A stretch of 60,378 bases of DNA from Tomitella cavernea (GTDB lineage Bacteria; Actinomycetota; Actinomycetes; Mycobacteriales; Mycobacteriaceae), in the NCBI RefSeq assembly GCF_016599145.1, contig NZ_JAENKO010000027.1:1-60378 (forward strand), written 5' to 3'. Below, piece by piece: positions 1-60,378 of this stretch. The position numbers and the translations under genes were made by a program. Position 1 is the stretch's first letter; the number at the start of each line of letters is the position of its first letter. The notes beneath the pieces are model-generated. The model was not told the DNA's origin. It worked only from the letters and a program-made list of their open reading frames with translations, and ran no database searches.

Positions 1-930
<930 letters not shown>

Positions 931-943
<13 letters not shown>

Positions 944-992
944 GGCACGAAGTTGATGGGGCGCTGAGGCACGAAGTTGATGGGGCGCTGAG
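931..992 (+). repeat. 24-bp tandem repeat spanning the SDR stop codon
   Basis: The unit gatggggcgctgaggcacga (first 20 of 24 nt, then agtt) occurs at 931-954 and 955-978, with a partial third copy at 979-992. Each copy contains the GGG-CGC-TGA end of the SDR, so the stop codon is effectively triplicated. It looks like slippage duplication of the gene end. Confidence 0.9.
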
Positions 993-1015
993 TATCCGAT
1001 GGTGCAGGCGCACTT

Positions 1016-1078
1016 CGCGGCACGCCGGCCGCCGTTCCCGGAGCGTACAGCCCCGGCGACGGCGGCCGGCGTGCTGCG
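1016..1078 (+). terminator. strong stem-loop after the dioxygenase-SDR operon
   Basis: Arms 1016-1035 and 1059-1078 pair over 20 bp with one G-T wobble; the inner 15 bp (1021-1035 with 1059-1073) are perfect. The loop is 23 nt. There is no T-tract, as is common for actinobacterial terminators. It separates the first operon from the IclR gene. Confidence 0.6.
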
Positions 1079-1189
1079 CAGTGGGACCGCGGGCCGACGG
1101 ATCTGTGTGACCGCGTTAACGTCGGAGGGCGATGGTGGCGGTGATTACAGACGCGGTGACGTGCACTGCGGCGGGAGCGGAGGCCGGCG

Positions 1190-1984
1190 ATGGGCTATCG
1201 GAAGGATGAGGCCGGAAGCCTGTCGATGCTCGACAGGCTGGACCTGATCCTCGACGTGGTCGAGGACGCCGGATTCCTCACCCTCTCCGGCGTGGTCGAG
1301 CGCACTGGGTTGGCCCGCTCCACGGCGCATCGGCTGCTGACGCACCTGGAACGCAAACGCTGGCTTTTCCGGGTGGGTTCCAACTACGAGCTGGGCCCGC
1401 GGCTGTTCGACCTGGGCACCAAGGGCGTGCGCAACCACTGGTTCTACCGGGGCGCATTGCCGGCGCTGCACCGCCTGCACGCGCAGACGGGCTTCGTGGT
1501 GCACATGGCCTATCTCGACGGGCCGGAAATCGTGTATTGGGAGAAGATAGGGCCCGGGCGGTTCGGCGCCGCAGTGCCGACGCGGATCGGCGGCCGCAAC
1601 CCGGCGCACGCCACCGCGCTCGGCAAGGCATTGCTGGCCGCGCAGCCGCGGGGCATGGTCGACAGCCTTGCGCCGTTCGCGCCCGCCACCGAGCGCACCT
1701 TTTGCACCCCGGCCGCCCTGCATCAGGAGCTGGACGAGGTGCGTCGACGCGGATACGCCATGGACCGAAGTGAATCGCTGCGCGGCGTCGGATGCTACGC
1801 CACTGCGGTGCAGGCGGGCGCCGACGACTCGGTGAACGCCTACCGCATGACCGCCGCCATTTCGGTGTGCGTCCCTGTCGGCCGGCTGGATGTGCGGCTG
1901 GTGGCGCCGCTGCTCTCGGCGAAGAAGCAGATCATCGACGCGGCGCGCATCAACCCCATGACCGAGCCGGTGGACAAGGACTGA
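1190..1984 (+). CDS. IclR family transcriptional regulator
   Basis: This 264-residue protein has an N-terminal winged helix (about residues 14-75, with LSGVVERTGLARSTAHRLL as the helix-turn-helix) and a C-terminal IclR effector domain. The HATALGKALLA and MDRSESLRGVGCYA segments are typical of that domain. IclR proteins bind small aromatic or aliphatic acids and control catabolic operons, often the neighbouring one. It lies between two catabolic operons on the same strand and is the likely regulator of the shared two-box element found at about 2059 and 7021. The start is ATG, preceded by a purine-rich ggagcggagg. Confidence 0.88.
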   Translation: MGYRKDEAGSLSMLDRLDLILDVVEDAGFLTLSGVVERTGLARSTAHRLLTHLERKRWLFRVGSNYELGPRLFDLGTKGVRNHWFYRGALPALHRLHAQTGFVVHMAYLDGPEIVYWEKIGPGRFGAAVPTRIGGRNPAHATALGKALLAAQPRGMVDSLAPFAPATERTFCTPAALHQELDEVRRRGYAMDRSESLRGVGCYATAVQAGADDSVNAYRMTAAISVCVPVGRLDVRLVAPLLSAKKQIIDAARINPMTEPVDKD

Positions 1985-2058
1985 CCGTGTCAGGTCGGTG
2001 CGGACCGGCCCGTTGCGCCTGCGCGGGACACGGGTTCGGCGCCGGCGCGACGAGCCGT

Positions 2059-2128
2059 CCCCCTAGGCGGGATTCTTCCGGCGCAGCCCACATCAGGTAG
2101 GCACTGTGAGTGGCATCACTTTACGAGA
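2059..2128 (+). promoter_or_regulatory. two-box upstream element, copy 1 (before the OYE operon)
   Basis: Box 1, CCCCCTnGGCGGGAnTCTT, is at 2059-2077. Box 2 begins with CACTGTGAG at 2102 and runs through a GGCAnCAC segment to CGAGA. Exactly 24 nt separate the boxes. The same boxes with the same 24-nt gap lie before kshA at 7021-7089. Conservation of two blocks and their spacing between unrelated coding regions points to a shared promoter/operator; box 2 contains a GTGA/TCAC half-site pair. Confidence 0.65.
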
Positions 2129-2131
2129 GAG

Positions 2132-3478
2132 GTGCCGCTGTTGTCTTCCACCCCGCAATCCCCGGACGCGCTTTCCCCGGAAACGGGCGTCCCGGGCGGG
2201 CGTCCCGTGCGCACGATTCCGATCGCCGCGTCGTCGTCGCCGAGCCCGTTCGACCCGGCGACGCTGGGCCCGGTCCGCGTGCCGAACCGGATCATCAAGG
2301 CGGCGACGTCGGAGGGGCGATCGCCGGAGGGCCTGGTCACGCAAGATCTGATCGACTTTCACTTGGACTTCGTCCGGGGCGGCGTGGGCATGACCACCAT
2401 TGCCTACTGTTGCGTGAGCGCCGAGGGCAAGTCGGCCCCCGGCCAGATCGTGATGAGCCCGGAGGCCGTCCCGGGGTTGCGCCGGCTGGCCGATGCCGTG
2501 CACGCGGAGGGCGCCGCCGTGTCGGCGCAATTGGGGCACGCCGGCCCGGTGGGCTCCAAAAAGATCACGGGCGTCACGCCCACGGCCCCCAGCAAGTTCA
2601 TCAACCCGACCTCGTTCGCGTACTGCCGCCCGATCACTCGCGCGGAGATCGGGCAGGTCACCGAGCAGTTCACCTCGGCCGCCCAGGTGGCGGTCGACGC
2701 GGGGCTCGACGCGGTGGAGCTGCACTTCGGCCACAACTACCTGCCGAGCGCGTTCCTGAGCCCCCTGCTCAACCGACGCAAAGACGAGTACGGCGGTGGC
2801 ATCGACAATCGGTCGCGCCTGGTACGCGAGATCGCCCGGGCCGTGCGCGAGCGGGTGGGCGACGCGATCGCCGTGACCGCGAAGATCAGCATGATCGACG
2901 GGGTTCCGGGCGGGATCAAGCTGGCGGAGTCGCTGCGCACAGCGCAGCTGCTGGACGCCGACGCGAACCTGGACGCGCTCCTGCTCACCGAGGGGTCCTC
3001 GGTGGTGCGGCAGATGTACCTGTTCCGGGGGGAGGTGCCGGTGGAGGACTTCGCCGCGCTGATGAAGCAGCCGGTGAAGACCGGGGTGCGGCTGTTCGGC
3101 AAGAAGGTGCTGGGCGAGTTCCCCTATGAGGACCTCTACATGCTCGAGGCGGCACGCCAGTTCGTCCCGGTGGTGAAGAACAGCAAGCTGATCCTGCTCG
3201 GCGGCATCACCAACCGCGACCACATGGACGCGGGGATGCGCGAGGGGTTCGACTTCGTCGCCATGGGCCGGGCGCTGCTGCGTGAGCCCGGCCTCGTGAA
3301 CGCGGTCCGCGAGGACCGCGACAAGCAGACGTTGTGCACGCACTGCAACCGGTGCATGTACACGGTCTACGGGCGGACGCACTGCGTGCTGGACCCGGAG
3401 TCCGCGTTCGGCCCCGTGGCAGATGCACCCGCCGCAGCGGCTCCTCCGCGCCCGACCGGCCTGGCCGCGCACGCCTGA
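2132..3478 (+). CDS. NADH:flavin oxidoreductase (Old Yellow Enzyme family)
   Basis: This 448-residue protein is an FMN TIM barrel of the OYE/2,4-dienoyl-CoA reductase type. It has FDPATLGPVRVPNRIIKAA at the N-terminus, AQLGHAG, the HFGHNYLPSAFLSPLLNRR active-site segment with R-K-D-E-Y-G-G, and a GGI...AMGRALL phosphate-binding end. After the barrel comes C402-x2-C-x2-C-x9-C418, like the 4Fe-4S site of two-domain enoate reductases, but the NAD(P)-binding domain is missing. It probably reduces an activated C=C bond in the local pathway. The start is GTG at 2132 close to gagagagg; TTG at 2141 is an alternative with better ribosome-site spacing. Confidence 0.85.
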   Translation: MPLLSSTPQSPDALSPETGVPGGRPVRTIPIAASSSPSPFDPATLGPVRVPNRIIKAATSEGRSPEGLVTQDLIDFHLDFVRGGVGMTTIAYCCVSAEGKSAPGQIVMSPEAVPGLRRLADAVHAEGAAVSAQLGHAGPVGSKKITGVTPTAPSKFINPTSFAYCRPITRAEIGQVTEQFTSAAQVAVDAGLDAVELHFGHNYLPSAFLSPLLNRRKDEYGGGIDNRSRLVREIARAVRERVGDAIAVTAKISMIDGVPGGIKLAESLRTAQLLDADANLDALLLTEGSSVVRQMYLFRGEVPVEDFAALMKQPVKTGVRLFGKKVLGEFPYEDLYMLEAARQFVPVVKNSKLILLGGITNRDHMDAGMREGFDFVAMGRALLREPGLVNAVREDRDKQTLCTHCNRCMYTVYGRTHCVLDPESAFGPVADAPAAAAPPRPTGLAAHA

Positions 3479-3542
3479 TCAAGCCGGACGTACGAACATT
3501 CGCGCCGCTGTATCGAGAGACTCAAGGGAAGGACCGGTGGAC

Positions 3543-4295
3543 ATGCCGATCAAGGACAAAGTCGCCCTGGTGACGGGTGCCGGCCAAGGCGTCGGGCAGG
3601 GTATCGCGTTCGCATTGGCCGAGCGTGGGGCGCGGCTGGCGCTGGCAGGCCGCACCTACGAGAAAGTCGAGCAGACCGCCAAGGAGATCCGTGAACGCGG
3701 GTGCGACGCGCAGGCGTTCACCTGCGACGTCACCGACGAGTACGAGGTGGCGACGCTGGCGGACAAGGTGGTGGACCAATTCGGTTCGCTGTCGATCCTG
3801 GTCAACAACGCCCAGACCGTGATCAACGGACGTCTGCTCGACATCACCGACGACGATTACGCCATGGTGATGGACTCCGGGCCGCTGGCCACGCTGCGGC
3901 TCATGCGCGCATGCCACCCGCACCTGTCGGGCGGCGGCGCGATCGTCAATCTGGGCTCCGCGGCGGGAGTCCGTTGGGACCCTTCGGGATACGGGGTCTA
4001 TGCGGCGTCCAAGGAGGCGATCCGGGCGCTCACCCGCACCGCCGCGTGCGAGTGGGCCGACGACGGCATCCGTGTCAACGCGATCCTGCCGCTGTCGACT
4101 TCGCCAGGGCTCGCCACCTGGGCGGAAAAACGGCCCGAGGAGGCGGAGGCGTACCTGAGCACGGTGCCGCTGCACCGTTTCGGGGATCCGGAGCGCGACA
4201 TCGGCGCGGCGGTGGCATTCCTGTGCGGCGACGAGGCCGGGTACATCACCGGCCATTCGCTGCCCGTGGACGGCGGTCAGGTGCTCATGCGCTGA
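3543..4295 (+). CDS. SDR family NAD(P)-dependent oxidoreductase
   Basis: A 250-residue classical SDR. It has T-G-A-G-Q-G-V-G at residues 10-17, an N-N-A-Q (usually N-N-A-G) motif near residue 88, and catalytic Ser and Y-A-A-S-K around residues 139-157. The C-terminal GYITGHSLPVDGGQ is typical of 3-oxoacyl-reductase-like members. The ATG at 3543 is chosen because homology begins there and aagggaagga lies about 10 nt upstream; an in-frame GTG two codons earlier is possible. It follows the OYE gene by 64 bp, so it is probably co-transcribed. The substrate is unknown. Confidence 0.85.
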   Translation: MPIKDKVALVTGAGQGVGQGIAFALAERGARLALAGRTYEKVEQTAKEIRERGCDAQAFTCDVTDEYEVATLADKVVDQFGSLSILVNNAQTVINGRLLDITDDDYAMVMDSGPLATLRLMRACHPHLSGGGAIVNLGSAAGVRWDPSGYGVYAASKEAIRALTRTAACEWADDGIRVNAILPLSTSPGLATWAEKRPEEAEAYLSTVPLHRFGDPERDIGAAVAFLCGDEAGYITGHSLPVDGGQVLMR

Positions 4296-4380
4296 CCTGA
4301 CGCCGAGGCGGCCTCGGGAACCATTCGGCTGGCATGGGGGCGATGACGCCTGCCCTCATGCGAAAACAGGGAGAGCTTTC

Positions 4381-5988
4381 ATGATCAAACGGATCAGACG
4401 AGGAGCACAGGCTGCCGCGGTGTTCTGCGGCGCCGCGCTGGTGCTCTCGGGATGCGTGAGCACGGGGGCCGACGGCGGTGCCACCACGGCGATGTCGGAC
4501 GGCGCGGTCACCGTCGGCATCATCGGAGACCAGCCGGACGGCGGCGACCCCGCGGACGGCGGGGTACTGCGCTTCGCGTCCTACGCCCCCGTGCGGAGCC
4601 TCGACCCGGTGAAGACGCAGGCGTCGGGCACCACCGGCGGTACAGAGCTGGCGGCGGTGTACGACGTACTGGTGCGGTACGACGCGGTGAAGGACGAATA
4701 CGAGCCGCGCATCGCGGAATCGCTCGAGGAGAGCGACGACGGGTTGACCTGGACGTTGAAGCTGCGCGACGGGATCACCTTCAGCGACGGGACGCCGCTC
4801 GACGCCGCCGCCGTGGTGGCCAGCACCGAGCGGTACAACAGGCTCAACGGGCCGGACGCCCAGGTGTTCACCGACAGTGTCGCTTCCGTCGAGGCGGCGG
4901 ATCCGTCGACGGTGGTTTACACGCTCAACCAGCCATGGCGCCAGTTCCCTGCGATGCTGTCGCTGGGTCACGGGATGATCGTTGCCCCCGGCGCCGGCGA
5001 GGGCGCGGACTTCACGCCGATCGGGGCGGGGCCTTTCACAGTCAAGTCGTTGGGCCAGACCACACTGGAGCTGACTGCGCGCGAGGACTACTGGGGCGGC
5101 GCGCCGCACCTGGACGGGCTGTCCTTCGTGTCCATCGCGGGTGAGAAGCCGAAGATCGACTCGCTGGCGAACGGCGATATCGAGATGGCCTACCTGCGCG
5201 ATCCGAGCTACGTGGACCAGGCGACGCAGCAGTTCCCCGGATACCTGCACCGCTACAGCCTCACCGACCAGATCCAGCTCAACAGCCGGCCCGGTAGGCC
5301 AGGCGCGGACGAGCGCATCCGCCGGGCGGTGCAGTTTGCCCTGGACCCGGAAGCCGTTAACCAGCGCGTGGACGGCGGGGTCGGCGACCCGGGGACGACG
5401 ATCTTCCCGGAGTGGTCCAAGTGGCACGACGCGGCGCAGATCGGTCCGGCATTCGACCCGGACAAGGCGCGTGCCCTGGTCGGCGAGGCCAAGGCGGACG
5501 GCGCGGCCACCCGGTTGACGTACGTCAGCGTCCAGGACGAGCGCTCCAAGAAGTATGCGCTGACGGCGGAGGCGATGCTCGAGAACGTCGGCTTGACCGT
5601 GGATATCGACTTCGTCCCCACGGTGACCGACATGGTGCGACGGCTGTACGTCGACCACGACTACGACATCGGCTACACGGCGCTGAGTCTGCCGGACGCG
5701 GCGCCGTACATCCGGCTGTACAGCGCGCTCAGCAGCACGTCCACCAACAACTCGTCCGGATATCGCACCGAGGAGATGGACGCGCTGCTGGCGAAGATCC
5801 AGCAGGCGCCCGACGAGGACGCCAAGCGTGCGGCGTTCGCCGAGCTGCAGCAGCAGTTCACCGAGCACGCGCCGATGGTCCCGATGGCCTCCGGCAGCAA
5901 CTTCGTCGCCTGGTCGCCGAACGTCTACGGTGTGACGCCGACGATGGACAGCGTGATGCTGTTCGACAAGGCGTGGATCAAGAAGTAG
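4381..5988 (+). CDS. ABC transporter substrate-binding lipoprotein (family 5)
   Basis: This 535-residue extracytoplasmic solute-binding protein belongs to the peptide/nickel/opine group (SBP_bac_5). A basic N-terminus and hydrophobic stretch end in the lipobox L-S-G-C with Cys25 as the lipidation site. The family layout follows: LDPVKTQ, the L-x-D-G-x-x-F-S-D-G-T-P-L segment, and the C-terminal EMDALLAKIQ region. A gggaga ribosome site precedes the ATG. No permease or ATPase genes lie next to it, so it must work with a transporter encoded elsewhere or act as a stand-alone binder. Its place in the operon suggests uptake of the pathway substrate. Confidence 0.88.
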   Translation: MIKRIRRGAQAAAVFCGAALVLSGCVSTGADGGATTAMSDGAVTVGIIGDQPDGGDPADGGVLRFASYAPVRSLDPVKTQASGTTGGTELAAVYDVLVRYDAVKDEYEPRIAESLEESDDGLTWTLKLRDGITFSDGTPLDAAAVVASTERYNRLNGPDAQVFTDSVASVEAADPSTVVYTLNQPWRQFPAMLSLGHGMIVAPGAGEGADFTPIGAGPFTVKSLGQTTLELTAREDYWGGAPHLDGLSFVSIAGEKPKIDSLANGDIEMAYLRDPSYVDQATQQFPGYLHRYSLTDQIQLNSRPGRPGADERIRRAVQFALDPEAVNQRVDGGVGDPGTTIFPEWSKWHDAAQIGPAFDPDKARALVGEAKADGAATRLTYVSVQDERSKKYALTAEAMLENVGLTVDIDFVPTVTDMVRRLYVDHDYDIGYTALSLPDAAPYIRLYSALSSTSTNNSSGYRTEEMDALLAKIQQAPDEDAKRAAFAELQQQFTEHAPMVPMASGSNFVAWSPNVYGVTPTMDSVMLFDKAWIKK

Positions 5989-6000
5989 CCGCGGGACGAC

Positions 6001-6039
6001 GCGAGGTGGGTGCTCAGCCGAGCTGGGCGCCCACCTCGC
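6001..6039. terminator. convergent stem-loop between the SBP and LLM genes
   Basis: Arms gcgaggtggg (6001-6010) and cccacctcgc (6030-6039) pair perfectly over 10 bp. An inner gctc/gagc pair can form in the 19-nt loop. The right part overlaps the last codons of the minus-strand gene. It can serve both converging transcripts. Confidence 0.6.
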
Positions 6040-6883
6040 GCGCGCGCTCCGCGAGGGCAGTGAGCTGCTCACGGTAGTGCCCGGCGCTGCGCGCGGCGAT
6101 GTTGATCGTGGCGATCGTCGCGCCCGCGTCGCGGGTGGCCTCCAGCGCGGCGCGGCATCGGTCCGGATCGCCGACGGGGTCGACGGCGGACTCGGCGGAC
6201 AGCACCACCTCGAATCCGTCCGGAAGTTCGCGGCCCGCCAACATCTGGGACAGGCGGCTGTGCGGCAGGCCGAACGGCACCCAGCCGTCGCCGAGCTCGA
6301 CGGCACGGCGCAGCGACCGCGGTGTGCGCCCGCCCACCCACATCGGCACCCGCTCCTGCACTGCGGCGGGCGAGACGATCCAGTCGTCGTAGGAGAAGTG
6401 CGCACCCGAGTACGACGGCGCGGTGCGCCCCAGCGAAGCGCGCAGCGCGCGCATGGCGTCGTCAGCGACCGCGCCGCGGCCGTCGAATTGCGCGCCGATA
6501 AGCTCGAACTCCTCTTTGAGACTGCCCACCCCGACACCGAGGATCAGCCGGCCGCCGCTGACGGCGTCGAGCGTGCCGTAGCGTTTGGCGACGTCGAGCG
6601 GGTGGTGGTAGCCGAGCACCAGCACCTGGGTGGCGAACTTGATCCGCCGGGTGCGGGCGGCGAGGTAGCCGAAGGTGGCCAGCGGATCCCAGTAGGTGCC
6701 GCCGCGCTCCGCGGCGACGTCCGTGGGGATGGCCACGTGCTCGCTGCACGTCATGTGGTGGAAACCGAGTTCGTCGGCCTCGGTGGCGATGTCGGCGAGT
6801 TCGGCGATGCCGGCCTCGGCCTCCCACGCGCTGGCCGACGCCGGGTGGTGCACCACCACCGGCGAGAAGATGCCGATCTTCAT
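6014..6883 (-). CDS. LLM class F420-dependent oxidoreductase
   Basis: A 289-residue bacterial-luciferase-like TIM barrel. It has MKIGIFSP at the start, GFHHMTCSEHV, the LATFGYLAARTRRIKFATQV segment, the LDAVSGGRLILGVGVGSLKEEF phosphate-binding region, and VPMWVGGRTPRSLRRAVELGDGW. These match F420-dependent LLM subfamilies of mycobacteria rather than FMN monooxygenases, although the cofactor is not proven by sequence. The ATG at 6883 has cggagg 9 nt upstream. It is divergent from kshA across a 218-bp spacer, so both could respond to the same regulator. Confidence 0.85.
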   Translation of the reverse strand: MKIGIFSPVVVHHPASASAWEAEAGIAELADIATEADELGFHHMTCSEHVAIPTDVAAERGGTYWDPLATFGYLAARTRRIKFATQVLVLGYHHPLDVAKRYGTLDAVSGGRLILGVGVGSLKEEFELIGAQFDGRGAVADDAMRALRASLGRTAPSYSGAHFSYDDWIVSPAAVQERVPMWVGGRTPRSLRRAVELGDGWVPFGLPHSRLSQMLAGRELPDGFEVVLSAESAVDPVGDPDRCRAALEATRDAGATIATINIAARSAGHYREQLTALAERAREVGAQLG

Positions 6884-7020
6884 ACCTGTGCCTCCGTTTC
6901 GGCCGCACCATCCGTGGCGGGCCGGTGTTCCTGTGCCGTTGCAGCCGATCGATGCGGTACCAGTGTCCACCATCGGCCCACCGCAGCCTTCCAATCCGCG
7001 CGGCCCCGGCGGCCGTGCAT

Positions 7021-7089
7021 CCCCCTGGGCGGGAATCTTGTGTGACCGCATCGCACGCAGGGCCACTGTGAGGGGCACCACGTTCGAGA
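7021..7089 (+). promoter_or_regulatory. two-box upstream element, copy 2 (before kshA)
   Basis: CCCCCTGGGCGGGAATCTT lies at 7021-7039 and the block starting CACTGTGAG at 7064. The 24-nt gap is the same as in copy 1 at 2059. The second block continues as GGGGCACCACGTTCGAGA, matching copy 1 at most positions. It ends 12 nt before the kshA start codon, next to the ribosome site cggagtg. Confidence 0.65.
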
Positions 7090-7101
7090 TCGGAGTGAAC
7101 C

Positions 7102-8295
7102 ATGACGGTAAGCGGAGATGTGAAGGGTTCGGCCGGGGCCGAGCGGCCCGTCGGCGACGAGGTGCGCGTGATCGAGTCGGGCGGCAACCCCGAGCGGTTC
7201 GCCCGCGGCTGGCACTGCCTGGGGCTGGCCAAGGACTTCCGCGACGGCGCACCGCATGCGGTGGAGGCGTTCGGCGGCAAGCTCGTCGTGTGGCAGGACA
7301 CCCAGGGCGAGCTCAACGTGCTCGACTCGTACTGCCGGCACATGGGAGGCGACCTGTCCCAGGGCGCCGTCAAGGGCGACGAGATCGCGTGCCCGTTCCA
7401 CGACTGGCGCTGGGGCGGCGACGGCAAGTGCAAGGACATCCCCTACGCCAAGCGCGTGCCCATGCGGGCCCGCACCCAGGCCTGGCCCACGCTCGAGCGC
7501 AACGGGCAGCTGTTCGTGTGGAACGACCCCGAGGGCGGCAAGCCCACCGAGGAGGAGACGATCCCCGAGATCGAGGGGTACGGCTCCGACAAGTGGACCG
7601 AGTGGAGCTGGAGCTCGGTGCTCATCGAGGGGACCAACTGCCGCGAGCTGGTCGACAACGTCGTCGACATGGCGCACTTCTTCTACGTGCACCTCAACCA
7701 GCCGCTGCACTTCCGCAACGTCTTCGAGGACCACATCGCCACCCAGGAGATGTCGTTCAAGCCGCGCGCGGACATGGCGGGCGAGGACTACGTGAACTTC
7801 GGCGAGGAGAGCGTCACGCAGTCCACCGCCTCCTACTTCGGCCCGTCCTACATGATCAACCGGCTGACGGCGCAGGACGGACTCGAGGTGATCCTCATCA
7901 ACTGCCATGTGCCGGTGCGTCCCGACGCGTTCCGCCTGCAGTACGGCGTGATGATCTCGAAGCTGCCGGGCATGTCCGACGAGGAGGCCCAGGCGCTCGC
8001 CGAACAGTTCGGCAACGGCACCATGGAGACCTTCGAGCAGGACGTGCAGATCTGGGATACGAAGGCGCGCATCGACAATCCTCTGCTGTGCGAGGACGAC
8101 GGCCCCGTCTACCAGCTGCGCCGCTGGTACGAGCAGTTCTACGTGGACCGCGAGGGCATCACCGAAGACATGGTGCGCCGCTTCGAGTTCGACGTGGACG
8201 TCACCAAGGCCAACGAGTACTGGGATCGCGAGGTGGCCGAGAACGTCGAGCGCAAGCGCGCCGAGAAGCTGCGGCTGGCCGCGGCCGGCTCGTAA
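7102..8295 (+). CDS. kshA: 3-ketosteroid 9-alpha-monooxygenase, oxygenase component
   Basis: A 397-residue Rieske non-haem iron oxygenase. The Rieske ligands are C78-x-H80 and C97-x2-H100. The mononuclear iron site is D185-N-V-V-D189-M-A-H192-F-F-Y-V-H197, the exact signature of KshA. It hydroxylates C9 of androstadienedione-type 3-ketosteroids or their CoA thioesters, opening ring B together with delta-1-dehydrogenation. The reductase KshB is not in the window. It heads an operon with a small Cys-rich protein and a flavin reductase. No KstR-like operator is seen upstream; the two-box element is there instead. KshA paralogues differ in substrate, so activity on a related terpenoid is possible. 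Confidence 0.9.
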   Translation: MTVSGDVKGSAGAERPVGDEVRVIESGGNPERFARGWHCLGLAKDFRDGAPHAVEAFGGKLVVWQDTQGELNVLDSYCRHMGGDLSQGAVKGDEIACPFHDWRWGGDGKCKDIPYAKRVPMRARTQAWPTLERNGQLFVWNDPEGGKPTEEETIPEIEGYGSDKWTEWSWSSVLIEGTNCRELVDNVVDMAHFFYVHLNQPLHFRNVFEDHIATQEMSFKPRADMAGEDYVNFGEESVTQSTASYFGPSYMINRLTAQDGLEVILINCHVPVRPDAFRLQYGVMISKLPGMSDEEAQALAEQFGNGTMETFEQDVQIWDTKARIDNPLLCEDDGPVYQLRRWYEQFYVDREGITEDMVRRFEFDVDVTKANEYWDREVAENVERKRAEKLRLAAAGS

Positions 8296-8305
8296 GGAGG
8301 TCATC

Positions 8306-8569
8306 ATGCAAGCGATCGACTGCTCGCAGTGCGGCACCACGGTGCTGGCCGAGAAGTACAGCGACGAGCACACGAGCATCCAGTGGCTCGGCGCCGCGCA
8401 CGACGCCTGCCCGTTGATGCGGGCGGGCGAGGTGCGGCCCGCGGGGGCGGCGACGGGGGCGGCCGGGTCCGTGTGCCCGGCGCTGCACTCGACGATCGAC
8501 CAGGCCGCGCGCGACGGGCTCATCGGATACTCGATGCGCAGCGAACCGGTGCCGGGGGTGCTCCGATGA
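8306..8569 (+). CDS. small cysteine-rich protein in the kshA operon
   Basis: This 87-residue protein lies 10 bp after kshA behind a good ggagg ribosome site, and its stop overlaps the next start (ATGA). It has four cysteines (C6-x2-C9, C35, C57) and histidines at 22, 32 and 61, enough for a zinc-ribbon or small Fe-S site. No known domain was recognised. Similar short CxxC proteins beside steroid oxygenases are recalled from related actinobacteria, but that is memory rather than a search result. Sandwiched between an oxygenase and a reductase, it could be an accessory or electron-transfer protein; this is inference. Confidence 0.75.
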   Translation: MQAIDCSQCGTTVLAEKYSDEHTSIQWLGAAHDACPLMRAGEVRPAGAATGAAGSVCPALHSTIDQAARDGLIGYSMRSEPVPGVLR

Positions 8570-9081
8570 CCCCCGTGGCGGTGGCGCGGCAGGCCGCCGA
8601 TGCACCGGTGGACCCGCGGACGCTGCGCACGGTGCTGGGCAACTTCTGCACCGGCGTCACCGTCATCACCGCGCACGACGGCGACCGTCCGCTGGGGTTC
8701 GCCTGCCAGTCGGTGACGTCGCTGTCGCTCGACCCGCCGTACGTCTCGTTCTGCCCGGCGAAGACGTCCGCCAGCTGGCCGGCCATGCGCGCCGCGCAGA
8801 CGGTGTGCATCAACGTGCTGGCCGCCGATCAGAAGGACGTGTGCGGGCGGTTCGCGGTGAGCGGCGGCGACAAGTTCGAGGGCCTGCACTGGTTCCACGG
8901 GGGCAACGGCGCCCCCGTCGTGAGCGGGGCGCTGGCGCGCATCGAGGCGGAGCTGGCGTTCGAGCACGAGGCCGGCGACCACACCATCGCGATCTGCCGG
9001 GTGACCGCACTGGAGGCGGGGCGCGACGTGGGCCCGCTGCTGTTCTTCCGCGGCGGCTTCGGGAGCTTCGCCGACGTGTGA
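8566..9081 (+). CDS. flavin reductase family protein (HsaB-like)
   Basis: A 171-residue flavin-reductase-like FMN-binding split barrel. It has the LGNFCTGVTVITA opening, G-F-A-C-Q-S-V-T-S-L-S-L-D-P-P, S-A-S-W-P and a late GDHTIAICRV block. Such proteins supply reduced flavin to two-component monooxygenases; HsaB does this for HsaA in steroid breakdown. The ATG at 8566 overlaps the preceding stop. No HsaA-type oxygenase is in the window, so its partner is elsewhere, or it serves the operon in another way. It ends just before a strong stem-loop. Confidence 0.85.
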   Translation: MTPVAVARQAADAPVDPRTLRTVLGNFCTGVTVITAHDGDRPLGFACQSVTSLSLDPPYVSFCPAKTSASWPAMRAAQTVCINVLAADQKDVCGRFAVSGGDKFEGLHWFHGGNGAPVVSGALARIEAELAFEHEAGDHTIAICRVTALEAGRDVGPLLFFRGGFGSFADV

Positions 9082-9100
9082 GCCCGGGCGCACGCCCTCG

Positions 9101-9142
9101 CAGGCCGACGGCCCCGCCCGAACAGGCGGGGCCGTCGGCCTG
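9101..9142 (+). terminator. stem-loop terminator of the kshA operon
   Basis: A perfect 18-bp inverted repeat (9101-9118 with 9125-9142) with a 6-nt loop starts 20 nt after the flavin reductase stop. It is GC-rich and has no T-tract, a form common in this phylum. Confidence 0.75.
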
Positions 9143-9200
9143 TCCGGGCTGCTGCGGGGGCAGTCCGGTCCCGCTGTGGCGCCGCGCGCCCGCTGTCACA

Positions 9201-9262
9201 CCGCGCGCCGATTGCCGCGACACGCCGGGATAACGCGCGCGTGACGCTCATCGACGCGCGGC
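9201..9262 (-). repeat. dispersed intergenic element, copy A
   Basis: Read on the minus strand this segment matches two other intergenic stretches at 17905-17982 and 54723-54799, sharing the core cccggcgtgtcgnngcaa followed by a GC-rich nnCGGCGCGCGG end. It is the most diverged of the three and has a small internal deletion. Confidence 0.6.
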
Positions 9263-9364
9263 GAGGCAGGGCCCGCGCCCCTGCGCGGCCCGCGCGTCGG
9301 TGTCGGCAATCGGTGAATGCTGGTTCAATGATGGTATGAGGCGTCGAACAGCAGGAGCGAGGTC

Positions 9365-11029
9365 ATGACCGCAACCGACGCCGGGGAGCGGACCGGCACG
9401 GCCCGCCGCGGCCACCCCACCCACGAGGTGTTCAATCAGGCCCCGCCGCGCACGGACATCAACGAGTACACGTCCAACGCGGCACTCACCGAAGCCGTGC
9501 AGCGCTACGGCGGCGGCTGGGCGACGCCGCACCTGACCGAGGTGGGCGCGCTCGTGGGCGGCGCGCAGTTCCAGGACGACGCGGAACTGGTCCAGCGCTT
9601 CCCCCCGGAGCTGCGCACCCACGACCGCTACGGCAACCGCGTCGACGAGGTCGACTTCCACCCGTCGTACCACCGGATCATGGGCGCGGCGGTGGCACAC
9701 GGCGCGCACACCGGCGCCTGGGCGGACCCGCGGCCGGGGGCCAACGTGGCACGCGCCGGTGTGTTCATGCAGTTCTCGCAGGTGGAGCCGGGACACGCCT
9801 GCCCGATCTCGATGACTCACGCGGCCGTGCCGTCGCTGCGGTTCAGCCCGCAGATCGCGGAGTTCTGGGTGCCGCGCACCTTCTCCCGCGACTACGACCC
9901 GCGCCTGACCCTCGACAAGCCGGGAGCGATCTTCGGCATGGCGATGACGGAGAAGCAGGGCGGATCGGACGTGCGGGCCAATACCACCCGCGCGGAGGAG
10001 CTCGCCGACGGCACCTGGGCGCTCACCGGACACAAGTGGTTCTGCTCGGCGCCGCAATCGGACGCGTTCCTGGTGCTGGCGCAGGCGAACGCGGGCTTGA
10101 CCTGCTTCCTGGTGCCGCGGGTGCTGCCCGACGGCACGCGCAACGTCTTCCGCATCCAGCGGCTCAAGGACAAGATGGGCAACAAGTCCAACGCGTCCTC
10201 CGAGATCGAGCTGGACGGCACCGTCGGGTGGCTCGTCGGCGAGGTCGGCCGCGGCGTGCGCACCATCATCGAGATGGTGGGACGCACGCGCCTCGACTGC
10301 GTCTACGGCTCGGCGGCCGGCATGCGCCAGGCGGTGGCCGAGGCCGCCTGGCATGCGCGGCACCGGCAGGCCTTCGGTACAACGCTGATCGACCAGCCCG
10401 CGATGACGAGCGTGATCGCCGACCTGCAGTTGGAGGCCGAGGCGGCCACGTGGACGGCGATGCGCCTGGCCGCGGCCTACGACGACCAGACCGGTGAGCA
10501 GGGACCGCTGCGCCGGCTGGCCACCGCAGTGTCGAAGTACTGGGTGTGCAAGCGCGGCCCGCACCACGCCTACGAGGCGCTCGAGTGCCTGGGCGGCAAC
10601 GGTTTCATCGAGAACTTCCCGCTGGCCCGCCGCTACCGGGAACAGCCGGTGATGGCGGTGTGGGAGGGGTCCGGCAACGTCATCGCGCTCGACGTGCTGC
10701 GGGCGATGGCGCGCGAACCGGAGACGGTGGAGGCGTTCGACGCCGAGGTGGCGCTGGCGGCCGGCTCGTCGCCCGCGTTCGACGCCCACCTGGCGACGAT
10801 GCGCAGGATGATCGCGGCGACGGCCGCCGACCCGGGGCGCGCGGAATCGCGGGCGCGGCGCCTGGTGGAGTCGATGGCGCTGGCGTTCCAGGCGTCGGTG
10901 ATGCTGCGCGAGGCGCCGACGGCGGTGGCCGACGGATTCGTCGCGGGAAGGCTGGGCGGCGACGGCGGGTTCGAGTACGGGACGCTGCCGGACGGGGTGG
11001 ACGCCGCCGCGATCGCGTCCCGCGCCTGA
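9365..11029 (+). CDS. acyl-CoA dehydrogenase family protein (AidB-like)
   Basis: At 554 residues this matches the AidB/isovaleryl-CoA dehydrogenase-like subfamily. It has HEVFNQAPPRTDINEY at the N-terminus, an FAD-domain MTEKQGGSDVRANTT, and the late VWEGSGNVIALDVLRA with the catalytic-position Glu. AidB flavoproteins bind DNA and are linked to the alkylation response in Escherichia coli; actinobacterial members are widespread and their role is unclear. An aggagcgagg ribosome site precedes the ATG. No ada or alk gene is adjacent, so a DNA-repair role here is not supported by context. Confidence 0.85.
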   Translation: MTATDAGERTGTARRGHPTHEVFNQAPPRTDINEYTSNAALTEAVQRYGGGWATPHLTEVGALVGGAQFQDDAELVQRFPPELRTHDRYGNRVDEVDFHPSYHRIMGAAVAHGAHTGAWADPRPGANVARAGVFMQFSQVEPGHACPISMTHAAVPSLRFSPQIAEFWVPRTFSRDYDPRLTLDKPGAIFGMAMTEKQGGSDVRANTTRAEELADGTWALTGHKWFCSAPQSDAFLVLAQANAGLTCFLVPRVLPDGTRNVFRIQRLKDKMGNKSNASSEIELDGTVGWLVGEVGRGVRTIIEMVGRTRLDCVYGSAAGMRQAVAEAAWHARHRQAFGTTLIDQPAMTSVIADLQLEAEAATWTAMRLAAAYDDQTGEQGPLRRLATAVSKYWVCKRGPHHAYEALECLGGNGFIENFPLARRYREQPVMAVWEGSGNVIALDVLRAMAREPETVEAFDAEVALAAGSSPAFDAHLATMRRMIAATAADPGRAESRARRLVESMALAFQASVMLREAPTAVADGFVAGRLGGDGGFEYGTLPDGVDAAAIASRA

Positions 11030-11055
11030 CGGGGCGGTGCACAGGTGGTCCGCCG

Positions 11056-11562
11056 CTAGCGCGCGCGGAGCACCACGACCGGGATCGTGCGGTCCGTCCA
11101 CGACTGGTAGGCGTCGAAATCCGCGTATTGCTCCACCAGTGCGGGCCAGAGGCGCGTGCGCTCGTCGGCCCCCGTCACGTGCGCGCGCACGGCGCGGCGG
11201 GCGCCGCCGATCTGCACCGCGGCGTCCGGGTCCGCCACCAGGTTCCGGTACCACTGCGGATTCGCCGGCAGCCCGCCCTGGGACGCGACCACGACCAGAT
11301 CGTCGGTGAGCGGGTCGCCCGTGCCGGGACCGTCGGCGCCGAGCACCAGGTACAGAAGCGGCACGGTGTGGGTCTTGCCGGACTTGCGCCCCCGGTGCTC
11401 GAGCAGCAGGGTGGGCACGGGCTTGCGAAATCCGGCCCCCACCCGCCACTTGCCGCCGATGCGCCCGCCGGTCGTCTTGTACAACCAGGTCTGGGCACGC
11501 GACATCGCCTTGATGACGGTCGGGACCACCGGCGAGTCGAGGCGGGGAGGCCGCTTGTCCAT
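11056..11562 (-). CDS. nitroreductase/deazaflavin (F420)-dependent oxidoreductase, Ddn family
   Basis: A 168-residue split barrel of the Ddn group. The signatures are LLLEHRGRKSGKTHTVPLLYL, VVVASQGGLPANPQWYRNLVADP and a C-terminal IPVVVLRAR. Mycobacterial Ddn proteins reduce menaquinone or nitroimidazoles with F420H2. It is 62 bp downstream of the epimerase/3-beta-HSD-like gene on the same strand, so both probably sit in one transcript behind the KstR-type operator at 12657. The spacer between them holds a 20-bp tandem repeat. Confidence 0.85.
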   Translation of the reverse strand: MDKRPPRLDSPVVPTVIKAMSRAQTWLYKTTGGRIGGKWRVGAGFRKPVPTLLLEHRGRKSGKTHTVPLLYLVLGADGPGTGDPLTDDLVVVASQGGLPANPQWYRNLVADPDAAVQIGGARRAVRAHVTGADERTRLWPALVEQYADFDAYQSWTDRTIPVVVLRAR

Positions 11563-11565
11563 GGT

Positions 11566-11620
11566 TTCAGGCTCCTACTGCGGTCTTCAGGCTCCTACTG
11601 CGGTCTTCGGGCTCCTGCCG
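11566..11620. repeat. 20-bp tandem repeat between two minus-strand genes
   Basis: The unit ttcaggctcctactgcggtc occurs at 11566-11585 and 11586-11605, with a degenerate partial third copy to 11620. It fills the short spacer of a probable operon. Confidence 0.9.
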
Positions 11621-11624
11621 ACGG

Positions 11625-12617
11625 TCAGTCGCCGAGCTGCTTGGTGTCGATGAGGAACGTCACCAGGTCGCGCACCGTCTGTGCGGCCGGGCGGGGGGCG
11701 TAGCCGAGCTCGGACACCGCCTTCGCGCCGTCGACCTGCGGCTGCGCGATGAGCGCGCCCATCGCGGCCTTCGAGACGACGTCGGAGCCGAACTTGGCGG
11801 CCAGCGGCTCGGCCACGGGCAGGATCTTTTCGATGATCGACAGCGGGAATGCGAACAGCGGGCCGCGTCGGCCGGTCACGCGCGCGGCCAGCCGAAACAT
11901 CGAGAGCATGTCCTGGTCGTGCCCGGTGAGCAGGTAGTTCTCGCCGGTGGCGCCCTTCTCCGCGGCCAGCGTGAGTCCCTGGGCCACGTCGCGGACGTCG
12001 ACGAAGTCGAAGCCGCCGGTGACCACCGCGGGCACGCGGCCGCGGGCGGAATCGCGCAGCATGTCGTTGATGCGGGAGAGCTTCGCGCCCTGGCTGCCGA
12101 AGTCCTTCGGCCCGAAGACGCCGGTGGGGTTGCAGATCACCGCGTCGAGGCCCTGCGCGATGACCTTCTGCAGCTCCTGCTCGCCGGCCCACTTGGAGCG
12201 GTCGTACACAGGGATGTCGTCGGTCTCTGAGCGCTTCGACTGCTCGTTGAGGTAGCCGCCGCAGTCGTACTGGTCGAACGAGTGGACCGAACTGCAGTGC
12301 ACCATCCGGCGCACGCCCTTCTTCAGTGCCGCCTCTGCGACCGTGCGCACGCCTTCGGTGTTGAGGCGCCAGGCGATCTTGTCCGACTGTTTGAGCGTGA
12401 TCATCGCCACCAGGTGGTACACGACCTCGACGCCGGTGAGTGCGGATTCCATCGAGGCCGGATCGAGGACGTCGCCCTGCACCCAGGTCACCCCGGTCTC
12501 CGGCCAGTGGGCGGATTCCATGCGATCGATGGCGACCACCTGGTTGCCCTGCTGCACGAGCAGCTCAACCAGGTTCGTGCCGATGAATCCGGCGGCGCCG
12601 GTCACTGCGACCTTCAT
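11625..12617 (-). CDS. NAD-dependent epimerase/dehydratase family protein (3-beta-HSD-like)
   Basis: This 330-residue extended SDR opens with M-K-V-A-V-T-G-A-A-G-F-I-G, the NAD-binding TGxxGxxG. A catalytic Y-D-R-S-K lies near residue 138, with CSSVHSF before it and NPTGVFGPKDF after it. The overall layout resembles actinobacterial 3-beta-hydroxysteroid dehydrogenase/isomerase. An upstream KstR-type box (12657-12670) supports a sterol link. It could instead act on an unrelated sugar or flavonoid-like substrate. The ATG start is followed directly by the family N-terminus, so the start is well supported. Confidence 0.8.
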   Translation of the reverse strand: MKVAVTGAAGFIGTNLVELLVQQGNQVVAIDRMESAHWPETGVTWVQGDVLDPASMESALTGVEVVYHLVAMITLKQSDKIAWRLNTEGVRTVAEAALKKGVRRMVHCSSVHSFDQYDCGGYLNEQSKRSETDDIPVYDRSKWAGEQELQKVIAQGLDAVICNPTGVFGPKDFGSQGAKLSRINDMLRDSARGRVPAVVTGGFDFVDVRDVAQGLTLAAEKGATGENYLLTGHDQDMLSMFRLAARVTGRRGPLFAFPLSIIEKILPVAEPLAAKFGSDVVSKAAMGALIAQPQVDGAKAVSELGYAPRPAAQTVRDLVTFLIDTKQLGD

Positions 12618-12656
12618 ACGAAACTTCCCTTACTGTCGGGAGACCATCCCCTGAAG

Positions 12657-12670
12657 TAGAACACGTTCCA
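12657..12670 (-). promoter_or_regulatory. KstR-type operator
   Basis: The 14-mer tagaacacgttcca fits the published KstR consensus TnnAACnnGTTnnA at every fixed position. It sits 40-53 bp upstream of the 3-beta-HSD-like gene. KstR is the TetR-type repressor of cholesterol catabolism in mycobacteria and rhodococci; its gene is not in this window. Confidence 0.65.
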
Positions 12671-12672
12671 GT

Positions 12673-12696
12673 GGGTGCTGTCTATAGCAAGCACCC
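12673..12696. promoter_or_regulatory. inverted repeat around a TATAGC hexamer in a divergent promoter region
   Basis: Arms gggtgct (12673-12679) and agcaccc (12690-12696) flank gtctatagca. It lies between the divergent 3-beta-HSD-like and S4-protein genes and could be an operator over a -10 box. Confidence 0.35.
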
Positions 12697-12784
12697 GAGT
12701 ACCCGGCATCGGCTTCGGGGCCGCGCCGGCGGGCGTCGGGGACAATGGTGGTCAGCGGAAGCTGGAGAAGTGAGGAGAGTGCAC

Positions 12785-13162
12785 ATGGCCGACGGCACCT
12801 GCCGGGTGGACAGCTGGCTCTGGTCGGCGCGGCTGTTCAAGACCCGCGCGGCCGCGTCCACCGCGTGCAAGGGAGGGCACGTTCGGGTCAACGGCACCGT
12901 CGTCAAACCGGCGCGGCTGCTGTCCGTGGGCGACGAGATCCATGTGCGAGTCGCAGACCGTGAGCGCATCGTCGAGGTCGCCCGGCTCATCACCAAGAGG
13001 GTAGGGGCGCCGGTGGCGGCCGAGTGCATGATCGATCGCAGTCCGCCGCCGCCCCCGAAGGAGCTCCGTGCGGCAGTGCCGGTGCGCGATCGCGGGGCCG
13101 GCCGGCCGACCAAGCGCGACCGTCGCGAGATGGAACGGCTGCGCGGGCGGCGGGGAGGATAG
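12785..13162 (+). CDS. RNA-binding S4 domain protein (Hsp15-like)
   Basis: A 125-residue protein with an N-terminal S4 fold: CRVDSWLWSARLFKTRAAA, the G-H-V-R-V-N-G strand-turn, and KPARLLSVGDEIHVR. A basic tail GRPTKRDRREMERLRGRR follows. Hsp15 relatives bind stalled 50S-nascent-chain complexes; the actinobacterial role is not defined. A gaggag ribosome site lies 7 nt before the ATG; an in-frame GTG two codons earlier is less likely. It ends at a bidirectional stem-loop. Confidence 0.85.
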   Translation: MADGTCRVDSWLWSARLFKTRAAASTACKGGHVRVNGTVVKPARLLSVGDEIHVRVADRERIVEVARLITKRVGAPVAAECMIDRSPPPPPKELRAAVPVRDRGAGRPTKRDRREMERLRGRRGG

Positions 13163-13194
13163 CAGGCGGCCGGTGGGGGCGGGGCCGGAAACAC

Positions 13195-13228
13195 CTCGGC
13201 CGACCGCCTGTGCAGGCGGCCGGCCGAG
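13195..13228. terminator. bidirectional stem-loop
   Basis: Arms 13195-13208 and 13215-13228 pair over 14 bp with one mismatch around a 6-nt loop. It lies between the converging S4 and small membrane protein genes. Confidence 0.7.
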
Positions 13229-13244
13229 AGGCGCGTATACGTGG

Positions 13245-13439
13245 CTACTCGTTGTGCCCGCTGTGCGCGTGGGTGGTCTTGACGTCGGCCTTGCCGGACT
13301 CGCCGGGGGTTTTCCAATTGTTCATGAAGTCCGGCTTGATCGACACGACGAGCAGCAGCAGCGACGTGAGCGCGGCGATTACGACGGACGCGATGATGAT
13401 GATCGTGCCCAGGCCCGACATGAATTCAGTTGCGTCCAC
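13245..13439 (-). CDS. small single-pass membrane protein
   Basis: A 64-residue protein with one strong hydrophobic helix (about residues 9-33, rich in Ile/Val/Leu) and a hydrophilic C-terminus ending in T-H-A-H-S-G-H-N-E, whose three His could bind a metal. A GTG start is chosen because ggagg lies 9 nt upstream on the minus strand. No family was recognised. It ends at the bidirectional terminator and is transcribed alone. Confidence 0.6.
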   Translation of the reverse strand: MDATEFMSGLGTIIIIASVVIAALTSLLLLVVSIKPDFMNNWKTPGESGKADVKTTHAHSGHNE

Positions 13440-13657
13440 AGGTCATCCTCCACGGCCGATAAACATGGCGCCGACGGTGCGCGCGCCGAGTAGCGGGTAG
13501 TACCGCAGCCGGGCGGTGGGCACCGGCGTGCCGTACATTCGCCGCTCAGCCTACGCGGTGCGTCGTAGATCCCCTAACGCGATCCCCCGGAAACCCCGAA
13601 GGGCCTCACCCCGGCCGCGACGGCTCGGGTGCACGCCCAGGTCAGGCGCGGCGCGCC

Positions 13658-14380
13658 CTACTCGACCTCGCTGACCCGGTTGGCGGCGGAGATGCACGCG
13701 TCGACGATGGACTCGGCGGTGGTCTCTCCGATGCCCATCGCCCACCGGCGCTGGTAGCCGCGCGAGCATTCGACGAACGTGGCGATCTTGGTGCCGGCCC
13801 GCTGCTGGTGGAACGCGTTGATCTCCAGCGGGTAGCCGGCCTCGTAGACGATCGCCGTCATCGCGGAGACGGTCCCGACGCCGGTGGCCTCCACCGTGTG
13901 GGTTTCGCCGCCGATGCGCACCCGCGCGGTGATGGTCCTGCGCGCGGAGCCGGTGCGTCGCGCGATGAAGTCGACCAGCTCGAGCGGTCCGTCCGCGGGG
14001 CGGAACGCGGCGAGGAACTCGTCCCAGCTCATGTGCGCCGCCGCGTCGCGCATCCCCTTGGGCAGGGGGCGGCCGAAGCGGGCGCAGAACGGGTCGGCCG
14101 GGCAGGTGTCGACGGTGCCGGCGTCGCGGCACTCCGTGCACGGCTGCGCCGCGGACCGGTCACGCAGGCCCGACGTGCGGCAGCCGCAGCGGGAGCGCAC
14201 GCGGCCCACCCCGGCGCGGGGAGTGGCCGGGTGCGGAAGGCTCCGCTTCTGTGTGAAGGCCCGGAACTCGCCCAGCGGACGCGAACTGCGGCCGGGGTCG
14301 CCGTCGGTGTGGGCCTGCCCGTACGCAGAAGAGCAGGCATCGAAGGCGGAAAGGACTTCGGTGACGTGTTGAGCGTTCAT
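13658..14380 (-). CDS. orphan LeuA-type allosteric (regulatory) domain protein
   Basis: This 240-residue protein resembles the C-terminal leucine-sensing domain of 2-isopropylmalate synthase from about residue 100 on. The recognisable blocks are GETHTVEATGVGTVSAMTAI, PLEINAFHQQRAGTKIATF and WAMGIGETTAESIVDA with a final A-A-N-R. The catalytic TIM barrel is absent. Residues 1-90 are Arg/Ser/Cys-rich and match nothing recognised; the conserved part seems to begin near FGRPLPKGM. An aaggaa ribosome site before the ATG supports the long start. It might sense branched-chain amino acids. An attenuator-like leader precedes it. Confidence 0.7.
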   Translation of the reverse strand: MNAQHVTEVLSAFDACSSAYGQAHTDGDPGRSSRPLGEFRAFTQKRSLPHPATPRAGVGRVRSRCGCRTSGLRDRSAAQPCTECRDAGTVDTCPADPFCARFGRPLPKGMRDAAAHMSWDEFLAAFRPADGPLELVDFIARRTGSARRTITARVRIGGETHTVEATGVGTVSAMTAIVYEAGYPLEINAFHQQRAGTKIATFVECSRGYQRRWAMGIGETTAESIVDACISAANRVSEVE

Positions 14381-14408
14381 GATGCGGTCTTCCTTGAAGA
14401 GAAAAGGT

Positions 14409-14453
14409 GACCGACGGTATAGCTCAACGACCCGCAGCGAGGGGTCGGTCGAA
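14409..14453 (-). promoter_or_regulatory. attenuator-like alternative hairpins in the leader of the LeuA-domain gene
   Basis: On the minus strand the leader peptide stop is followed by GACCGAC (14450-14444), which can pair with GTCGGTC (14415-14409); the latter is followed by ACCTTTTC, as in an intrinsic terminator. A competing hairpin CGACCC-ctcgctgc-GGGTCG lies between and overlaps the first arm. Mutually exclusive hairpins after a Leu/Val-containing leader peptide are the layout of classical attenuation. Confidence 0.45.
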
Positions 14454-14495
14454 TCACACCCCGCTACGGCGGTGAACTACGAGAAGTCGCTTCAT
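14454..14495 (-). CDS. candidate leader peptide MKRLLVVHRRSGV
   Basis: This 13-codon reading frame on the minus strand starts 115 nt upstream of the LeuA-domain gene. It contains consecutive Leu-Leu-Val-Val codons, ends in TGA and is followed at once by alternative hairpins. Leader peptides of this type control leuA and ilv operons through ribosome stalling. There is no strong ribosome site before its ATG, so translation is uncertain. Confidence 0.4.
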   Translation of the reverse strand: MKRLLVVHRRSGV

Positions 14496-14549
14496 GTCTC
14501 AACCGTACCGCCGCGAGGTGCGGCAGGGCAATGGGTGCGGGCGCCTTTC

Positions 14550-14613
14550 CGGCTCACGGGTCCGGCTCACGGGTCGGGCTCACGGGTCCGGCGGACGGGT
14601 CCGGCGGACGGGG
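14550..14613. repeat. 12-bp tandem repeat array
   Basis: The unit cggctcacgggt recurs about three times, then changes to ccggcggacgggt twice. It lies in the spacer between the divergent LeuA-domain gene and the membrane protein gene at 14667. Confidence 0.8.
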
Positions 14614-14666
14614 CGGCCGGGCGGTGTCCGCCATCACGGCGCGCGCCCGGCGCCGGACCTAGAATC

Positions 14667-15245
14667 ATGGCCGTGACTGCAGGTACGCGGGATGACGGGG
14701 CTGTGGATCGCGACGTGCGGCAGCCGGCTGGAGCGACGGGTGCAGCGGACGGCGTGGGTGCAGCGGACGGCCGGGAGACTGTGACGCTGCGGTTCCCCCG
14801 CTGGTCGCTGGCGTTCGTCGCGGCCGGCGTCGCGGCGACGATGGGGGCGGGCATCCTGGCGGCGGCCACCGCGTCGCGCCCGAGCGAGTTCACCGTGTGG
14901 GCGACCGCCTACCTGGTGCTCGTTCTCGGGGTCGTCCAGGCGGCGCTGGGGCTGGCCGCCGGCGTGCTGGCCGCGCGCCCCGTCCGCGCGGCGGTCGTAG
15001 CGTCGGCCTTCGTCCTGTTCAACGCGGGCAGCGCGCTGGTGATCACGGGGACCGGGCTCGACGGCGTGGTGGGCTGGAACGTCGCGCTGGTCGACGTGGG
15101 CGGCGTGGCGCTGATCCCGGCGATGGGGCTGTTCCTGTACCTGGTGCGCGGCGCTCGCAGCGGCGTCTGGCTGCATCTCTACCGCGTGGTGGTGGCCGTG
15201 ATCCTCATCAGTATGCCCATCGGGTTGATCCTGGCGCGGGTTTGA
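14667..15245 (+). CDS. hypothetical multi-pass membrane protein
   Basis: A 192-residue protein with an Asp/Gly/Ala-rich cytoplasmic N-terminus of about 45 residues followed by four or five hydrophobic helices (LAFVAAGVAATMGAGILAA, YLVLVLGVVQAALGLAAGVL, AAVVASAFVLFNAGSALVI, VALIPAMGLFLYLV, VVVAVILISMPIGLIL). No catalytic or transport motif was recognised. The ATG at 14667 gives the shortest reasonable N-terminus; the frame stays open upstream. The N-terminal part contains a small in-frame GAADG/GAADG duplication. Confidence 0.65.
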   Translation: MAVTAGTRDDGAVDRDVRQPAGATGAADGVGAADGRETVTLRFPRWSLAFVAAGVAATMGAGILAAATASRPSEFTVWATAYLVLVLGVVQAALGLAAGVLAARPVRAAVVASAFVLFNAGSALVITGTGLDGVVGWNVALVDVGGVALIPAMGLFLYLVRGARSGVWLHLYRVVVAVILISMPIGLILARV

Positions 15246-15334
15246 GTGGTTTCTGCAATCCTCCTTTCTAAAATCTTCTAGGACACGCGCAAGAGGGGCC
15301 CATAATCGCGTAGCGCCGTTGTTACCGTCTGCTC

Positions 15335-16522
15335 ATGGACCCGGTACGCAACCCCTACGCGCCCGGAGCGGGCCAGCGGCCGCCCGAGCTGGCGGGGCGT
15401 GAGAAGCAGATCGACGCGTTCGACGTGGTGCTCGAGCGCATCTCCCGCGGTCGCCCCGAACGCAGCGTGATGCTCACCGGGCTGCGCGGCGTGGGCAAGA
15501 CGGTGCTGCTCAATAAACTGCGGTCGGCGGCGATCGCGCGCAAGTGGGGCACGGGCAAGATCGAGGCGCGCCCCGGCCAGGAGCTGCGCCGGCCGTTGTC
15601 GTCGGCCCTGCACATGGCCGTGCGCGAGGTGGCGCCGGCGCACCGCGATCCGGAGCAGGTGGAGAGGTTCCTGGGCGTGCTGAAGTCCTTCGCGCTGCGC
15701 GCCACGGCGGACAAGGGCATGCGCGAGCGCTGGCAGCCCGGCATCGACGTCCCCGCGGTGAAGGGACGCGCCGACTCGGGCGATATCGAGATCGACCTGG
15801 TCGAGCTGCTGCTCGACGCCGCGGAACTGGCGCGGGACGTGGGCGTGGGCATCGCGGTGTTCATCGACGAGATGCAGGACCTGGCGACGGACGACGTCTC
15901 CGCCATCTGCGGCGCATGCCACGAGCTCAGCCAGGACGGCGCCCCGCTCATCGTCGTCGGCGCCGGGCTGCCGCACCTGCCCGCAGTGCTGTCGGCGTCG
16001 CGCAGCTACTCGGAGCGGCTGTTCGCCTACCACCGCATCGACCGGCTGGACCGCGAATCGGCCGACCGCGCGCTCACCGTGCCCGCGGAGTGGGAGGACG
16101 TGGAGTTCGAACAGGACGCGCTCGACGCCCTCTACTCCGCGGCGGACGGCTACCCGTACTTCGTGCAGGCCTACGGGAAGGTCGTATGGGACCAGGCGGC
16201 GACCAGTCCCATCACCACGGGCGACGTGCGGGTCGCGTCGCCGTTGGCGGAGGACGAGCTGGCGGTGGGGTTCTTCGGCTCGCGCTACGAGCGCGCCACC
16301 CCCGCCGAGCGCGAATACATGCGGGCGATGGCCGACGTGGCCGGAGACGACGGGCAGGTGGCCACGGCGCTGATCGCCAAGGAACTCGACCGCAAGCCCG
16401 CGTCGCTGTCCCCCGCGCGCGACGGCCTGATCAAGAAGGGGCTCATCTACTCGGCCGAGCGCGGTGCCATCGGGTTCACCGTGCCGCACTTCGGACGGTA
16501 TCTGCGAGCCCAGGCCGATTGA
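15335..16522 (+). CDS. AAA/P-loop ATPase with C-terminal winged-helix region
   Basis: A 395-residue ORC/STAND-like ATPase. Walker A is G-L-R-G-V-G-K-T near residue 49, Walker B is V-F-I-D-E-M-Q near residue 175, and a sensor-like IVVGAGLPHLP follows. The C-terminal part (TPAEREYMRAMADV ... LIKKGLIYS) looks like a winged helix. It opens with a conserved NPYAPGAGQRPPELAGRE, typical of a widespread actinobacterial group of unknown function. It stands alone in a short transcript. An AT-rich stretch (tttctaaaatcttcta) about 70 bp upstream may hold its promoter. Confidence 0.85.
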   Translation: MDPVRNPYAPGAGQRPPELAGREKQIDAFDVVLERISRGRPERSVMLTGLRGVGKTVLLNKLRSAAIARKWGTGKIEARPGQELRRPLSSALHMAVREVAPAHRDPEQVERFLGVLKSFALRATADKGMRERWQPGIDVPAVKGRADSGDIEIDLVELLLDAAELARDVGVGIAVFIDEMQDLATDDVSAICGACHELSQDGAPLIVVGAGLPHLPAVLSASRSYSERLFAYHRIDRLDRESADRALTVPAEWEDVEFEQDALDALYSAADGYPYFVQAYGKVVWDQAATSPITTGDVRVASPLAEDELAVGFFGSRYERATPAEREYMRAMADVAGDDGQVATALIAKELDRKPASLSPARDGLIKKGLIYSAERGAIGFTVPHFGRYLRAQAD

Positions 16523-16694
16523 AGCGGGGCGCCCCGTGTTTCGGCTCCCCGAACTCGCCGGCACGCACGGCCGCACGCATCGGCGCCGGTCAACGGGCGT
16601 CCTGCGGCGGTACACGAACGGTAGCGTCGTCGATCATGAACGATCCGGTGAGGAGGCCGAGCACCCGGCGCCCCGGCGGGGCAGGAGTTGATGC

Positions 16695-17858
16695 GTGGTG
16701 ACGGGACAGCAGCTCAGCGCCTCGCCGGCCCAGATCAAGCGCCGGCGCAAACGGCTGGCCGACGAGCGGGCGGAGGCCCGCCTCTACCGCAAGCTGGCAC
16801 AGCGGCGCGAGGGTAACGACCGCGAGATCCTCAACGCGCTTGCCGAGGCGGAAGAACGGCACATCGCGCACTGGGAGCAGCTGCTGGGCGACGAGGCCGG
16901 ACCCGTGGCACGCGGGGGCATGCGGCTGCGCGTGCTGGGATGGCTGGCCCAATGGTTCGGGTCGGTGTTCATCCTGGCGCTGGCGCAGCGGGCCGAGAAC
17001 CGTTCGCCCTACGACGTGGACCCCGACGCCACGCCGGCGATGGCCGCTGACGAGCGCGTGCACGAGGAGGTGCTGCGCGGGCTCGCGGCACGCGGCCGGG
17101 CGCAGGTGTCCGGCACCTTCCGGGCCCTGGTGTTCGGCGCCAACGACGGCCTGGTGAGCAACCTGGCACTGATCCTGGGCGTGAGCGCGGGCGGGGTGGC
17201 GGCGGGGACCGTGCTGCTCACCGGCATCGCCGGGCTGCTGTCCGGCGCGCTGTCGATGGCTGCCGGAGAGTTCCTGTCCATCCGGTCGCAGCGCGAGCTG
17301 ATCGAGGCGTCGCAGCCCAACTACGACACCGTCGAAGTGCTCGAGCACCTCGACGTGGACGCCAACGAACTGCCACTGGTGTACCGGGCGCGGGGCATGG
17401 ATCCGGACGAGGCGCAGGCCCACGCGGACGACGTCCTCGCGCGGCTTCATCGCGCCGGCCGCAAGCGTGCCGGCGGCAAGCGGGCCGGCCAGATCAGCAG
17501 GTCGACGGCGCTGCGACTGCTGCGCGGGGGCAGGCCCGGAGATGCGGTCGCACAGGACAGTGACGATGAGCCGGATGTGGTGGGGTCGGCAGGCGGGGCG
17601 GCGCTGTCGAGTTTCTGCGCCTTCGGTTTCGGCGCCCTCGTCCCCGTGGTGCCCTACCTGTTCGGATTGGCCGGCTGGACCGCGATCGCCGTCGGAGTGG
17701 TGCTGGCCTCGCTGGCGCTGATGTTGACGGGCGCCATCGGCGGGATGCTCTCCGGCGGACCGCCGCTGCGCCGGGGCATGCGGCAGCTGGCGATCGGGCT
17801 CGCGGCGGCGCTGGTCACCTACGGCCTGGGGCTGGCGATCGGCGGCGTCGTCGGGTAA
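16695..17858 (+). CDS. VIT1/CCC1 transporter family protein with N-terminal ferritin-like domain
   Basis: A 387-residue fusion. Residues about 10-120 form a ferritin/rubrerythrin-like helical region with the EAEERHIAHWEQLL metal-binding helix. The rest is a VIT1/CCC1 domain with FGANDGLVSNLALILGVSAGG, SMAAGEFLSIRSQRE and C-terminal hydrophobic helices. CCC1 proteins move Fe2+ or Mn2+ across membranes; the fused ferritin-like part may deliver or sense iron. A GTG start is required by the frame, with no stop crossing upstream to the preceding gene. Some Cys and His residues in the cytosolic loop are replaced by Lys/Arg-Gly repeats (KRAGGKRAG). Confidence 0.88.
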   Translation: MVTGQQLSASPAQIKRRRKRLADERAEARLYRKLAQRREGNDREILNALAEAEERHIAHWEQLLGDEAGPVARGGMRLRVLGWLAQWFGSVFILALAQRAENRSPYDVDPDATPAMAADERVHEEVLRGLAARGRAQVSGTFRALVFGANDGLVSNLALILGVSAGGVAAGTVLLTGIAGLLSGALSMAAGEFLSIRSQRELIEASQPNYDTVEVLEHLDVDANELPLVYRARGMDPDEAQAHADDVLARLHRAGRKRAGGKRAGQISRSTALRLLRGGRPGDAVAQDSDDEPDVVGSAGGAALSSFCAFGFGALVPVVPYLFGLAGWTAIAVGVVLASLALMLTGAIGGMLSGGPPLRRGMRQLAIGLAAALVTYGLGLAIGGVVG

Positions 17859-17904
17859 GAGGCCGGCGGTCGGGTGAGAAGCCGGCGGTCGGGTTGGAAG
17901 GCCT

Positions 17905-17982
17905 GGTGTGCCGTGCCGCGCGCCCATCGTCCTCTTGCGCGCGCATTGTCCCGGCGTGTCGGCACAACCGGCGCGCGGCGCG
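17905..17982 (+). repeat. dispersed intergenic element, copy B
   Basis: This 78-bp segment matches 54723-54799 closely and 9201-9262 (minus strand) more weakly. It is bounded by gccgcgcgcc near its start and ggcgcgcggc near its end, a perfect 10-bp inverted repeat, like a REP/MITE-type hairpin element. It sits between the transporter gene and zwf. Confidence 0.7.
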
Positions 17983-18092
17983 GGGGCGTTCGGCGCGGGG
18001 TGTTCGGCGAGGGGGGAACCGGCGTGAGCGCCTGCGCGGATCCGGCCCGCTGATTACTGTGGGCGGCAGTCGAGCTGCATGCGGAGGTCAGC

Positions 18093-19532
18093 GTGTCGGA
18101 GCCAGCGGATCCAGTCGAGGGGCGACGTGACCGGGCGGGGGTGTTCGTCATCTTCGGCATCACCGGAGACCTGGCGAAGAAGATGACCTTCCGTTCGCTG
18201 TACCGGCTCGAACGCCGTGGGCTGCTGGACTATCCGCTCATCGGTGTGGCGTCAGAGGAGCTGACGGCGGACGGGCTGATGGAGCGCGCCCGCACGGCCA
18301 TCGTCGACACCGGCGAGCAGCTCGACGAGGACGTCTTCGCCCGCTTCGCCGCCCGCTGGAGTTACCTGGCCGGCGACGTGACCGATCCCGACGTCTACGG
18401 GCGCCTCGGCGAACAGATGGCGCGCGTGCGGGAGCGGTCCCGGTCCGGCGCGCTGTTCTACCTGGAGATGCCGCCGAGCCTGTTCGGCACCATCGTCGAG
18501 CACCTGGGGCAGGCCGGGCTCACCGAGGGTGCGTCGATCGCGGTGGAAAAGCCCTTCGGCCACGACCTGGCTTCGGCGCGCGCGCTGAACGAGCGCCTGC
18601 ACAGGGTGGTCGACGAGGGGCAGCTGCTGCGCGTCGACCACTTTCTGGGCAAGGAGCCGGTGATCGAGCTCGAGTTCATGCGTTTCGCCAATCTGGCGCT
18701 GTCGCGGTTGTGGGACCGCGATTCGGTCACCTGCATCCAGATCACGCTGGGCGAGACGTTCGGCGTGGAGGACCGCGGGCACTTCTACGACCCCGTGGGC
18801 GCGCTGCGCGACGTGGTGCAGAACCACCTGATGCAGGTGCTGGCCCTGGTGACGATGGATCCGCCGTCCGGTCCGTCCGCCGACGACCTGCGCGACAAGA
18901 AGAGCGAGGTGTTCCGCGCGATCCCCGCGGTCGAGGCGTCGAAGGCGGTGCGCGGACAGTACGCGGGCTACCGCGGGATCGACGGCGTGGCGGACGGCTC
19001 GACGACCGAGACGTTCGTGGCGCTGGAACTGGCGATCGACAACTGGCGCTGGGAGGGGGTGCCGGTGTTCATCCGAGCGGGCAAACGGCTGGCTGCCACC
19101 GCCACCGAGGTGCGCCTGTTCCTGCGCAACACCCCGCGCCTGCCGTTCATGCCGGGGCTCGACGCGGCGGCCGACAACCAGGTGGTGCTGCGCATCGACC
19201 CGGACGCGGCGATGCGCATCGAGCTGGTGGCCTATGACGACGACACCTGGAAGAAGGTGCCGCTGGAGACGGCGTTCGTGCGGGAGCTGGGCGAGCCGCT
19301 GGAACCCTACGAGCGGCTGCTGCACGCGGCGCTGACCGGCGACCACCGGCTGTTCGCCCGCCAGGACTCGGTGGAGGAGACGTGGCGGGTGCTCGAGCCG
19401 CTGATCGACTCCCCGCCGCCGGTCATCGAGTACGCCCCCGGCAGCTGGGGACCCGCAGAGGCGGACGGGCTGGTCAGCGGGTACCCCTCCTGGCAGGAGC
19501 CGTGGCTGGGCGAACCGGGGCGGCCGGACTGA
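18093..19532 (+). CDS. zwf: glucose-6-phosphate 1-dehydrogenase
   Basis: A 479-residue enzyme of full family length. It oxidises glucose 6-phosphate to 6-phosphogluconolactone and makes NADPH at the head of the pentose phosphate path. Visible motifs are FGITGDLAKK (nucleotide binding), EKPFGHD, the active-site RVDHFLGKE with catalytic His, and the substrate loop GVPVFIRAGKRL. A GTG start is used. It is not beside tal, opcA or pgl, unlike the common actinobacterial zwf operon, so it may be a second copy. Its last 59 bp overlap, in antisense, the end of the Lrp-type regulator. Confidence 0.93.
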   Translation: MSEPADPVEGRRDRAGVFVIFGITGDLAKKMTFRSLYRLERRGLLDYPLIGVASEELTADGLMERARTAIVDTGEQLDEDVFARFAARWSYLAGDVTDPDVYGRLGEQMARVRERSRSGALFYLEMPPSLFGTIVEHLGQAGLTEGASIAVEKPFGHDLASARALNERLHRVVDEGQLLRVDHFLGKEPVIELEFMRFANLALSRLWDRDSVTCIQITLGETFGVEDRGHFYDPVGALRDVVQNHLMQVLALVTMDPPSGPSADDLRDKKSEVFRAIPAVEASKAVRGQYAGYRGIDGVADGSTTETFVALELAIDNWRWEGVPVFIRAGKRLAATATEVRLFLRNTPRLPFMPGLDAAADNQVVLRIDPDAAMRIELVAYDDDTWKKVPLETAFVRELGEPLEPYERLLHAALTGDHRLFARQDSVEETWRVLEPLIDSPPPVIEYAPGSWGPAEADGLVSGYPSWQEPWLGEPGRPD

Positions 19533-20553
19533 CCGACAGCCGCCCGTCCACCAGGTAGGTGCCGGCGTGCTTGACCCGGCGGAGGATCGGCGTCACCTCG
19601 AAGCCTGTGACGCCGTCGAGCGGGCCCAGCGCATCGGTGATGAACCGGTAGGCGTCGTCCAGCGTGGCGGTGGTGACCGAGGCCATGATGTTCGCGGGCC
19701 CCGTGAGGGCCGCGGCGAACGGCACCGTGGGGTGGGCTGCGACGGCGTGGCCCACCGCGTCGAGCCGTCCGGGCGCCACGGTCAGCCACAGCACCACAGG
19801 GGCGGTGTTGCCGGTGGCGGCCGGTGCGATGTCCACGTCCAGGTAGATCACGCCGGCAGCCAGCAGTGCGTCGACGCGCCGGCGCACTCTGCCCAGCGTG
19901 GTCCCCGCGGCGCGGGCGAGCGCCGAGTACTCCGTGCGGCCGTCGAGCACCAGCGCGTCGAGTATCGCCTGGTCACCGTCGCGCGGTGACCAGACCGCGC
20001 GCGTCGGCGCGGGCGGTCGCGCGGCCGTCGGCGGAGTCCGGATGCGGTGCGTCTGGTCCGCGTCGAGCACATCGCGCCACCCCTGCCAGTCCGCGGGATC
20101 CGCGCCGGCGAACGAGTGCAGGACGGCGGCGGCGGACACGTCGATGACGGTGGTGGCCTTCGGCAGCAGGCGCACCAGCAGCTCCTCGGCGTCGCGTTCG
20201 CTGTGCGCGCTGAGGTTGAATGTCACTTCCCAGCCGCCGGACATGATCGTCACCCAGGAGACGTCGTCGCGTCGCGCCAGCGCATCGGCCACGGCGGGCG
20301 CGCCCTCCGGGCGGCAGCGGACGCGCACGATCCATGAGGTGAACCCGAACGCGCGCGCATGGAAGCCGGCGGTCACGCGCACCAGGCCGTCGCGCTGCAA
20401 TCGGCGGAACCGGCGCGCCACAGTCTGCTCGGAAAGGCCCAGCACGCTGCCGACCAAGCTGAACGGCGCACGAGGACGGAGCTGCAGTGCACGCACGATC
20501 TGTTTGTCCACCGTGTCCAGGTGCGGGGAAAACTGCGTCCGAGCGCTCGTCAT
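19474..20553 (-). CDS. Lrp/AsnC family regulator with two tandem modules
   Basis: At 359 residues this is about twice the usual Lrp length. The first module has the HTH FSLVGSVLGLSEQTVARRFRRLQRDGLV followed by an RAM-like sensor region. A Pro/Ala/Arg linker near residue 175 leads to a second HTH (YSALARAAGTTLGRVRRRVDAL) and a second sensor segment. Double Lrp proteins act as covalent dimers sensing amino acids or other small ligands. It is divergent from an MFS exporter, its likely target. The C-terminus overlaps the zwf 3' end. The frame stays open upstream, but homology begins at this ATG. Confidence 0.85.
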   Translation of the reverse strand: MTSARTQFSPHLDTVDKQIVRALQLRPRAPFSLVGSVLGLSEQTVARRFRRLQRDGLVRVTAGFHARAFGFTSWIVRVRCRPEGAPAVADALARRDDVSWVTIMSGGWEVTFNLSAHSERDAEELLVRLLPKATTVIDVSAAAVLHSFAGADPADWQGWRDVLDADQTHRIRTPPTAARPPAPTRAVWSPRDGDQAILDALVLDGRTEYSALARAAGTTLGRVRRRVDALLAAGVIYLDVDIAPAATGNTAPVVLWLTVAPGRLDAVGHAVAAHPTVPFAAALTGPANIMASVTTATLDDAYRFITDALGPLDGVTGFEVTPILRRVKHAGTYLVDGRLSVSPAAPVRPATAPARRGTR

Positions 20554-20682
20554 GGAGGAAATCTTCGCATGACGCGGGCCGATGCGGCCGGGACGGTGGG
20601 CGCGGCGGACACTGGAAGGCCGGAACGCGCGGCGTGCGGCCGTGCGCGGACGGCAGTGGAGCAGTGGAGGAGGAGCCGGCAG

Positions 20683-22320
20683 GTGGACAATACGAAGGCG
20701 GACGAGACGACGCGCGGGCCCGGCGATGCGGTGGCGGACGGCCCCGAGGCTGCGGAGGGTTCTGCGGCTGCGGAGGGTCCTGCGGATGCAGCGGGCGTCT
20801 CGGCTGCGGCCGGGAGCGCAGGCTCGATCGGGCGGCACAACATCTGGACCCTGCTCGTCGTCTGCGCTGCCACGTTCATGCTGCTGCTGGACGTGACCAT
20901 CGTGACGGTGGCGTTGCCGGACATCCAGCACGAACTCTCCGCGAGCTTCACCGCTGTGCAGTGGGTGATCGACGCGTACGCGCTCACTCTCGCGGCGTTG
21001 CTGCTGGTGTCCGGGTCGCTCGCCGACCGCTTCGGGCTGCGGCTGGTGTTCACCGTCGGCCTGGTCGTGTTCACGGCGGGCTCGGCCCTGTGCGCGGGGG
21101 CGCAGGACGCGACGATGCTCGTGCTCTCGCGGGCAGTGCAGGGCATCGGCGGCGCGATCCTGTTCGCCACGTCGCTGGCGCTGCTGGCGGTGAACTTCCA
21201 CGGCAAGGCCCGCGGCATGGCGTTCGGCGTGTGGGGTGCGGTCACCGGGGTGGCCACCTCGCTGGGCCCCATCCTGGGCGGGGCGCTCACCACGGGGGTC
21301 AGCTGGCGGGCGATCTTCTGGATCAACATCCCCATCGGCATCATCGCCGTCGTGGCGACGCTGCGCTACGTGACCGAATCGAAGAGCCCGCACGCCACGC
21401 GCCCCGACTGGGCGGGCGCCACCACCTTCACCGCGGGCCTCGTGGTGCTGGTGTACGGGCTCATCCGGGCCGGGCAGGAAGGCTGGACCGACGGGGCGGT
21501 GCTCGGCTGCTTCGCGGCGGCCGTGGTGTTGCTGGCGGCGTTCGTCGTCGTGGAACGGCGCGTCGATCATCCGATGTTCGACCTGTCGTTGCTGCGCATC
21601 CCCACCTTCCTCGGCGGCTCCATCGCAGCGTTCGCGATGAACGGGTCGTTGTTCGCGATGTTCCTCTACGTCGTCATCTACCTGCAGAACGGTCTCGGGT
21701 ACTCCGCGCTGGAGACGGGGGTGCGCATGCTCCTGGTCTCGGGCATGACGCTGGTGGCGGCCACCGTTGCGGGACGGGCGTCGGCGCACGTGTCGACCAA
21801 GTGGCTCATCGGCCCCGGCCTGGCCCTGGTGGCGGTGGGCCTGTTCCTGATGATGGGGCTGGACGCGGGCAGCGACTGGACCCACTTCATCGCCGGCTTC
21901 CTGGTGGCGGGCCTGGGCGCGGGGCTGGTCAACCCGCCGCTGGCGTCCACGGCGATCGGGGTCGTCGCCCCGCAGCGCTCGGGTATGGCCTCTGGCATCA
22001 ACAACACGTGCCGGCAGGTCGGCATCGCGGTGGGCACCGCGGTGTACGGCACGATCTTCGCCACTTCCATGCGGGGCGCGCTCGAGGGCGCCGGCGCGAC
22101 GGGGCAGGGGGCGCAGCTGGCGGACGCGGTGCAGCACGGCAGCGTCGCCTCGATCGTAGGATCCGTGCCCCCGGAGCAGCAGGCGTCGCTGGCGAACGAG
22201 CTGCTCGCCGGGTTCGCCGGCTCGATGGACCATCTGCTGCTCACCGGCGGGATCGTGGCGCTGGTGGGGGCCGTGCTCGCGATCGTCCTCATCCGCTCGC
22301 GCGATTTCGTGCAGGCGTAA
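20683..22320 (+). CDS. MFS transporter, DHA2/EmrB-QacA type (14 helices)
   Basis: A 545-residue drug:proton antiporter. It has the LDVTIVTVALPDIQ first-helix motif, LADRFGLR between helices 2 and 3, SRAVQGIGGAILF, and the motif C region WGAVTGVATSLGPILGGAL. The GTG at 20683 is chosen because ggaggaggag ends 7 nt upstream and leaves 129 bp for a divergent promoter. An ATG at 20569 with its own ggaggaa would add 38 residues rich in rare AGG codons and leave only 15 bp to the regulator start. It probably exports a toxic compound under control of the divergent Lrp-type protein. Confidence 0.85.
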   Translation: MDNTKADETTRGPGDAVADGPEAAEGSAAAEGPADAAGVSAAAGSAGSIGRHNIWTLLVVCAATFMLLLDVTIVTVALPDIQHELSASFTAVQWVIDAYALTLAALLLVSGSLADRFGLRLVFTVGLVVFTAGSALCAGAQDATMLVLSRAVQGIGGAILFATSLALLAVNFHGKARGMAFGVWGAVTGVATSLGPILGGALTTGVSWRAIFWINIPIGIIAVVATLRYVTESKSPHATRPDWAGATTFTAGLVVLVYGLIRAGQEGWTDGAVLGCFAAAVVLLAAFVVVERRVDHPMFDLSLLRIPTFLGGSIAAFAMNGSLFAMFLYVVIYLQNGLGYSALETGVRMLLVSGMTLVAATVAGRASAHVSTKWLIGPGLALVAVGLFLMMGLDAGSDWTHFIAGFLVAGLGAGLVNPPLASTAIGVVAPQRSGMASGINNTCRQVGIAVGTAVYGTIFATSMRGALEGAGATGQGAQLADAVQHGSVASIVGSVPPEQQASLANELLAGFAGSMDHLLLTGGIVALVGAVLAIVLIRSRDFVQA

Positions 22321-22343
22321 GAGCGCGGGGCGGGTGCCGGATT

Positions 22344-22407
22344 CCGCCGACCAAGTGGAAAGTGCACGATCCCGCCGCCGGGGGTGCAGAAACCGCTTGG
22401 TCGGCGG
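22344..22407. terminator. convergent stem-loop
   Basis: Arms 22344-22358 and 22393-22407 pair over 15 bp with one wobble; the 34-nt loop is GC-rich. It separates the plus-strand MFS gene from the minus-strand membrane protein. Confidence 0.6.
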
Positions 22408-22425
22408 GAGCGGCGGCCAGGACCG

Positions 22426-23295
22426 TCAGCGGCCGTCACCGGCCGGTGCGTGCTCCTTCTCGACGTCGCGGCGCAGCACACGAAAGAGCACCACTCCGAC
22501 GGCGATGAACACGATGCCGAGCCACATCGGTGCGGCGTCGGCGGCGAGGCTGACGATGCCGATCGGCACGAACCATACGGTGAGCGGCGCGACCAGTTCG
22601 CTCACCGGGGGTGCCGGCTCGTCGGGTGTGCCGCCGGCGCGTGCCACCGCGTGGGCGCTCGCGTAGTCGGGGTACCAGGCGGTGAATTCGACGGCCACCA
22701 GTATGGCGCCGGTTTGGATGATCCAGCCGGTCCAGAGGTTGTTGTTGTCGCCCAGCACGTAGTCGCCGTAGAACCCGGCTGCGGACGAGACGAGGAACGC
22801 CAGCGCCCACGCGCCGGAGATCACGTAGTTGATGCGCAGGAAGACCGGGCTGTCCCAAAGTTCACGGGGCGCCTGCTCGCGTGCGTACTGCAGCGTGAAC
22901 GGCAGGCGGATCGCCATCGAGCCCAGGACGATGACGGTGAGCGAGATGTTGGAGATCTCGCCCAGCCAGATCTCTAGCCAGTCCACGGCCGCGTCGCTGA
23001 CGGTGAACACGACGATCAGCAGGATCAGGAAGTACAGGGCACTGACCGCGTTGAGCAGCTTGAGCGATCGCCCCTGGACCCGGTCGAGTGCGAGGAATCC
23101 GATGGCGAACAGCAGGCCGACGAGCACCGCCCACTGGGTGCGGCCGGGGCCCTCGAAGATGCCGAGGATGATCCACGGCACCATCCCGACGAAGGGGCCG
23201 GACAGGGCCCGGTCCAGCCGGCTGCGGAGTGTGTGCTCGGCGTGGCCGGACGCATCACCGGCTGCAGGTCCGGCGACCTCGGGTTCGGAACTCAT
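22426..23295 (-). CDS. hypothetical multi-pass membrane protein
   Basis: A 289-residue protein with about seven or eight hydrophobic helices between residue 35 and the C-terminus (such as WAVLVGLLFAIGFLAL, LYFLILLIVVFTV, GWIIQTGAILVAVEF and LGIVFIAVGVVLFRVL). The N-terminal 30 residues are acidic and low in complexity. The WIIQTGAILVAVEFTAWYP segment recalls conserved actinobacterial membrane proteins of unknown role. No transport or catalytic motif was recognised. On the minus strand a cataat hexamer about 85 nt upstream may be the -10 box. Confidence 0.75.
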   Translation of the reverse strand: MSSEPEVAGPAAGDASGHAEHTLRSRLDRALSGPFVGMVPWIILGIFEGPGRTQWAVLVGLLFAIGFLALDRVQGRSLKLLNAVSALYFLILLIVVFTVSDAAVDWLEIWLGEISNISLTVIVLGSMAIRLPFTLQYAREQAPRELWDSPVFLRINYVISGAWALAFLVSSAAGFYGDYVLGDNNNLWTGWIIQTGAILVAVEFTAWYPDYASAHAVARAGGTPDEPAPPVSELVAPLTVWFVPIGIVSLAADAAPMWLGIVFIAVGVVLFRVLRRDVEKEHAPAGDGR

Positions 23296-23450
23296 CGGAT
23301 CCCCGTTTGTCGGTCGGAGTGTGGGCGGTTGACTGCTGACTGGTCGCCTGAATGCTGTCTCGATTGAATTATGGCGCACCCGGGCCGTCGAGGGAAGGGC
23401 TTGCGCTGATCGGCGGGAGAAAACCGGCCGTCCGCGAGGGTTTGCGCCTG

Positions 23451-24092
23451 TCAGGCCAGCTGGAAGTCGATGATGGACTGCACGCTGGCGATGGCTTCGC
23501 GCAGCGCGTCGCGGCGCTCCAAGATGCCGGGGGCGGCGAGCACCGACTGCCGGTCCGACTGCCCCATCGGCACCTGCGCGGCCAGGGCGTAGAGGCGATC
23601 GCCCGGGTCCATCGGCAGCTCGTCGAACCGGGGCGGCGGGGGCGACTCGGCTTCCTGCTTCTCGGCGAGCCGGTCGATGGCGCTGTAGAGGTCTGCGATG
23701 TCGGAGACGACGGCGCTCATGTCCACGTCGGGCGGGCCGGGCTCGTCGGGCCAGTCCCGCACCTCCGCGCGCGGATACGGGGCGTCGTCGAGCCAGCGGA
23801 CGACGGTGATGCGCGATTCGGCGATGCACTCGACCAGGTGCCGCCCGGGTGCGATGCCGCGATGCCCGGTGATCCGCATCCGCGAACCCACGGCGGTGCG
23901 CGCGTCGCCACCGCCCACCTCGGAGCCGCGTTCGATCAGCACGCTGCCGAACAGCGGGCCGTCCGGGGCGGTGAGGCAGTCTTCGAGCAGCTGCCGGTAG
24001 CGCGGCTCGAAGATGTGCAGCGGCAGGCGTTCACCGGGGAGCGCCACGCCGCCGAGCGGGAACATCGGCAAAGTCTGCATGGCGTCCAGCAT
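23451..24092 (-). CDS. LON N-terminal (substrate-binding) domain protein
   Basis: This 213-residue protein matches the LAN domain of Lon protease: L-P-M-F-P-L-G-G-V-A-L-P-G-E, then P-L-H-I-F-E-P-R-Y-R-Q-L, and FGSVLIERGSEVGGGD. It lacks the AAA and protease domains. Stand-alone LAN proteins are widespread in actinobacteria and their function is unknown. An internal ATG five codons in is a possible start. It is the only gene between two other transcripts. Confidence 0.85.
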   Translation of the reverse strand: MLDAMQTLPMFPLGGVALPGERLPLHIFEPRYRQLLEDCLTAPDGPLFGSVLIERGSEVGGGDARTAVGSRMRITGHRGIAPGRHLVECIAESRITVVRWLDDAPYPRAEVRDWPDEPGPPDVDMSAVVSDIADLYSAIDRLAEKQEAESPPPPRFDELPMDPGDRLYALAAQVPMGQSDRQSVLAAPGILERRDALREAIASVQSIIDFQLA

Positions 24093-24208
24093 GCCCCAGT
24101 GGCGCGGGACGGCGCGTCACGGTTCGCCGACCGACGGCCGTGACCATGGTTACTGTGGTCGGGGGAGGGTATCCGGGCAGGGGCGCAGCGGATCACAGAG
24201 AGGGAGCG

Positions 24209-25225
24209 ATGGGTTACCGGTTCTTGGGCGACAGCGGTCTGAAGGTCTCGGAGATCGTGTACGGCAACTGGCTCACGCACGGCTCCCAGGTGGAGAATGA
24301 CGTGGCCACCGAGTGCGTGCATGCAGCGCTCGACGCGGGCATCACGACCTTCGACACCGCCGACGTCTACGCCGGCGGAAGCGCGGAGGGGGTCCTCGGC
24401 GCGGCGCTGGCGGGGCAGCGTCGCGAGTCGCTCGAGGTGTTCACCAAGGTCTACTTCCCGGTGGGTGGGCACGGGCCGAACGAAACGGGCCTGTCGCGCA
24501 AGCACATCCTCGAGGGCATCGACGGCTCGCTGCGCCGGCTGGGCATGGACTATGTGGACCTCTATCAGGCGCACCGCTACGACTACGAGACGCCGCTCGA
24601 AGAGACCATTGAGGCGTTCGCACAGGTCGTCCGCTCTGGGAAGGCCCTCTACATAGGGGTGTCGGAATGGACGGCCGAGCAGCTCAGCGCAGGCCAGGAG
24701 TTGGCGCGGCAGGCGGGCTTCCGCATCGTGTCCAACCAGCCGCAGTACTCGATGCTCTGGCGGGTGATCGAAGAGCGTGTCGTGCCCGTCTCGCGCGCGC
24801 TCGGGATCTCGCAGGTGGTGTGGTCCCCGATGGCGCAGGGCGTGCTCACCGGCAAGTACCGGCCGGACGCGGCGCCGCCGGCCGGCTCGCGCGCCACCGA
24901 CGACAAGGGGGGCCGCGACATGATCGCCCGCTTCATGGAGCCGCATGTGCTCAGCGCGGTGCAGCGCCTGCGGCCCGTCGCCGACGATCTGGGCGTGACG
25001 ATGTCGCAGTTGGCGGTGGCGTGGGTGCTGGCCAACGACAATGTGGCGTCGGCGCTCGTCGGTGCGTCGCGGCCGGGGCAGATCGCCGAGAACGTCAAGG
25101 CCGCCGAGTTGACGCTGTCCGGCGAGGTCCTCGCGGCCGTCGACCGGGCGCTGGAGCTCGATGGCACGCAGGTGATCGAGCGTGACCCGGCGAAGACGCA
25201 GAGCCCGTCGCACAGGTTGGCGTGA
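24209..25225 (+). CDS. aldo/keto reductase family protein
   Basis: A 338-residue NADPH-dependent TIM barrel of the potassium-channel-beta/YghZ branch. Catalytic residues are visible as D-T-A-D-V-Y (Asp and Tyr), T-K-V-Y-F (Lys) and Y-Q-A-H-R (His). NADPH-binding segments SPMAQGVLTGKY and GASRPGQIAENV follow. The ATG at 24209 is chosen because homology (YRFLGDSGLKVS) begins there. Four bases separate its stop from the mutarotase-like gene, so the pair is an operon, perhaps for sugar or small aldehyde metabolism. Confidence 0.88.
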   Translation: MGYRFLGDSGLKVSEIVYGNWLTHGSQVENDVATECVHAALDAGITTFDTADVYAGGSAEGVLGAALAGQRRESLEVFTKVYFPVGGHGPNETGLSRKHILEGIDGSLRRLGMDYVDLYQAHRYDYETPLEETIEAFAQVVRSGKALYIGVSEWTAEQLSAGQELARQAGFRIVSNQPQYSMLWRVIEERVVPVSRALGISQVVWSPMAQGVLTGKYRPDAAPPAGSRATDDKGGRDMIARFMEPHVLSAVQRLRPVADDLGVTMSQLAVAWVLANDNVASALVGASRPGQIAENVKAAELTLSGEVLAAVDRALELDGTQVIERDPAKTQSPSHRLA

Positions 25226-25228
25226 ACG

Positions 25229-26167
25229 ATGTCCGATGACGTCGGGGCGCTGCCGCGGTTCGTGCCGTCCGGCCGGCAGTGGGAGATCCGTCACGGCGCG
25301 CTGCGCGCGGTGATCGTGGAGGTCGGCGGCGGCATCCGCACCTTCACCTGCGGCGAGCGCGAGGTGCTCGAGAGCTATCCGGTGGGCGCGATGTGCGACG
25401 GGGCGCACGGGGCGCCGCTGATCCCGTGGCCCAACAGGCTGGACGGCGGGCGCTACACCTTCGACGGCGCGGAGCACCGGACGGCGCTCACCGAGCCGGC
25501 CCGCGGCAACGCGATCCACGGGCTGCTGCGCTGGCGGCCGTACGCGCTGCGCCGTGCGGCCGCGGACGCGGTGACGGTGGGCGCGGTCGTCCACCCCTCG
25601 CCCGGATACCCCTTCGCGCTCGACGTGGAGATCGAGTACCGGCTGGACGACGACGGCCTGACGGCGGCGACCACCGCCCGCAACGTGGGCGCGGACGCGT
25701 TGCCCTATGCACACGGCCAGCACCCCTACCTGTCCGCGGGCGCCGGCACTCTGGACCGGTGCGTGCTCGAGTTCGACGCAGGCACGCGCATCCTCGTCGA
25801 CGGGGAGCGGGCGTTGCCGTCCGGGACCGTGCCCACAGAATGCACGGACTACGACTTCCGCGGGGGCCGGATCGTCGGTGCGCTGCGGCTGGACGACCCG
25901 TTCACCGACCTGCGGCGCGACGGGCGCGGCGTGTCGTGGGTGCGGCTGACCGGGGGCGACGGCCGCACCGTCGAGCAGTGGGCGGACCGGAGCTTCGGCT
26001 ACCGGCAGCTCTTCAGCGGTGACACGCTCGCGCCCGCGCGGCGGCGCACCGGCCTGGCCGCCGAGCCGATGACCGCGCCGCCGAACGCCTTCGCCAGCGG
26101 CGAGGCGCTGGTGCGGTTGGAACCGGGCGAGGAGTTCACGAGCGTGTGGGGAGCGCGGCTGGTGTGA
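25229..26167 (+). CDS. aldose 1-epimerase (mutarotase) family protein
   Basis: A 312-residue galactose-mutarotase-like beta-sandwich. It has PLIPWPNRLDGGRYTFDG, GNAIHGLLRWRPY with the catalytic-position His, and the second catalytic motif Y-A-H-G-Q-H-P-Y-L. The family interconverts alpha and beta anomers of hexoses; distant members act on other sugars. It follows the aldo/keto reductase by 3 nt, which supports a sugar-related operon. The C-terminal acid position is less clear (LEPGEEF). Confidence 0.85.
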   Translation: MSDDVGALPRFVPSGRQWEIRHGALRAVIVEVGGGIRTFTCGEREVLESYPVGAMCDGAHGAPLIPWPNRLDGGRYTFDGAEHRTALTEPARGNAIHGLLRWRPYALRRAAADAVTVGAVVHPSPGYPFALDVEIEYRLDDDGLTAATTARNVGADALPYAHGQHPYLSAGAGTLDRCVLEFDAGTRILVDGERALPSGTVPTECTDYDFRGGRIVGALRLDDPFTDLRRDGRGVSWVRLTGGDGRTVEQWADRSFGYRQLFSGDTLAPARRRTGLAAEPMTAPPNAFASGEALVRLEPGEEFTSVWGARLV

Positions 26168-26173
26168 TGCGGC

Positions 26174-26875
26174 CTATGCGGGGGCGGTGCGGCCGTCACG
26201 GATGACGGCGCGGCACGTGGTGGGGGTGACCCACGGTTCGATCTCCTCGGTGTGGCCGTCGACCCCGAGGTGGTCGAGCGCGCCGCGCAGCAGCCCCATG
26301 TGGATGCGGCAGACGATGCCGGGGTTCTCCCGGGCCACTGCGCCGAATGGGCAGTCGTTCAGCGTGATCTCGGCCGTGCTTTCGTCGTCGCCGGTCGTGT
26401 AGTCGGCTTCGAATCCCAGCTCGGTGAACAGCGCGTTGATCTTGCCGGCCGCGGTGGGCAGGTCTGCTCGGGCGCCGTCGGGCCCGCTGCCGTTGAGGCT
26501 CTGCTCGGCCCATCGGTACCCGGCGAACTCGGCCCGCTCCGTGGCGGTGAAGCCGTCCTCCGCGTCGAGCGCGATGAGCAGTAGCCGCGACAACTCGATG
26601 TACGGGTCTTCGTCCTCGGGCCGCGCCTGCGCCACCGGCGAGTAGATGAGCCGCGGCCGCCCACGGCCGTTGCTCGGTGCGGGGCGCGAGGTGATGAGCC
26701 CGGCGCCGATGAGTGCGTCGAGGTGAAACCGCACGGTTGTGACGTGCAGATCGCATTCTTCGGCGAGACGGTGCGCATCGAGTGGCTCGTCGGCGCCGCG
26801 GATGTGATCGAGCAGCGTTACGCGGCTGGGCGATGCGAGCGCCGAGTGAGTCCTGGCGCGTGATGAAGCAGCCAT
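26174..26875 (-). CDS. winged-helix regulator, ArsR/SufR-like
   Basis: A 233-residue protein with an N-terminal winged helix (SRVTLLDHIRG ... LAEECDLHVTTVRFHLDALIGAGLI) and a C-terminal region carrying CPFGAVARENPGIVCRIHMG and a later T-T-C. SufR-type regulators of this family hold an Fe-S cluster with such C-terminal cysteines; here three cysteines are visible in that region. It is divergent from a 7Fe ferredoxin gene, which fits control by redox or iron-sulfur state. Neither of two possible ATG starts (26875, 26893) has a ribosome site, suggesting leaderless translation. Confidence 0.8.
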   Translation of the reverse strand: MAASSRARTHSALASPSRVTLLDHIRGADEPLDAHRLAEECDLHVTTVRFHLDALIGAGLITSRPAPSNGRGRPRLIYSPVAQARPEDEDPYIELSRLLLIALDAEDGFTATERAEFAGYRWAEQSLNGSGPDGARADLPTAAGKINALFTELGFEADYTTGDDESTAEITLNDCPFGAVARENPGIVCRIHMGLLRGALDHLGVDGHTEEIEPWVTPTTCRAVIRDGRTAPA

Positions 26876-26972
26876 GTGTATATTCTGCACCATAACTATT
26901 AAAGATGGTTCGTATCCCGTAAAATATGCGGCGGGTCGGCTGTCCGGTTCGGCCCGGAAGGAGTGACGTCCC
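26876..26972. promoter_or_regulatory. AT-rich divergent promoter region, regulator/ferredoxin
   Basis: The first 50 bp are unusually AT-rich for this genome (tgtatattctgcaccataac and cgtaaaatatg). TAAAAT near 26921 is a candidate -10 box for the ferredoxin; AATATA on the minus strand lies just before the regulator ATG. Aaggag precedes the ferredoxin ATG. Confidence 0.5.
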
Positions 26973-27320
26973 ATGGCATACGTCATCGCCGAGCCGTGCA
27001 TCGATGTGATGGACCGCGCCTGTGTCGAAGAGTGCCCCGTCGACTGCATCTACGAGGGGGGTCGATCGCTCTACATCCACCCGGACGAGTGCGTCGATTG
27101 CGGTGCGTGCGAGCCGGTGTGCCCGGTCGAGGCCATCTTCTACGAGGATGACGTGCCCGACGAGTGGAGTGGCTACGTTTCGGACAACGGCAGCTTCTTC
27201 GAGGAGGCGCTCCCCGGACGCGAAGCCCCATTGGGTTCGCCCGGCGGCGCCGCCAAGACGGGCCCGACGGGCGTCGACACCCCCCTCGTTGCGGGCTTCC
27301 CGGCGCGCGACGAGCAGTGA
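26973..27320 (+). CDS. 7Fe ferredoxin (3Fe-4S/4Fe-4S)
   Basis: A 115-residue ferredoxin of the Azotobacter FdI/mycobacterial FdxA-FdxC type. Cysteines 9, 17 and 50 fit the 3Fe-4S site. Cys21, 40, 43 and 46 fit the 4Fe-4S site, and Cys25 is the usual extra one. The C-terminal third is Gly/Pro-rich and variable. It carries electrons in the cytoplasm, for example to cytochromes P450 or oxidoreductases. Aaggagtgacg precedes the ATG. It is divergent from a cysteine-containing regulator, and 123 bp upstream of an acyl-CoA dehydrogenase. Confidence 0.92.
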
Positions 27321-27369
27321 GCGGGCCCGCCGGGGCCCCGGCGTCGCCCGGCAGGGTGCGCGCACAGGG

Positions 27370-27383
27370 GTGAACATGTTCTA
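27370..27383 (+). promoter_or_regulatory. KstR-like operator
   Basis: Gtgaacatgttcta contains the perfect palindrome gaacatgttc and matches TnnAACnnGTTnnA except for the first base. It lies 61 bp upstream of the acyl-CoA dehydrogenase start, in the usual operator zone. Confidence 0.55.
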
Positions 27384-27443
27384 ATCCGGAGTGACGGTGT
27401 TCACGCCGGGCGCTGTGCGCCCGGCCCTCGGCGAGCGGAGCGG

Positions 27444-28688
27444 ATGCAGATGTACGAGTGGTCCGAGACCGATCTGATGGTGCGAGATGCGGTGCGCGGC
27501 TTCATCGACAAGGAGATCAAGCCGATCTCCGACCAGCTCGAGAGCGGCGAGCTGCCGCCCTTCGACGTGCTCCGCAAGCTCTACTCCACGTTCGGCATGG
27601 CGGACATGGCGCGCGAATCGCTCGAGCGCGCCCTGGCCAAGGAGGCCGGCGAGGCGCTGCCCGAGTCGGACGGCGACGACAAGTCCTCCGGGTACGGCGG
27701 CGCGAGCAGCATGTCGATGATCCTCAACAGCGAGCTGGCCAAGGTGAGTCTGGGGTTGGTGGCGTCGATGGGCGTGTCGGTGGGGCTGACGGTGGGCACC
27801 ATCCGCAGTCGCGGCACCCTGGCGCAGAAGAAGCGCTGGCTGCCGGAGCTCGTCACCTTCGAGAAGGTGGGCGCATGGGCGATCACCGAGCCCGACTCCG
27901 GCTCCGACGCCTTCGGCGGCATGAAGTCGACAGTGCGCCGCGACGGCGACGACTACATCCTGCGCGGTCAGAAGACGTTCATCACCAACGGTCCGTACGC
28001 CGACACGATGGTCGTGTTCGCCAAGCTCGTGGAAGACGCAGAGGAGGACGTCGACCCGCGCGACCGCAAGGTGCTCACGTTCGTGCTCGACGCGGGCATG
28101 GAGGGGCTGACGCAGTCCAAGCCGATGAAGAAGATGGGCATGAACTCCTCGCCCACCGGCGAACTGTTCTTCGACAATGTGCGCCTGACCCCCGACCGCT
28201 TGCTGGGCGAGAGCGAGGAGACCGCCAAAAAGTCGGGCAAGGAATCGGCGAAGGACAGCTTCGTCGCCGAGCGGGTGGGCATCGCGTCGCTGGGCCTCGG
28301 CATCATCGAGGAGTGCCACGCGCTGTGTGTCGACTACGCCAAGAATCGGACGCTGTGGGGCAACCCCATCGGCAGCTTCCAGCTCATCCAGCTCAAGCTG
28401 GCGGAAATGGAGATCGCCCGCATCAACGTGCAGAACATGGTGTTCAGCGCGATCGAGCGGATCAACGACGGCCACAAGATCACGCTTGCCGAGGCATCGG
28501 CGATGAAGCTGTACTCCTCGCGCGCCGCCACCGAGGTGGCCATGGAGGCCGTGCAGCTCTTCGGCGGCAACGGCTACATGAGCGAGTACAAGGTGGAGCA
28601 GCTCGCGCGCGACGCCAAGTCGCTGATGATCTACGCGGGCAGCAACGAGATCCAGGTGACGCACATCGCCAAGGGCCTGCTCGCGTAG
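27444..28688 (+). CDS. acyl-CoA dehydrogenase family protein
   Basis: A 414-residue FAD enzyme. It has AWAITEPDSGSDAFGGMKS, TFITNGPYADT, and the C-terminal QLFGGNGYMSEYKVEQLARD. The usual catalytic Glu before G-T/S-x-E-I-Q is replaced by Ala (I-Y-A-G-S-N-E-I-Q); a Glu in A-E-R-V-G-I-A could serve, as in the isovaleryl-CoA dehydrogenase branch. A charged Lys/Glu-rich insertion (EETAKKSGKESAKD) lies in the middle domain. A KstR-like box upstream suggests a role in sterol side-chain or related oxidation. Two ATGs six bases apart are possible starts. Confidence 0.87.
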   Translation: MQMYEWSETDLMVRDAVRGFIDKEIKPISDQLESGELPPFDVLRKLYSTFGMADMARESLERALAKEAGEALPESDGDDKSSGYGGASSMSMILNSELAKVSLGLVASMGVSVGLTVGTIRSRGTLAQKKRWLPELVTFEKVGAWAITEPDSGSDAFGGMKSTVRRDGDDYILRGQKTFITNGPYADTMVVFAKLVEDAEEDVDPRDRKVLTFVLDAGMEGLTQSKPMKKMGMNSSPTGELFFDNVRLTPDRLLGESEETAKKSGKESAKDSFVAERVGIASLGLGIIEECHALCVDYAKNRTLWGNPIGSFQLIQLKLAEMEIARINVQNMVFSAIERINDGHKITLAEASAMKLYSSRAATEVAMEAVQLFGGNGYMSEYKVEQLARDAKSLMIYAGSNEIQVTHIAKGLLA

Positions 28689-28703
28689 GTACTCCTGGCG
28701 CGG

Positions 28704-28744
28704 CGTCCCGGGCGGGAACCGACACTCTCCGTCCGCCCGGGGCG
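28704..28744 (+). terminator. stem-loop after the acyl-CoA dehydrogenase gene
   Basis: Arms 28704-28715 and 28733-28744 pair over 12 bp with one wobble around a 17-nt loop. It starts 15 nt after the stop codon. Confidence 0.6.
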
Positions 28745-28829
28745 TTGCGGACGGAGCCGCGCCGTATTGGGTTGGACGTCCGTCTCTTTAAGTGCTGACT
28801 TTGTCCGCTTTGTACCGTAACCTGGTGGC

Positions 28830-29486
28830 ATGACCGAGCGTCTTTCCGAGCGTCGATATCGTGGGCTCCCGCCTGAGGTGCGTCAGGCGGACCGACGACG
28901 ACGCTTTCGGGAGGCGGGGCTCGACGTCTTCTCCGACGTCGGCTACATGAGCTCGTCGGTGCCGGAGATCTGCCGCGTCGCAGGGCTTTCCACCCGTCAG
29001 TTCTACGAGGAATTCACCTCGCGGGAAGGCCTGCTGCTGGATCTGTACCAGCGCATCAACGAGGAGGCCCGCAGCCTGGTCTCGCAGGCGATGCGCCAGG
29101 TGGACGGCGGGGGTGTACGGGCGCACGTGGTCGCGGGCGTCACCGCCTACATCCGGGCGCTGGGGGATGACCCGCGCCGCGCCCGCCTGGCCCTCACCGA
29201 GGCCGTGGGGGTCAACCGCAATGTGGACCACGAGCGCGGGCGTCAGCGCGCAGAGTGGACGGTGCTGATCGAGACGGTCGGCCGGGAGCTCCTCCCGGAG
29301 GGGAGCACGCCGCTGGGCGGCTATCACACGGCCATGGTCGCCTATGCCGGCGCGGTCAACGCGGTGGTCGCCGATTGGGCCAAGGGGGAGCCGCGGGCGC
29401 CGATCGGCGAGGTGACGGACGTCCTGGTGCCGCTGTTGATCGCCGTGCTCAGCCTCGGCGACAAGCAGGACGAGGGTGCCGCCTGA
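28830..29486 (+). CDS. TetR family transcriptional regulator
   Basis: A 218-residue repressor. The DNA-binding part (RRRRFREAGLDVFSDVGYMSSSVPEICRVAGLSTRQFYEEFTSREGLL compressed over residues 21-70) is canonical TetR with S-T-R-Q-F-Y-E-E-F as the recognition helix region. The ligand domain is not diagnostic. It stands alone before the mscR operon, 144 bp upstream, and may regulate itself, mscR or the preceding dehydrogenase gene. The ATG is supported by the immediate start of the conserved region. Confidence 0.87.
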   Translation: MTERLSERRYRGLPPEVRQADRRRRFREAGLDVFSDVGYMSSSVPEICRVAGLSTRQFYEEFTSREGLLLDLYQRINEEARSLVSQAMRQVDGGGVRAHVVAGVTAYIRALGDDPRRARLALTEAVGVNRNVDHERGRQRAEWTVLIETVGRELLPEGSTPLGGYHTAMVAYAGAVNAVVADWAKGEPRAPIGEVTDVLVPLLIAVLSLGDKQDEGAA

Positions 29487-29630
29487 GCAGTTCCGGCCGC
29501 GGGACTGTAGCCCGCACCGTGGGGTGTGGCAAGGCCGTGGCGCGGGCCCTACGGTGATGAGACGATGACGATCAGCGGCCCGGGCACCCCCGTGGCCGGC
29601 CCCGTCCGCCCGTCTTGGAGGTCCACGCCA

Positions 29631-30716
29631 GTGTCGCAACAGGTTCAGGGAGTCATCGCGCGCGCCAAGGATGCGCCCGTCGAGCTCGTTCCGATCACGA
29701 TCCCCGACCCGGGGCCGCATGACGTGGTGGTGCGCGTCCAGGCGTGCGGCGTCTGCCACACGGACGTGACCTACCGCGACGGCGGCATCAACGACGAGTT
29801 CCCGTTCCTGCTGGGGCACGAGGCCGCCGGGATCGTGGAGACGGTCGGTTCCGCCGTGGGGCACGTGGCCGTCGGTGATTTCGTCGTGCTGAACTGGCGC
29901 GCGGTGTGCGGCGAGTGCCGGGCATGCAAGCGCGGACGCCCCTGGTACTGCTTCGACACCTTCAACGCCTCGAAGCCCATGACCCTCGAGGACGGCACCG
30001 CGCTCGCCCCGGCGCTGGGCATCGGGGCCTTCGCGGACAAGACACTGGTGCACGAGGGCCAGTGCACCAAGGTGGACCCGCAGGCCGACCCGGCCGTGGC
30101 GGGCCTGCTGGGCTGCGGTGTGATGGCCGGGCTGGGCGCCGCGATCAACACCGGCGGGGTCTCGCTGGGCGACACGGTGGCCGTCATCGGCTGCGGCGGC
30201 GTCGGCGACGCTGCGGTGATGGGGGCGCGGCTGGCGGGCGCGTCGACGATCATCGCCGTCGACCGTGACGCGAAGAAGCTCCAGTGGGCGAAGGACCTCG
30301 GCGCCACGCACACCATCGACGCCTCGTCGGCCGACGTGGTGCGGGGCGTGCAGGATCTCACCGGCGGGTTCGGGGCGGACGTCGTCGTCGAGGCGGTCGG
30401 CCGGCCGGAGACCTACGAGCAGGCCTTCTACGCACGCGACCTGGCCGGCACCGTGGTGCTGGTGGGTGTGCCCACCCCGGAGATGCGGCTGGACATGCCG
30501 CTGGTGGACTTCTTCTCCCGCGGCGGCGCGCTCAAATCCGCCTGGTACGGCGACTGCCTGCCGGAGCGGGACTTTCCCCGGTATGTGGACCTGCACCTGC
30601 AGGGGCGGTTGCCGCTGGAGAAGTTCGTCACCGAGCGCATCGGGCTCGGCGACGTGGAGGAGGCCTTCGCTGCGGTGCACGAGGGCAAGGTTCTGCGATC
30701 GGTGGTGGTCCTGTGA
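29631..30716 (+). CDS. mscR: S-(hydroxymethyl)mycothiol dehydrogenase
   Basis: A 361-residue zinc alcohol dehydrogenase that oxidises the mycothiol adduct of formaldehyde (and reduces S-nitrosomycothiol). The opening [24 protein letters not shown] with the catalytic Cys near residue 42, [17 protein letters not shown], the structural-zinc C-x2-C-x2-C-x7-C cluster ([15 protein letters not shown]) and the G-C-G-G-V-G NAD site all match. The GTG at 29631 is chosen because it gives the usual 361 residues and has ggagg 9 nt upstream. Its stop overlaps the next start (GTGA). It implies mycothiol synthesis in this organism. Confidence 0.92.
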
Positions 30717-31342
30717 GCACGCTGCGCATCGACCGTGTGGTCACGTCCGGGCAGTTCTGCCTGGACGGCGGCTGCTGGGACGTCGACAACAACATCTGGC
30801 TGGTGGGCGACGGCGCCGAGGTGCTCATCATCGACGCCGCGCACGACGCGGCCCCCATCGCTTCGGCCGTCGGCAACCGCAAGGTGGTGGGGGTGCTGTG
30901 CACGCACGCGCACAACGACCACGTCACCGTGGCCCCCGAGCTGGCCCGCCGCTTCGGCGCCCCGGTTCTGCTGCACCCCGATGACGACGTGCTGTGGCGC
31001 AAGACCCACCCGGGCGTGGAGTACAAGCCGCTGCACGACGGCCAGCGGATCCCCGTGGCCGGCACGTCGCTGGAGGTCATGCACACCCCGGGCCACTCGC
31101 CCGGATCGGTGTGCCTGTACCAGCCGGCGAAGGCCGCGCTGTTCAGCGGCGACACGCTGTTCCAGGGCGGCCCCGGGGCGACGGGGCGGTCCTACTCGGA
31201 CTTCCCCACGATCATCCAGTCGATCAGCGAGCGGCTGCTCACACTCCCCGGCGAGGTGCAGGTGTACACCGGGCACGGTGAGGGCACATCGATCGGCGCC
31301 GAGGCCCCGCACCTGCAGGAATGGATCGACCGGGGGCACTGA
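30713..31342 (+). CDS. MBL-fold metallo-hydrolase, partner of mscR
   Basis: A 209-residue metallo-beta-lactamase-fold protein of glyoxalase-II type. The metal ligands appear as [21 protein letters not shown] and G-H-G. The same gene follows mscR in mycobacteria, where the product is thought to hydrolyse the S-formylmycothiol formed by MscR; that role is an inference from gene order. The start GTG overlaps the mscR stop, so translation is coupled. A strong terminator follows 4 nt after the stop. Confidence 0.88.
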
Positions 31343-31346
31343 CGGG

Positions 31347-31377
31347 CGTCCCGGGGCCGCGCTGCGGCCCCGGGACG
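31347..31377. terminator. stem-loop terminator of mscR-MBL
   Basis: A perfect 14-bp inverted repeat (31347-31360 with 31364-31377) closes on a 3-nt loop, 4 nt after the MBL gene stop. Confidence 0.8.
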
Positions 31378-31397
31378 ATGCCGCGCTGCCTGCGACG

Positions 31398-31698
31398 CTA
31401 TTCCGCGCGCGGCGTCCAATTGGCCACCGCCCCAGATCACGTAAAGGTACAGCGCGATGAGGATCAGCGACCACCACGGGTAGTAGGGCAGCCACAGGAA
31501 GTTGGCGATGATCGCGATCGTCGCCAGGACCACCGCGACGACCCGCGCCCACGTGGTGCCCGTCATCAGGGTGAAGCCGGCGATGATGACCAGCGCGCCG
31601 ATGACGACGTGCACCCATCCCCACCCGGTGGCGTTCCACTGGTAGGTGTACTGCTGGCCGACGACGATCAGGTCGTCCGCGGCGATCACGCCGAATGC
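31398..31698 (-). pseudogene. DUF7144-type membrane protein relic (5' truncated, 3' frameshift)
   Basis: The minus-strand frame encodes AADDLIVVGQQYTYQW, GWGWVHVVIGALVII, TWARVVAVVLATIAIIANF and LPYYPWWSLILIALYLYVIW, the conserved body of DUF7144 membrane proteins. The expected first membrane helix and start codon are missing upstream in all frames. After V-I-W the frame runs on into the opposite-strand gene. Removing one G from a GGGG run (complement of 31430-31434) gives A-V-A-N-W-T-P-R-A-E and a TAG at 31398-31400, the expected short end. Two independent lesions suggest decay; an assembly error could explain only the second. Confidence 0.6.
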
Positions 31699-31818
31699 GG
31701 TGTGTGCCGACCGGCCGGGCCGGTCGGGTCCGGCGATACACTGCGTGACGTGGTGATAAGGCGACCGGCCACGTGCACAGCACCGCCGTGATCGGTTCCG
31801 GAACGGGGAGGCCGATAT

Positions 31819-32628
31819 GTGCGTGCGGGCCGACAAGAGTGGGCTGACGTGAGCGGGGCAGGCGCGGATGTGGTGGCGCGGGTGCTTCAGGTACGCACCG
31901 GCGCCGTCGGCGTGCTCGACCGGGCCACCGTGGGGCGCAGCGGCACCGTGGACTCGGCGCTGGGCAAGCGCCCGCGTGACGGCGCCGTGCCGCTGTGGGA
32001 GCTCGGCTTCGACGGCGACGCCCAGGCCGACCGCGAGAACCACGGCGGCACAGAGAAGGCGGTGCTGGTGTATCCGGCCGAGCACTACCCGGAGTGGGAG
32101 CGCGAGCTGGGCAGGGACATCAGCGGCCGGGGGCTGGGTGAGAACTTGCGCGTCACCGGCACCGGCGACGCTGCGTGGGACGAGCGGTCGGTGCGGCCCG
32201 GCGACGTATACCGTGTCGGCACCGCGCTGGTGCGGGTGACCGCGCCGCGGCGCCCCTGCTACAAGCTGGGCCTGGCGCACGGGTACACACAGATGCCGGT
32301 GCGGGTGCAGGCGTCGGGGCGCACCGGGTTCTACCTGGCGGTGCTGGAATCGGGCGAGGTGCGCGCCGGAGACGCGGTGCGGCTGGTGGAGCGGGCACGG
32401 CACGGGGTGACGGCGTTCGAGGTGAACCGCGTGATGAATGTGGACAAGCGTGATTCCGCGGGGATCGAGCACGTGTTGGCGGCGGCGGCCGTACTGCCGG
32501 CGCGGTGGGTGGCGAAACTCGAAAAGCGGCTCGCGGCGTGCGTGCACGACGGCGGAGGCGACGCCGGGGCCCCGGCGCACGATGCCGACGCCCTGGCGCA
32601 CGAGGACGACGCGCGGGTCTACGGGTAG
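31819..32628 (+). CDS. MOSC domain-containing protein (YiiM-like)
   Basis: A 269-residue protein with a MOSC beta-barrel: GDAQADRENHGGTEKAVLVYP, YPEWERELG, FGEN-like GLGENLRV, the conserved-Cys RRPCYKLGL and the RTGFYLAVLESGEVRAGD end. MOSC proteins bind sulfur or molybdenum cofactor and act in N-hydroxylated compound reduction or metal-sulfur transfer. A GTG at 31819 is chosen for the ggggagg 7 nt upstream; GTG at 31849 is an alternative. The C-terminal 40 residues include an Ala/His/Asp-rich repeat. Confidence 0.85.
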   Translation: MRAGRQEWADVSGAGADVVARVLQVRTGAVGVLDRATVGRSGTVDSALGKRPRDGAVPLWELGFDGDAQADRENHGGTEKAVLVYPAEHYPEWERELGRDISGRGLGENLRVTGTGDAAWDERSVRPGDVYRVGTALVRVTAPRRPCYKLGLAHGYTQMPVRVQASGRTGFYLAVLESGEVRAGDAVRLVERARHGVTAFEVNRVMNVDKRDSAGIEHVLAAAAVLPARWVAKLEKRLAACVHDGGGDAGAPAHDADALAHEDDARVYG

Positions 32629-32671
32629 CACCTGGCACGGCAGTGCGCAAAGGCCAGTGGGGAGCGTGCAA

Positions 32672-32688
32672 GGGCTTTAGGGTCGAAG
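32672..32688 (+). promoter_or_regulatory. possible DosR-like box upstream of the stress protein
   Basis: Agggctttagggtcgaa resembles the DosR/DevR box core (GGGACTWWAGTCCCSAA) in its GGG-CTTTAG left half and GAA end, but the right half is poor. Tandem universal stress genes are classical DosR targets, so the site deserves a matrix scan. Confidence 0.25.
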
Positions 32689-32735
32689 CAGTGGAGCACG
32701 AACGCTGCACACCGCGCGCGTGAAAGGGGCAGTCG

Positions 32736-33620
32736 ATGAGGACCTCCGGGCCCGTGATCGTCGGGACGGACGGTTCGGATCATGCCGAAAGCGCGGTGCG
32801 GTGGGCCGCGGATTTCGCGCGGCTGCATGGGGTTCCGTTGCAGATCGTGGTCGTCATCCCCACCCCGCTGGGAGTGGGGTTCACCGGGCGCCTGCTGAGC
32901 AGGGTCGTCGATTCGCTCGACCGGCCAGCGCAGGAGGTCGCCGACTCCGCCGTCGCACAGGCTCGCGAGGCGGCACCCGGCCTCGAGGTGGGAGCCGAAG
33001 TGACCTCCGGTCCGGTGGGGAAGACCATGCTGGAGTATGCGCTCGGCGCGGGAACCATCGTGGTCGGGGAGAGCGGCCGGGGCGGCGTCGCGCGCGGTCT
33101 GCTGGGCTCCCTGAGTTCGCTGCTGGTGCGGTTGGCGGCCTGCCAGGTCGTTGTGGTGCGCGCCATGGACGGCGACCTGTACCGGGATGCGCGGGCAGTG
33201 GTCGTGGGTGTGGACGGATCCGAGAACGGTGCCACCGCGGTGGAGGCCGCGTTCATCGAGGCGTCGCTGCGGCGGGTGCCGCTGGTGGCGGTGCACTCCT
33301 GGAGCGACGTCCCGCTGTCGGTGTTCTCCGCCGCCGACGTGACCAGCTGGTACGACGAGACATCCATCGCCCAGGCCGTTCTGGGCGAGAGGCTGGCCGG
33401 ATTCGGCGCCGACTATCCGGACGTCGAAGTGCAGCGGGTGGTGGTGCAGGACAGCCCGCAGGAGGTGCTCATCCAGTGGGGCGAGATAGCACAGTTGCTG
33501 GTGTTGGGGGCGCGCGGGCGCGGCGGGGTGCCGGGACTTCAATTGGGGGCCACGGCGGCCCGGGTGCTGCGCAACGCCGCATGCCCGGTGTTGATCGGGC
33601 GGCGAGGCGACGGGGTGTGA
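32736..33620 (+). CDS. universal stress protein, two tandem USP domains
   Basis: A 294-residue protein with two UspA-like domains. Each ends in the ATP-binding pattern G-x2-G-x9-G-S/T: GESGRGGVARGLLGS near residue 110 and GARGRGGVPGLQLGAT near residue 260. Each begins with a V-V/I-V-G-V/T-D-G-S strand. Such tandem proteins bind ATP and help survival in hypoxia or stationary phase in mycobacteria. It is monocistronic. Aaagggg precedes the ATG, and a weak DosR-like box lies about 50 bp upstream. Confidence 0.9.
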   Translation: MRTSGPVIVGTDGSDHAESAVRWAADFARLHGVPLQIVVVIPTPLGVGFTGRLLSRVVDSLDRPAQEVADSAVAQAREAAPGLEVGAEVTSGPVGKTMLEYALGAGTIVVGESGRGGVARGLLGSLSSLLVRLAACQVVVVRAMDGDLYRDARAVVVGVDGSENGATAVEAAFIEASLRRVPLVAVHSWSDVPLSVFSAADVTSWYDETSIAQAVLGERLAGFGADYPDVEVQRVVVQDSPQEVLIQWGEIAQLLVLGARGRGGVPGLQLGATAARVLRNAACPVLIGRRGDGV

Positions 33621-33795
33621 CAGAGGCGCGTTCCGTCGGGTGCCGACGCCGGTGCACCTGTGAAAGGCCGGGCGGCCGTAACGATTCGGTAACTGCGGTT
33701 GCAAATGACGGCGGGCCCTTGATCCTTGGGGGGGATGGGGTCGGCGCGCCGGAAGGGGCGTCGGCCGTCCGTGACGTGGGAGGGAAGGGCCGGCG

Positions 33796-34803
33796 ATGAG
33801 TGACAAGCAGGATCCGCAGGAAGGGCAATCCGGGCCACCGCAGGGCGGCCAACCCGGGCCACCGCAGCGCGGCCAACCCGGGCAACCGCAGGGCGGCCAA
33901 CCCGGGCAACCGCAGGGCGGGGACCAGCCGGAGGATGCACAGGGGCGCGGCGGCCCGGTGGGCGGCGGCGCCGGATACCCACCGCCGGGAAGCGCCGGCT
34001 ATCCGCCCTCGGGCGGCGGATTTCCGCCGCACTCCGGTCAGCAGGGGTACCCGCCACCGGCGGGGCAGGGGTACGGGTACCCGCCACCCGTTGGCCCCGC
34101 GCACGCGGGACAGGGGCGGCAGTCGTATCCGCAGCAGGGCGGGCAGGGCTATCCGCCGCCGGGGCAGCCAGGGTATCCGCCGCCGCCCGCACCGCCGGGC
34201 TACGGGCAGTACGGGTACCCCGGCGGGCCTCAGGCGGCCCCGCCGCGCAACGGATTCGGTATCGCCGCGCTCATCGTCGGCATCGTCGCGCTGATCTTCG
34301 GGATCATCCCGTTCATCGGTCCGGGCGGGATCGTGCTCGGCATCATCGGCCTCGTCCTGGGCATCGTCGCACTGTCCAAGGTGCGCAGCGGCATCGCGGA
34401 CAACCGCGGCGTCTCGATCGCGGGCATCGTGCTGTCCGCGCTGGCCATCGTCGCCGGCATCATCACCTCTCTATTGCTCTTCCTCGTGATCAACGCGGCC
34501 GTGAACAACGCGACCGGCACGACGCCTGTCACCTACGAGGCCGAATCGACCGGCGGCCAGGCGACCGTCAGTTACAACATCGGCTCCAGCGGAGGAACAT
34601 CGCTGAGCAACGACGTGCAGACGCCGTGGAAGAAGGGCGCGAATGCGTCGAACCTCTTCGGCGCGTTCCTGTCCGTGATGGCGGGCCCCGACGGCGGGGG
34701 CGTCACCTGCCGGATCCTCAGCGACGGCGGGGACGTGCTCGCCGAGAACACCGCGCAGGGCGTCTTCGCCGTCGCCACCTGCAACGCGGACGTGGGGGAG
34801 TGA
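33796..34803 (+). CDS. Pro/Gln/Gly-rich membrane protein, DUF4190 plus MmpS-like C-terminal domain
   Basis: This 335-residue protein has a low-complexity cytoplasmic N-terminus of about 150 residues with QPG-QPQGG and YPPPGQPG-type repeats. Two glycine-rich membrane helices of DUF4190 type follow (GIAALIVGIVALIFGIIPF and ISIAGIVLSALAIVAGIIT-like). The outer C-terminal domain TVSYNIGSSGG ... PWKKGANA ... VTCRILSDGGDVLAEN resembles MmpS periplasmic domains, which assist MmpL exporters. No MmpL gene is adjacent. Gggaagg precedes the ATG. Confidence 0.78.
   Translation: MSDKQDPQEGQSGPPQGGQPGPPQRGQPGQPQGGQPGQPQGGDQPEDAQGRGGPVGGGAGYPPPGSAGYPPSGGGFPPHSGQQGYPPPAGQGYGYPPPVGPAHAGQGRQSYPQQGGQGYPPPGQPGYPPPPAPPGYGQYGYPGGPQAAPPRNGFGIAALIVGIVALIFGIIPFIGPGGIVLGIIGLVLGIVALSKVRSGIADNRGVSIAGIVLSALAIVAGIITSLLLFLVINAAVNNATGTTPVTYEAESTGGQATVSYNIGSSGGTSLSNDVQTPWKKGANASNLFGAFLSVMAGPDGGGVTCRILSDGGDVLAENTAQGVFAVATCNADVGE
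33827..33922 (+). repeat. in-frame 24-bp tandem repeats in the DUF4190 protein
   Basis: Four 24-bp units (starts 33827, 33851, 33875, 33899), most similar to aacccgggcaaccgcagggc plus ggcc, encode the Q-P-G-x-P-Q-x-G repeats. The repeats are almost identical, which suggests recent expansion and length variation. Confidence 0.85.
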
Positions 34804-34913
34804 GGGGGCCAGGGCGGCTGGCGCAATCGCGGCGGTCCTGAGGGGAGAACCTGAATGCACGGGATTCGCGGGTTATTGCGGTGCCGTTATCCGAGGTTCT
34901 GCGCGGGATGAAT

Positions 34914-34927
34914 CCCGCAATTGCGGG
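34914..34927. repeat. 14-bp perfect palindrome
   Basis: Cccgcaattgcggg lies in the 191-bp spacer between the DUF4190 gene and the M20 relic, next to a second short inverted repeat (gggatgaatccc). It could be part of a terminator or an operator; there is no T-tract. Confidence 0.5.
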
Positions 34928-34994
34928 GAGCACGTAGTCACCGAGTTCTCCGTGGTTACCGCGCCGGATCGTATGGGGGAGCGATGCGCGTCTC

Positions 34995-35114
34995 CTAGTT
35001 GGACAACTCCGGGTGCGCGTGCAGGTGATCGCGCCAGTCGATGACCTTGCGCTCGACGTCGGCGGCGAGCCAGTCGATGCGTTTGCGCAACGTTTCCAGG
35101 TCTGACGAGGCCAT
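34995..35114 (-). pseudogene. M20 family amidohydrolase, N-terminal remnant
   Basis: A 39-residue minus-strand frame reads MASSDLETLRKRIDWLAADV and continues to I-D-W-R-D-H-L-H-A-H-P-E-L-S-N before TAG. W-R-x-x-L-H-A-H-P-E-L-S is the N-terminal signature of M20 aminoacylase/hippurate hydrolases (normally about 400 residues). The ATG keeps a purine-rich aggtggtgacc upstream. None of the downstream family motifs appears in any frame beyond the stop, so this is a remnant of a lost gene rather than a simple frameshift. Confidence 0.6.
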
Positions 35115-35240
35115 GGTCACCACCTATCGGATGGCGGGTTCGGCACGATTCAGTCGAGCACCATGCCCGGCCGGGCCGCAGGCGAACGAAGGTGAGGGAC
35201 CGGCGAGCATTCCGCCCCAGCGTTGACGGGCCGCGGCCGG

Positions 35241-35684
35241 CTACCGTGCCACGGGGATGGGCGCGGTGGACGGCCCCGCGTCGTCCTCCGGCGGGGTGGC
35301 CGCCCGGGCGCGGGCGATGAGCAGCCGTGCCGGTTCGTATCCGCCGGTGGAGATGGCGACGTCGACGGTGGCCGTCACTCCCGGACGGCCCTGCAGTGCG
35401 GAGGCCAGCTCGGCCGCGCGTGCGATGATCGTGGCCGGCCGCGCGACGGTGAGCACCGCGTATTCGCGTTCGCCGAGCCGCCCGAGCACGTCACCGTCCC
35501 TCATGTGCCGGGCGATGACGGCCGCCTCGAGCGGCTGCAGCGCGGCGGGGCCGGCGTCGCGGTTGGCGTCGGTCCAAGCGACATGGATGATGCCCACCCT
35601 GTCGAGCGCGCGGGCGGGCGGCTCGAGTGCCGTCTCGACGCATTCGAGGAACCGGCGGGCGGAGACGGGGTGCTGTGCACTCAT
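35241..35684 (-). CDS. degenerate GGDEF-like domain protein
   Basis: A 147-residue protein. ALEPPARALDRVGIIHVAW, AVIARHMRDGDVLGRLGEREYAVL and a TATVDVAIST strand follow the GGDEF fold, but the signature is G-E-R-E-Y instead of G-G-D-E-F. Diguanylate cyclase activity is therefore unlikely; it may bind a nucleotide or be a structural remnant. The ATG at 35684 has gggaggtgg upstream. It is monocistronic as far as visible. Confidence 0.65.
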   Translation of the reverse strand: MSAQHPVSARRFLECVETALEPPARALDRVGIIHVAWTDANRDAGPAALQPLEAAVIARHMRDGDVLGRLGEREYAVLTVARPATIIARAAELASALQGRPGVTATVDVAISTGGYEPARLLIARARAATPPEDDAGPSTAPIPVAR

Positions 35685-35794
35685 CGGGCCACCTCCCAAG
35701 GGTGCCCCGCTGCAAGGGGGCGTCACCTGCGATTATAGTCGCGCGCAACCGGGGCGTCGGGCTCGTCGGCGGCGCGGTGACACCGCTACCCCCC

Positions 35795-36958
35795 CTACAG
35801 CTCCCCGCGCGCCACCAGCTGCGCGGTGATGACGTTGCGTTGGATCTCATTGGTGCCCTCGCCGACGATCATCAGCGGCGCGTCGCGGAAGTAGCGTTCC
35901 ACGTCGTACTCGGTGGAGTACCCGTAGCCGCCGTGGACGCGGACGGCGGACAGCGCGATCTCCATGGCCGACTCCGACGCGAACAGCTTGGCCATGCCCG
36001 CCTCCATGTCGCAGCGCTCCCCGGCATCGTATTTCTCCGCGGCGAAGCGCGTGAGCTGGCGCGCGGCGGTGAGCTTGGTGGCCATATCGGCCAGGAGGTT
36101 CCCCACCGCCTGGTGCTTGTAGATGGGCACACCGAAGCTCTCGCGCTGCTGCGCGTAGGCCAGGGCGTCCTCGAGCGCGGCGGACGCCACCCCGAGTGCC
36201 CGCGCCGCCACCTGCAGGCGCCCGGTCTCGAGGCCCTTCATCATCTGCCCGAACCCGCGGCCGGGCTCGCCGCCCAGCACGGACGAGGCGGGCGTGCAGT
36301 ACCCGTCGAACGTCAACTCGCACGTCTCGACGCCTTTGTAGCCCAGCTTCGGCAGCTCCCGCGAGACGGTGAGGCCCGGCCCGTGCTCGACGAGCAGCAC
36401 CGAGATGCCGGTGTGCCGCGGCACCGCCTCCGGGTCGGTCTTGCACAACAGCGCGATGAGCCCGGAGCGTCGGGCATTGGAGATCCACGTCTTGGCGCCG
36501 GAGATCACCAGATCGTCACCCTCGGCGCGGGCGACCGTGGTCATGGCCTGCAGGTCGGATCCGCCGCCCGGCTCGGTGAGCGCCATCGTCGCGCGCAGCT
36601 CGCCCGTGGCCATGCGCGGGAGGTAGCGGCGGCGCTGCTCCTCGGTGCCGAAGAGGCCGAGGAGCTTCGCCACCACGGTGTGCCCGCCCATCGCCCCGGC
36701 CAGGCTCATCCACCCGCGGGCGAGCTCCTCGGTGACCCGCACGTAGCACGGCATGGAGACGGGGATGCCGCCGTACTCCTCGGGCACCGCGAGCCCGTAG
36801 ACACCCAGCGCCTTCATCTGGTCGATCCAGTGCTCGGGGTACTCGTCGGCGTGCTCCACCGCGCGCACGGAGGGCTTGACGTCGCGGTCGATGAACCGGC
36901 GCACGGTGTCGACCAGCAACCGCTCGTCGTCGTCGAGGTCTGCCAGATACTCGGACAT
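35795..36958 (-). CDS. acyl-CoA dehydrogenase
   Basis: A 387-residue FAD enzyme with all family blocks: PEEYGGIPVSM, ATMALTEPGGGSDLQAM, TWISNARRSG, RLQVAARALGVASAAL, AVRVHGGYGYSTEYDVERYFRD, and the C-terminal V-G-E-G-T-N-E-I-Q-R with the catalytic Glu. It takes electrons from an acyl-CoA to ETF. The ATG at 36958 follows aggaggagc. It is 32 bp downstream of a membrane-anchored protein gene and likely co-transcribed. The acyl chain preference is unknown. Confidence 0.9.
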   Translation of the reverse strand: MSEYLADLDDDERLLVDTVRRFIDRDVKPSVRAVEHADEYPEHWIDQMKALGVYGLAVPEEYGGIPVSMPCYVRVTEELARGWMSLAGAMGGHTVVAKLLGLFGTEEQRRRYLPRMATGELRATMALTEPGGGSDLQAMTTVARAEGDDLVISGAKTWISNARRSGLIALLCKTDPEAVPRHTGISVLLVEHGPGLTVSRELPKLGYKGVETCELTFDGYCTPASSVLGGEPGRGFGQMMKGLETGRLQVAARALGVASAALEDALAYAQQRESFGVPIYKHQAVGNLLADMATKLTAARQLTRFAAEKYDAGERCDMEAGMAKLFASESAMEIALSAVRVHGGYGYSTEYDVERYFRDAPLMIVGEGTNEIQRNVITAQLVARGEL

Positions 36959-36990
36959 GCTGTGCTCCTCCTGCGGCCTCGGGGTGCGGC

Positions 36991-37518
36991 TCAGGCTCGG
37001 GCCTCCGCGCGCGCCGCCTTCACCAGCGCGGTCTTGCGGTCCTGGTAGGTGGCGCTGAAGGCCTCCGCGTCGGACACCCCGTCCATGGCGCTGTAGGTGA
37101 CGTGGGTGAAGACGGATTCGGCCGCTGCGAGCACGTCCTCGGGGGCCCGCACGCGCAGCTCGTTGTGGATGCCCGCGAGCGTCATGATCGACTCGGCCAG
37201 CCGCCGCATGGCCGGCTGCCCGGATTGCAGAGCGTCCTCGAGTTCGGTGTCCGCCAGCTCCTTCTGGTCCACGGCGAGCAGGGTGTTGTGCGCGGTGTCG
37301 GCCGCGTCGATGAACCGGACCGTCGCCCCCGTGATGTCGACACCCGGGTTCGCATCGCCCGGCTTGGCATGGCCCGCCGAGCCCCGGGCGGTGCGGCGCC
37401 GGCGTCCGCCGAGCACGAGCCCCAGCAGGATGCCCACGAGCAGTCCGACGACGATGCCGATCAGCCCTGCCGCCCACAGCGTCGTGGAGGTCTGCAGCAG
37501 ATCGGTCAGGGCGTCCAT
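36991..37518 (-). CDS. membrane-anchored hypothetical protein
   Basis: A 175-residue protein with one N-terminal helix (GLIGIVVGLLVGILLGLVLGG) followed by an Arg-rich stop-transfer stretch and a soluble alpha-helical domain of about 120 residues. No domain name could be assigned. It precedes the acyl-CoA dehydrogenase by 32 bp and may tether or accompany it; that is only suggested by position. Confidence 0.7.
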   Translation of the reverse strand: MDALTDLLQTSTTLWAAGLIGIVVGLLVGILLGLVLGGRRRRTARGSAGHAKPGDANPGVDITGATVRFIDAADTAHNTLLAVDQKELADTELEDALQSGQPAMRRLAESIMTLAGIHNELRVRAPEDVLAAAESVFTHVTYSAMDGVSDAEAFSATYQDRKTALVKAARAEARA

Positions 37519-37616
37519 GGCCGCATGGTAACAACATGCGCGTGACCAGTGCGAATAGTGAGATCACTGAGGCGCATTTGGATGACCGCCTTGCTGTTCT
37601 GTGCCACAATAAAAGG

Positions 37617-37856
37617 ATGGACCGGCAGATCCGGTGGTACCGCTCCGCTCGACGCCACCGAATCGGGAAGGCCCATGCGATGCACGTGATCGACTCGGTT
37701 GAGGCCGAGCAGGTTGATGCCACTGAATCTTCGGACGCGCGACTGGTATGGATTGGCAAGGACGACAGAGGTGTCGAACTCGAGATCGTGGCACTGGACC
37801 TCGATCACGCTGTTGTAGTGATTCGCGTCATGCCTACTGAACTGCGGAGGCGATGA
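37617..37856 (+). CDS. putative toxin of a small toxin-antitoxin pair
   Basis: A 79-residue basic protein: GKAHAMHVIDS, LVWIGKDDRGVELEIVALDL and VIRVMPTELRRR. Its size, the conserved W-I-G-x-D-D-R-G-V-E-L-E core and the RHH gene 1 nt downstream fit a toxin placed first in a TA operon, as in BrnTA-like loci, though it is not clearly BrnT. A longer frame starts at 37536, but the internal ATG is preceded by an AT-rich cacaataaaagg, compatible with a leaderless or weak start. The base composition is less GC-rich than that of the neighbours, suggesting transfer. Confidence 0.6.
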   Translation: MDRQIRWYRSARRHRIGKAHAMHVIDSVEAEQVDATESSDARLVWIGKDDRGVELEIVALDLDHAVVVIRVMPTELRRR

Positions 37857-37857
37857 A

Positions 37858-38157
37858 ATGGATGCGCACTCGAGGTATCGAATCGGACCGGACATGCCGG
37901 ATGAGGAGGAACTGCGCGACAGTCGAGGCCGTGTGGTCGATGACGCATATGTCGACTCGGCGGTTGAAGATGCCCTGGAGAAGGTCGTCGGCCGGGGGAG
38001 ACCGTCGCTCTCGGATGCGGGGGAATCGCCGCTGCTGCGAGTCCGGCTGCCCCGCGACCTCGATGAGGCTGTAAAGGACGCCGCTCGGCGGGCAGGGGCG
38101 ACGCGTTCAGAATGGGTGCGACGTGTTCTCGACGAGGCGGTCCACCGTGTGAGCTGA
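37858..38157 (+). CDS. putative ribbon-helix-helix antitoxin
   Basis: A 99-residue protein whose C-terminal LLRVRLPRDLDEAVKDAARR and SEWVRRVLDEAV form a ribbon-helix-helix DNA-binding fold (CopG/Arc type). The acidic N-terminal half could bind the basic toxin. Ggagg lies 7 nt upstream of the ATG, inside the toxin's last codons, and the genes are 1 nt apart, so translation is coupled. RHH antitoxins repress their own operon. Confidence 0.65.
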   Translation: MDAHSRYRIGPDMPDEEELRDSRGRVVDDAYVDSAVEDALEKVVGRGRPSLSDAGESPLLRVRLPRDLDEAVKDAARRAGATRSEWVRRVLDEAVHRVS

Positions 38158-38198
38158 GTTGGCTCGCTCCTTTGCAGGCGGAACTGCGGGAACCGGTG

Positions 38199-39173
38199 CT
38201 ACCACAGCTCCAGCGCGCGTTCGCTGACGAACCGCCGCCGGGCCCCGGTGAACGGGTCGGTGAACTCCAGCGACCGCGCCAGCAGCTGCAGCGGACATGA
38301 AAAGTCCTGTGGCACGGCGTCACCGTCGGCCGCCGTGCCCGGATTCGGGTCCGCGCCGTACAGCGGGTCCCACATGACCGGGGCACCGATGGATGCCAGG
38401 TGCACCCGGATCTGGTGCGTCTTGCCCGTAGCCGGGCGCACCCGCACGCGGAACCGCTCCCCGCCGGGTACGCGCTCCACAGCGGTCTCGGCGTTCGGCG
38501 CGCCCGGCATCTCGTAGGCGCGGTGCACGCCGCGCTCCTTGACGATGCGGCTGCGCAGCACCGTCGGCAAGGCGACGGACGGCGGCGCCGAGCACACCGC
38601 CTCGTAGGTTTTGCGCACCGCCCCGGCGGCGAAGAGTTCCTGGTAGGCGCGCCGCGCGTCGGGGTCCACGGTGAAGACGAGCACCCCGGCGGTGAGTCGG
38701 TCCAGTCGGTGCGCCGGGGCCAGGGCGTCGATCCCGGTGCTGCGCCGCAGCCGCACCAGCGCCGTCTCCGCGATGTGTCGCCCGCGCGGCATCGACGCCA
38801 GGAAGTGCGGCTTGTCCGCCACCAGCAGCCGCGCGTCCCGGTGCAGGACCTGCAGCGCGAACGGCACCGGTTCCTCGCGTGGCGGGTCGCGGTAGTAGAA
38901 GACCTCCGCGCCCGGGGTGCACGGCGTCCCCGCGGTGATCGGCGCGCCGTCGGCGTCGACCACCTCGCCGGCGGCGATCTTCTCCGCGATCCGCTGCGCG
39001 TCGGCGGGGAAGCGGGCCGTCAGGTACGCGGCGACGGTGGGGTGTGCGGTGGCCCCGGAGCCGTCGCGTGCGCCCTCGCTGATTCCGCGCGGGATCCGCA
39101 CCCGGCTGGGGCCCACCCCGTCGCGCACGGGCAGGGGTGCTCGGCGGCGCTGCGAACGGGGACGGCGGGACAC
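38199..39173 (-). CDS. RluA family pseudouridine synthase
   Basis: A 324-residue enzyme that isomerises uridines in 23S rRNA or tRNA. The catalytic motif is H-R-L-D-R-L-T-A-G-V, where the Asp attacks the base. LLVADKPHFLASMPRGRH and the RPATGKTHQIRVHLASIG end block also match the family. An N-terminal S4-like RNA-binding segment (TARFPADAQRIAEKIAAGEV) is present but reduced. The first 30 residues are Arg-rich. The exact target uridine cannot be inferred. Confidence 0.9.
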   Translation of the reverse strand: MSRRPRSQRRRAPLPVRDGVGPSRVRIPRGISEGARDGSGATAHPTVAAYLTARFPADAQRIAEKIAAGEVVDADGAPITAGTPCTPGAEVFYYRDPPREEPVPFALQVLHRDARLLVADKPHFLASMPRGRHIAETALVRLRRSTGIDALAPAHRLDRLTAGVLVFTVDPDARRAYQELFAAGAVRKTYEAVCSAPPSVALPTVLRSRIVKERGVHRAYEMPGAPNAETAVERVPGGERFRVRVRPATGKTHQIRVHLASIGAPVMWDPLYGADPNPGTAADGDAVPQDFSCPLQLLARSLEFTDPFTGARRRFVSERALELW

Positions 39174-39207
39174 CCGGCCAGCGTAGGGGCCGGGAGCCCG
39201 CGACCCC

Positions 39208-39250
39208 TTGACGGATCAGGTGTGACGGGGTTCACTGAAGGGCAGTGAAC
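39208..39250 (+). promoter_or_regulatory. promoter/operator of the crotonase-TetR operon
   Basis: TTGACG at 39208-39213 is a good -35 hexamer. The perfect 8-bp inverted repeat gttcactg-aaggg-cagtgaac (39230-39250) covers the expected -10 zone. A 21-bp palindrome over a promoter is typical of TetR operators, and the operon ends with a tetR gene. Confidence 0.6.
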
Positions 39251-39337
39251 GGGCATTCAGTTCAAATGAGTAGTGATTCACGCATGCCGCTCCGGCCGCG
39301 TAACGGGTCGGGGACCAGCGCACCAGGAAGGGACACC

Positions 39338-40156
39338 ATGGACTACTCCGACTACCAGCAGCTCACGTTCGAGCGACGGGACAACGGCGTCCTGCTCATC
39401 ACTCTCAACAGGCCGGAGAAGTACAACGCCACCGACGAGGAGATGCACGGCGAGCTGGCGCGCGTGTGGCGCGACGTTGCGAAAGACCCGAAGACGCGCG
39501 CCGTCGTGGTCACGGGCGCGGGCAAGGCGTTCTCCGCGGGCGGCGACCTGGCGATGGTCGAGCGCATGGCCGGCGACCACGACGCCGTCGCGCACATGCT
39601 CGACGAGATGAGCGAGATGGTCTACGGCATCGTCAACTGCGACAAGCCGGTGGTCTCCGCGATCAACGGCGTCGCCGTGGGCGCCGGCACCGTGGTGGGC
39701 CTGCTGGCGGACATCTCCATCGTCGCCGAGGACGCGAAGATCGGCGACGGCCACGTCAAGCTCGGCGTCGCGGCCGGCGACCACGCCGCCATCGTCTGGC
39801 CGCTGCTGACGAGCCTGGCCAAGGCCAAGTACTACCTGCTCACCGGCGAGATGGTCACCGGCGCGGAGGCCGAGCGGATCGGGCTCGTCTCCCAGGCGCT
39901 GCCGCGCGACCAGGTGCTGGGCGAGGCGCTTCGGGTGGCGGACGCGCTCGGCAGCGGCTCGCAGAAGGCCATCCGGTGGACCAAGCGCGCGCTGAACAGC
40001 TGGGTGCGTGACGCCGGACCCATCTTCGACCAGTCCGCCGCCTACGAGATGCTCAGCTTCATGGCACCCGACGTCGTCGAGGGCTATACCGCGCTGCGGG
40101 AGAAGCGTGCGCCGCAGTTCCCCTCGGCCGCAGCGGATGCGGAGGTGACGAAGTGA
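39338..40156 (+). CDS. enoyl-CoA hydratase/isomerase family protein
   Basis: A 272-residue crotonase. It has [17 protein letters not shown], the oxyanion-hole [26 protein letters not shown], and [17 protein letters not shown]. The usual second catalytic Glu region is altered to an A-G-D-H sequence, so the reaction (hydration, isomerisation or ring hydrolysis) is uncertain. Beside a BadH-like dehydrogenase it may hydrate a cyclohexenecarboxyl-CoA (BadK-like). The ATG at 39338 has aggaaggg upstream and marks the start of homology. Confidence 0.87.
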
Positions 40157-40914
40157 TGAGCGAGAGCAATGGCACCGCGGGCAACAGCACCGACATCGCC
40201 GTCGTCACCGGCGCCGGCTCCGGCATCGGCCGCGCCATCGCGCTGCGGCTCGCGGCCGGCGGCACCCGCGTGGTGGCCGCGGACCTGGACGAAGCCGGGG
40301 CCGCCGCGACGGCCGAACACCATCCCCGCCTCATCACCGTGATGGGCGTGGACATCGCCGACCGCGCCCGGGTCGACGACCTGCGGGACAGGGTGCTCGC
40401 CGAGGTGGGCGTGCCCACGATCCTCATCAATGCCGCAGGCTGGGACCGCATCGCGCCGTTCCTGGAGGCGGACGCGGAGTTCGCGCAGAAGGTCACGGCC
40501 ATCAACTACCTGGGCCCGGTCAACATGTGCAGTGCGTTCCTGCCCGCCATGGCCGAGGCCGGCCGCGGCCGCATCGTCAACCTGGCCAGCGACGCCGGAC
40601 GTGTGGGCAGCGCAGGGGAGACCATCTATGCGGGTGCCAAGGGCGGGGTCATCGCACTCACCAAATCGCTTGCCCGCGAGATGGCGCGGTCCGGCATCAC
40701 CGTCAACTGCGTGTGCCCCGGGCCCACCGACACCCCGCTGTTCGGGTCGCTGCCGGAGAAGCTGCAGGGCGCGCTGGTCAAGGCGATCCCGTTCCGCAGG
40801 CTCGCGCAGCCGGAGGAGGTCGCGGCCGCGGCGACGTTCTTCGTCTCGTCCGAGACCTCCTACATCACAGGCCAGACGCTGAGCGTCAGCGGCGGCCTCA
40901 CCATGGCCGGGTAG
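40156..40914 (+). CDS. SDR dehydrogenase, BadH-like (2-hydroxycyclohexanecarboxyl-CoA dehydrogenase type)
   Basis: A 252-residue SDR with T-G-A-G-S-G-I-G, N-A-A-G, and Y-A-G-A-K. The segments GWDRIAPFLE, INYLGPVNMCSAFLP, ASDAGRVGSAGETIYAGAKG, CPGPTDTPLFGSLPEK and QTLSVSGGLTMAG recall BadH of Rhodopseudomonas, which oxidises the 2-hydroxyl of a ring acyl-CoA. The resemblance is from memory. It starts at the ATG of GTGATG, overlapping the upstream stop; the GTG one codon earlier is also possible. Ggagg lies 10 nt upstream. Confidence 0.85.
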   Translation: MSESNGTAGNSTDIAVVTGAGSGIGRAIALRLAAGGTRVVAADLDEAGAAATAEHHPRLITVMGVDIADRARVDDLRDRVLAEVGVPTILINAAGWDRIAPFLEADAEFAQKVTAINYLGPVNMCSAFLPAMAEAGRGRIVNLASDAGRVGSAGETIYAGAKGGVIALTKSLAREMARSGITVNCVCPGPTDTPLFGSLPEKLQGALVKAIPFRRLAQPEEVAAAATFFVSSETSYITGQTLSVSGGLTMAG

Positions 40915-40929
40915 AAAGAGGCGAGCACG

Positions 40930-42668
40930 ATGGCACCTCAGCGACAGCAACAGCAACAGCAACAGCCGCAGGCGGCGGGGGACGGGGCATACGACGCCCT
41001 GGCCTACCGCACCTATTTCGAGAACGCCTTCACCTACATCAACGGGTTCCGGCGCAACGTCCGGCGGTTCGCGGACCGGTCCGCCATCGACGATCTCGCG
41101 TCGGGCCGCACGTGGACTTACCGGGAGCTGGGCGGGGCGGTCGACGCGCTGGCGGCGGGCCTGGCCGAGCTGGGCGTCGGCCGCGGCGACGTCGTCGCCT
41201 ACCAGCTGTTCAACGGGGCCGAATTCGCGCAGCTCTACCTGGCCACCCAGGTGGCCGGCGCCGTCGGCTCGCCGCTGAACTTCCGCCTGGCCTCCGGCGA
41301 GACCTCCTACATCCTCACCCGCAACCGTCCGCGCGTGTTCTTCTACGACACCGAGAACGCCGCGATGACGGTCGACGCGCTGCGGCGCAGCGGCCACGTC
41401 CCGGAGACCATCGTGGCGGTGGGGCCCGGCGAACCGATCACGCTCGACGGTGCCCGCGTGCTGCGCTTCGACGACGTCGCCGCGTCGATGGGCACAGTGC
41501 CGCAGGTGGATCGGACGATCTGGGAGGAGACGACGCGGCTGTACACCTCCGGCACCACAGGCATGCCCAAGGGGGTGCCGATGAACAGCGCCATCGAGAT
41601 CTTCAGCGCGCACGACGTGATCATGCAGTTCCCGCTGGCACCGGAGGACAAGACGCTGAACATGTCGCCGTGGTTCCACCGGGGCGGGCTGTACTTGCGG
41701 GCCCCAACCCGTCGTTCTACGTGGGCAGCTCCGTGGTGCCGTTGCGCGCCTTCGACGCCGACGCAGTATTGGACCTCGTCGAATCACGGGGGCTCACGTT
41801 CCTCATCGGCGCGCCCACCAACCTGGCGATGCTCTCGGATGCGCAGGAGGCGAGGGTGCGCGACCTGTCGACGCTGCGCGGGGTCGTGACGATGGGTTCC
41901 CCGCTGGACCGCGAGGCGGCCCTGCGGTACCAGCGGGTGCTGCATCCGCGGATCTTCAACGGCTATGGCAGCACCGAGGGCTTCTGGAACACCTTCCTGC
42001 GCCCGGTGGACCTGCCCGAGATGGCGGGCACGGCGGGCAGGGCGTGCATCGACGACGACGTGGCGGTGGTCAAGCTGTTCGACGACCGCCCTGCGATGCC
42101 GCACGAGACGGTGGCGCGCGACGGGCAGGAGGTGGGCGAGGTGATCGTCCGCTCGCCCAAGAACGCCGGCCAGTACTCGGCCAACCCCGAGCAGGACGCC
42201 GCCAAGTTCCACGACGGCTGGCTGCACATCGGCGACCTGGCCACCTGGGATGCCGGCGAGTACGTGACGATCGTCGGCCGCCGCGACGACATGCTGCTCT
42301 CCGGCGGCGAGAACGTGCACCCGGTGGGCGTCGAGGCCGCGCTGTGCGAGCATCCGGACGTGGCCGACGCTCTGGTGGTGGGCGTGCCCGACGACACGTG
42401 GGGCCAGCTGGTGGTGGCCTACATCGTCCCGCGCTCCGGCGCGGAGGGCCTGGCCGGCCGGCGCGCGGCAGCCGACGCGCTGGACGCGCACTGCCGCACG
42501 CACCCGATGCTCTCGCGGTTCAAGCGGCCACGGGCGTACCGCGTGGTGGATTCGCTTCCGGTCTCTGCCACCGGGAAGAAACTGCACTACAAGGCGACTG
42601 CCACGGCTCGCGAGGAGATGGCGCAGGGGCTGTTCTCCCGGCCCGGCGGCGGAGACGGCGGCGCATGA
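40930..42668 (+). pseudogene. acyl-CoA synthetase (AMP-forming), single frameshift
   Basis: The frame from 40930 encodes a normal ANL-superfamily N-terminus, including L-Y-T-S-G-T-T-G-M-P-K-G and SPWFHRGGLY. At about 41694-41700 the reading moves to another frame, which resumes with AGPNPSFYVGSSVVPLRAF and runs through YGSTEGFWN, GWLHIGDLATWD, GRRDDMLLSGGENVHP and the SATGKKLHYK catalytic lysine to 42668. The span is one base short of 580 codons, so a single deleted base near the TAC-TTG-CGG codons explains it. It would activate the pathway acid to its CoA ester. A Gln-rich CAG/CAA run follows the start. Real mutation or sequencing error cannot be told apart here. Confidence 0.8.
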
Positions 42669-43855
42669 TGGGCCCGATCATCGATCCGACTGCGGCGCAG
42701 TCGATTCCACCGACACGGCTGAGCGAGGCGGACGAGCACCGCGACTTCCGGGCCGCCGTCCGCGGATACGTGCGCGACGCGGTGGCCGGCCGCCAGGACG
42801 AATGGGAGGATGCCGGGACGCTGCCGCGGGAGTTCTTCACCGGGGCAGGCGGACAGGGCATGCTCGGACTCTCCGTGCCCGAGGCGTACGGCGGCCCGGG
42901 CGTGCGCGACTACCGCTACAACGCCATCGTCATCGACGAGGTGGCCCGGGTGGGCGCGGCCGCCTGCGCCATCGGGCTGTCCCTGCAGAACGACGTGGTG
43001 CTGCCGTACCTGACCGACCAGGCCGACGACGCGCAGCAGCCCCGCTGGCTGCCGGGCGTCGTCACCGGCGAGACCATCCTGGGCATCGCGATGACCGAAC
43101 CCGGCGCCGGCAGCGACCTGGCCGGCATCCGGACCAGCGCGGTGCGCGACGGCGACGAGTACGTGGTGGACGGAGCCAAGACGTTCATCTCCAACGGGCA
43201 GAACGGCGACCTGTTCGTCGTCGCGGTGCGCACCGGCGAAGACCGCCACGGCGGGCTCACCCTGCTCGTCGTCGACGGCGACACGCCAGGCCTGGTGCGG
43301 GGCCGCAACCTGGCGAAGATCGGGCTGCACGCGCAGGACACCAGCGAGCTGACGTTCGAGAACATGCGGGTGCCGGTGGCGAACCGGCTGGGCGACGAGG
43401 GCGACGGCTTCGGGATGCTCCTGCACAACCTGCCGCAGGAGCGGCTGTCGCTGTCCGTCGGGGCCGTGGCCGCGGCGGAGGGAGTGCTGCAGCAGACCCT
43501 CGACTACGTGCAGCAGCGCACCGCCTTCGGCTCGCCGGTCGCGCGATTCCAGAACACGCGGTTCGTGCTGGCCGAGCTGGCCACCGGGCTGGACCTGGCG
43601 CGCACCTACCTCGACGACTGCATCGCCGCCCACGTGCGCGGCGAGCTCACCGCAGGGCGGGCGGCGCGGCTCAAATGGTGGACCACCGAGCTGCAGGTGC
43701 GCGTGGCGGACCGCTGCCTCCAACTGCACGGCGGATACGGATACATGCGCGAGCACCCGGTGTCCAGGGCGTTCGTCGATGCCCGCATCCAGACCATCTA
43801 CGGTGGCACCACCGAGATCATGAAGACGATCGTCGCCAAGGACCTGGGTATGTAA
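42665..43855 (+). CDS. acyl-CoA dehydrogenase
   Basis: A 396-residue enzyme. It has LGLSVPEAYGGPGVRDYRY, ILGIAMTEPGAGSDLAGIRT, TFISNGQNGD, TAFGSPVARFQNTRFVLAE and LQLHGGYGYMREHPVSRAF. The C-terminal site reads I-Y-G-G-T-T-E-I-M with Gly in place of Glu, as in long-chain/isovaleryl-type enzymes, where the base is the Glu of Q-E-R-L-S-L-S. The ATG overlaps the synthetase stop (ATGA). In this operon it may dehydrogenate a ring acyl-CoA (AliB-like). Confidence 0.9.
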   Translation: MMGPIIDPTAAQSIPPTRLSEADEHRDFRAAVRGYVRDAVAGRQDEWEDAGTLPREFFTGAGGQGMLGLSVPEAYGGPGVRDYRYNAIVIDEVARVGAAACAIGLSLQNDVVLPYLTDQADDAQQPRWLPGVVTGETILGIAMTEPGAGSDLAGIRTSAVRDGDEYVVDGAKTFISNGQNGDLFVVAVRTGEDRHGGLTLLVVDGDTPGLVRGRNLAKIGLHAQDTSELTFENMRVPVANRLGDEGDGFGMLLHNLPQERLSLSVGAVAAAEGVLQQTLDYVQQRTAFGSPVARFQNTRFVLAELATGLDLARTYLDDCIAAHVRGELTAGRAARLKWWTTELQVRVADRCLQLHGGYGYMREHPVSRAFVDARIQTIYGGTTEIMKTIVAKDLGM

Positions 43856-43892
43856 GGGGATCCGGGCGACGCGGTGAGCGGCGGAAGGAGGC

Positions 43893-44570
43893 ATGGAGGC
43901 GATGGCACGCACGACGGAGACCGGCCCGGCGGCCGTCGATGAGGCAGTGCGCGCCGTCCGGGTGAGCTCGCGGCGCCGGCAGATCCTCGACGCCGCGGTA
44001 CGGGTGATGCAACGCACCGGGTTCCACCAGATGTCCATGCAGGCGCTCGCCGACGAAGCGCAGGTCAGCGTGGGGCTGATCTACAAGTACTTCGGCGGCA
44101 AGGAAGACGTGCTGCTGGGCACGATCGTCGGCATCCTCGACGCGTTCCAGGACATGCTCGAGCCCGCCATGGCCGGCGCCGGCGACGACCCGGTGGAACG
44201 GTTCGCCGCCGGGTTCCGCCGGTACGTGGAGATCGTCGACGAGAACCTGGACGCCGTGGTGCTCACGTACCGGGAGAGCCGCACGCTCACCCCGGCGGGG
44301 CGCGCCCGCATCAAGGAGCTCGAGATCTCCACGGCCGCGCCGCTGCGGGATGCGCTGGCCGGCGCGATCCGGGCCGGCGCCGTCGGCGAGGTCGACGTGG
44401 ACCTGGTGACCTTCGACGCGATGATGCTCGCGCACGCCTGGGCGCTCAAGCGCTGGCACTTCTCGCCCCGCTGGTCGCTGGGCGACTACTGCGCCGCCCA
44501 GCTCCGCCTGTTGCTGGGCGGGCTGATCGTGCCCGAGCACGCGCCGCGGTACGCACACCTGCTGGGGTAG
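43893..44570 (+). CDS. TetR family transcriptional regulator
   Basis: A 225-residue regulator with a standard TetR N-terminus: RRRQILDAAVRVMQRTGFHQMSM, LADEAQVSVGLIYKYFGGKEDVL. The C-terminal domain has a YRESRTLTPAGRARIKELE segment typical of fatty-acid-responsive TetR proteins. It closes the crotonase operon, 37 bp after the dehydrogenase, and probably represses it through the palindrome at 39230, with a CoA thioester as inducer. ATG at 43893 or 43902 could be used; ggaagg lies just upstream. Confidence 0.87.
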   Translation: MEAMARTTETGPAAVDEAVRAVRVSSRRRQILDAAVRVMQRTGFHQMSMQALADEAQVSVGLIYKYFGGKEDVLLGTIVGILDAFQDMLEPAMAGAGDDPVERFAAGFRRYVEIVDENLDAVVLTYRESRTLTPAGRARIKELEISTAAPLRDALAGAIRAGAVGEVDVDLVTFDAMMLAHAWALKRWHFSPRWSLGDYCAAQLRLLLGGLIVPEHAPRYAHLLG

Positions 44571-44614
44571 CGACGCGGTCCAGCGCAGGGCTGGGACGGC
44601 GGGCGCCGGGGACA

Positions 44615-44670
44615 CGGCGGGCGGTTCCGCGGAGCAGTCTGCGCCGGTGCCCCGGCGGAACCGCCCGCCG
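44615..44670. terminator. bidirectional stem-loop between tetR and the LGFP lipoprotein gene
   Basis: Arms 44615-44630 and 44655-44670 pair perfectly over 16 bp, with a 24-nt loop. It lies in the 108-bp spacer of two converging genes. Confidence 0.75.
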
Positions 44671-44678
44671 CCATCTGA

Positions 44679-45320
44679 TCAGTCCTCCGTGATCACTTCG
44701 GTCTGATCATCGATGAACGTGATGCGGGCATCTTCGAACTCGCTCTGCAACCCGCCTTCGATCGGGTGCTCGTCGCTCGTCGGGTAGCCGAGAGCCTCGA
44801 CCCCGCCGTCGGCGAGCCAGGCCTCCTTGATCCGGCCCTGCACGAAGTGCGCGTCCGTCTCCGGGCTCCAGTAGATCGACGCGCCCTCGAAGTCGACGAA
44901 GTAACCACCGTCGGGGCCCTGCTGCTGCTCGCCCTCCGGGCTGCCGAGGTGGCCCTGCACCCCGCCGACCTGCTGGTACTTGTCCGCAATGGGCTGCACC
45001 ACAGTGATCTCGCCCTGCGGGCCCTGGATCTGTGTCTCGGCCATATCGCCGGCGGCCACGTCGTCGTCGGCGCCGTCCTGGCCGTCGGCGCCCATGGCCT
45101 TGTCTGCGGCGTCCTTGGCCTTATCCCCCGCGGCGCCGGCGGCGTCCTTGGCGGAACCGGCCGCGTCGCCGGCCGCGTCGCTCGCCGCACCGGCGGCGTC
45201 CTTCGCCGAGTCGACGGTGTCGCTGCTGCAGCCGGCGAAGAGCGCGCCCGCTGCCGCGAGGGACGTGACGGTCAGAGTGGTCTTGCGGAGAAGATTCGAG
45301 TTGCGGTGTGTGAAGTGCAT
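44679..45320 (-). CDS. LGFP repeat-containing lipoprotein
   Basis: A 213-residue secreted lipoprotein. The signal peptide ends in L-F-A-G-C with Cys31 lipidated. An Ala/Lys/Asp-rich helical region with K-D-A-A-G-A-A repeats follows. The C-terminal half has LGFP-type units (GGVQGHLGSPEGEQQ ... GYFVDFEGASIYWSPETDAHFVQGRI ... ALGYPTSDE). LGFP modules occur on mycolic-acid bacteria cell-wall proteins and are thought to bind the envelope. The ATG at 45320 is chosen for its aaggaaa ribosome site. Confidence 0.87.
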   Translation of the reverse strand: MHFTHRNSNLLRKTTLTVTSLAAAGALFAGCSSDTVDSAKDAAGAASDAAGDAAGSAKDAAGAAGDKAKDAADKAMGADGQDGADDDVAAGDMAETQIQGPQGEITVVQPIADKYQQVGGVQGHLGSPEGEQQQGPDGGYFVDFEGASIYWSPETDAHFVQGRIKEAWLADGGVEALGYPTSDEHPIEGGLQSEFEDARITFIDDQTEVITED

Positions 45321-45509
45321 TCGCTTTCCTTTCCGTGTCGATGTCATCGGCTTCGGTCACCGGCGCACGTCCGCGGCCTATGGCCGAACCCGTCGTCCGC
45401 GGGTCAGTGTAAAAGCGAAACGGAAATAGTTCAGTACGAGCGGGATTCCGGCCGGTCGTCGCTGCGCGGACGCGATGCTGCACGGCACTGCCGGCCGCCG
45501 GCGGTGCCG

Positions 45510-46220
45510 TCAGGCGGCGCGGCGGATCGGCCACTCGCCGTTGACGTCGGCGGCGTCGCGGCCATTGCGCACCAGGTACTCGGCGAAGCTCCGCTGACGT
45601 TCGGCGTGCCAGCGGGTCTGCTCGGCGACGATATCGAGGGTGCGCAGGTCGGGGTACCTGCCCACCAGCGCGGCCAGCAGATGCGCGGCGGCGACGGCGT
45701 CCGCCTGGGCCTCGTGCGAACTATCCAGCCGCACACCGTAATGCCGGCACACGTCACCGAGGGTCCGCTTGCCACGCCGGTACCGGTCCATCTCGCGGTC
45801 GATCACGTACGGATCCGCGACCAGGGCGGGCGCGAGCGGCGGGAATCCCTGGCGGCGGCCCTCGGCATCCATCAGCGTGAGGTCGAAGCTGGCGTTGAAC
45901 GCCACCACCACCGCGCCCGCCTCCCAAGCCTGCTGCAGCACATCGCGGATCTCGGTGTACCCGGAACGGTATTCCGCCCCGCCGGCACGAGCGGCCTCGG
46001 TGCTGATCCCGTGGACGGCGGTGGCGCCCGCCGGGATCGGGATGCCCGGGTCGACCAGCCACGTCCGGACCGGATCCGGGGACGGGGCCGGGGCGGACCC
46101 GGAGCGGGGCGCGGGCGAGAGCATGGCGACACAGGCCGTCACGATCCGCGCCGACAGGGGATCGGGGCCCGTGGTCTCCAGATCGAACGCGCAGACGGGC
46201 TGGTCGGACCAGGTGTTCAT
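45510..46220 (-). CDS. 3'-5' exonuclease (DEDD, DnaQ-like)
   Basis: A 236-residue nuclease. Exo I is F-D-L-E-T-T-G-P-D, Exo II is the VVAFNASFDLTLMD segment, and Exo III is H-E-A-Q-A-D-A, giving the D-E-D-D metal ligands and catalytic His (DEDDh). A GVRLDSSHEAQADA block is typical of the DNA polymerase III epsilon-like proteins of actinobacteria. It probably trims DNA 3' ends in repair. Gaggcccc precedes the ATG. No polymerase gene is adjacent. Confidence 0.9.
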   Translation of the reverse strand: MNTWSDQPVCAFDLETTGPDPLSARIVTACVAMLSPAPRSGSAPAPSPDPVRTWLVDPGIPIPAGATAVHGISTEAARAGGAEYRSGYTEIRDVLQQAWEAGAVVVAFNASFDLTLMDAEGRRQGFPPLAPALVADPYVIDREMDRYRRGKRTLGDVCRHYGVRLDSSHEAQADAVAAAHLLAALVGRYPDLRTLDIVAEQTRWHAERQRSFAEYLVRNGRDAADVNGEWPIRRAA

Positions 46221-46400
46221 GGGGCCTCTTCCGTGAGCCGTGGGGCATCGCCCGGCGCCGTGACCGGCACCGGGCGAGCCGTCCTCGATGCGAACATCAG
46301 TTTGCCCCACCCTGCGCCCCGCCACCGACAACTCCTGACAACGCCCAGGTAGACGGTGCAATCCGCGACGGCGGCGGATGCCCGCGGATAGTGTGGTCCC

Positions 46401-46721
46401 GTGGATGATCCGGACGGCTACGCGCACAGTGAGCTCGCCCGGCGTCGACGGCACGAGAAGGCCGTGGCGCTGGCGCGGTACGCGTGGGATCGGCGCATCG
46501 CTGCCGAAGAACTGGCCGCGCTGGACGAGGCGACGCTGCGCCGCTTCGCGCGGGCCGCCGGAGTGCACCCGCCGAGCTCGCGCGCCACGTGGGACGCGAC
46601 GGTGGAGCTGCTGGAACGCAAGCAGGAATGGGCGGAGCGCAATCCGCGGCGCGATGAAGCGGCGCGAACCCACCCCGAAGAACGGATCATGTGGGTCAAA
46701 CCTCCGGTGCCCGGGTGGTGA
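46401..46721 (+). CDS. small hypothetical protein, basic and helical
   Basis: A 106-residue protein rich in Arg, Glu and Ala with a predicted helical body (ELARRRRHEKAVALARYAWDR, LAALDEATLRRFARAAGV) and a C-terminal EERIMWVKPPVPGW. No family was recognised. GTG at 46401 is supported by a TAGTGT hexamer ending 8 nt upstream, which fits a leaderless transcript starting at the codon. It stands alone between other units. Confidence 0.55.
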   Translation: MDDPDGYAHSELARRRRHEKAVALARYAWDRRIAAEELAALDEATLRRFARAAGVHPPSSRATWDATVELLERKQEWAERNPRRDEAARTHPEERIMWVKPPVPGW

Positions 46722-46747
46722 GCGGCACTCCCGGAGCCTGCGTGGGC

Positions 46748-46868
46748 AAGTCTGCACCGCGCATGCAGGTCTGCACCGCGCGTGGAGATTCACCTGTGCT
46801 TTGCCGAGGGCCGGCTCGCGGGAGGTGGACCGGCTCGCAGGTGGGCCGATGACCGGCTCGCGGAGGGA
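46748..46868. repeat. two short repeat arrays in an intergenic spacer
   Basis: A 19-bp unit (aggtctgcaccgcgcgtgc) occurs twice at 46748-46784. Ccggctcgcnggaggtg-type units recur near 46811, 46830 and 46852. They fill the spacer between the hypothetical gene and gluconokinase (160 bp). No gene was seen in this stretch. Confidence 0.7.
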
Positions 46869-46882
46869 CTCTGCCCGCGCCG

Positions 46883-47452
46883 TCACTGCGCGTGGAGCCG
46901 CCGGAGTATCCCGTCGACGATATGCCCGGGGCCGCCGGTGGCGTCGACGGTGATCGCGGGCTCGTCCGCGGACGGCGGTTCGAGCGTGGCGAGCTGCGAG
47001 TCGAGCATCGGGGCCTTCATGTAGTGGCCCTCGCGCGCCTCGAGCCGCCTGTGCAGCTCCGCACGGCCGACGTGCAGGTGGACGAAGAGCACAGGAGCCT
47101 CCCCCGGCTCGGTGTCGCCGTGCGCCCCGCACAACAGGTCCCGATAGGACCGTCGCAGCGCCGAGCACGCCACCACGCCGGGCGCGCCGTCGGCGCCGGA
47201 CGCGAGGATCCACGCACGGATCCGTCGCAACCACGGCCACCGGTCGGCGTCGGTGAGCGCGTGACCCGAACCCATCTTCGTCACCGCCTCGTCCGAATGC
47301 AGGTCGTCGCCCTCGAGCATCGGCCGGCCCAGGCGCTCCGCCAGCAACCTGGCCACGGTCGTCTTCCCCGAACCCGACACGCCCATGACGATCAGCGTGC
47401 GGGACGCCGGCCATCGTGGGGCGGGGTCGCTGCTGCCGGAGCCGTGGGTCAT
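46883..47452 (-). CDS. gluconokinase
   Basis: A 189-residue P-loop kinase of the GntK family. Walker A is G-V-S-G-S-G-K-T-T, followed by L-E-G-D-D-L-H-S (gluconate/Mg binding), LTDADRWPWLRRI, and CSALRRSYRDLL. It phosphorylates gluconate to 6-phosphogluconate, feeding the pentose phosphate pathway. The ATG at 47452 gives the usual length. It is divergent from an MFS gene across 83 bp, but that transporter is not of the gluconate permease type. Confidence 0.9.
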   Translation of the reverse strand: MTHGSGSSDPAPRWPASRTLIVMGVSGSGKTTVARLLAERLGRPMLEGDDLHSDEAVTKMGSGHALTDADRWPWLRRIRAWILASGADGAPGVVACSALRRSYRDLLCGAHGDTEPGEAPVLFVHLHVGRAELHRRLEAREGHYMKAPMLDSQLATLEPPSADEPAITVDATGGPGHIVDGILRRLHAQ

Positions 47453-47535
47453 AGTGGAGATCGTGGCACGCGCGGGGCGGAACGCGCACGCCGCGGAGCG
47501 TCGGCCCTGCGCAGCATCGGTGCCCTGGGAGGGTG

Positions 47536-48945
47536 ATGAAGCGGATCGATTCGCGCGCCACCGCAACGCCGAAACGCACGCGGGTGCCCTTGCCCCTGTC
47601 GATGGGGCTCGGCACCGGTTCGATGTTGCAGCCGCTCAACTCGTCGATGATCGCGGTCGCCGTCATCGCCATCGCCCACGACTTCGGCACGTTCGAGGGC
47701 ACCGCCTGGGTGATCTCCGGGATGTACATCGCCACCGCGGTGGTCTCGCCGGCGGCGGGCAGGCTGGGCGGGCTGTTCGGCCCGCGGAGGATGTATCTGG
47801 CAGGGCTGGCGATCATCGCCGCGTCGTCGGTGTTCGGCGCGCTGGCCCCCTCGCTGACCTGGCTGATCGTGGCCCGGGCGCTGCTCGGTGTCGGCACCGC
47901 CACGCAGTACCCCACCGCCATGATGATCGTGCGGCGGGTGGCGGCGGAGAAGAGTGCGGAGACACGGACGGCGCTCGCTGTGCTCACCGTGTGCTCGCAG
48001 TCGATGGTGGCGCTGGGCCCCACGCTGGGCGGGCTGCTCACGACCGTCTTCGGCTGGCAGGCGATCATGTGGGTCAACCTGCCGATGGCCGCCCTGACCG
48101 GCCTGTGGGTGCTGCGCGTCGCCCCGGCGGACGCACCGCGCGAGCACACCGGGACGCGCGTCGTACTGCGCCGCATGGACCTGCCCGGCACGGCACTGTT
48201 CCTCATCTGCATCACCACGACGATGGTGTTCCTGCTGTCGCTGGCGGAGCGGCCCCAGTGGGCGTTCCTGCCGGTGGCGCTGGTGTCGGGAGTGCTGCTG
48301 GTGTGGCGGGAGCTGCGGGCGCCCGAGCCGTTCATCGACGTGCGCGCGTTGCTCCGCAACCGTCCGCTGGCGATGACGCTCGGCCGCACCACCGTCACCT
48401 ACACCGCCTTTTACCTGGTGTACTTCGGGCTGCCGCAGTGGCTGCAGGGCGGGAGAGGCATGGACGCGGGCCACGCGGGACTGATCATGCTGCCACTGGC
48501 GCTCGTGAGCATCGCCTCCACCGTGACGGCCACCCGCGTGTACTCGAATCACGGACCGCGGCCTGCGCTGTTGATCGGCACCGTGGGCCTCGTCGTCGGC
48601 GGTGCGCTGCTGGCGACGGTGGCGGATTCGACGGTCACCATCGTCGCCATCGTCGGCATCGCCATGATCCTCGGCGTACCGAACTCGTTCAACAACATCG
48701 GCAACCAGAACATCGTCAACGCCGTCACCACCACGGAGGAGGTGGGGGTGGCGCTCGGGATGTACCGGACGCTGCAGTACATCGCGGCCAACATCGCGGC
48801 CGTCATCATCGAGATCTGCATGGGCGGCGCCATCGACGACGCCGGGTTCCACCGTGTCGGCATGGTGATGACCGGGCTCGGGGCGGCGCTGCTGCTGGGC
48901 GTCGTCTGCTCGCGGACGTTACGGGAGTCGCCGCCGCGCGGGTGA
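47536..48945 (+). CDS. MFS transporter, DHA2-like
   Basis: A 469-residue multi-pass transporter with about 14 helices. Motifs include GLGTGSMLQPLNSSMIAVAV in helix 1, GRLGGLFGPRRMYL between helices 2 and 3, ALLGVGTATQYPTAM, and ALGPTLGGLLTTVFGW (motif C). The NIGNQNIV and EEVGVALGMYRTLQYIAAN segments are typical of actinobacterial DHA2 drug exporters. Gggagggtg is directly before the ATG, with GTG one codon earlier as an alternative. The substrate is unknown. Confidence 0.87.
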   Translation: MKRIDSRATATPKRTRVPLPLSMGLGTGSMLQPLNSSMIAVAVIAIAHDFGTFEGTAWVISGMYIATAVVSPAAGRLGGLFGPRRMYLAGLAIIAASSVFGALAPSLTWLIVARALLGVGTATQYPTAMMIVRRVAAEKSAETRTALAVLTVCSQSMVALGPTLGGLLTTVFGWQAIMWVNLPMAALTGLWVLRVAPADAPREHTGTRVVLRRMDLPGTALFLICITTTMVFLLSLAERPQWAFLPVALVSGVLLVWRELRAPEPFIDVRALLRNRPLAMTLGRTTVTYTAFYLVYFGLPQWLQGGRGMDAGHAGLIMLPLALVSIASTVTATRVYSNHGPRPALLIGTVGLVVGGALLATVADSTVTIVAIVGIAMILGVPNSFNNIGNQNIVNAVTTTEEVGVALGMYRTLQYIAANIAAVIIEICMGGAIDDAGFHRVGMVMTGLGAALLLGVVCSRTLRESPPRG

Positions 48946-49067
48946 GAAGCGCCAGCGTCAGTGCCAGTGGCGGCGAGGCGTGTCTTCCGTGGCATCGTCC
49001 CCGCGCTGCCGGTAGTGTCCTCAACAACTCCCTGTGCTGAGGGACACATTGCGGAAGGATGCTGCCG

Positions 49068-49895
49068 ATGACGACAGGACCCGGCGACCAGCGGTCTGAC
49101 GGCGACGAGGAGACGCGCGACCCGGGCGGTGCGGGCGGCGGCCAGTACGGCGGCGGCCAGTACGGTGCCGCGCCATACGGCTCTCCGGAGTACGGCGCCC
49201 CGGGGCAAGGCGCCCCGGACTACGGCGCCCCCGGCTACGGCTCGTCGGACTACGGATCCCAGCCCTACGGTTCCCCTGACTACGGGGCGCCGTCCGGCTA
49301 CGGCAACGCGTATCCGCCGCCCCCGCCGGCCGGCGGCTATCAGGGTTATCCCACGGGCGCCAACCAGATGAGCGGCGGCGGTGCACCGGGCGGCCTGGCG
49401 CCGCGGTTCGGGGCTCGCATCATCGACAGCCTGATCATCGGCATCCCGATGCTCATCGTCCAGATGATCGTCGGTGCCGCATTCGGCGTGGGACAGGCGT
49501 TGCTCGACAACACTTCCCCGGGCATCGGCTACTGGGTGGTCTCCTCTATCATCGCGATCGTCTTCGCCTTCGCGTGGACGGCCTACTTCGTGTGGTTCGA
49601 GACGACGAAGGGCCAGACCCTGGGCAAGCAGCTCCTGCACCTGAGGGTGGTGGGGGCGTCCGGCGGAAATCCGACCACGCAGGAGTCGCTGCGCCGCAAT
49701 GGCTATGTGGTGCTCGGGTCGATCGGGATGATCATCGGCATCATCCCCTTCGTCGGCGCGATCATCAGTTGGATCATCGACATCGCCATGCTCGTCATCG
49801 TCATCGTCATCGCGGTGACGATCAACGGCAGCCCCACCAAACAGGGAAAGCACGACGAGATGGCCGGCGGCACGCGGGTGGTCACCACGCAGTAG
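49068..49895 (+). CDS. RDD family membrane protein with Tyr/Gly-rich N-terminus
   Basis: A 275-residue protein. Residues 1-105 hold repeated Y-G-x-P-x-Y-G-A-P motifs (low complexity, cytoplasmic). The RDD domain follows: LAPRFGARIIDSLIIGIPM with the R and D residues, GQTLGKQLLHLRVV, and three helices ending in INGSPTKQGKHDEMAGGTRVV. RDD proteins may exchange ions; the function of this subgroup is unknown. The ATG at 49068 is chosen because gcggaagg lies 9 nt upstream; another ATG three codons earlier abuts that site. Confidence 0.87.
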   Translation: MTTGPGDQRSDGDEETRDPGGAGGGQYGGGQYGAAPYGSPEYGAPGQGAPDYGAPGYGSSDYGSQPYGSPDYGAPSGYGNAYPPPPPAGGYQGYPTGANQMSGGGAPGGLAPRFGARIIDSLIIGIPMLIVQMIVGAAFGVGQALLDNTSPGIGYWVVSSIIAIVFAFAWTAYFVWFETTKGQTLGKQLLHLRVVGASGGNPTTQESLRRNGYVVLGSIGMIIGIIPFVGAIISWIIDIAMLVIVIVIAVTINGSPTKQGKHDEMAGGTRVVTTQ

Positions 49896-49917
49896 CCGGC
49901 ACTCAGCTCAGCGTGTC

Positions 49918-49950
49918 GAGGCGCGGTCCGGGTTTTCCGGGCCGCGCCTC
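49918..49950 (+). terminator. stem-loop after the RDD gene
   Basis: Arms 49918-49931 and 49937-49950 pair over 14 bp with one T-G wobble; the loop is gtttt. It starts 22 nt after the stop codon. Confidence 0.75.
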
Positions 49951-50250
49951 GGCCGTGTTCGGGGGCGGCACCTCTGCGTCGCGTTCGAAGTTCGGGCGTC
50001 ACCTCGTCGTCGCGCTCGAAGTTCGAAGGCCACATCGCGTCGCGCCCGCAATTGCCGGGTCCAGTTCGTAGTTACGGACCGAATGGCGCAACGTCGGGCG
50101 CGAACAGGGTTTGCGTTCGAAGTTCGGGCGCGGCACCCGGTGGCACCGCCCCTCGAACCGAAACGCGCGTGCCTCGCTGTGATGCATGTCGCGGAGGGGC
50201 GCGGCGTGGAGGGGTGGCCACACGCCGGATGCGAACGTATGGTCTGGTGC
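49951..50250. other. intergenic spacer with degenerate repeats
   Basis: No credible gene was seen here. The motif gcgttcgaagttcgggcg occurs at about 49980 and 50113, with variants gcgctcgaagttcgaagg and gcgcccgcaattgccggg between them at roughly 30-nt spacing. Ttcgaagttcga is itself palindromic. A TATGGT at 50238-50243 lies 7 nt before the RNase HI GTG and may be its -10 box. Confidence 0.6.
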
Positions 50251-50961
50251 GTGATCATGGTCAGCACGGATGGGTCCTGCCTGAAGAACCCTGGAGGCGC
50301 CATCGGCTGGGCATGGGTGGACCACCGCGGCGGTGCGCATTCCGGCGGGGCCGCCGAGGGCACCAATCAGATCGCCGAGTTGCGCGCGGTCCTCGAGGCG
50401 ATCAGCGCGCACCCCGGTGATGAGCCGCTGATGATCGAGTCGGACTCGCAATACGCCATCAAGTGCTCCACTGAGTGGCTGCCCGGGTGGAAGCGCCGCG
50501 GGTGGAAGACCGCCGGCGGAACCCGGGTGAAGAACGTCGAACTGGTGCGGGCCATCGACGCCGCCATCGGGGAACGCCCGGGCCCGGTACGGTTCCGCTG
50601 GGTGCGCGGCCACGTGGGCAACGAGTTCAACGAGATGGCGGATTCGCTGGCAGGCAAGGCGGCCCGGGCTGCACGCGACGGCAAGATCGTCGCGACTCCC
50701 GCCCCCGGGGCGGACCGATTCGGCGGTGCTGCGGCCGCGTCCGCGTCCGAGCCTGCTGAGGCAGTGGCGTCCGCGTCCACGGAGTCACCGACGGGCCCTG
50801 CGCCGGCGGATCAGGCACACGTGGACTTGGCACCTGCGGCCACGGCGCGCAGCGAGCCGCCCGCCCAGTCCGCAATCCAAGACCAGCCCGCAGACCCCGA
50901 CCAGCCCGATCAGCCGTCGTTGTTCGCCGCCGCCGAAAGCGAAGAGCTCACCCTGTTCTAG
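50251..50961 (+). CDS. rnhA: ribonuclease HI with long C-terminal extension
   Basis: A 236-residue protein. Residues 1-145 are a complete RNase HI fold that cuts RNA in RNA-DNA hybrids: D7 (STDGS), E43 (IAELRA), D65 (ESDSQYA), H121 (RGHVGN) and D131 (MADSLA). The tail (about 90 residues) is Ala/Pro/Asp-rich and disordered, ending in Q-P-S-L-F-A-A-A-E-S-E-E-L-T-L-F. QPSLF resembles the Q-x-x-L-F sliding-clamp binding pentapeptide. There is no ribosome site; a TATGGT 7 nt upstream suggests a leaderless mRNA starting at GTG 50251. ATG at 50239 or 50257 are alternatives. Confidence 0.88.
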   Translation: MIMVSTDGSCLKNPGGAIGWAWVDHRGGAHSGGAAEGTNQIAELRAVLEAISAHPGDEPLMIESDSQYAIKCSTEWLPGWKRRGWKTAGGTRVKNVELVRAIDAAIGERPGPVRFRWVRGHVGNEFNEMADSLAGKAARAARDGKIVATPAPGADRFGGAAAASASEPAEAVASASTESPTGPAPADQAHVDLAPAATARSEPPAQSAIQDQPADPDQPDQPSLFAAAESEELTLF

Positions 50962-51043
50962 CCTGGATGCCCGAGCCCGGGCGGTCGGTGCGGCCTGCCC
51001 GCAGCGCATCGACGATGGGCGCAGCCCCGCAGGAAGGATCGCA

Positions 51044-51736
51044 GTGAAACGGAGTGTCGCCGCAGTAGGCGGTGTCCTGGCCGCAGCGGTGCTGGCGGGC
51101 TGCGGGTCCGGCGGGGACGCGCCCGCTCCGGACGGGGAGTACCGGCCCCTCGGCTTCGGCACCGACAAGCGGATCGAGATGTTCGTACCGCAGGGCTGGA
51201 GCATGATCAACCAGAACGACTTCCTGCCGTCGGACCCCGCCGAGGCCACCGGTCAGAGCGGCGTCACCTACGCCCTGCTGGACCGCTCGCGAATCCCTGA
51301 GGAGCTGGGCGGCAAGGTCGTCGGCGACGATGCGGCACGGTCGGCATTCGCCGCCCAGGCGCAGGCCGGCGCGGCCATCACCGCCCAGTTCACCGAGATC
51401 ACCCCGTGCGACAAGGTGGAGTCGATGCTCAAAGCGCAGCGCGACCCCATCGACTTCGACTCCATCGAGGACCCCGACAGCGGCCTGGGCGACCACCGCA
51501 AACTGGGCGAGTCCACGCGCGAGGTCGACGGCGCCGAGTACCGGTACGTCCAGTACTACTCGAGCATCCAGCTCAGCTCCACGCACTGCGTCGGTATGCT
51601 GCTGCAGTCCACCCTCAAGGCGCCCGACGACGCGACCGTCGACGAGGCCCGCCGGGTGATCACCGAGGTCGCCGACAACTCCAGGATCGACCAGCCCATC
51701 CAGGAGAAGCAGGACGACGACTCCGGCGGGAACTGA
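51044..51736 (+). CDS. hypothetical lipoprotein
   Basis: A 230-residue secreted protein with signal peptide VAAVGGVLAAAVLAGC, lipidated at Cys20. The mature part has two further cysteines (TPCDKVES and STHCVGML) that could form a disulphide, and a PQGWSMINQNDF segment that recalls the Mog1/LpqN-like fold of mycobacterial lipoproteins; that link is tentative. GTG at 51044 has aggaagg 6 nt upstream. It follows RNase HI by 82 bp. Confidence 0.75.
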   Translation: MKRSVAAVGGVLAAAVLAGCGSGGDAPAPDGEYRPLGFGTDKRIEMFVPQGWSMINQNDFLPSDPAEATGQSGVTYALLDRSRIPEELGGKVVGDDAARSAFAAQAQAGAAITAQFTEITPCDKVESMLKAQRDPIDFDSIEDPDSGLGDHRKLGESTREVDGAEYRYVQYYSSIQLSSTHCVGMLLQSTLKAPDDATVDEARRVITEVADNSRIDQPIQEKQDDDSGGN

Positions 51737-51772
51737 CGCCGGCCACGGCGGGAACCGGCGCGTTCCGCGTGC

Positions 51773-52234
<462 letters not shown>

Positions 52235-52276
52235 GCGCTGAGACTATCCGGCGGCTGTGCCGCGACTTTCCGGTGC

Positions 52277-53641
52277 CTATTCGGCGCTCTCGTCGTCGGA
52301 TCGGCCGCCGCGCGCGGGTCGCTCGCCGTCGGAGCGCACCCACCGGGTCTTCTTGCGCAGCTGCCGCGCGCGCAGCCGCGAGTACCCGTGCACCTTCACC
52401 GGACGGATCATGCGAGTGGACAGGCCGTTCGGCGGAGTGAGCTGCTGCGCCAGCGACTCGTCGACCAGCACGGTGCCCGGCCGCGCCGCGCCGGTGAGGC
52501 GGGCGGCGATGTTCACCACGGCGCCGTACGCGTCTCCATAGCGCACCAGCACGTCGCCGTATGCCATGCCCACCCGGATCTTCGGCAGCGTCTCGGCCTC
52601 GCCGATGGCGTCCTGGAGTGCGATGCCGATGAGCGCGGCAGTGTCGGCGTCGTCGGCGGTGAACATGACCTCGTCGCCGACGTTTTTGATGATGCGGCCG
52701 TGGTGCTCGGCGATGACCCGCGCGCAGATCGACTCGAACTCGTCGAGCAGTGTGGCCAGATCGGTGATGTCGATCCGCCGGGTCAGGTGCGTGTAGCCGA
52801 CCATGTCGGCGAAGCCGACGGCGAACGGACGGCTGTCGTCGCCCTCGCGGGTGCGCAGCAGGATGCGCTCGGAGGTGGCGGCCAGATGCCGCCGCCACAC
52901 GTGGTTCTGCAGGTCGCGGATCATCGGCAGGAGCGCATCGGCCGTCTGCACCACGATCGAAGTGACGGTCTCCTCGTCGAACGGCTCGTCACCGGCGTCC
53001 GTTCCCGGCGTATGTGCGGCATCGGACGCGGAACCACCCGGCCACTTGCCGGGGTATCGGCGGTTATCCATCAGCGCGTGGAGCACGAAGTCGGTCACCA
53101 GCGATACCTGCCACTCGGCGAGGCGCGACATGGCCTGACCGGTGGCGCGCGAGATCGGCGCGATCACGTCGGGCCTGAGCACGCCGGAGTCGGTGAGCCG
53201 TTTGAGCACGCGCAGCGCGGCGACGTCGGAGTCGGTGTAGTTCGCGGCATCAGGGTCGGATGGGATCGCGAACCCCATGGCTGTCCACAACTCCGTGCAG
53301 CGCTCCACCGGCACGTCGGCCAGCTCGGCGATCTCGTAGCGGTCGTACTTGCGTTCGCCGCCCAGCAGCGAGACCTCGATGGCCTTGCGCGTCGCGTCGA
53401 CGACGCTGGGCGGCGCCAGAGATTCCGCGGCGCGGGCGCGGGCGCGATCGGCCTCACGCGTCCGGGTGCGGGCCCTGTCGGACCCGGCCGATGCGGTGTA
53501 GGCCGGCACGGCGGGCGCAGCGTCCACGGGGGCCGGTGCGTCATCGGGATCGGGGGCGGCGCCGGGGCGCGGGGTGCCGCCGGTGGGCCCGGGCGGGCCT
53601 GATGCTTCGCCGGACCGCGAGGGGCCTCGTTGACGTGCCAC
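52277..53641 (-). CDS. class III adenylate cyclase with N-terminal regulatory domain
   Basis: A 454-residue cytosolic cyclase. An Ala/Pro/Arg-rich head of about 75 residues is followed by a helical regulatory domain (VVDATRKAIEVSLLGGERKYDRYEIAELADV ...) like that of the pH-sensing mycobacterial Rv2212. The catalytic domain has G-F-A-D-M-V-G-Y-T (metal Asp), N-V-G-D-E-V-M-F (second metal Asp) and GAVVNIAARLTGAARPG (transition-state Asn/Arg). It makes cAMP from ATP. GTG at 53641 is chosen for the ggaaggg site upstream. The frame stays open above it but without homology. Confidence 0.88.
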   Translation of the reverse strand: MARQRGPSRSGEASGPPGPTGGTPRPGAAPDPDDAPAPVDAAPAVPAYTASAGSDRARTRTREADRARARAAESLAPPSVVDATRKAIEVSLLGGERKYDRYEIAELADVPVERCTELWTAMGFAIPSDPDAANYTDSDVAALRVLKRLTDSGVLRPDVIAPISRATGQAMSRLAEWQVSLVTDFVLHALMDNRRYPGKWPGGSASDAAHTPGTDAGDEPFDEETVTSIVVQTADALLPMIRDLQNHVWRRHLAATSERILLRTREGDDSRPFAVGFADMVGYTHLTRRIDITDLATLLDEFESICARVIAEHHGRIIKNVGDEVMFTADDADTAALIGIALQDAIGEAETLPKIRVGMAYGDVLVRYGDAYGAVVNIAARLTGAARPGTVLVDESLAQQLTPPNGLSTRMIRPVKVHGYSRLRARQLRKKTRWVRSDGERPARGGRSDDESAE

Positions 53642-53954
53642 TGCGTTCCCTTCCGCGCTGTCGATCCGTTCGGTTCCCGGCTGTCCGATCCTATCGCCGA
53701 GGCCGCGTCGATATCGGCCGACCGCCGTCGGCGACCGCCAGGGGCGGACGACGGTGTCGCCGCGGGTGCCTATCATGACTCACGAGTCCGGCCCTCGGAT
53801 GCGATTGGTGGGTGCTGTCGGCGCCGGCCGGAGACCGGAAGCCGCGCCGCGCCCGGAACGGACCCGTGGCGGCCCTGGCCGGCTGCACCAGGGAGACGGT
53901 CGCCACGTATCGCGAGCACCGGCACTGACCCCGGCTTCGGAAGGAACAGGCACA
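53642..53954. other. divergent promoter region, cyclase/DUF6319-like gene
   Basis: This 313-bp spacer separates two divergent genes. It holds short inverted repeats (cgccgtcggcg near 53724; ggcgccggccggagaccgg near 53820) but no convincing gene. An open frame enters from the right gene back to 53754 with poor codon content and no ribosome site. Confidence 0.5.
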
Positions 53955-54710
53955 ATGGCAACGCGCTCGGCCGCCAGCACGGCGGCCTCGCTCACCGACG
54001 GCGACCTCGACGCGCTTCGTGCAGCACTGGCGGACGGCAGGACGCCGACGGTGTATCTGCGGGATCCCGTTCCCAGCCTCGACGTGCCGGCCGGCGCCTC
54101 GGCCAAGGTGCAATCGATCGACGGCAAGACCGTGACCGTCAAGCCGCGCCGGATCGACGACGAGCTGCCGTACGAGGCCGACGAGCTTCGCATGACGCGC
54201 AAGGCGCCCGCAGTCCCTGCGAAGAAGGCCCCTGCGAAGAAGGCCCCTGCGAAGAAGGCCCCTGCTGAAACCGTCGCCCCTGCTGGAACCGCCGCGCCGT
54301 CGAAAGCCGCGGTGCCGGAGCGGGTTCCGTCTGCGGGAATTGCATCCGGATCTGAGGATGCCCGCGCTGCGGCGGCGCGGTCCGCGGCCGCCCGGGGCGC
54401 GGCGGAACCCCGCCGCAGGCCGCGTGGTCGCGGCCCCGCATCTGTGACCGTCACCATCGAGGGCGCCGCTTCGGGCGCGCCGCACGAATGGGCGGTCACC
54501 GTGGTCGGCGGCGGTGCCCGGTCCGGCAAGCCGGTCCCGGTGCACGCCGAATCCGTGGTGCAGGCGGTCGATGCGCTGGGGGTTCCGGCGGCGTCGAAGG
54601 CGGTGGATGCCGTGCTGGTTTCGGCTCGGGCACAGGCGGAACGGCGGGTCGAGGAGCTCGCGCGCGAGCTGGCCGAGGCCAAGAAGACGCTGCGCTCCCT
54701 GGGCACGTAG
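53955..54710 (+). CDS. DUF6319-like protein with KKAPA repeats
   Basis: A 251-residue protein. LTDGDLDALRAALADGRTPTVYL and the small domain up to DELPYEADELRM resemble DUF6319 of actinobacteria. A lysine/alanine/proline stretch with three A-K-K-A-P units (histone-H1-like, possibly nucleic-acid binding) follows. A second domain (SVTVTIEGAASGAPHEWAVTVVGGG) and a C-terminal coiled coil (ARAQAERRVEELARELAEAKKTL) complete it. Aaggaac precedes the ATG. Function unknown. Confidence 0.72.
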   Translation: MATRSAASTAASLTDGDLDALRAALADGRTPTVYLRDPVPSLDVPAGASAKVQSIDGKTVTVKPRRIDDELPYEADELRMTRKAPAVPAKKAPAKKAPAKKAPAETVAPAGTAAPSKAAVPERVPSAGIASGSEDARAAAARSAAARGAAEPRRRPRGRGPASVTVTIEGAASGAPHEWAVTVVGGGARSGKPVPVHAESVVQAVDALGVPAASKAVDAVLVSARAQAERRVEELARELAEAKKTLRSLGT

Positions 54711-54722
54711 CTGCCGCGGCCG

Positions 54723-54799
54723 GGTGTGTGCGCCGAGCGCCGATCATCCTCCCGCGCGCGTGTCGTCCCGGCGTGTCGCCGCAACCGGCGCGCGGCGCG
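54723..54799 (+). repeat. dispersed intergenic element, copy C
   Basis: This 77-bp segment aligns over its full length with 17905-17982 and, on the other strand, with 9201-9262. The longest shared block with copy B is caaccggcgcgcggcgcg, preceded by tcccggcgtgtcg. It lies between the converging DUF6319-like and ilvD genes. Confidence 0.7.
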
Positions 54800-54812
54800 A
54801 CGCCGCCTCCCT

Positions 54813-56549
54813 CTAACCGCAGACAGCGCCCACGGACGCCGACTGCACGAGTTTCGCGTACTTGGCCAGCACCCCCCGCGTGTAGCGGGCGGGGAGAGGC
54901 TGCCAGCCTTCGCGTCGGCGGGTCATCTCGGCATCGTCGACCTCCAGGTCGAGGGTACCGCCGGAGACGTCGAGCGTGATCCGGTCGCCGTCGCGGATGA
55001 AGGCGATCGGCCCGGCGTCGACGGCCTCGGGCGCCACGTGGCCGACGCACAGGCCGGTGGTGCCGCCGGAGAAACGGCCGTCGGTGAGGAGCAGCACGTC
55101 CTTGCCCAGCCCGGCACCCTTGATGGCCGCGGTGATCGCGAGCATCTCCCGCATGCCGGGCCCGCCCTTGGGGCCCTCGTAGCGGATCACCACCGCGTCG
55201 CCCGCCCGGATTGTGCCGTCCTCGAGGGCGTCCAGGGCGGCCCGCTCGCGGTCGAACACGCGCGCAGTCCCGCGGATCACCGAGTCGTCGAAACCCGCCG
55301 ACTTCACCACGGCCCCGCCCGGCGCCAGGGAGCCCTTGAGGATGGTCAGGCCGCCGGACGGGTGGATGGGGTCGTCGAGGGCGCGCAGCACCTGGCCGTC
55401 GGGGTCGGGCGGGTTGATGTCCGCGAGGTTCTCGGCAACGGTCCTGCCGGTGACGGTGAGGCAGTCGCCGTGCAGCAGGCCCGCGTCGAGCAGGGCCTTC
55501 ATCAGCACGGGGACGCCGCCCTCGCGGTCGACGTCGAGCATGACGTGTTTGCCGAAGGGCTTGACGTCGGCGAGATGCGGCACCCGCGCCCCCACCCGCA
55601 CGAAGTCGTCGAGCGTCAGCTCCACCTCGGCCTCGTTCGCGATGGCCAGCAGGTGCAGCACCGCGTTGGTGGACCCGCCATACGCCATCACCACCGCGAT
55701 GGCGTTCTCGAAGGCCTCCTTGGTCATGATGTCGCGCGCGGTGATGCCATCAGCGATCAGTCGGACGACGGCCTCGCCACTGCGGCGCGCGTACCCGTCG
55801 CGGCGGCGGTCCGACGCGGGCGGTGCGGCGCTGCCCGGCAGCGACATGCCCAGCGCCTCGGATACGCACGCCATGGTGTTCGCGGTGTACATCCCGCCGC
55901 AGGCGCCCTCGCCGGGGCAGAAGGTGCGTTCGATGGTGTCGACATCGGCGCGGCTCATCAGCCCGCGTGAGCAGGCGCCGACGGCCTCGAACGCGTCGAT
56001 GATCGTGACCTCGCGCTCTGTGCCGTCGGACAACTTGGCCACCCCGGGCAGGGTGGAGCCGGCGTAGAGGAAGACGTTCGCCAGGTCCAGGCGCGCGGCG
56101 GCCATGAGCATGCCCGGCAGCGACTTGTCGCACCCGGCGAGCAGCACGGAGCCGTCGAGCCGTTCGGCGTTCATGACCGTCTCGACGCTGTCCGCGATGA
56201 CCTCGCGCGAGACCAGCGAAAAGTGCATGCCCTCGTGGCCCATGGAGATTCCGTCGGACACCGAGATGGTGCCGAATTCCAGCGGATATCCGCCGGCCGC
56301 GTGCACCCCGTCCTTGACGGCCTGGGCCAGCCGGTCCAACGACAGGTTGCACGGGGTGATCTCGTTCCACGACGAGCCGACCCCCACCTGCGACTTGCCC
56401 CAATCCGCGTCGCCCATGCCGACGGCGCGGAGCATGCCGCGTGCGGCGGCCTTCTCCAGGCCGTCGGTGACGTCGCGGCTGCGCGGCTTCACATCGTGGG
56501 CCGCCGTCCCGCCCGGCGCGGGCCTGTGTGCCGCGTTTTCGTCTGCCAT
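54813..56549 (-). CDS. ilvD: dihydroxy-acid dehydratase
   Basis: A 578-residue Fe-S dehydratase of the IlvD/Edd family. It makes the 2-keto acids for valine, leucine and isoleucine. [28 protein letters not shown], the cluster ligand [33 protein letters not shown] and [13 protein letters not shown] are all present, giving the three conserved cysteines of the 2Fe-2S enzymes. Gggagcacg precedes the ATG; ttatgtagt about 60 nt upstream on the minus strand may be the -10 region. No other ilv gene is adjacent. Confidence 0.95.
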
Positions 56550-56735
56550 CGTGCTCCCCTATCCGTAGACAGCACCAATACTCGCTGCCCACTACATAAC
56601 CCGCAGTGCACGGTGGTCGGCAAGGGGCAGGCCGGGGAAACGCGCCCGGCAGGACAGCAAGTGCCGACGCGCGGTGGAGCGTGCACGCAGCGGGGCGTCA
56701 GTACTGGCGCCCCGCCCCGCCGACGGTGCTGGGAG

Positions 56736-56752
56736 AAAAGGGCCGGTGGCCC
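56736..56752 (-). terminator. intrinsic terminator of trxA
   Basis: On the minus strand GGGCC-ACC-GGCCC is followed by TTTT-CTCCC. It starts 8 nt after the thioredoxin stop and is the clearest T-tract terminator in the window. Confidence 0.75.
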
Positions 56753-56759
56753 GCCCCGA

Positions 56760-57119
56760 TCAGCCTTCCTGAGCCATCTGGGCCCGCACCTGCTCCATAT
56801 CGAGGTCCTTGACCTGCTGGACGAGCTGCTCGAAGGCCTGCTTGGGCAGCGCGCCCGGCTGTGCGAACACGAGCTGGCCCTCGCGGAACGCCATGAGCAT
56901 GGGGATCGACGAGATCTGCGCGGCCGCGGCCAGCTGCTGCTCGGCCTCCGTGTCGACCTTCCCGAACACGACGTCGGGGTTCTGCTCGGCCACGGACTGG
57001 TAGGTGGGCGCGAACTGCTTGCACGGACCGCACCAGTCGGCCCAGAAGTCTACGAAGACGATGTCGTTGTCGGTGATGGTCTGCTCGAAGGTGTCGGCAG
57101 TGAGGTCCTGGGTGGCCAT
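56760..57119 (-). CDS. trxA: thioredoxin
   Basis: A 119-residue thioredoxin with the active site W-C30-G-P-C33, the buried F-V-D-F-W-A-D-W strand and the cis-Pro S-I-P-M-L. It reduces protein disulphides in the cytoplasm. The C-terminal extension (VKDLDMEQVRAQMAQEG) is slightly longer than in E. coli TrxA. Ggagaggcc precedes the ATG. Thioredoxin reductase is not adjacent. A SigH/SigR-type promoter lies upstream at 57231-57256, so disulphide stress should induce it. Confidence 0.94.
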   Translation of the reverse strand: MATQDLTADTFEQTITDNDIVFVDFWADWCGPCKQFAPTYQSVAEQNPDVVFGKVDTEAEQQLAAAAQISSIPMLMAFREGQLVFAQPGALPKQAFEQLVQQVKDLDMEQVRAQMAQEG

Positions 57120-57230
57120 GGCCTCTCCAATCGGTCTTCCCGCCGTGAGCGGGTCGGTTTCACTCGGCGCGGCCCTGCGCCGGACGACCGTGGAGGTCGT
57201 CGCGGCGGGGTCATGCTCTCACCAGGGCAC

Positions 57231-57256
57231 AACATATCCGGTGGCTGCGACATTCC
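57231..57256 (-). promoter_or_regulatory. SigH/SigR-type promoter of trxA
   Basis: On the minus strand GGAAT (57256-57252) and GTT (57233-57231) are separated by exactly 18 nt, the published consensus of mycobacterial SigH and Streptomyces SigR. The transcript would have a leader of about 100 nt. Thioredoxin genes are core members of this regulon. Confidence 0.7.
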
Positions 57257-57309
57257 CCGGCGCGGCGTGCCCCGCGTCGCGCTGTGACCGGCCCCACCAG
57301 CGGTTACCG

Positions 57310-58710
57310 TCAGAACACCGCACCGGGGTTGAGCAGCCCCTTGGGGTCGAGCGCCGTCTTGATGCGGCGGTTGAGCTCCATCTCGTCCGCGCCCAGGTAC
57401 TGCGGCAGCCAAGCCTTCTTCATACGACCGATGCCGTGCTCGCCGGTGATGGTGCCGCCCATCGACAGTGCCAGCTCGATCACCTCCCCGAAGGCCTGCT
57501 CGGCGCGCGCGGCCACGGCGGGATCCTGGGCGTCGGACACGATCAGCGGGTGCGTGTTGCCGTCGCCGGCGTGGGCGACGACGGCGATCGTCACGTCGCG
57601 GCGGGCGGCGATGTCCGCGATGCCGGTCACCAGCTCCGGCAGCCGGGTCATCGGCACACCCACGTCCTCGAACAGCAGCGCGCCCAGCGCCGCCACCGCG
57701 GGGAACGCGGCACGCCGGGCGGCGCAGAAGGCTTCGCCCTCGTCGGCGTCGTCGGTGTGGAACACCTCGGTGGCACCGGAGTCCTTGCATGCGGCCACCA
57801 TCCGGTCGAGCTCGGCGGCCGCATGCCCGCCGGGCGCGTCGGACTGGGCGATGAGCATGGCCTCGGCCGTGCGGTCGAGGTCCATCTTCAGATAGTCCTC
57901 ACACGCGTTGATCGACACTCTGTCCATGAACTCGAGCATCGCGGGGCGCATCGACCGCGTGATGGCGAGCACCGCGTCGGCCGCCGCGCGCAGCGACGCG
58001 AACGTCGCGACCATCGTCACGGCCGGATCCTGGCGGGGGATGAGCCGGACCGTGATCTCCGTGACGACCCCGAGCGTGCCCTCGGAGCCCACGAACAGCT
58101 TGGTCAGCGACAGCCCCGCCACGTCCTTGAGCCGCGGCCCGCCGAGCCGCACCAGCGTGCCGTCCGCCAGCACCACGTGCAGGCCCAGGACGTAGTCGGT
58201 GGTGACGCCGTACTTGACGCAGCACAGCCCGCCCGCATTGGTGGCGACGTTGCCGCCGATGGAGCAGATCTCGTACGACGACGGGTCCGGCGGATACCAC
58301 AGCCCGTACTCGGCGACGGCCTTCTTGACCTCCGCGTTGAGCAGGCCCGGCTGCACCACGGCGGTGCGGGTGGCCGGGTCGACGGTGATGGCGCGCATCC
58401 TCTCCAGGCTGAGCACCACGCAGCCGTCGACCGCGCTGGAGCCGCCGGACAGGCCGGTGCCGGCGCCGCGGGGCACCACGGGCACCCCGTGCGCGTCGGA
58501 CCAGCGCATGACGGCCTGGACGTCCTCGGTGCAGGTGGCGCGGACCACGGCGACGGGGGAACCGGCGTCCGGCTGCTGGGCCCAGTCCTGGCGGTAGCCG
58601 ACCGTGGTGTCGGGGTCGGTGAGCAGGGCCCCGGCGGTCAGCTGCGCGGCGAGCTCGTCGAGAAGCGCCGGCGGCGCGGCGGCCGGCGCTGCGTGGTGGG
58701 CGGTGGACAT
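57310..58710 (-). CDS. FAD-binding oxidase (D-lactate dehydrogenase/GlcD-like)
   Basis: A 466-residue VAO-type flavoprotein. The FAD-binding part includes VVPRGAGTGLSGGSSAVDG, SSYEICSIGGNVATNAGG and LFVGSEGTLGVVTEITVRL. The substrate part has the metal/lactate-binding VVAHAGDGNTHP and GGTITGEHGIGRMKK. Relatives oxidise D-lactate, glycolate or D-2-hydroxyglutarate. ATG at 58710 has gggag 8 nt upstream; the frame is open higher up but without homology. No GlcE/GlcF partner genes are adjacent. Confidence 0.88.
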   Translation of the reverse strand: MSTAHHAAPAAAPPALLDELAAQLTAGALLTDPDTTVGYRQDWAQQPDAGSPVAVVRATCTEDVQAVMRWSDAHGVPVVPRGAGTGLSGGSSAVDGCVVLSLERMRAITVDPATRTAVVQPGLLNAEVKKAVAEYGLWYPPDPSSYEICSIGGNVATNAGGLCCVKYGVTTDYVLGLHVVLADGTLVRLGGPRLKDVAGLSLTKLFVGSEGTLGVVTEITVRLIPRQDPAVTMVATFASLRAAADAVLAITRSMRPAMLEFMDRVSINACEDYLKMDLDRTAEAMLIAQSDAPGGHAAAELDRMVAACKDSGATEVFHTDDADEGEAFCAARRAAFPAVAALGALLFEDVGVPMTRLPELVTGIADIAARRDVTIAVVAHAGDGNTHPLIVSDAQDPAVAARAEQAFGEVIELALSMGGTITGEHGIGRMKKAWLPQYLGADEMELNRRIKTALDPKGLLNPGAVF

Positions 58711-58774
58711 GCGGCAGCTCCCGGGAAGTGCGGATTCGAGGCCCACTGTAGGCCGCCGCGGCGGTGTTCTAGGG

Positions 58775-59869
58775 CTACTCGACGGCGGTGAGCAGCGCGC
58801 CCCAGGACGAGCGGAGGAAGCGGCCGATCTCGGCGATCGCGTCGTGGCCCTCCGGGATGACGTCCGCGAACACCTGGAACACGTGCGGCTGGTGGTCCCA
58901 CACCTGCAGCTCGCATGGCACTCCCGCCGCGGCGAGGCGCTCGGCCATGAGCGCCGAATCCGGGTAGAGCATCTCGTGTGAACCCACCTGGATGAGCGTG
59001 GGCGGCAGCTGCGTGAGGTCCGCGTCCACGGGGCACACGCGCGGGAGCTGGCCGCGGGTGGTCATCGCCTGCTCGTCCAGCCGGTTCGACAGCCTGGACA
59101 GGGCGGGGACGGCGCGCCGCGGGAACAAGGAGCAGTGCCGCGAGTTCCGGTGGGCCAGCTTGCGCGTGGGGTCCATCTCCGTCAGCGGCGACATCGCGAC
59201 GATGCCGACGGGCCCCGGCAGGCCGGCCTCCGCGATGGCGAGCGGCACTTCGAAGGCCAGATACCCGCCGGCCGAATCCCCCGCCACGACGATGTCCTCG
59301 GCGCTGTAGCCGTTGGCCAGCAGCCACTTGTAGGCGTCGACGCCGTCGGCGATCGCGTCGCTGATGGTGTTGTGCGGCAGCATGCGGTAATCGACGGCCA
59401 GTACCGATGATCGGCTGACCGCAGAGATGCGCGACACCATGCGCCGATGGGTGCGCAGCCCGCAGCACAGGAAAGCGCCGCCGTGCAGGTAGAGGACCAC
59501 GTGCTCGGCGGTGGCGCCGGGACCCTGGATCCACTCGGCATCGCAGTTCTGCAGCCGCACGGGCTGGTGCTGCGTGCCGTCGACGGCGGGCAGGGCCGTG
59601 GCGGCGGCGTCGAGCATCCCCACCGGCCAGGCCAGGCGGCTCGTGTAGGACCAGAGCGAGAACGTGGGCCGGGCCGTGACGCTGAGCGCGCGCGAGACGA
59701 GTTGCGATTGGAGGCTGACTCCGCGCATGTGCTGGCGGCGGACGGTGGTGGCGACACCGGCCGCGGGGGCGGCGCCACCGGCCGACGACGGCGTGCGCAC
59801 AGCGGGATCCGGCCGGCGCGCAGAGCCTCGGCCGGGCTCGATGAGCCGCAGAACGTTACTGCGAGTCAT
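58775..59869 (-). CDS. alpha/beta hydrolase, hormone-sensitive-lipase (LipC/LipH-like) esterase
   Basis: A 364-residue esterase. The oxyanion motif is Y-L-H-G-G-A, the nucleophile elbow G-D-S-A-G-G, the acid lies in the L-I-Q-V-G-S-H-E-M-L-Y-P-D-S segment, and the catalytic His in W-D-H-Q-P-H-V-F. It has no signal peptide, but about 60 residues precede the fold. Such enzymes hydrolyse short- to medium-chain esters. Gaggaggac precedes the ATG at 59869. Four 16-bp repeats and a TCAAA-ttg-TTTGA palindrome lie upstream. Confidence 0.9.
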   Translation of the reverse strand: MTRSNVLRLIEPGRGSARRPDPAVRTPSSAGGAAPAAGVATTVRRQHMRGVSLQSQLVSRALSVTARPTFSLWSYTSRLAWPVGMLDAAATALPAVDGTQHQPVRLQNCDAEWIQGPGATAEHVVLYLHGGAFLCCGLRTHRRMVSRISAVSRSSVLAVDYRMLPHNTISDAIADGVDAYKWLLANGYSAEDIVVAGDSAGGYLAFEVPLAIAEAGLPGPVGIVAMSPLTEMDPTRKLAHRNSRHCSLFPRRAVPALSRLSNRLDEQAMTTRGQLPRVCPVDADLTQLPPTLIQVGSHEMLYPDSALMAERLAAAGVPCELQVWDHQPHVFQVFADVIPEGHDAIAEIGRFLRSSWGALLTAVE

Positions 59870-59914
59870 GGCGTCCTCCTCCTGCAACGTCGGGCCGGGG
59901 GGGATCCGCCCCGG

Positions 59915-59978
59915 CCTTCTGCGTCGTTCCGGTTCCGCGTCGTTGCGGTTCTGCGTCGTTCCTCTTCTGCGTCGTACT
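59915..59978. repeat. four 16-bp tandem repeats upstream of the esterase gene
   Basis: Units start at 59915, 59931, 59947 and 59963, close to ggttctgcgtcgttcc. They lie 46-109 bp upstream of the esterase start, where a promoter or regulator array would be. Confidence 0.85.
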
Positions 59979-60031
59979 CGTGCCGCGAGCAAACAATGCC
60001 ACACTGACACGTGTTCTGCATCACATCGTTA

Positions 60032-60046
60032 TCAAATTGTTTGACA
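60032..60046. promoter_or_regulatory. palindrome and TTGACA hexamer in the spacer before the last gene
   Basis: Tcaaa-ttg-tttga (60032-60044) is a perfect 5-3-5 inverted repeat that overlaps TTGACA (60041-60046). The 395-bp spacer 59870-60264 is AT-richer around 59990-60050 than its flanks and should hold divergent promoters for the esterase and the plus-strand gene at 60265. A second near-palindrome, gacacgtgttc, lies at about 60006-60016. Confidence 0.45.
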
Positions 60047-60264
60047 GGCGTTCACCACCTGTATGGAGGACTATCGCGCCGCCGCGGCAGGACGCTACAG
60101 ATCGCGGGCCGTGAACCGCAGGCCGGGGGCGCGCTCGGAGACGGTGCCGGGAAGGGGGTGCCGCGCGCGTCGGGCCCGGAAGTGGGAGAATGTCGTGCAC
60201 GTGATCGGCCGCGGCAGCGGCCCGCGGAAATCGTAGACGGCCGGACCGACCGAGGTGGATGAGA

Positions 60265-60378
60265 ATGCCGACACAACCGACCGGACCCGACCGCCGCCGT
60301 TCCCGCGCGGGAACGGGGCGGGGCCCGCTGCGACGCGTGCGCGCCGGCGTGCTGCGCACGGGCGTCGCACTCGCGGCG
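60265..60378 (+). CDS. N-terminus of a probable exported or membrane protein (truncated by window end)
   Basis: Thirty-eight codons from the ATG at 60265 are open to the window end. Gaggtgg lies 6 nt upstream. The product starts with an Arg-rich region (P-D-R-R-R-S-R-A ... L-R-R-V-R-A) followed by the beginning of a hydrophobic stretch (GVLRTGVALAA), like a long signal peptide n-region and h-region. Nothing more can be said about function. Confidence 0.5.
   Translation, partial: MPTQPTGPDRRRSRAGTGRGPLRRVRAGVLRTGVALAA

Follow-up and report, generated by a model that had tools for sequence, protein, structure and literature searches.

The window, by which is meant the whole stretch of DNA analysed here, is 60,378 nucleotides of the Tomitella cavernea genome. 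On its minus strand there is a gene for a 240-amino acid protein with the regulatory domain of 2-isopropylmalate synthase, LeuA, and, between this gene and a candidate promoter, a 13-codon leader frame whose RNA has the potential to pair in several ways. The features that need to be considered are, in the order of transcription:

14526..14531, minus strand: -35 element TTGCCC, 18 nt before the -10 element
14502..14507, minus strand: -10 element TACGGT, 6 nt before the leader ATG
14454..14495, minus strand: leader peptide frame MKRLLVVHRRSGV with its stop, 13 codons
14475..14480, minus strand: control codons GTA GTT (Val-Val)
14473..14480, minus strand: helix P1, 5′ arm GUAGUUCA
14459..14469, minus strand: helix P2, 5′ arm CCGUAGCGGGG, inside the leader frame
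14444..14450, minus strand: pseudoknot P3, 5′ arm GACCGAC, in the P2 loop just past the leader stop
14432..14443, minus strand: helix P2, 3′ arm CCCUCGCUGCGG
14419..14426, minus strand: helix P1, 3′ arm UGAGCUAU
14409..14415, minus strand: pseudoknot P3, 3′ arm GUCGGUC, also the source of the P4 5′ arm
14386..14412, minus strand: hairpin P4 (least certain), GGUC/GACC and CCUU/AAGG, over the Shine-Dalgarno sequence AAGGAAG (14395-14389)
13658..14380, minus strand: orphan LeuA regulatory-domain protein, 240 aa

The sole Pfam match to the 240 residues at E ≤ 1 is PF08502, LeuA_dimer (29.7 bits against a cut-off of 24.9, residues 132-236), and neither a barrel family nor any other Pfam family was matched across them at that threshold, which upholds the proposal in an earlier note on this DNA that a LeuA regulatory domain stands here without its catalytic barrel. 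A profile of 29 orphan relatives searched against the PDB finds M. tuberculosis LeuA (1sr9, 3fig) at about 1e-8 (best 1.1e-8). The structure model had the window protein and one Rhodococcus relative as input; confidence from residue 91 onward is a mean of 72-90 per block of ten, and in the extension that makes up the first ~90 residues it is low (mean 65). With this model the top Foldseek matches are eight LeuA chains, the best at 7.7e-11 (1sr9), with 155-164 alignment columns and TM-scores of 0.49-0.52 by query length. The regulatory domain of citramalate synthase is matched at 1.8e-5 to 3.3e-5, and the matches after that are double-stranded-RNA-binding proteins at 2e-4 and worse, with TM-scores below 0.2. 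The orphan LPRxLRxE..MSWxxF also aligns with the end of the LeuA linker, LPRRLQIEF..EMWDVF (row L192 left out of this alignment). This suggests that the orphan is the linker end plus regulatory domain of a LeuA without the barrel; profile and fold alike relate these parts of it to M. tuberculosis LeuA. P107, W213 and A228 are invariant in all 29 aligned orphans. Canonical LeuA has EHA in 22 of 23 rows at the presumed place of the allosteric leucine site of M. tuberculosis LeuA; the same stretch is HQ in 27 of the 29 orphans (HR in L010, RQ in L029), and because of this replacement leucine binding by the orphan protein cannot be assumed. The window protein has a Cys-rich stretch, CGC...CTEC (14129-14194, approximately residues 63-84), inside its long N-terminal extension. 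Such an extension is shared, among the 29, only by L003 and L004, and L021 has a short CGCAGAC.

Relatives of the orphan in close genomes were found by one protein search, and a profile search covered 401 genomes, all from that taxonomic family and drawn from a larger group. Matches at E ≤ 1e-12 occur in 393 of the 401, a figure that includes full-length LeuA; about 355, by hand count from the search table, reach E ≤ 1e-25. Among genomes in which the matched protein is identifiable as full-length LeuA, the best value is 3.6e-22 (G006, a 647-aa frame). Four of 31 genera (g8, g12, g14 and g17) have no match at E ≤ 1e-25. In a tree of 58 domains, rooted at its midpoint only and with the orphan rows L028 and L029 as long branches, all 29 orphans fall into a single group (100/99), the 23 rows of canonical LeuA into another (99/94), and the six rows of a second full-length type of LeuA, LeuA2, into a third (97/88). 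Descent of the orphans from within the LeuA2 group, suspected from the HQ motif, was rejected as each of the three sets lies on one side of a branch. The orphan family, judged by sequence, is real, conserved and widespread across many relatives of Rhodococcus. A comparison of the neighbours of 11 orphan loci, which reports components present in three or more, left nothing in common other than the orphan itself and one short recurrent translation, near the orphan in three of the 11 and judged spurious by eye; an operon context was rejected, and because no shared neighbour remains save that probably spurious frame, the orphan protein probably acts in trans. One of the six LeuA2 genes, in the same genome as the window (G000:C25:73900-77200, L045), has the HQ motif in its regulatory domain and its own Leu-run leader, MHAKRLLLLCRHGGA.

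The leader frame at 14495-14454(-) reads ATG AAG CGA CTT CTC GTA GTT CAC CGC CGT AGC GGG GTG TGA, with two Leu codons (CTT CTC) ahead of two Val codons. Its conservation was followed through 124 orphan locus entries (L001-L029, L046-L075 and L096-L160), from which 105 unique segments remained after L012, L129 and L154 (no leader hit; covariance model R1, described below, misses their leaders), L149 (which starts inside its leader) and 15 repeats were left out; 102 of the 105 have a frame, L026, L140 and L159 having none within the limits used. An in-frame GUA is present in all 102, though these are sequences related by descent, representing 60 different peptides, and so are not independent counts. 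With frame and GUA both conserved in 102/102, the possibility of a chance frame was rejected. Val-Val is found in 92 and Leu-Val-Val in 78, as against Leu-Leu-Leu in one; 90 of the 92 have GUA as the first of the two Val codons, and the second is GUA in 49 and GUU in 43. Both are rare codons in the window, GTA being 1.0% and GTT 0.5% of the 192 Val codons in six window frames taken as genes. The short frame that had been proposed as a leader is thus present and kept, and of the mixed Leu/Val control codons assigned to it the valine part is constant while the leucine part is not, 11 of the 102 being without a Leu codon. One leader, that of L017 (at 1339), has the LVV motif twice, MKRILVVRRLVVQGRRGV.

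The sequence ahead of the frame is conserved too. Among 79 orphan segments that begin with ATG or GTG, 66 have TANNNT 6-8 nt ahead of the leader start versus 1.8 in letter shuffles, and all of these 66 have TTG at a spacing of 16-19, versus 5.0. For leuA leaders the TANNNT count is 16 of 17 versus 0.4. A strict sigma-70 consensus scan reports no promoter in 13500-14700 because TTGCCC and TACGGT fit the consensus poorly. From the placing of these boxes, the orphan transcript probably starts at the leader ATG itself, upstream of 14454, and a start downstream of 14454 has no support in the sequence. The predicted absence of any 5′ untranslated nucleotides would make the leader similar to the leaderless uORFs reported, in passages of PMC4633059, for mycobacteria. 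Directly upstream of the promoter, at 14548-14612, there is a 13-bp tandem repeat of about 4.5 copies.

Helix counts were made on A2, an alignment of 33 of 52 diverse leaders from which 16 of genus g22 and L017, L029 and L132 were left out. P1, in which GUAGUUCA pairs with UGAGCUAC and whose 5′ arm contains the GUA, is paired in 78.6% of cells, and four of its pairs have changed in both partners. P2, the only helix that RNAalifold finds unaided, has 97.5% paired with two such changes, and P3, GGACCGAC with GUCGGUCC, has 94.2% paired, also with two. For the three jointly the value is 91.1%, versus 38-59% when the partners are slid and 88.3% after random redistribution of the 3′ letters, which in 500 rounds never gave so high a value. 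The eight pairs changed on both sides compare with 4.7 in shuffles, a number reached in 1 of 500, and the covariation score was reached in none of 500. The conservation of both peptide frame and pairing, on which the earlier note had made its idea depend, is accordingly found in relatives. A cruder pairing rule was applied to the unique leaders (L017, L028 and L029 have no stem by it); outside g22 it gives at least 6 of 7 P3 pairs in 78 of 79 segments versus 18.7 expected, and at least 6 of 7 P1 pairs in 68 of 79, the P1 count having no shuffle control. The P3 3′ arm can alternatively pair with the Shine-Dalgarno stretch GGAAGACC to form P4, for which 74.9% of cells are paired in relatives. 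P4 is the weakest helix and the least certain, as its two-sided pair changes do not exceed those of shuffles (288 of 500) and in covariation score it is outdone by one of the slid controls. The predicted fold of the window does form it, with CCUU on AAGG, at an energy z-score of -2.57; equally low energies occur in 4 of 200 shuffles. In the orphan leader, then, the codon run has UGAGCUAC as pairing partner and the Shine-Dalgarno sequence has GGUC..CCUU. No Rfam family matches the window or six leuA loci at the gathering score, and a loose threshold gives only two microRNA matches at chance level.

Codons and RNA can in part be told apart. The P1 core is broken in nine of the 33 A2 leaders, and GUA is still in place in eight of them, the ninth having GCA in its place, with GUA one codon further on. 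In genus g22 (L136-L160) GUA and P2 are kept and P1 is largely absent, 8 of 23 having 6 of 7 pairs and none having 7; at least 6 of 7 P3 pairs occur there in 21 of 23 versus 10.8 expected, an excess less clear than elsewhere. As GUA persists where P1 is broken or mostly missing, the Val codons look to have been kept as codons. Conservation of the peptide end for its own sake was rejected, for five unique leaders (L006, L018, L021, L050 and L116) stop early inside the P2 stem and retain the stem without RRSGV, from which it seems that this part is kept as RNA. The outer helix P1 may have been lost or replaced in g22, and because it is mostly missing there, although GUA is kept, a mechanism with P1 as a necessary part does not apply throughout. 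The g22 sequences cut both ways, against P1 as a general part of the switch and for the codon as signal.

The same genome has leuA with the leader MQRVLLLECRGGV (G000:C26) in addition to the LeuA2 gene mentioned above. Of 21 leuA-type leaders 20 have Leu-Leu-Leu and none has a GUA codon; P2 is 98.7% and P3 95.2% paired in them, and three pairs have changed in both partners, a number that 1 of 500 shuffles attains. Of 22 leuA loci, a nucleotide profile of 15 orphan leaders matches 17 at E ≤ 1e-3, the strongest at 3e-11, and four more at 0.004-0.5, one being unmatched. The covariance model R1 was built from orphan leaders only, and its matches were assigned by position and by comparison of the downstream gene. 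In 41 genomes it gives 53 hits, 20 before orphans, 31 before leuA-type genes, one before a LeuA-like gene that is only distantly related (26% identical over 541 aa) and one weak, partial and unexplained (G022:C100, E 0.036) with no such gene nearby. From the shared hairpin and pseudoknot, the shared promoter spacing and the cross-matching of profile and model, the two kinds of leader are paralogous by sequence. The leuA element is the LEU element that Seliverstov et al. described in 2005 upstream of leuA in Actinobacteria (PMC1262725), in a paper whose text does not mention the orphan genes. Common to both are a short leader peptide with a run of branched-chain codons, a pseudoknot over the leader, a Shine-Dalgarno sequence inside the pairing, the promoter spacing, and detection by one covariance model. 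The LEU element stands before leuA and has a Leu run, whereas the orphan element stands before a barrel-less LeuA_dimer gene and has Val-Val with the rare GUA, and in most sampled genera its codon run pairs with the segment between the hairpin and the pseudoknot arm. The orphan leader, on these comparisons, is a LEU-element paralogue with its control codons changed from Leu to Val. The claim of a new regulatory layout thus survives as far as the Val-codon leader before a LeuA fragment goes, and has to yield where the leader proves a paralogue of an element already described. Comparison among relatives demonstrates the leader frame, its Val codons, P2, P3 and the common descent with the leuA element.

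What these features could do together can be put as follows. leuA would have been copied together with its RNA control element, the barrel lost, and the product would now be a free regulatory protein. Transcription would begin at the ATG of the 13-codon leader. With valyl-tRNA plentiful, the ribosome would reach the stop, the hairpin would re-form behind it, and GGUC/GACC would close the Shine-Dalgarno sequence. With valyl-tRNA scarce, the ribosome would wait on GUA-GUN, P1 and P2 would be held open, and GACCGAC would take GUCGGUC, freeing the Shine-Dalgarno sequence. Less certainly, the orphan would bind full-length LeuA by way of the parts homologous in both, linker and regulatory domain, and would restrain it, leaving 2-ketoisovalerate for valine (and pantothenate). 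2-Ketoisovalerate is the direct precursor of valine and is consumed by LeuA; for that reason restraint of LeuA when valine is short is the simplest reading. The parts are not equally secure. Against the scheme, mutations of the leader codons of Streptomyces coelicolor leuA reportedly gave results at odds with classical attenuation (Craster 1999, as summarized in PMC1262725). That the leader senses the charging of Val tRNA is a fairly good prospect, and since the 3′ hairpin covers the Shine-Dalgarno sequence, control of the orphan by masking at translation, not by termination, is to a similar degree probable. A leuA-derived orphan regulator under translational control by a Val-codon leader is the best explanation as a whole, with about an even chance of being right. 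Most likely the orphan protein is made when valyl-tRNA is short and, we infer, acts on LeuA or its substrate; for action on LeuA itself the prospects are somewhat below even. The entire sequence of events, in which a leuA copy kept its RNA switch, exchanged its control codons from Leu to Val, lost the enzyme part and came to brake the parent enzyme so that precursor flows to valine, is a tentative and rather unlikely proposal. Should it be correct, a duplicated attenuator acquired a new signal amino acid through replacement of its control codons, with the RNA fold unchanged. Two paralogous elements in one genome, with the same pseudoknot and different control codons, constitute a natural experiment on the LEU element, whose working is disputed: a responding amino acid that changes with the codons would make translation of the leader the sensor, and one that does not would mean that the RNA is read by something else. 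The findings also point to a widespread family of regulatory proteins placed where the valine and leucine pathways of actinobacteria diverge, and no description of the family or of its leader was found in openly licensed PMC text.

Almost as plausible as a partnership with LeuA, while still on the doubtful side, is that the orphan is a stand-alone amino-acid sensor with some other partner, such as acetohydroxyacid synthase, or a decaying remnant. The altered stretch at the presumed leucine site is in keeping with this, and no linked gene points to LeuA. Decay as such is made unlikely by the matches at E ≤ 1e-25 in about 355 of the 401 genomes (hand count) and by the three invariant residues.

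Slightly less probable is that the RNA pseudoknot is a protein-binding site, or is set by general ribosome stress, with the leader codons incidental. A protein ligand was what the 2005 paper favoured for the LEU element (PMC1262725). A possible orthologue, MAB_3424c of Mycobacterium abscessus, is also relevant. In the parts of two papers that deal with it this gene is named leuA or 2-isopropylmalate synthase (PMC4974804, PMC10727445), while leuA in a passage of another is MAB_0337c (PMC11057210). A ribosome-protected uORF precedes MAB_3424c (entry in PMC4974804), and WhiB7 binding is listed upstream of it in a table that also has valS (PMC10727445). A table of the genes that change in double lysogens (PMC8191103) enters its M. 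chelonae counterpart as "hypothetical", with no M. tuberculosis gene listed, and gives it a value of 3.2 (column unit unchecked). As in the window, a uORF stands before a gene named leuA that, going by those excerpts, is not the leuA in use, and MAB_3424c may be an orthologue of the orphan, a candidacy based on published descriptions. Against irrelevance of the codons, the switch from Leu in leuA to Val in the orphan, with GUA without exception, would be hard to explain, as would the retention of GUA in eight of the nine leaders with no P1 core.

That the leader senses leucine, or all branched-chain amino acids, and not valine in particular seems unlikely, more so than the preceding alternative. 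It has on its side the Leu codons of 91 of the 102 leaders, the window's CTT CTC included, which make co-sensing of leucine and valine possible, and the leaders of genus g3, which has small genomes, 12 of 31 of them without a match at E ≤ 1e-24. In the other 19 (L231-L249; read by eye and in none of the leader counts) the leaders have diverged and are often ILKRV- or NILKRVPNPGGG-like, several having codons for Ile, Leu and Val; many seem to retain the pseudoknot arms, GGACTGAC and GTCGGTCC, together with a GUA. It counts for valine that 11 leaders do without a Leu codon and not one of the 102 does without GUA.

Classical transcription attenuation, with stalling in the leader selecting between an antiterminator and a terminator that ends in TTTT, is improbable, for all that the window has TTTT three bases past GTCGGTC (14405-14402) and that the leader of the Corynebacterium glutamicum ilvBNC operon, a branched-chain amino acid operon, does have a terminator (PMC11857589), because the T run is not conserved where the helix is (relatives have mostly TTCC, TCCC or CACC-like letters there), no terminator-like site is found on the minus strand in 13500-14700 (there is one on the plus strand, 14233-14246), and what is conserved downstream is the Shine-Dalgarno sequence and its complement. 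The mutually exclusive hairpins of the earlier note stand in the form of the 5′ stem and GACCGAC/GTCGGTC (14450-14444/14415-14409), which are able to pair across that stem; the TTTT as terminator tail was rejected, and with it attenuation by termination gives way to Shine-Dalgarno masking as the more likely control. In the predicted fold of the window, CCUU contains two of the four T and pairs with the AAGG of the Shine-Dalgarno sequence.
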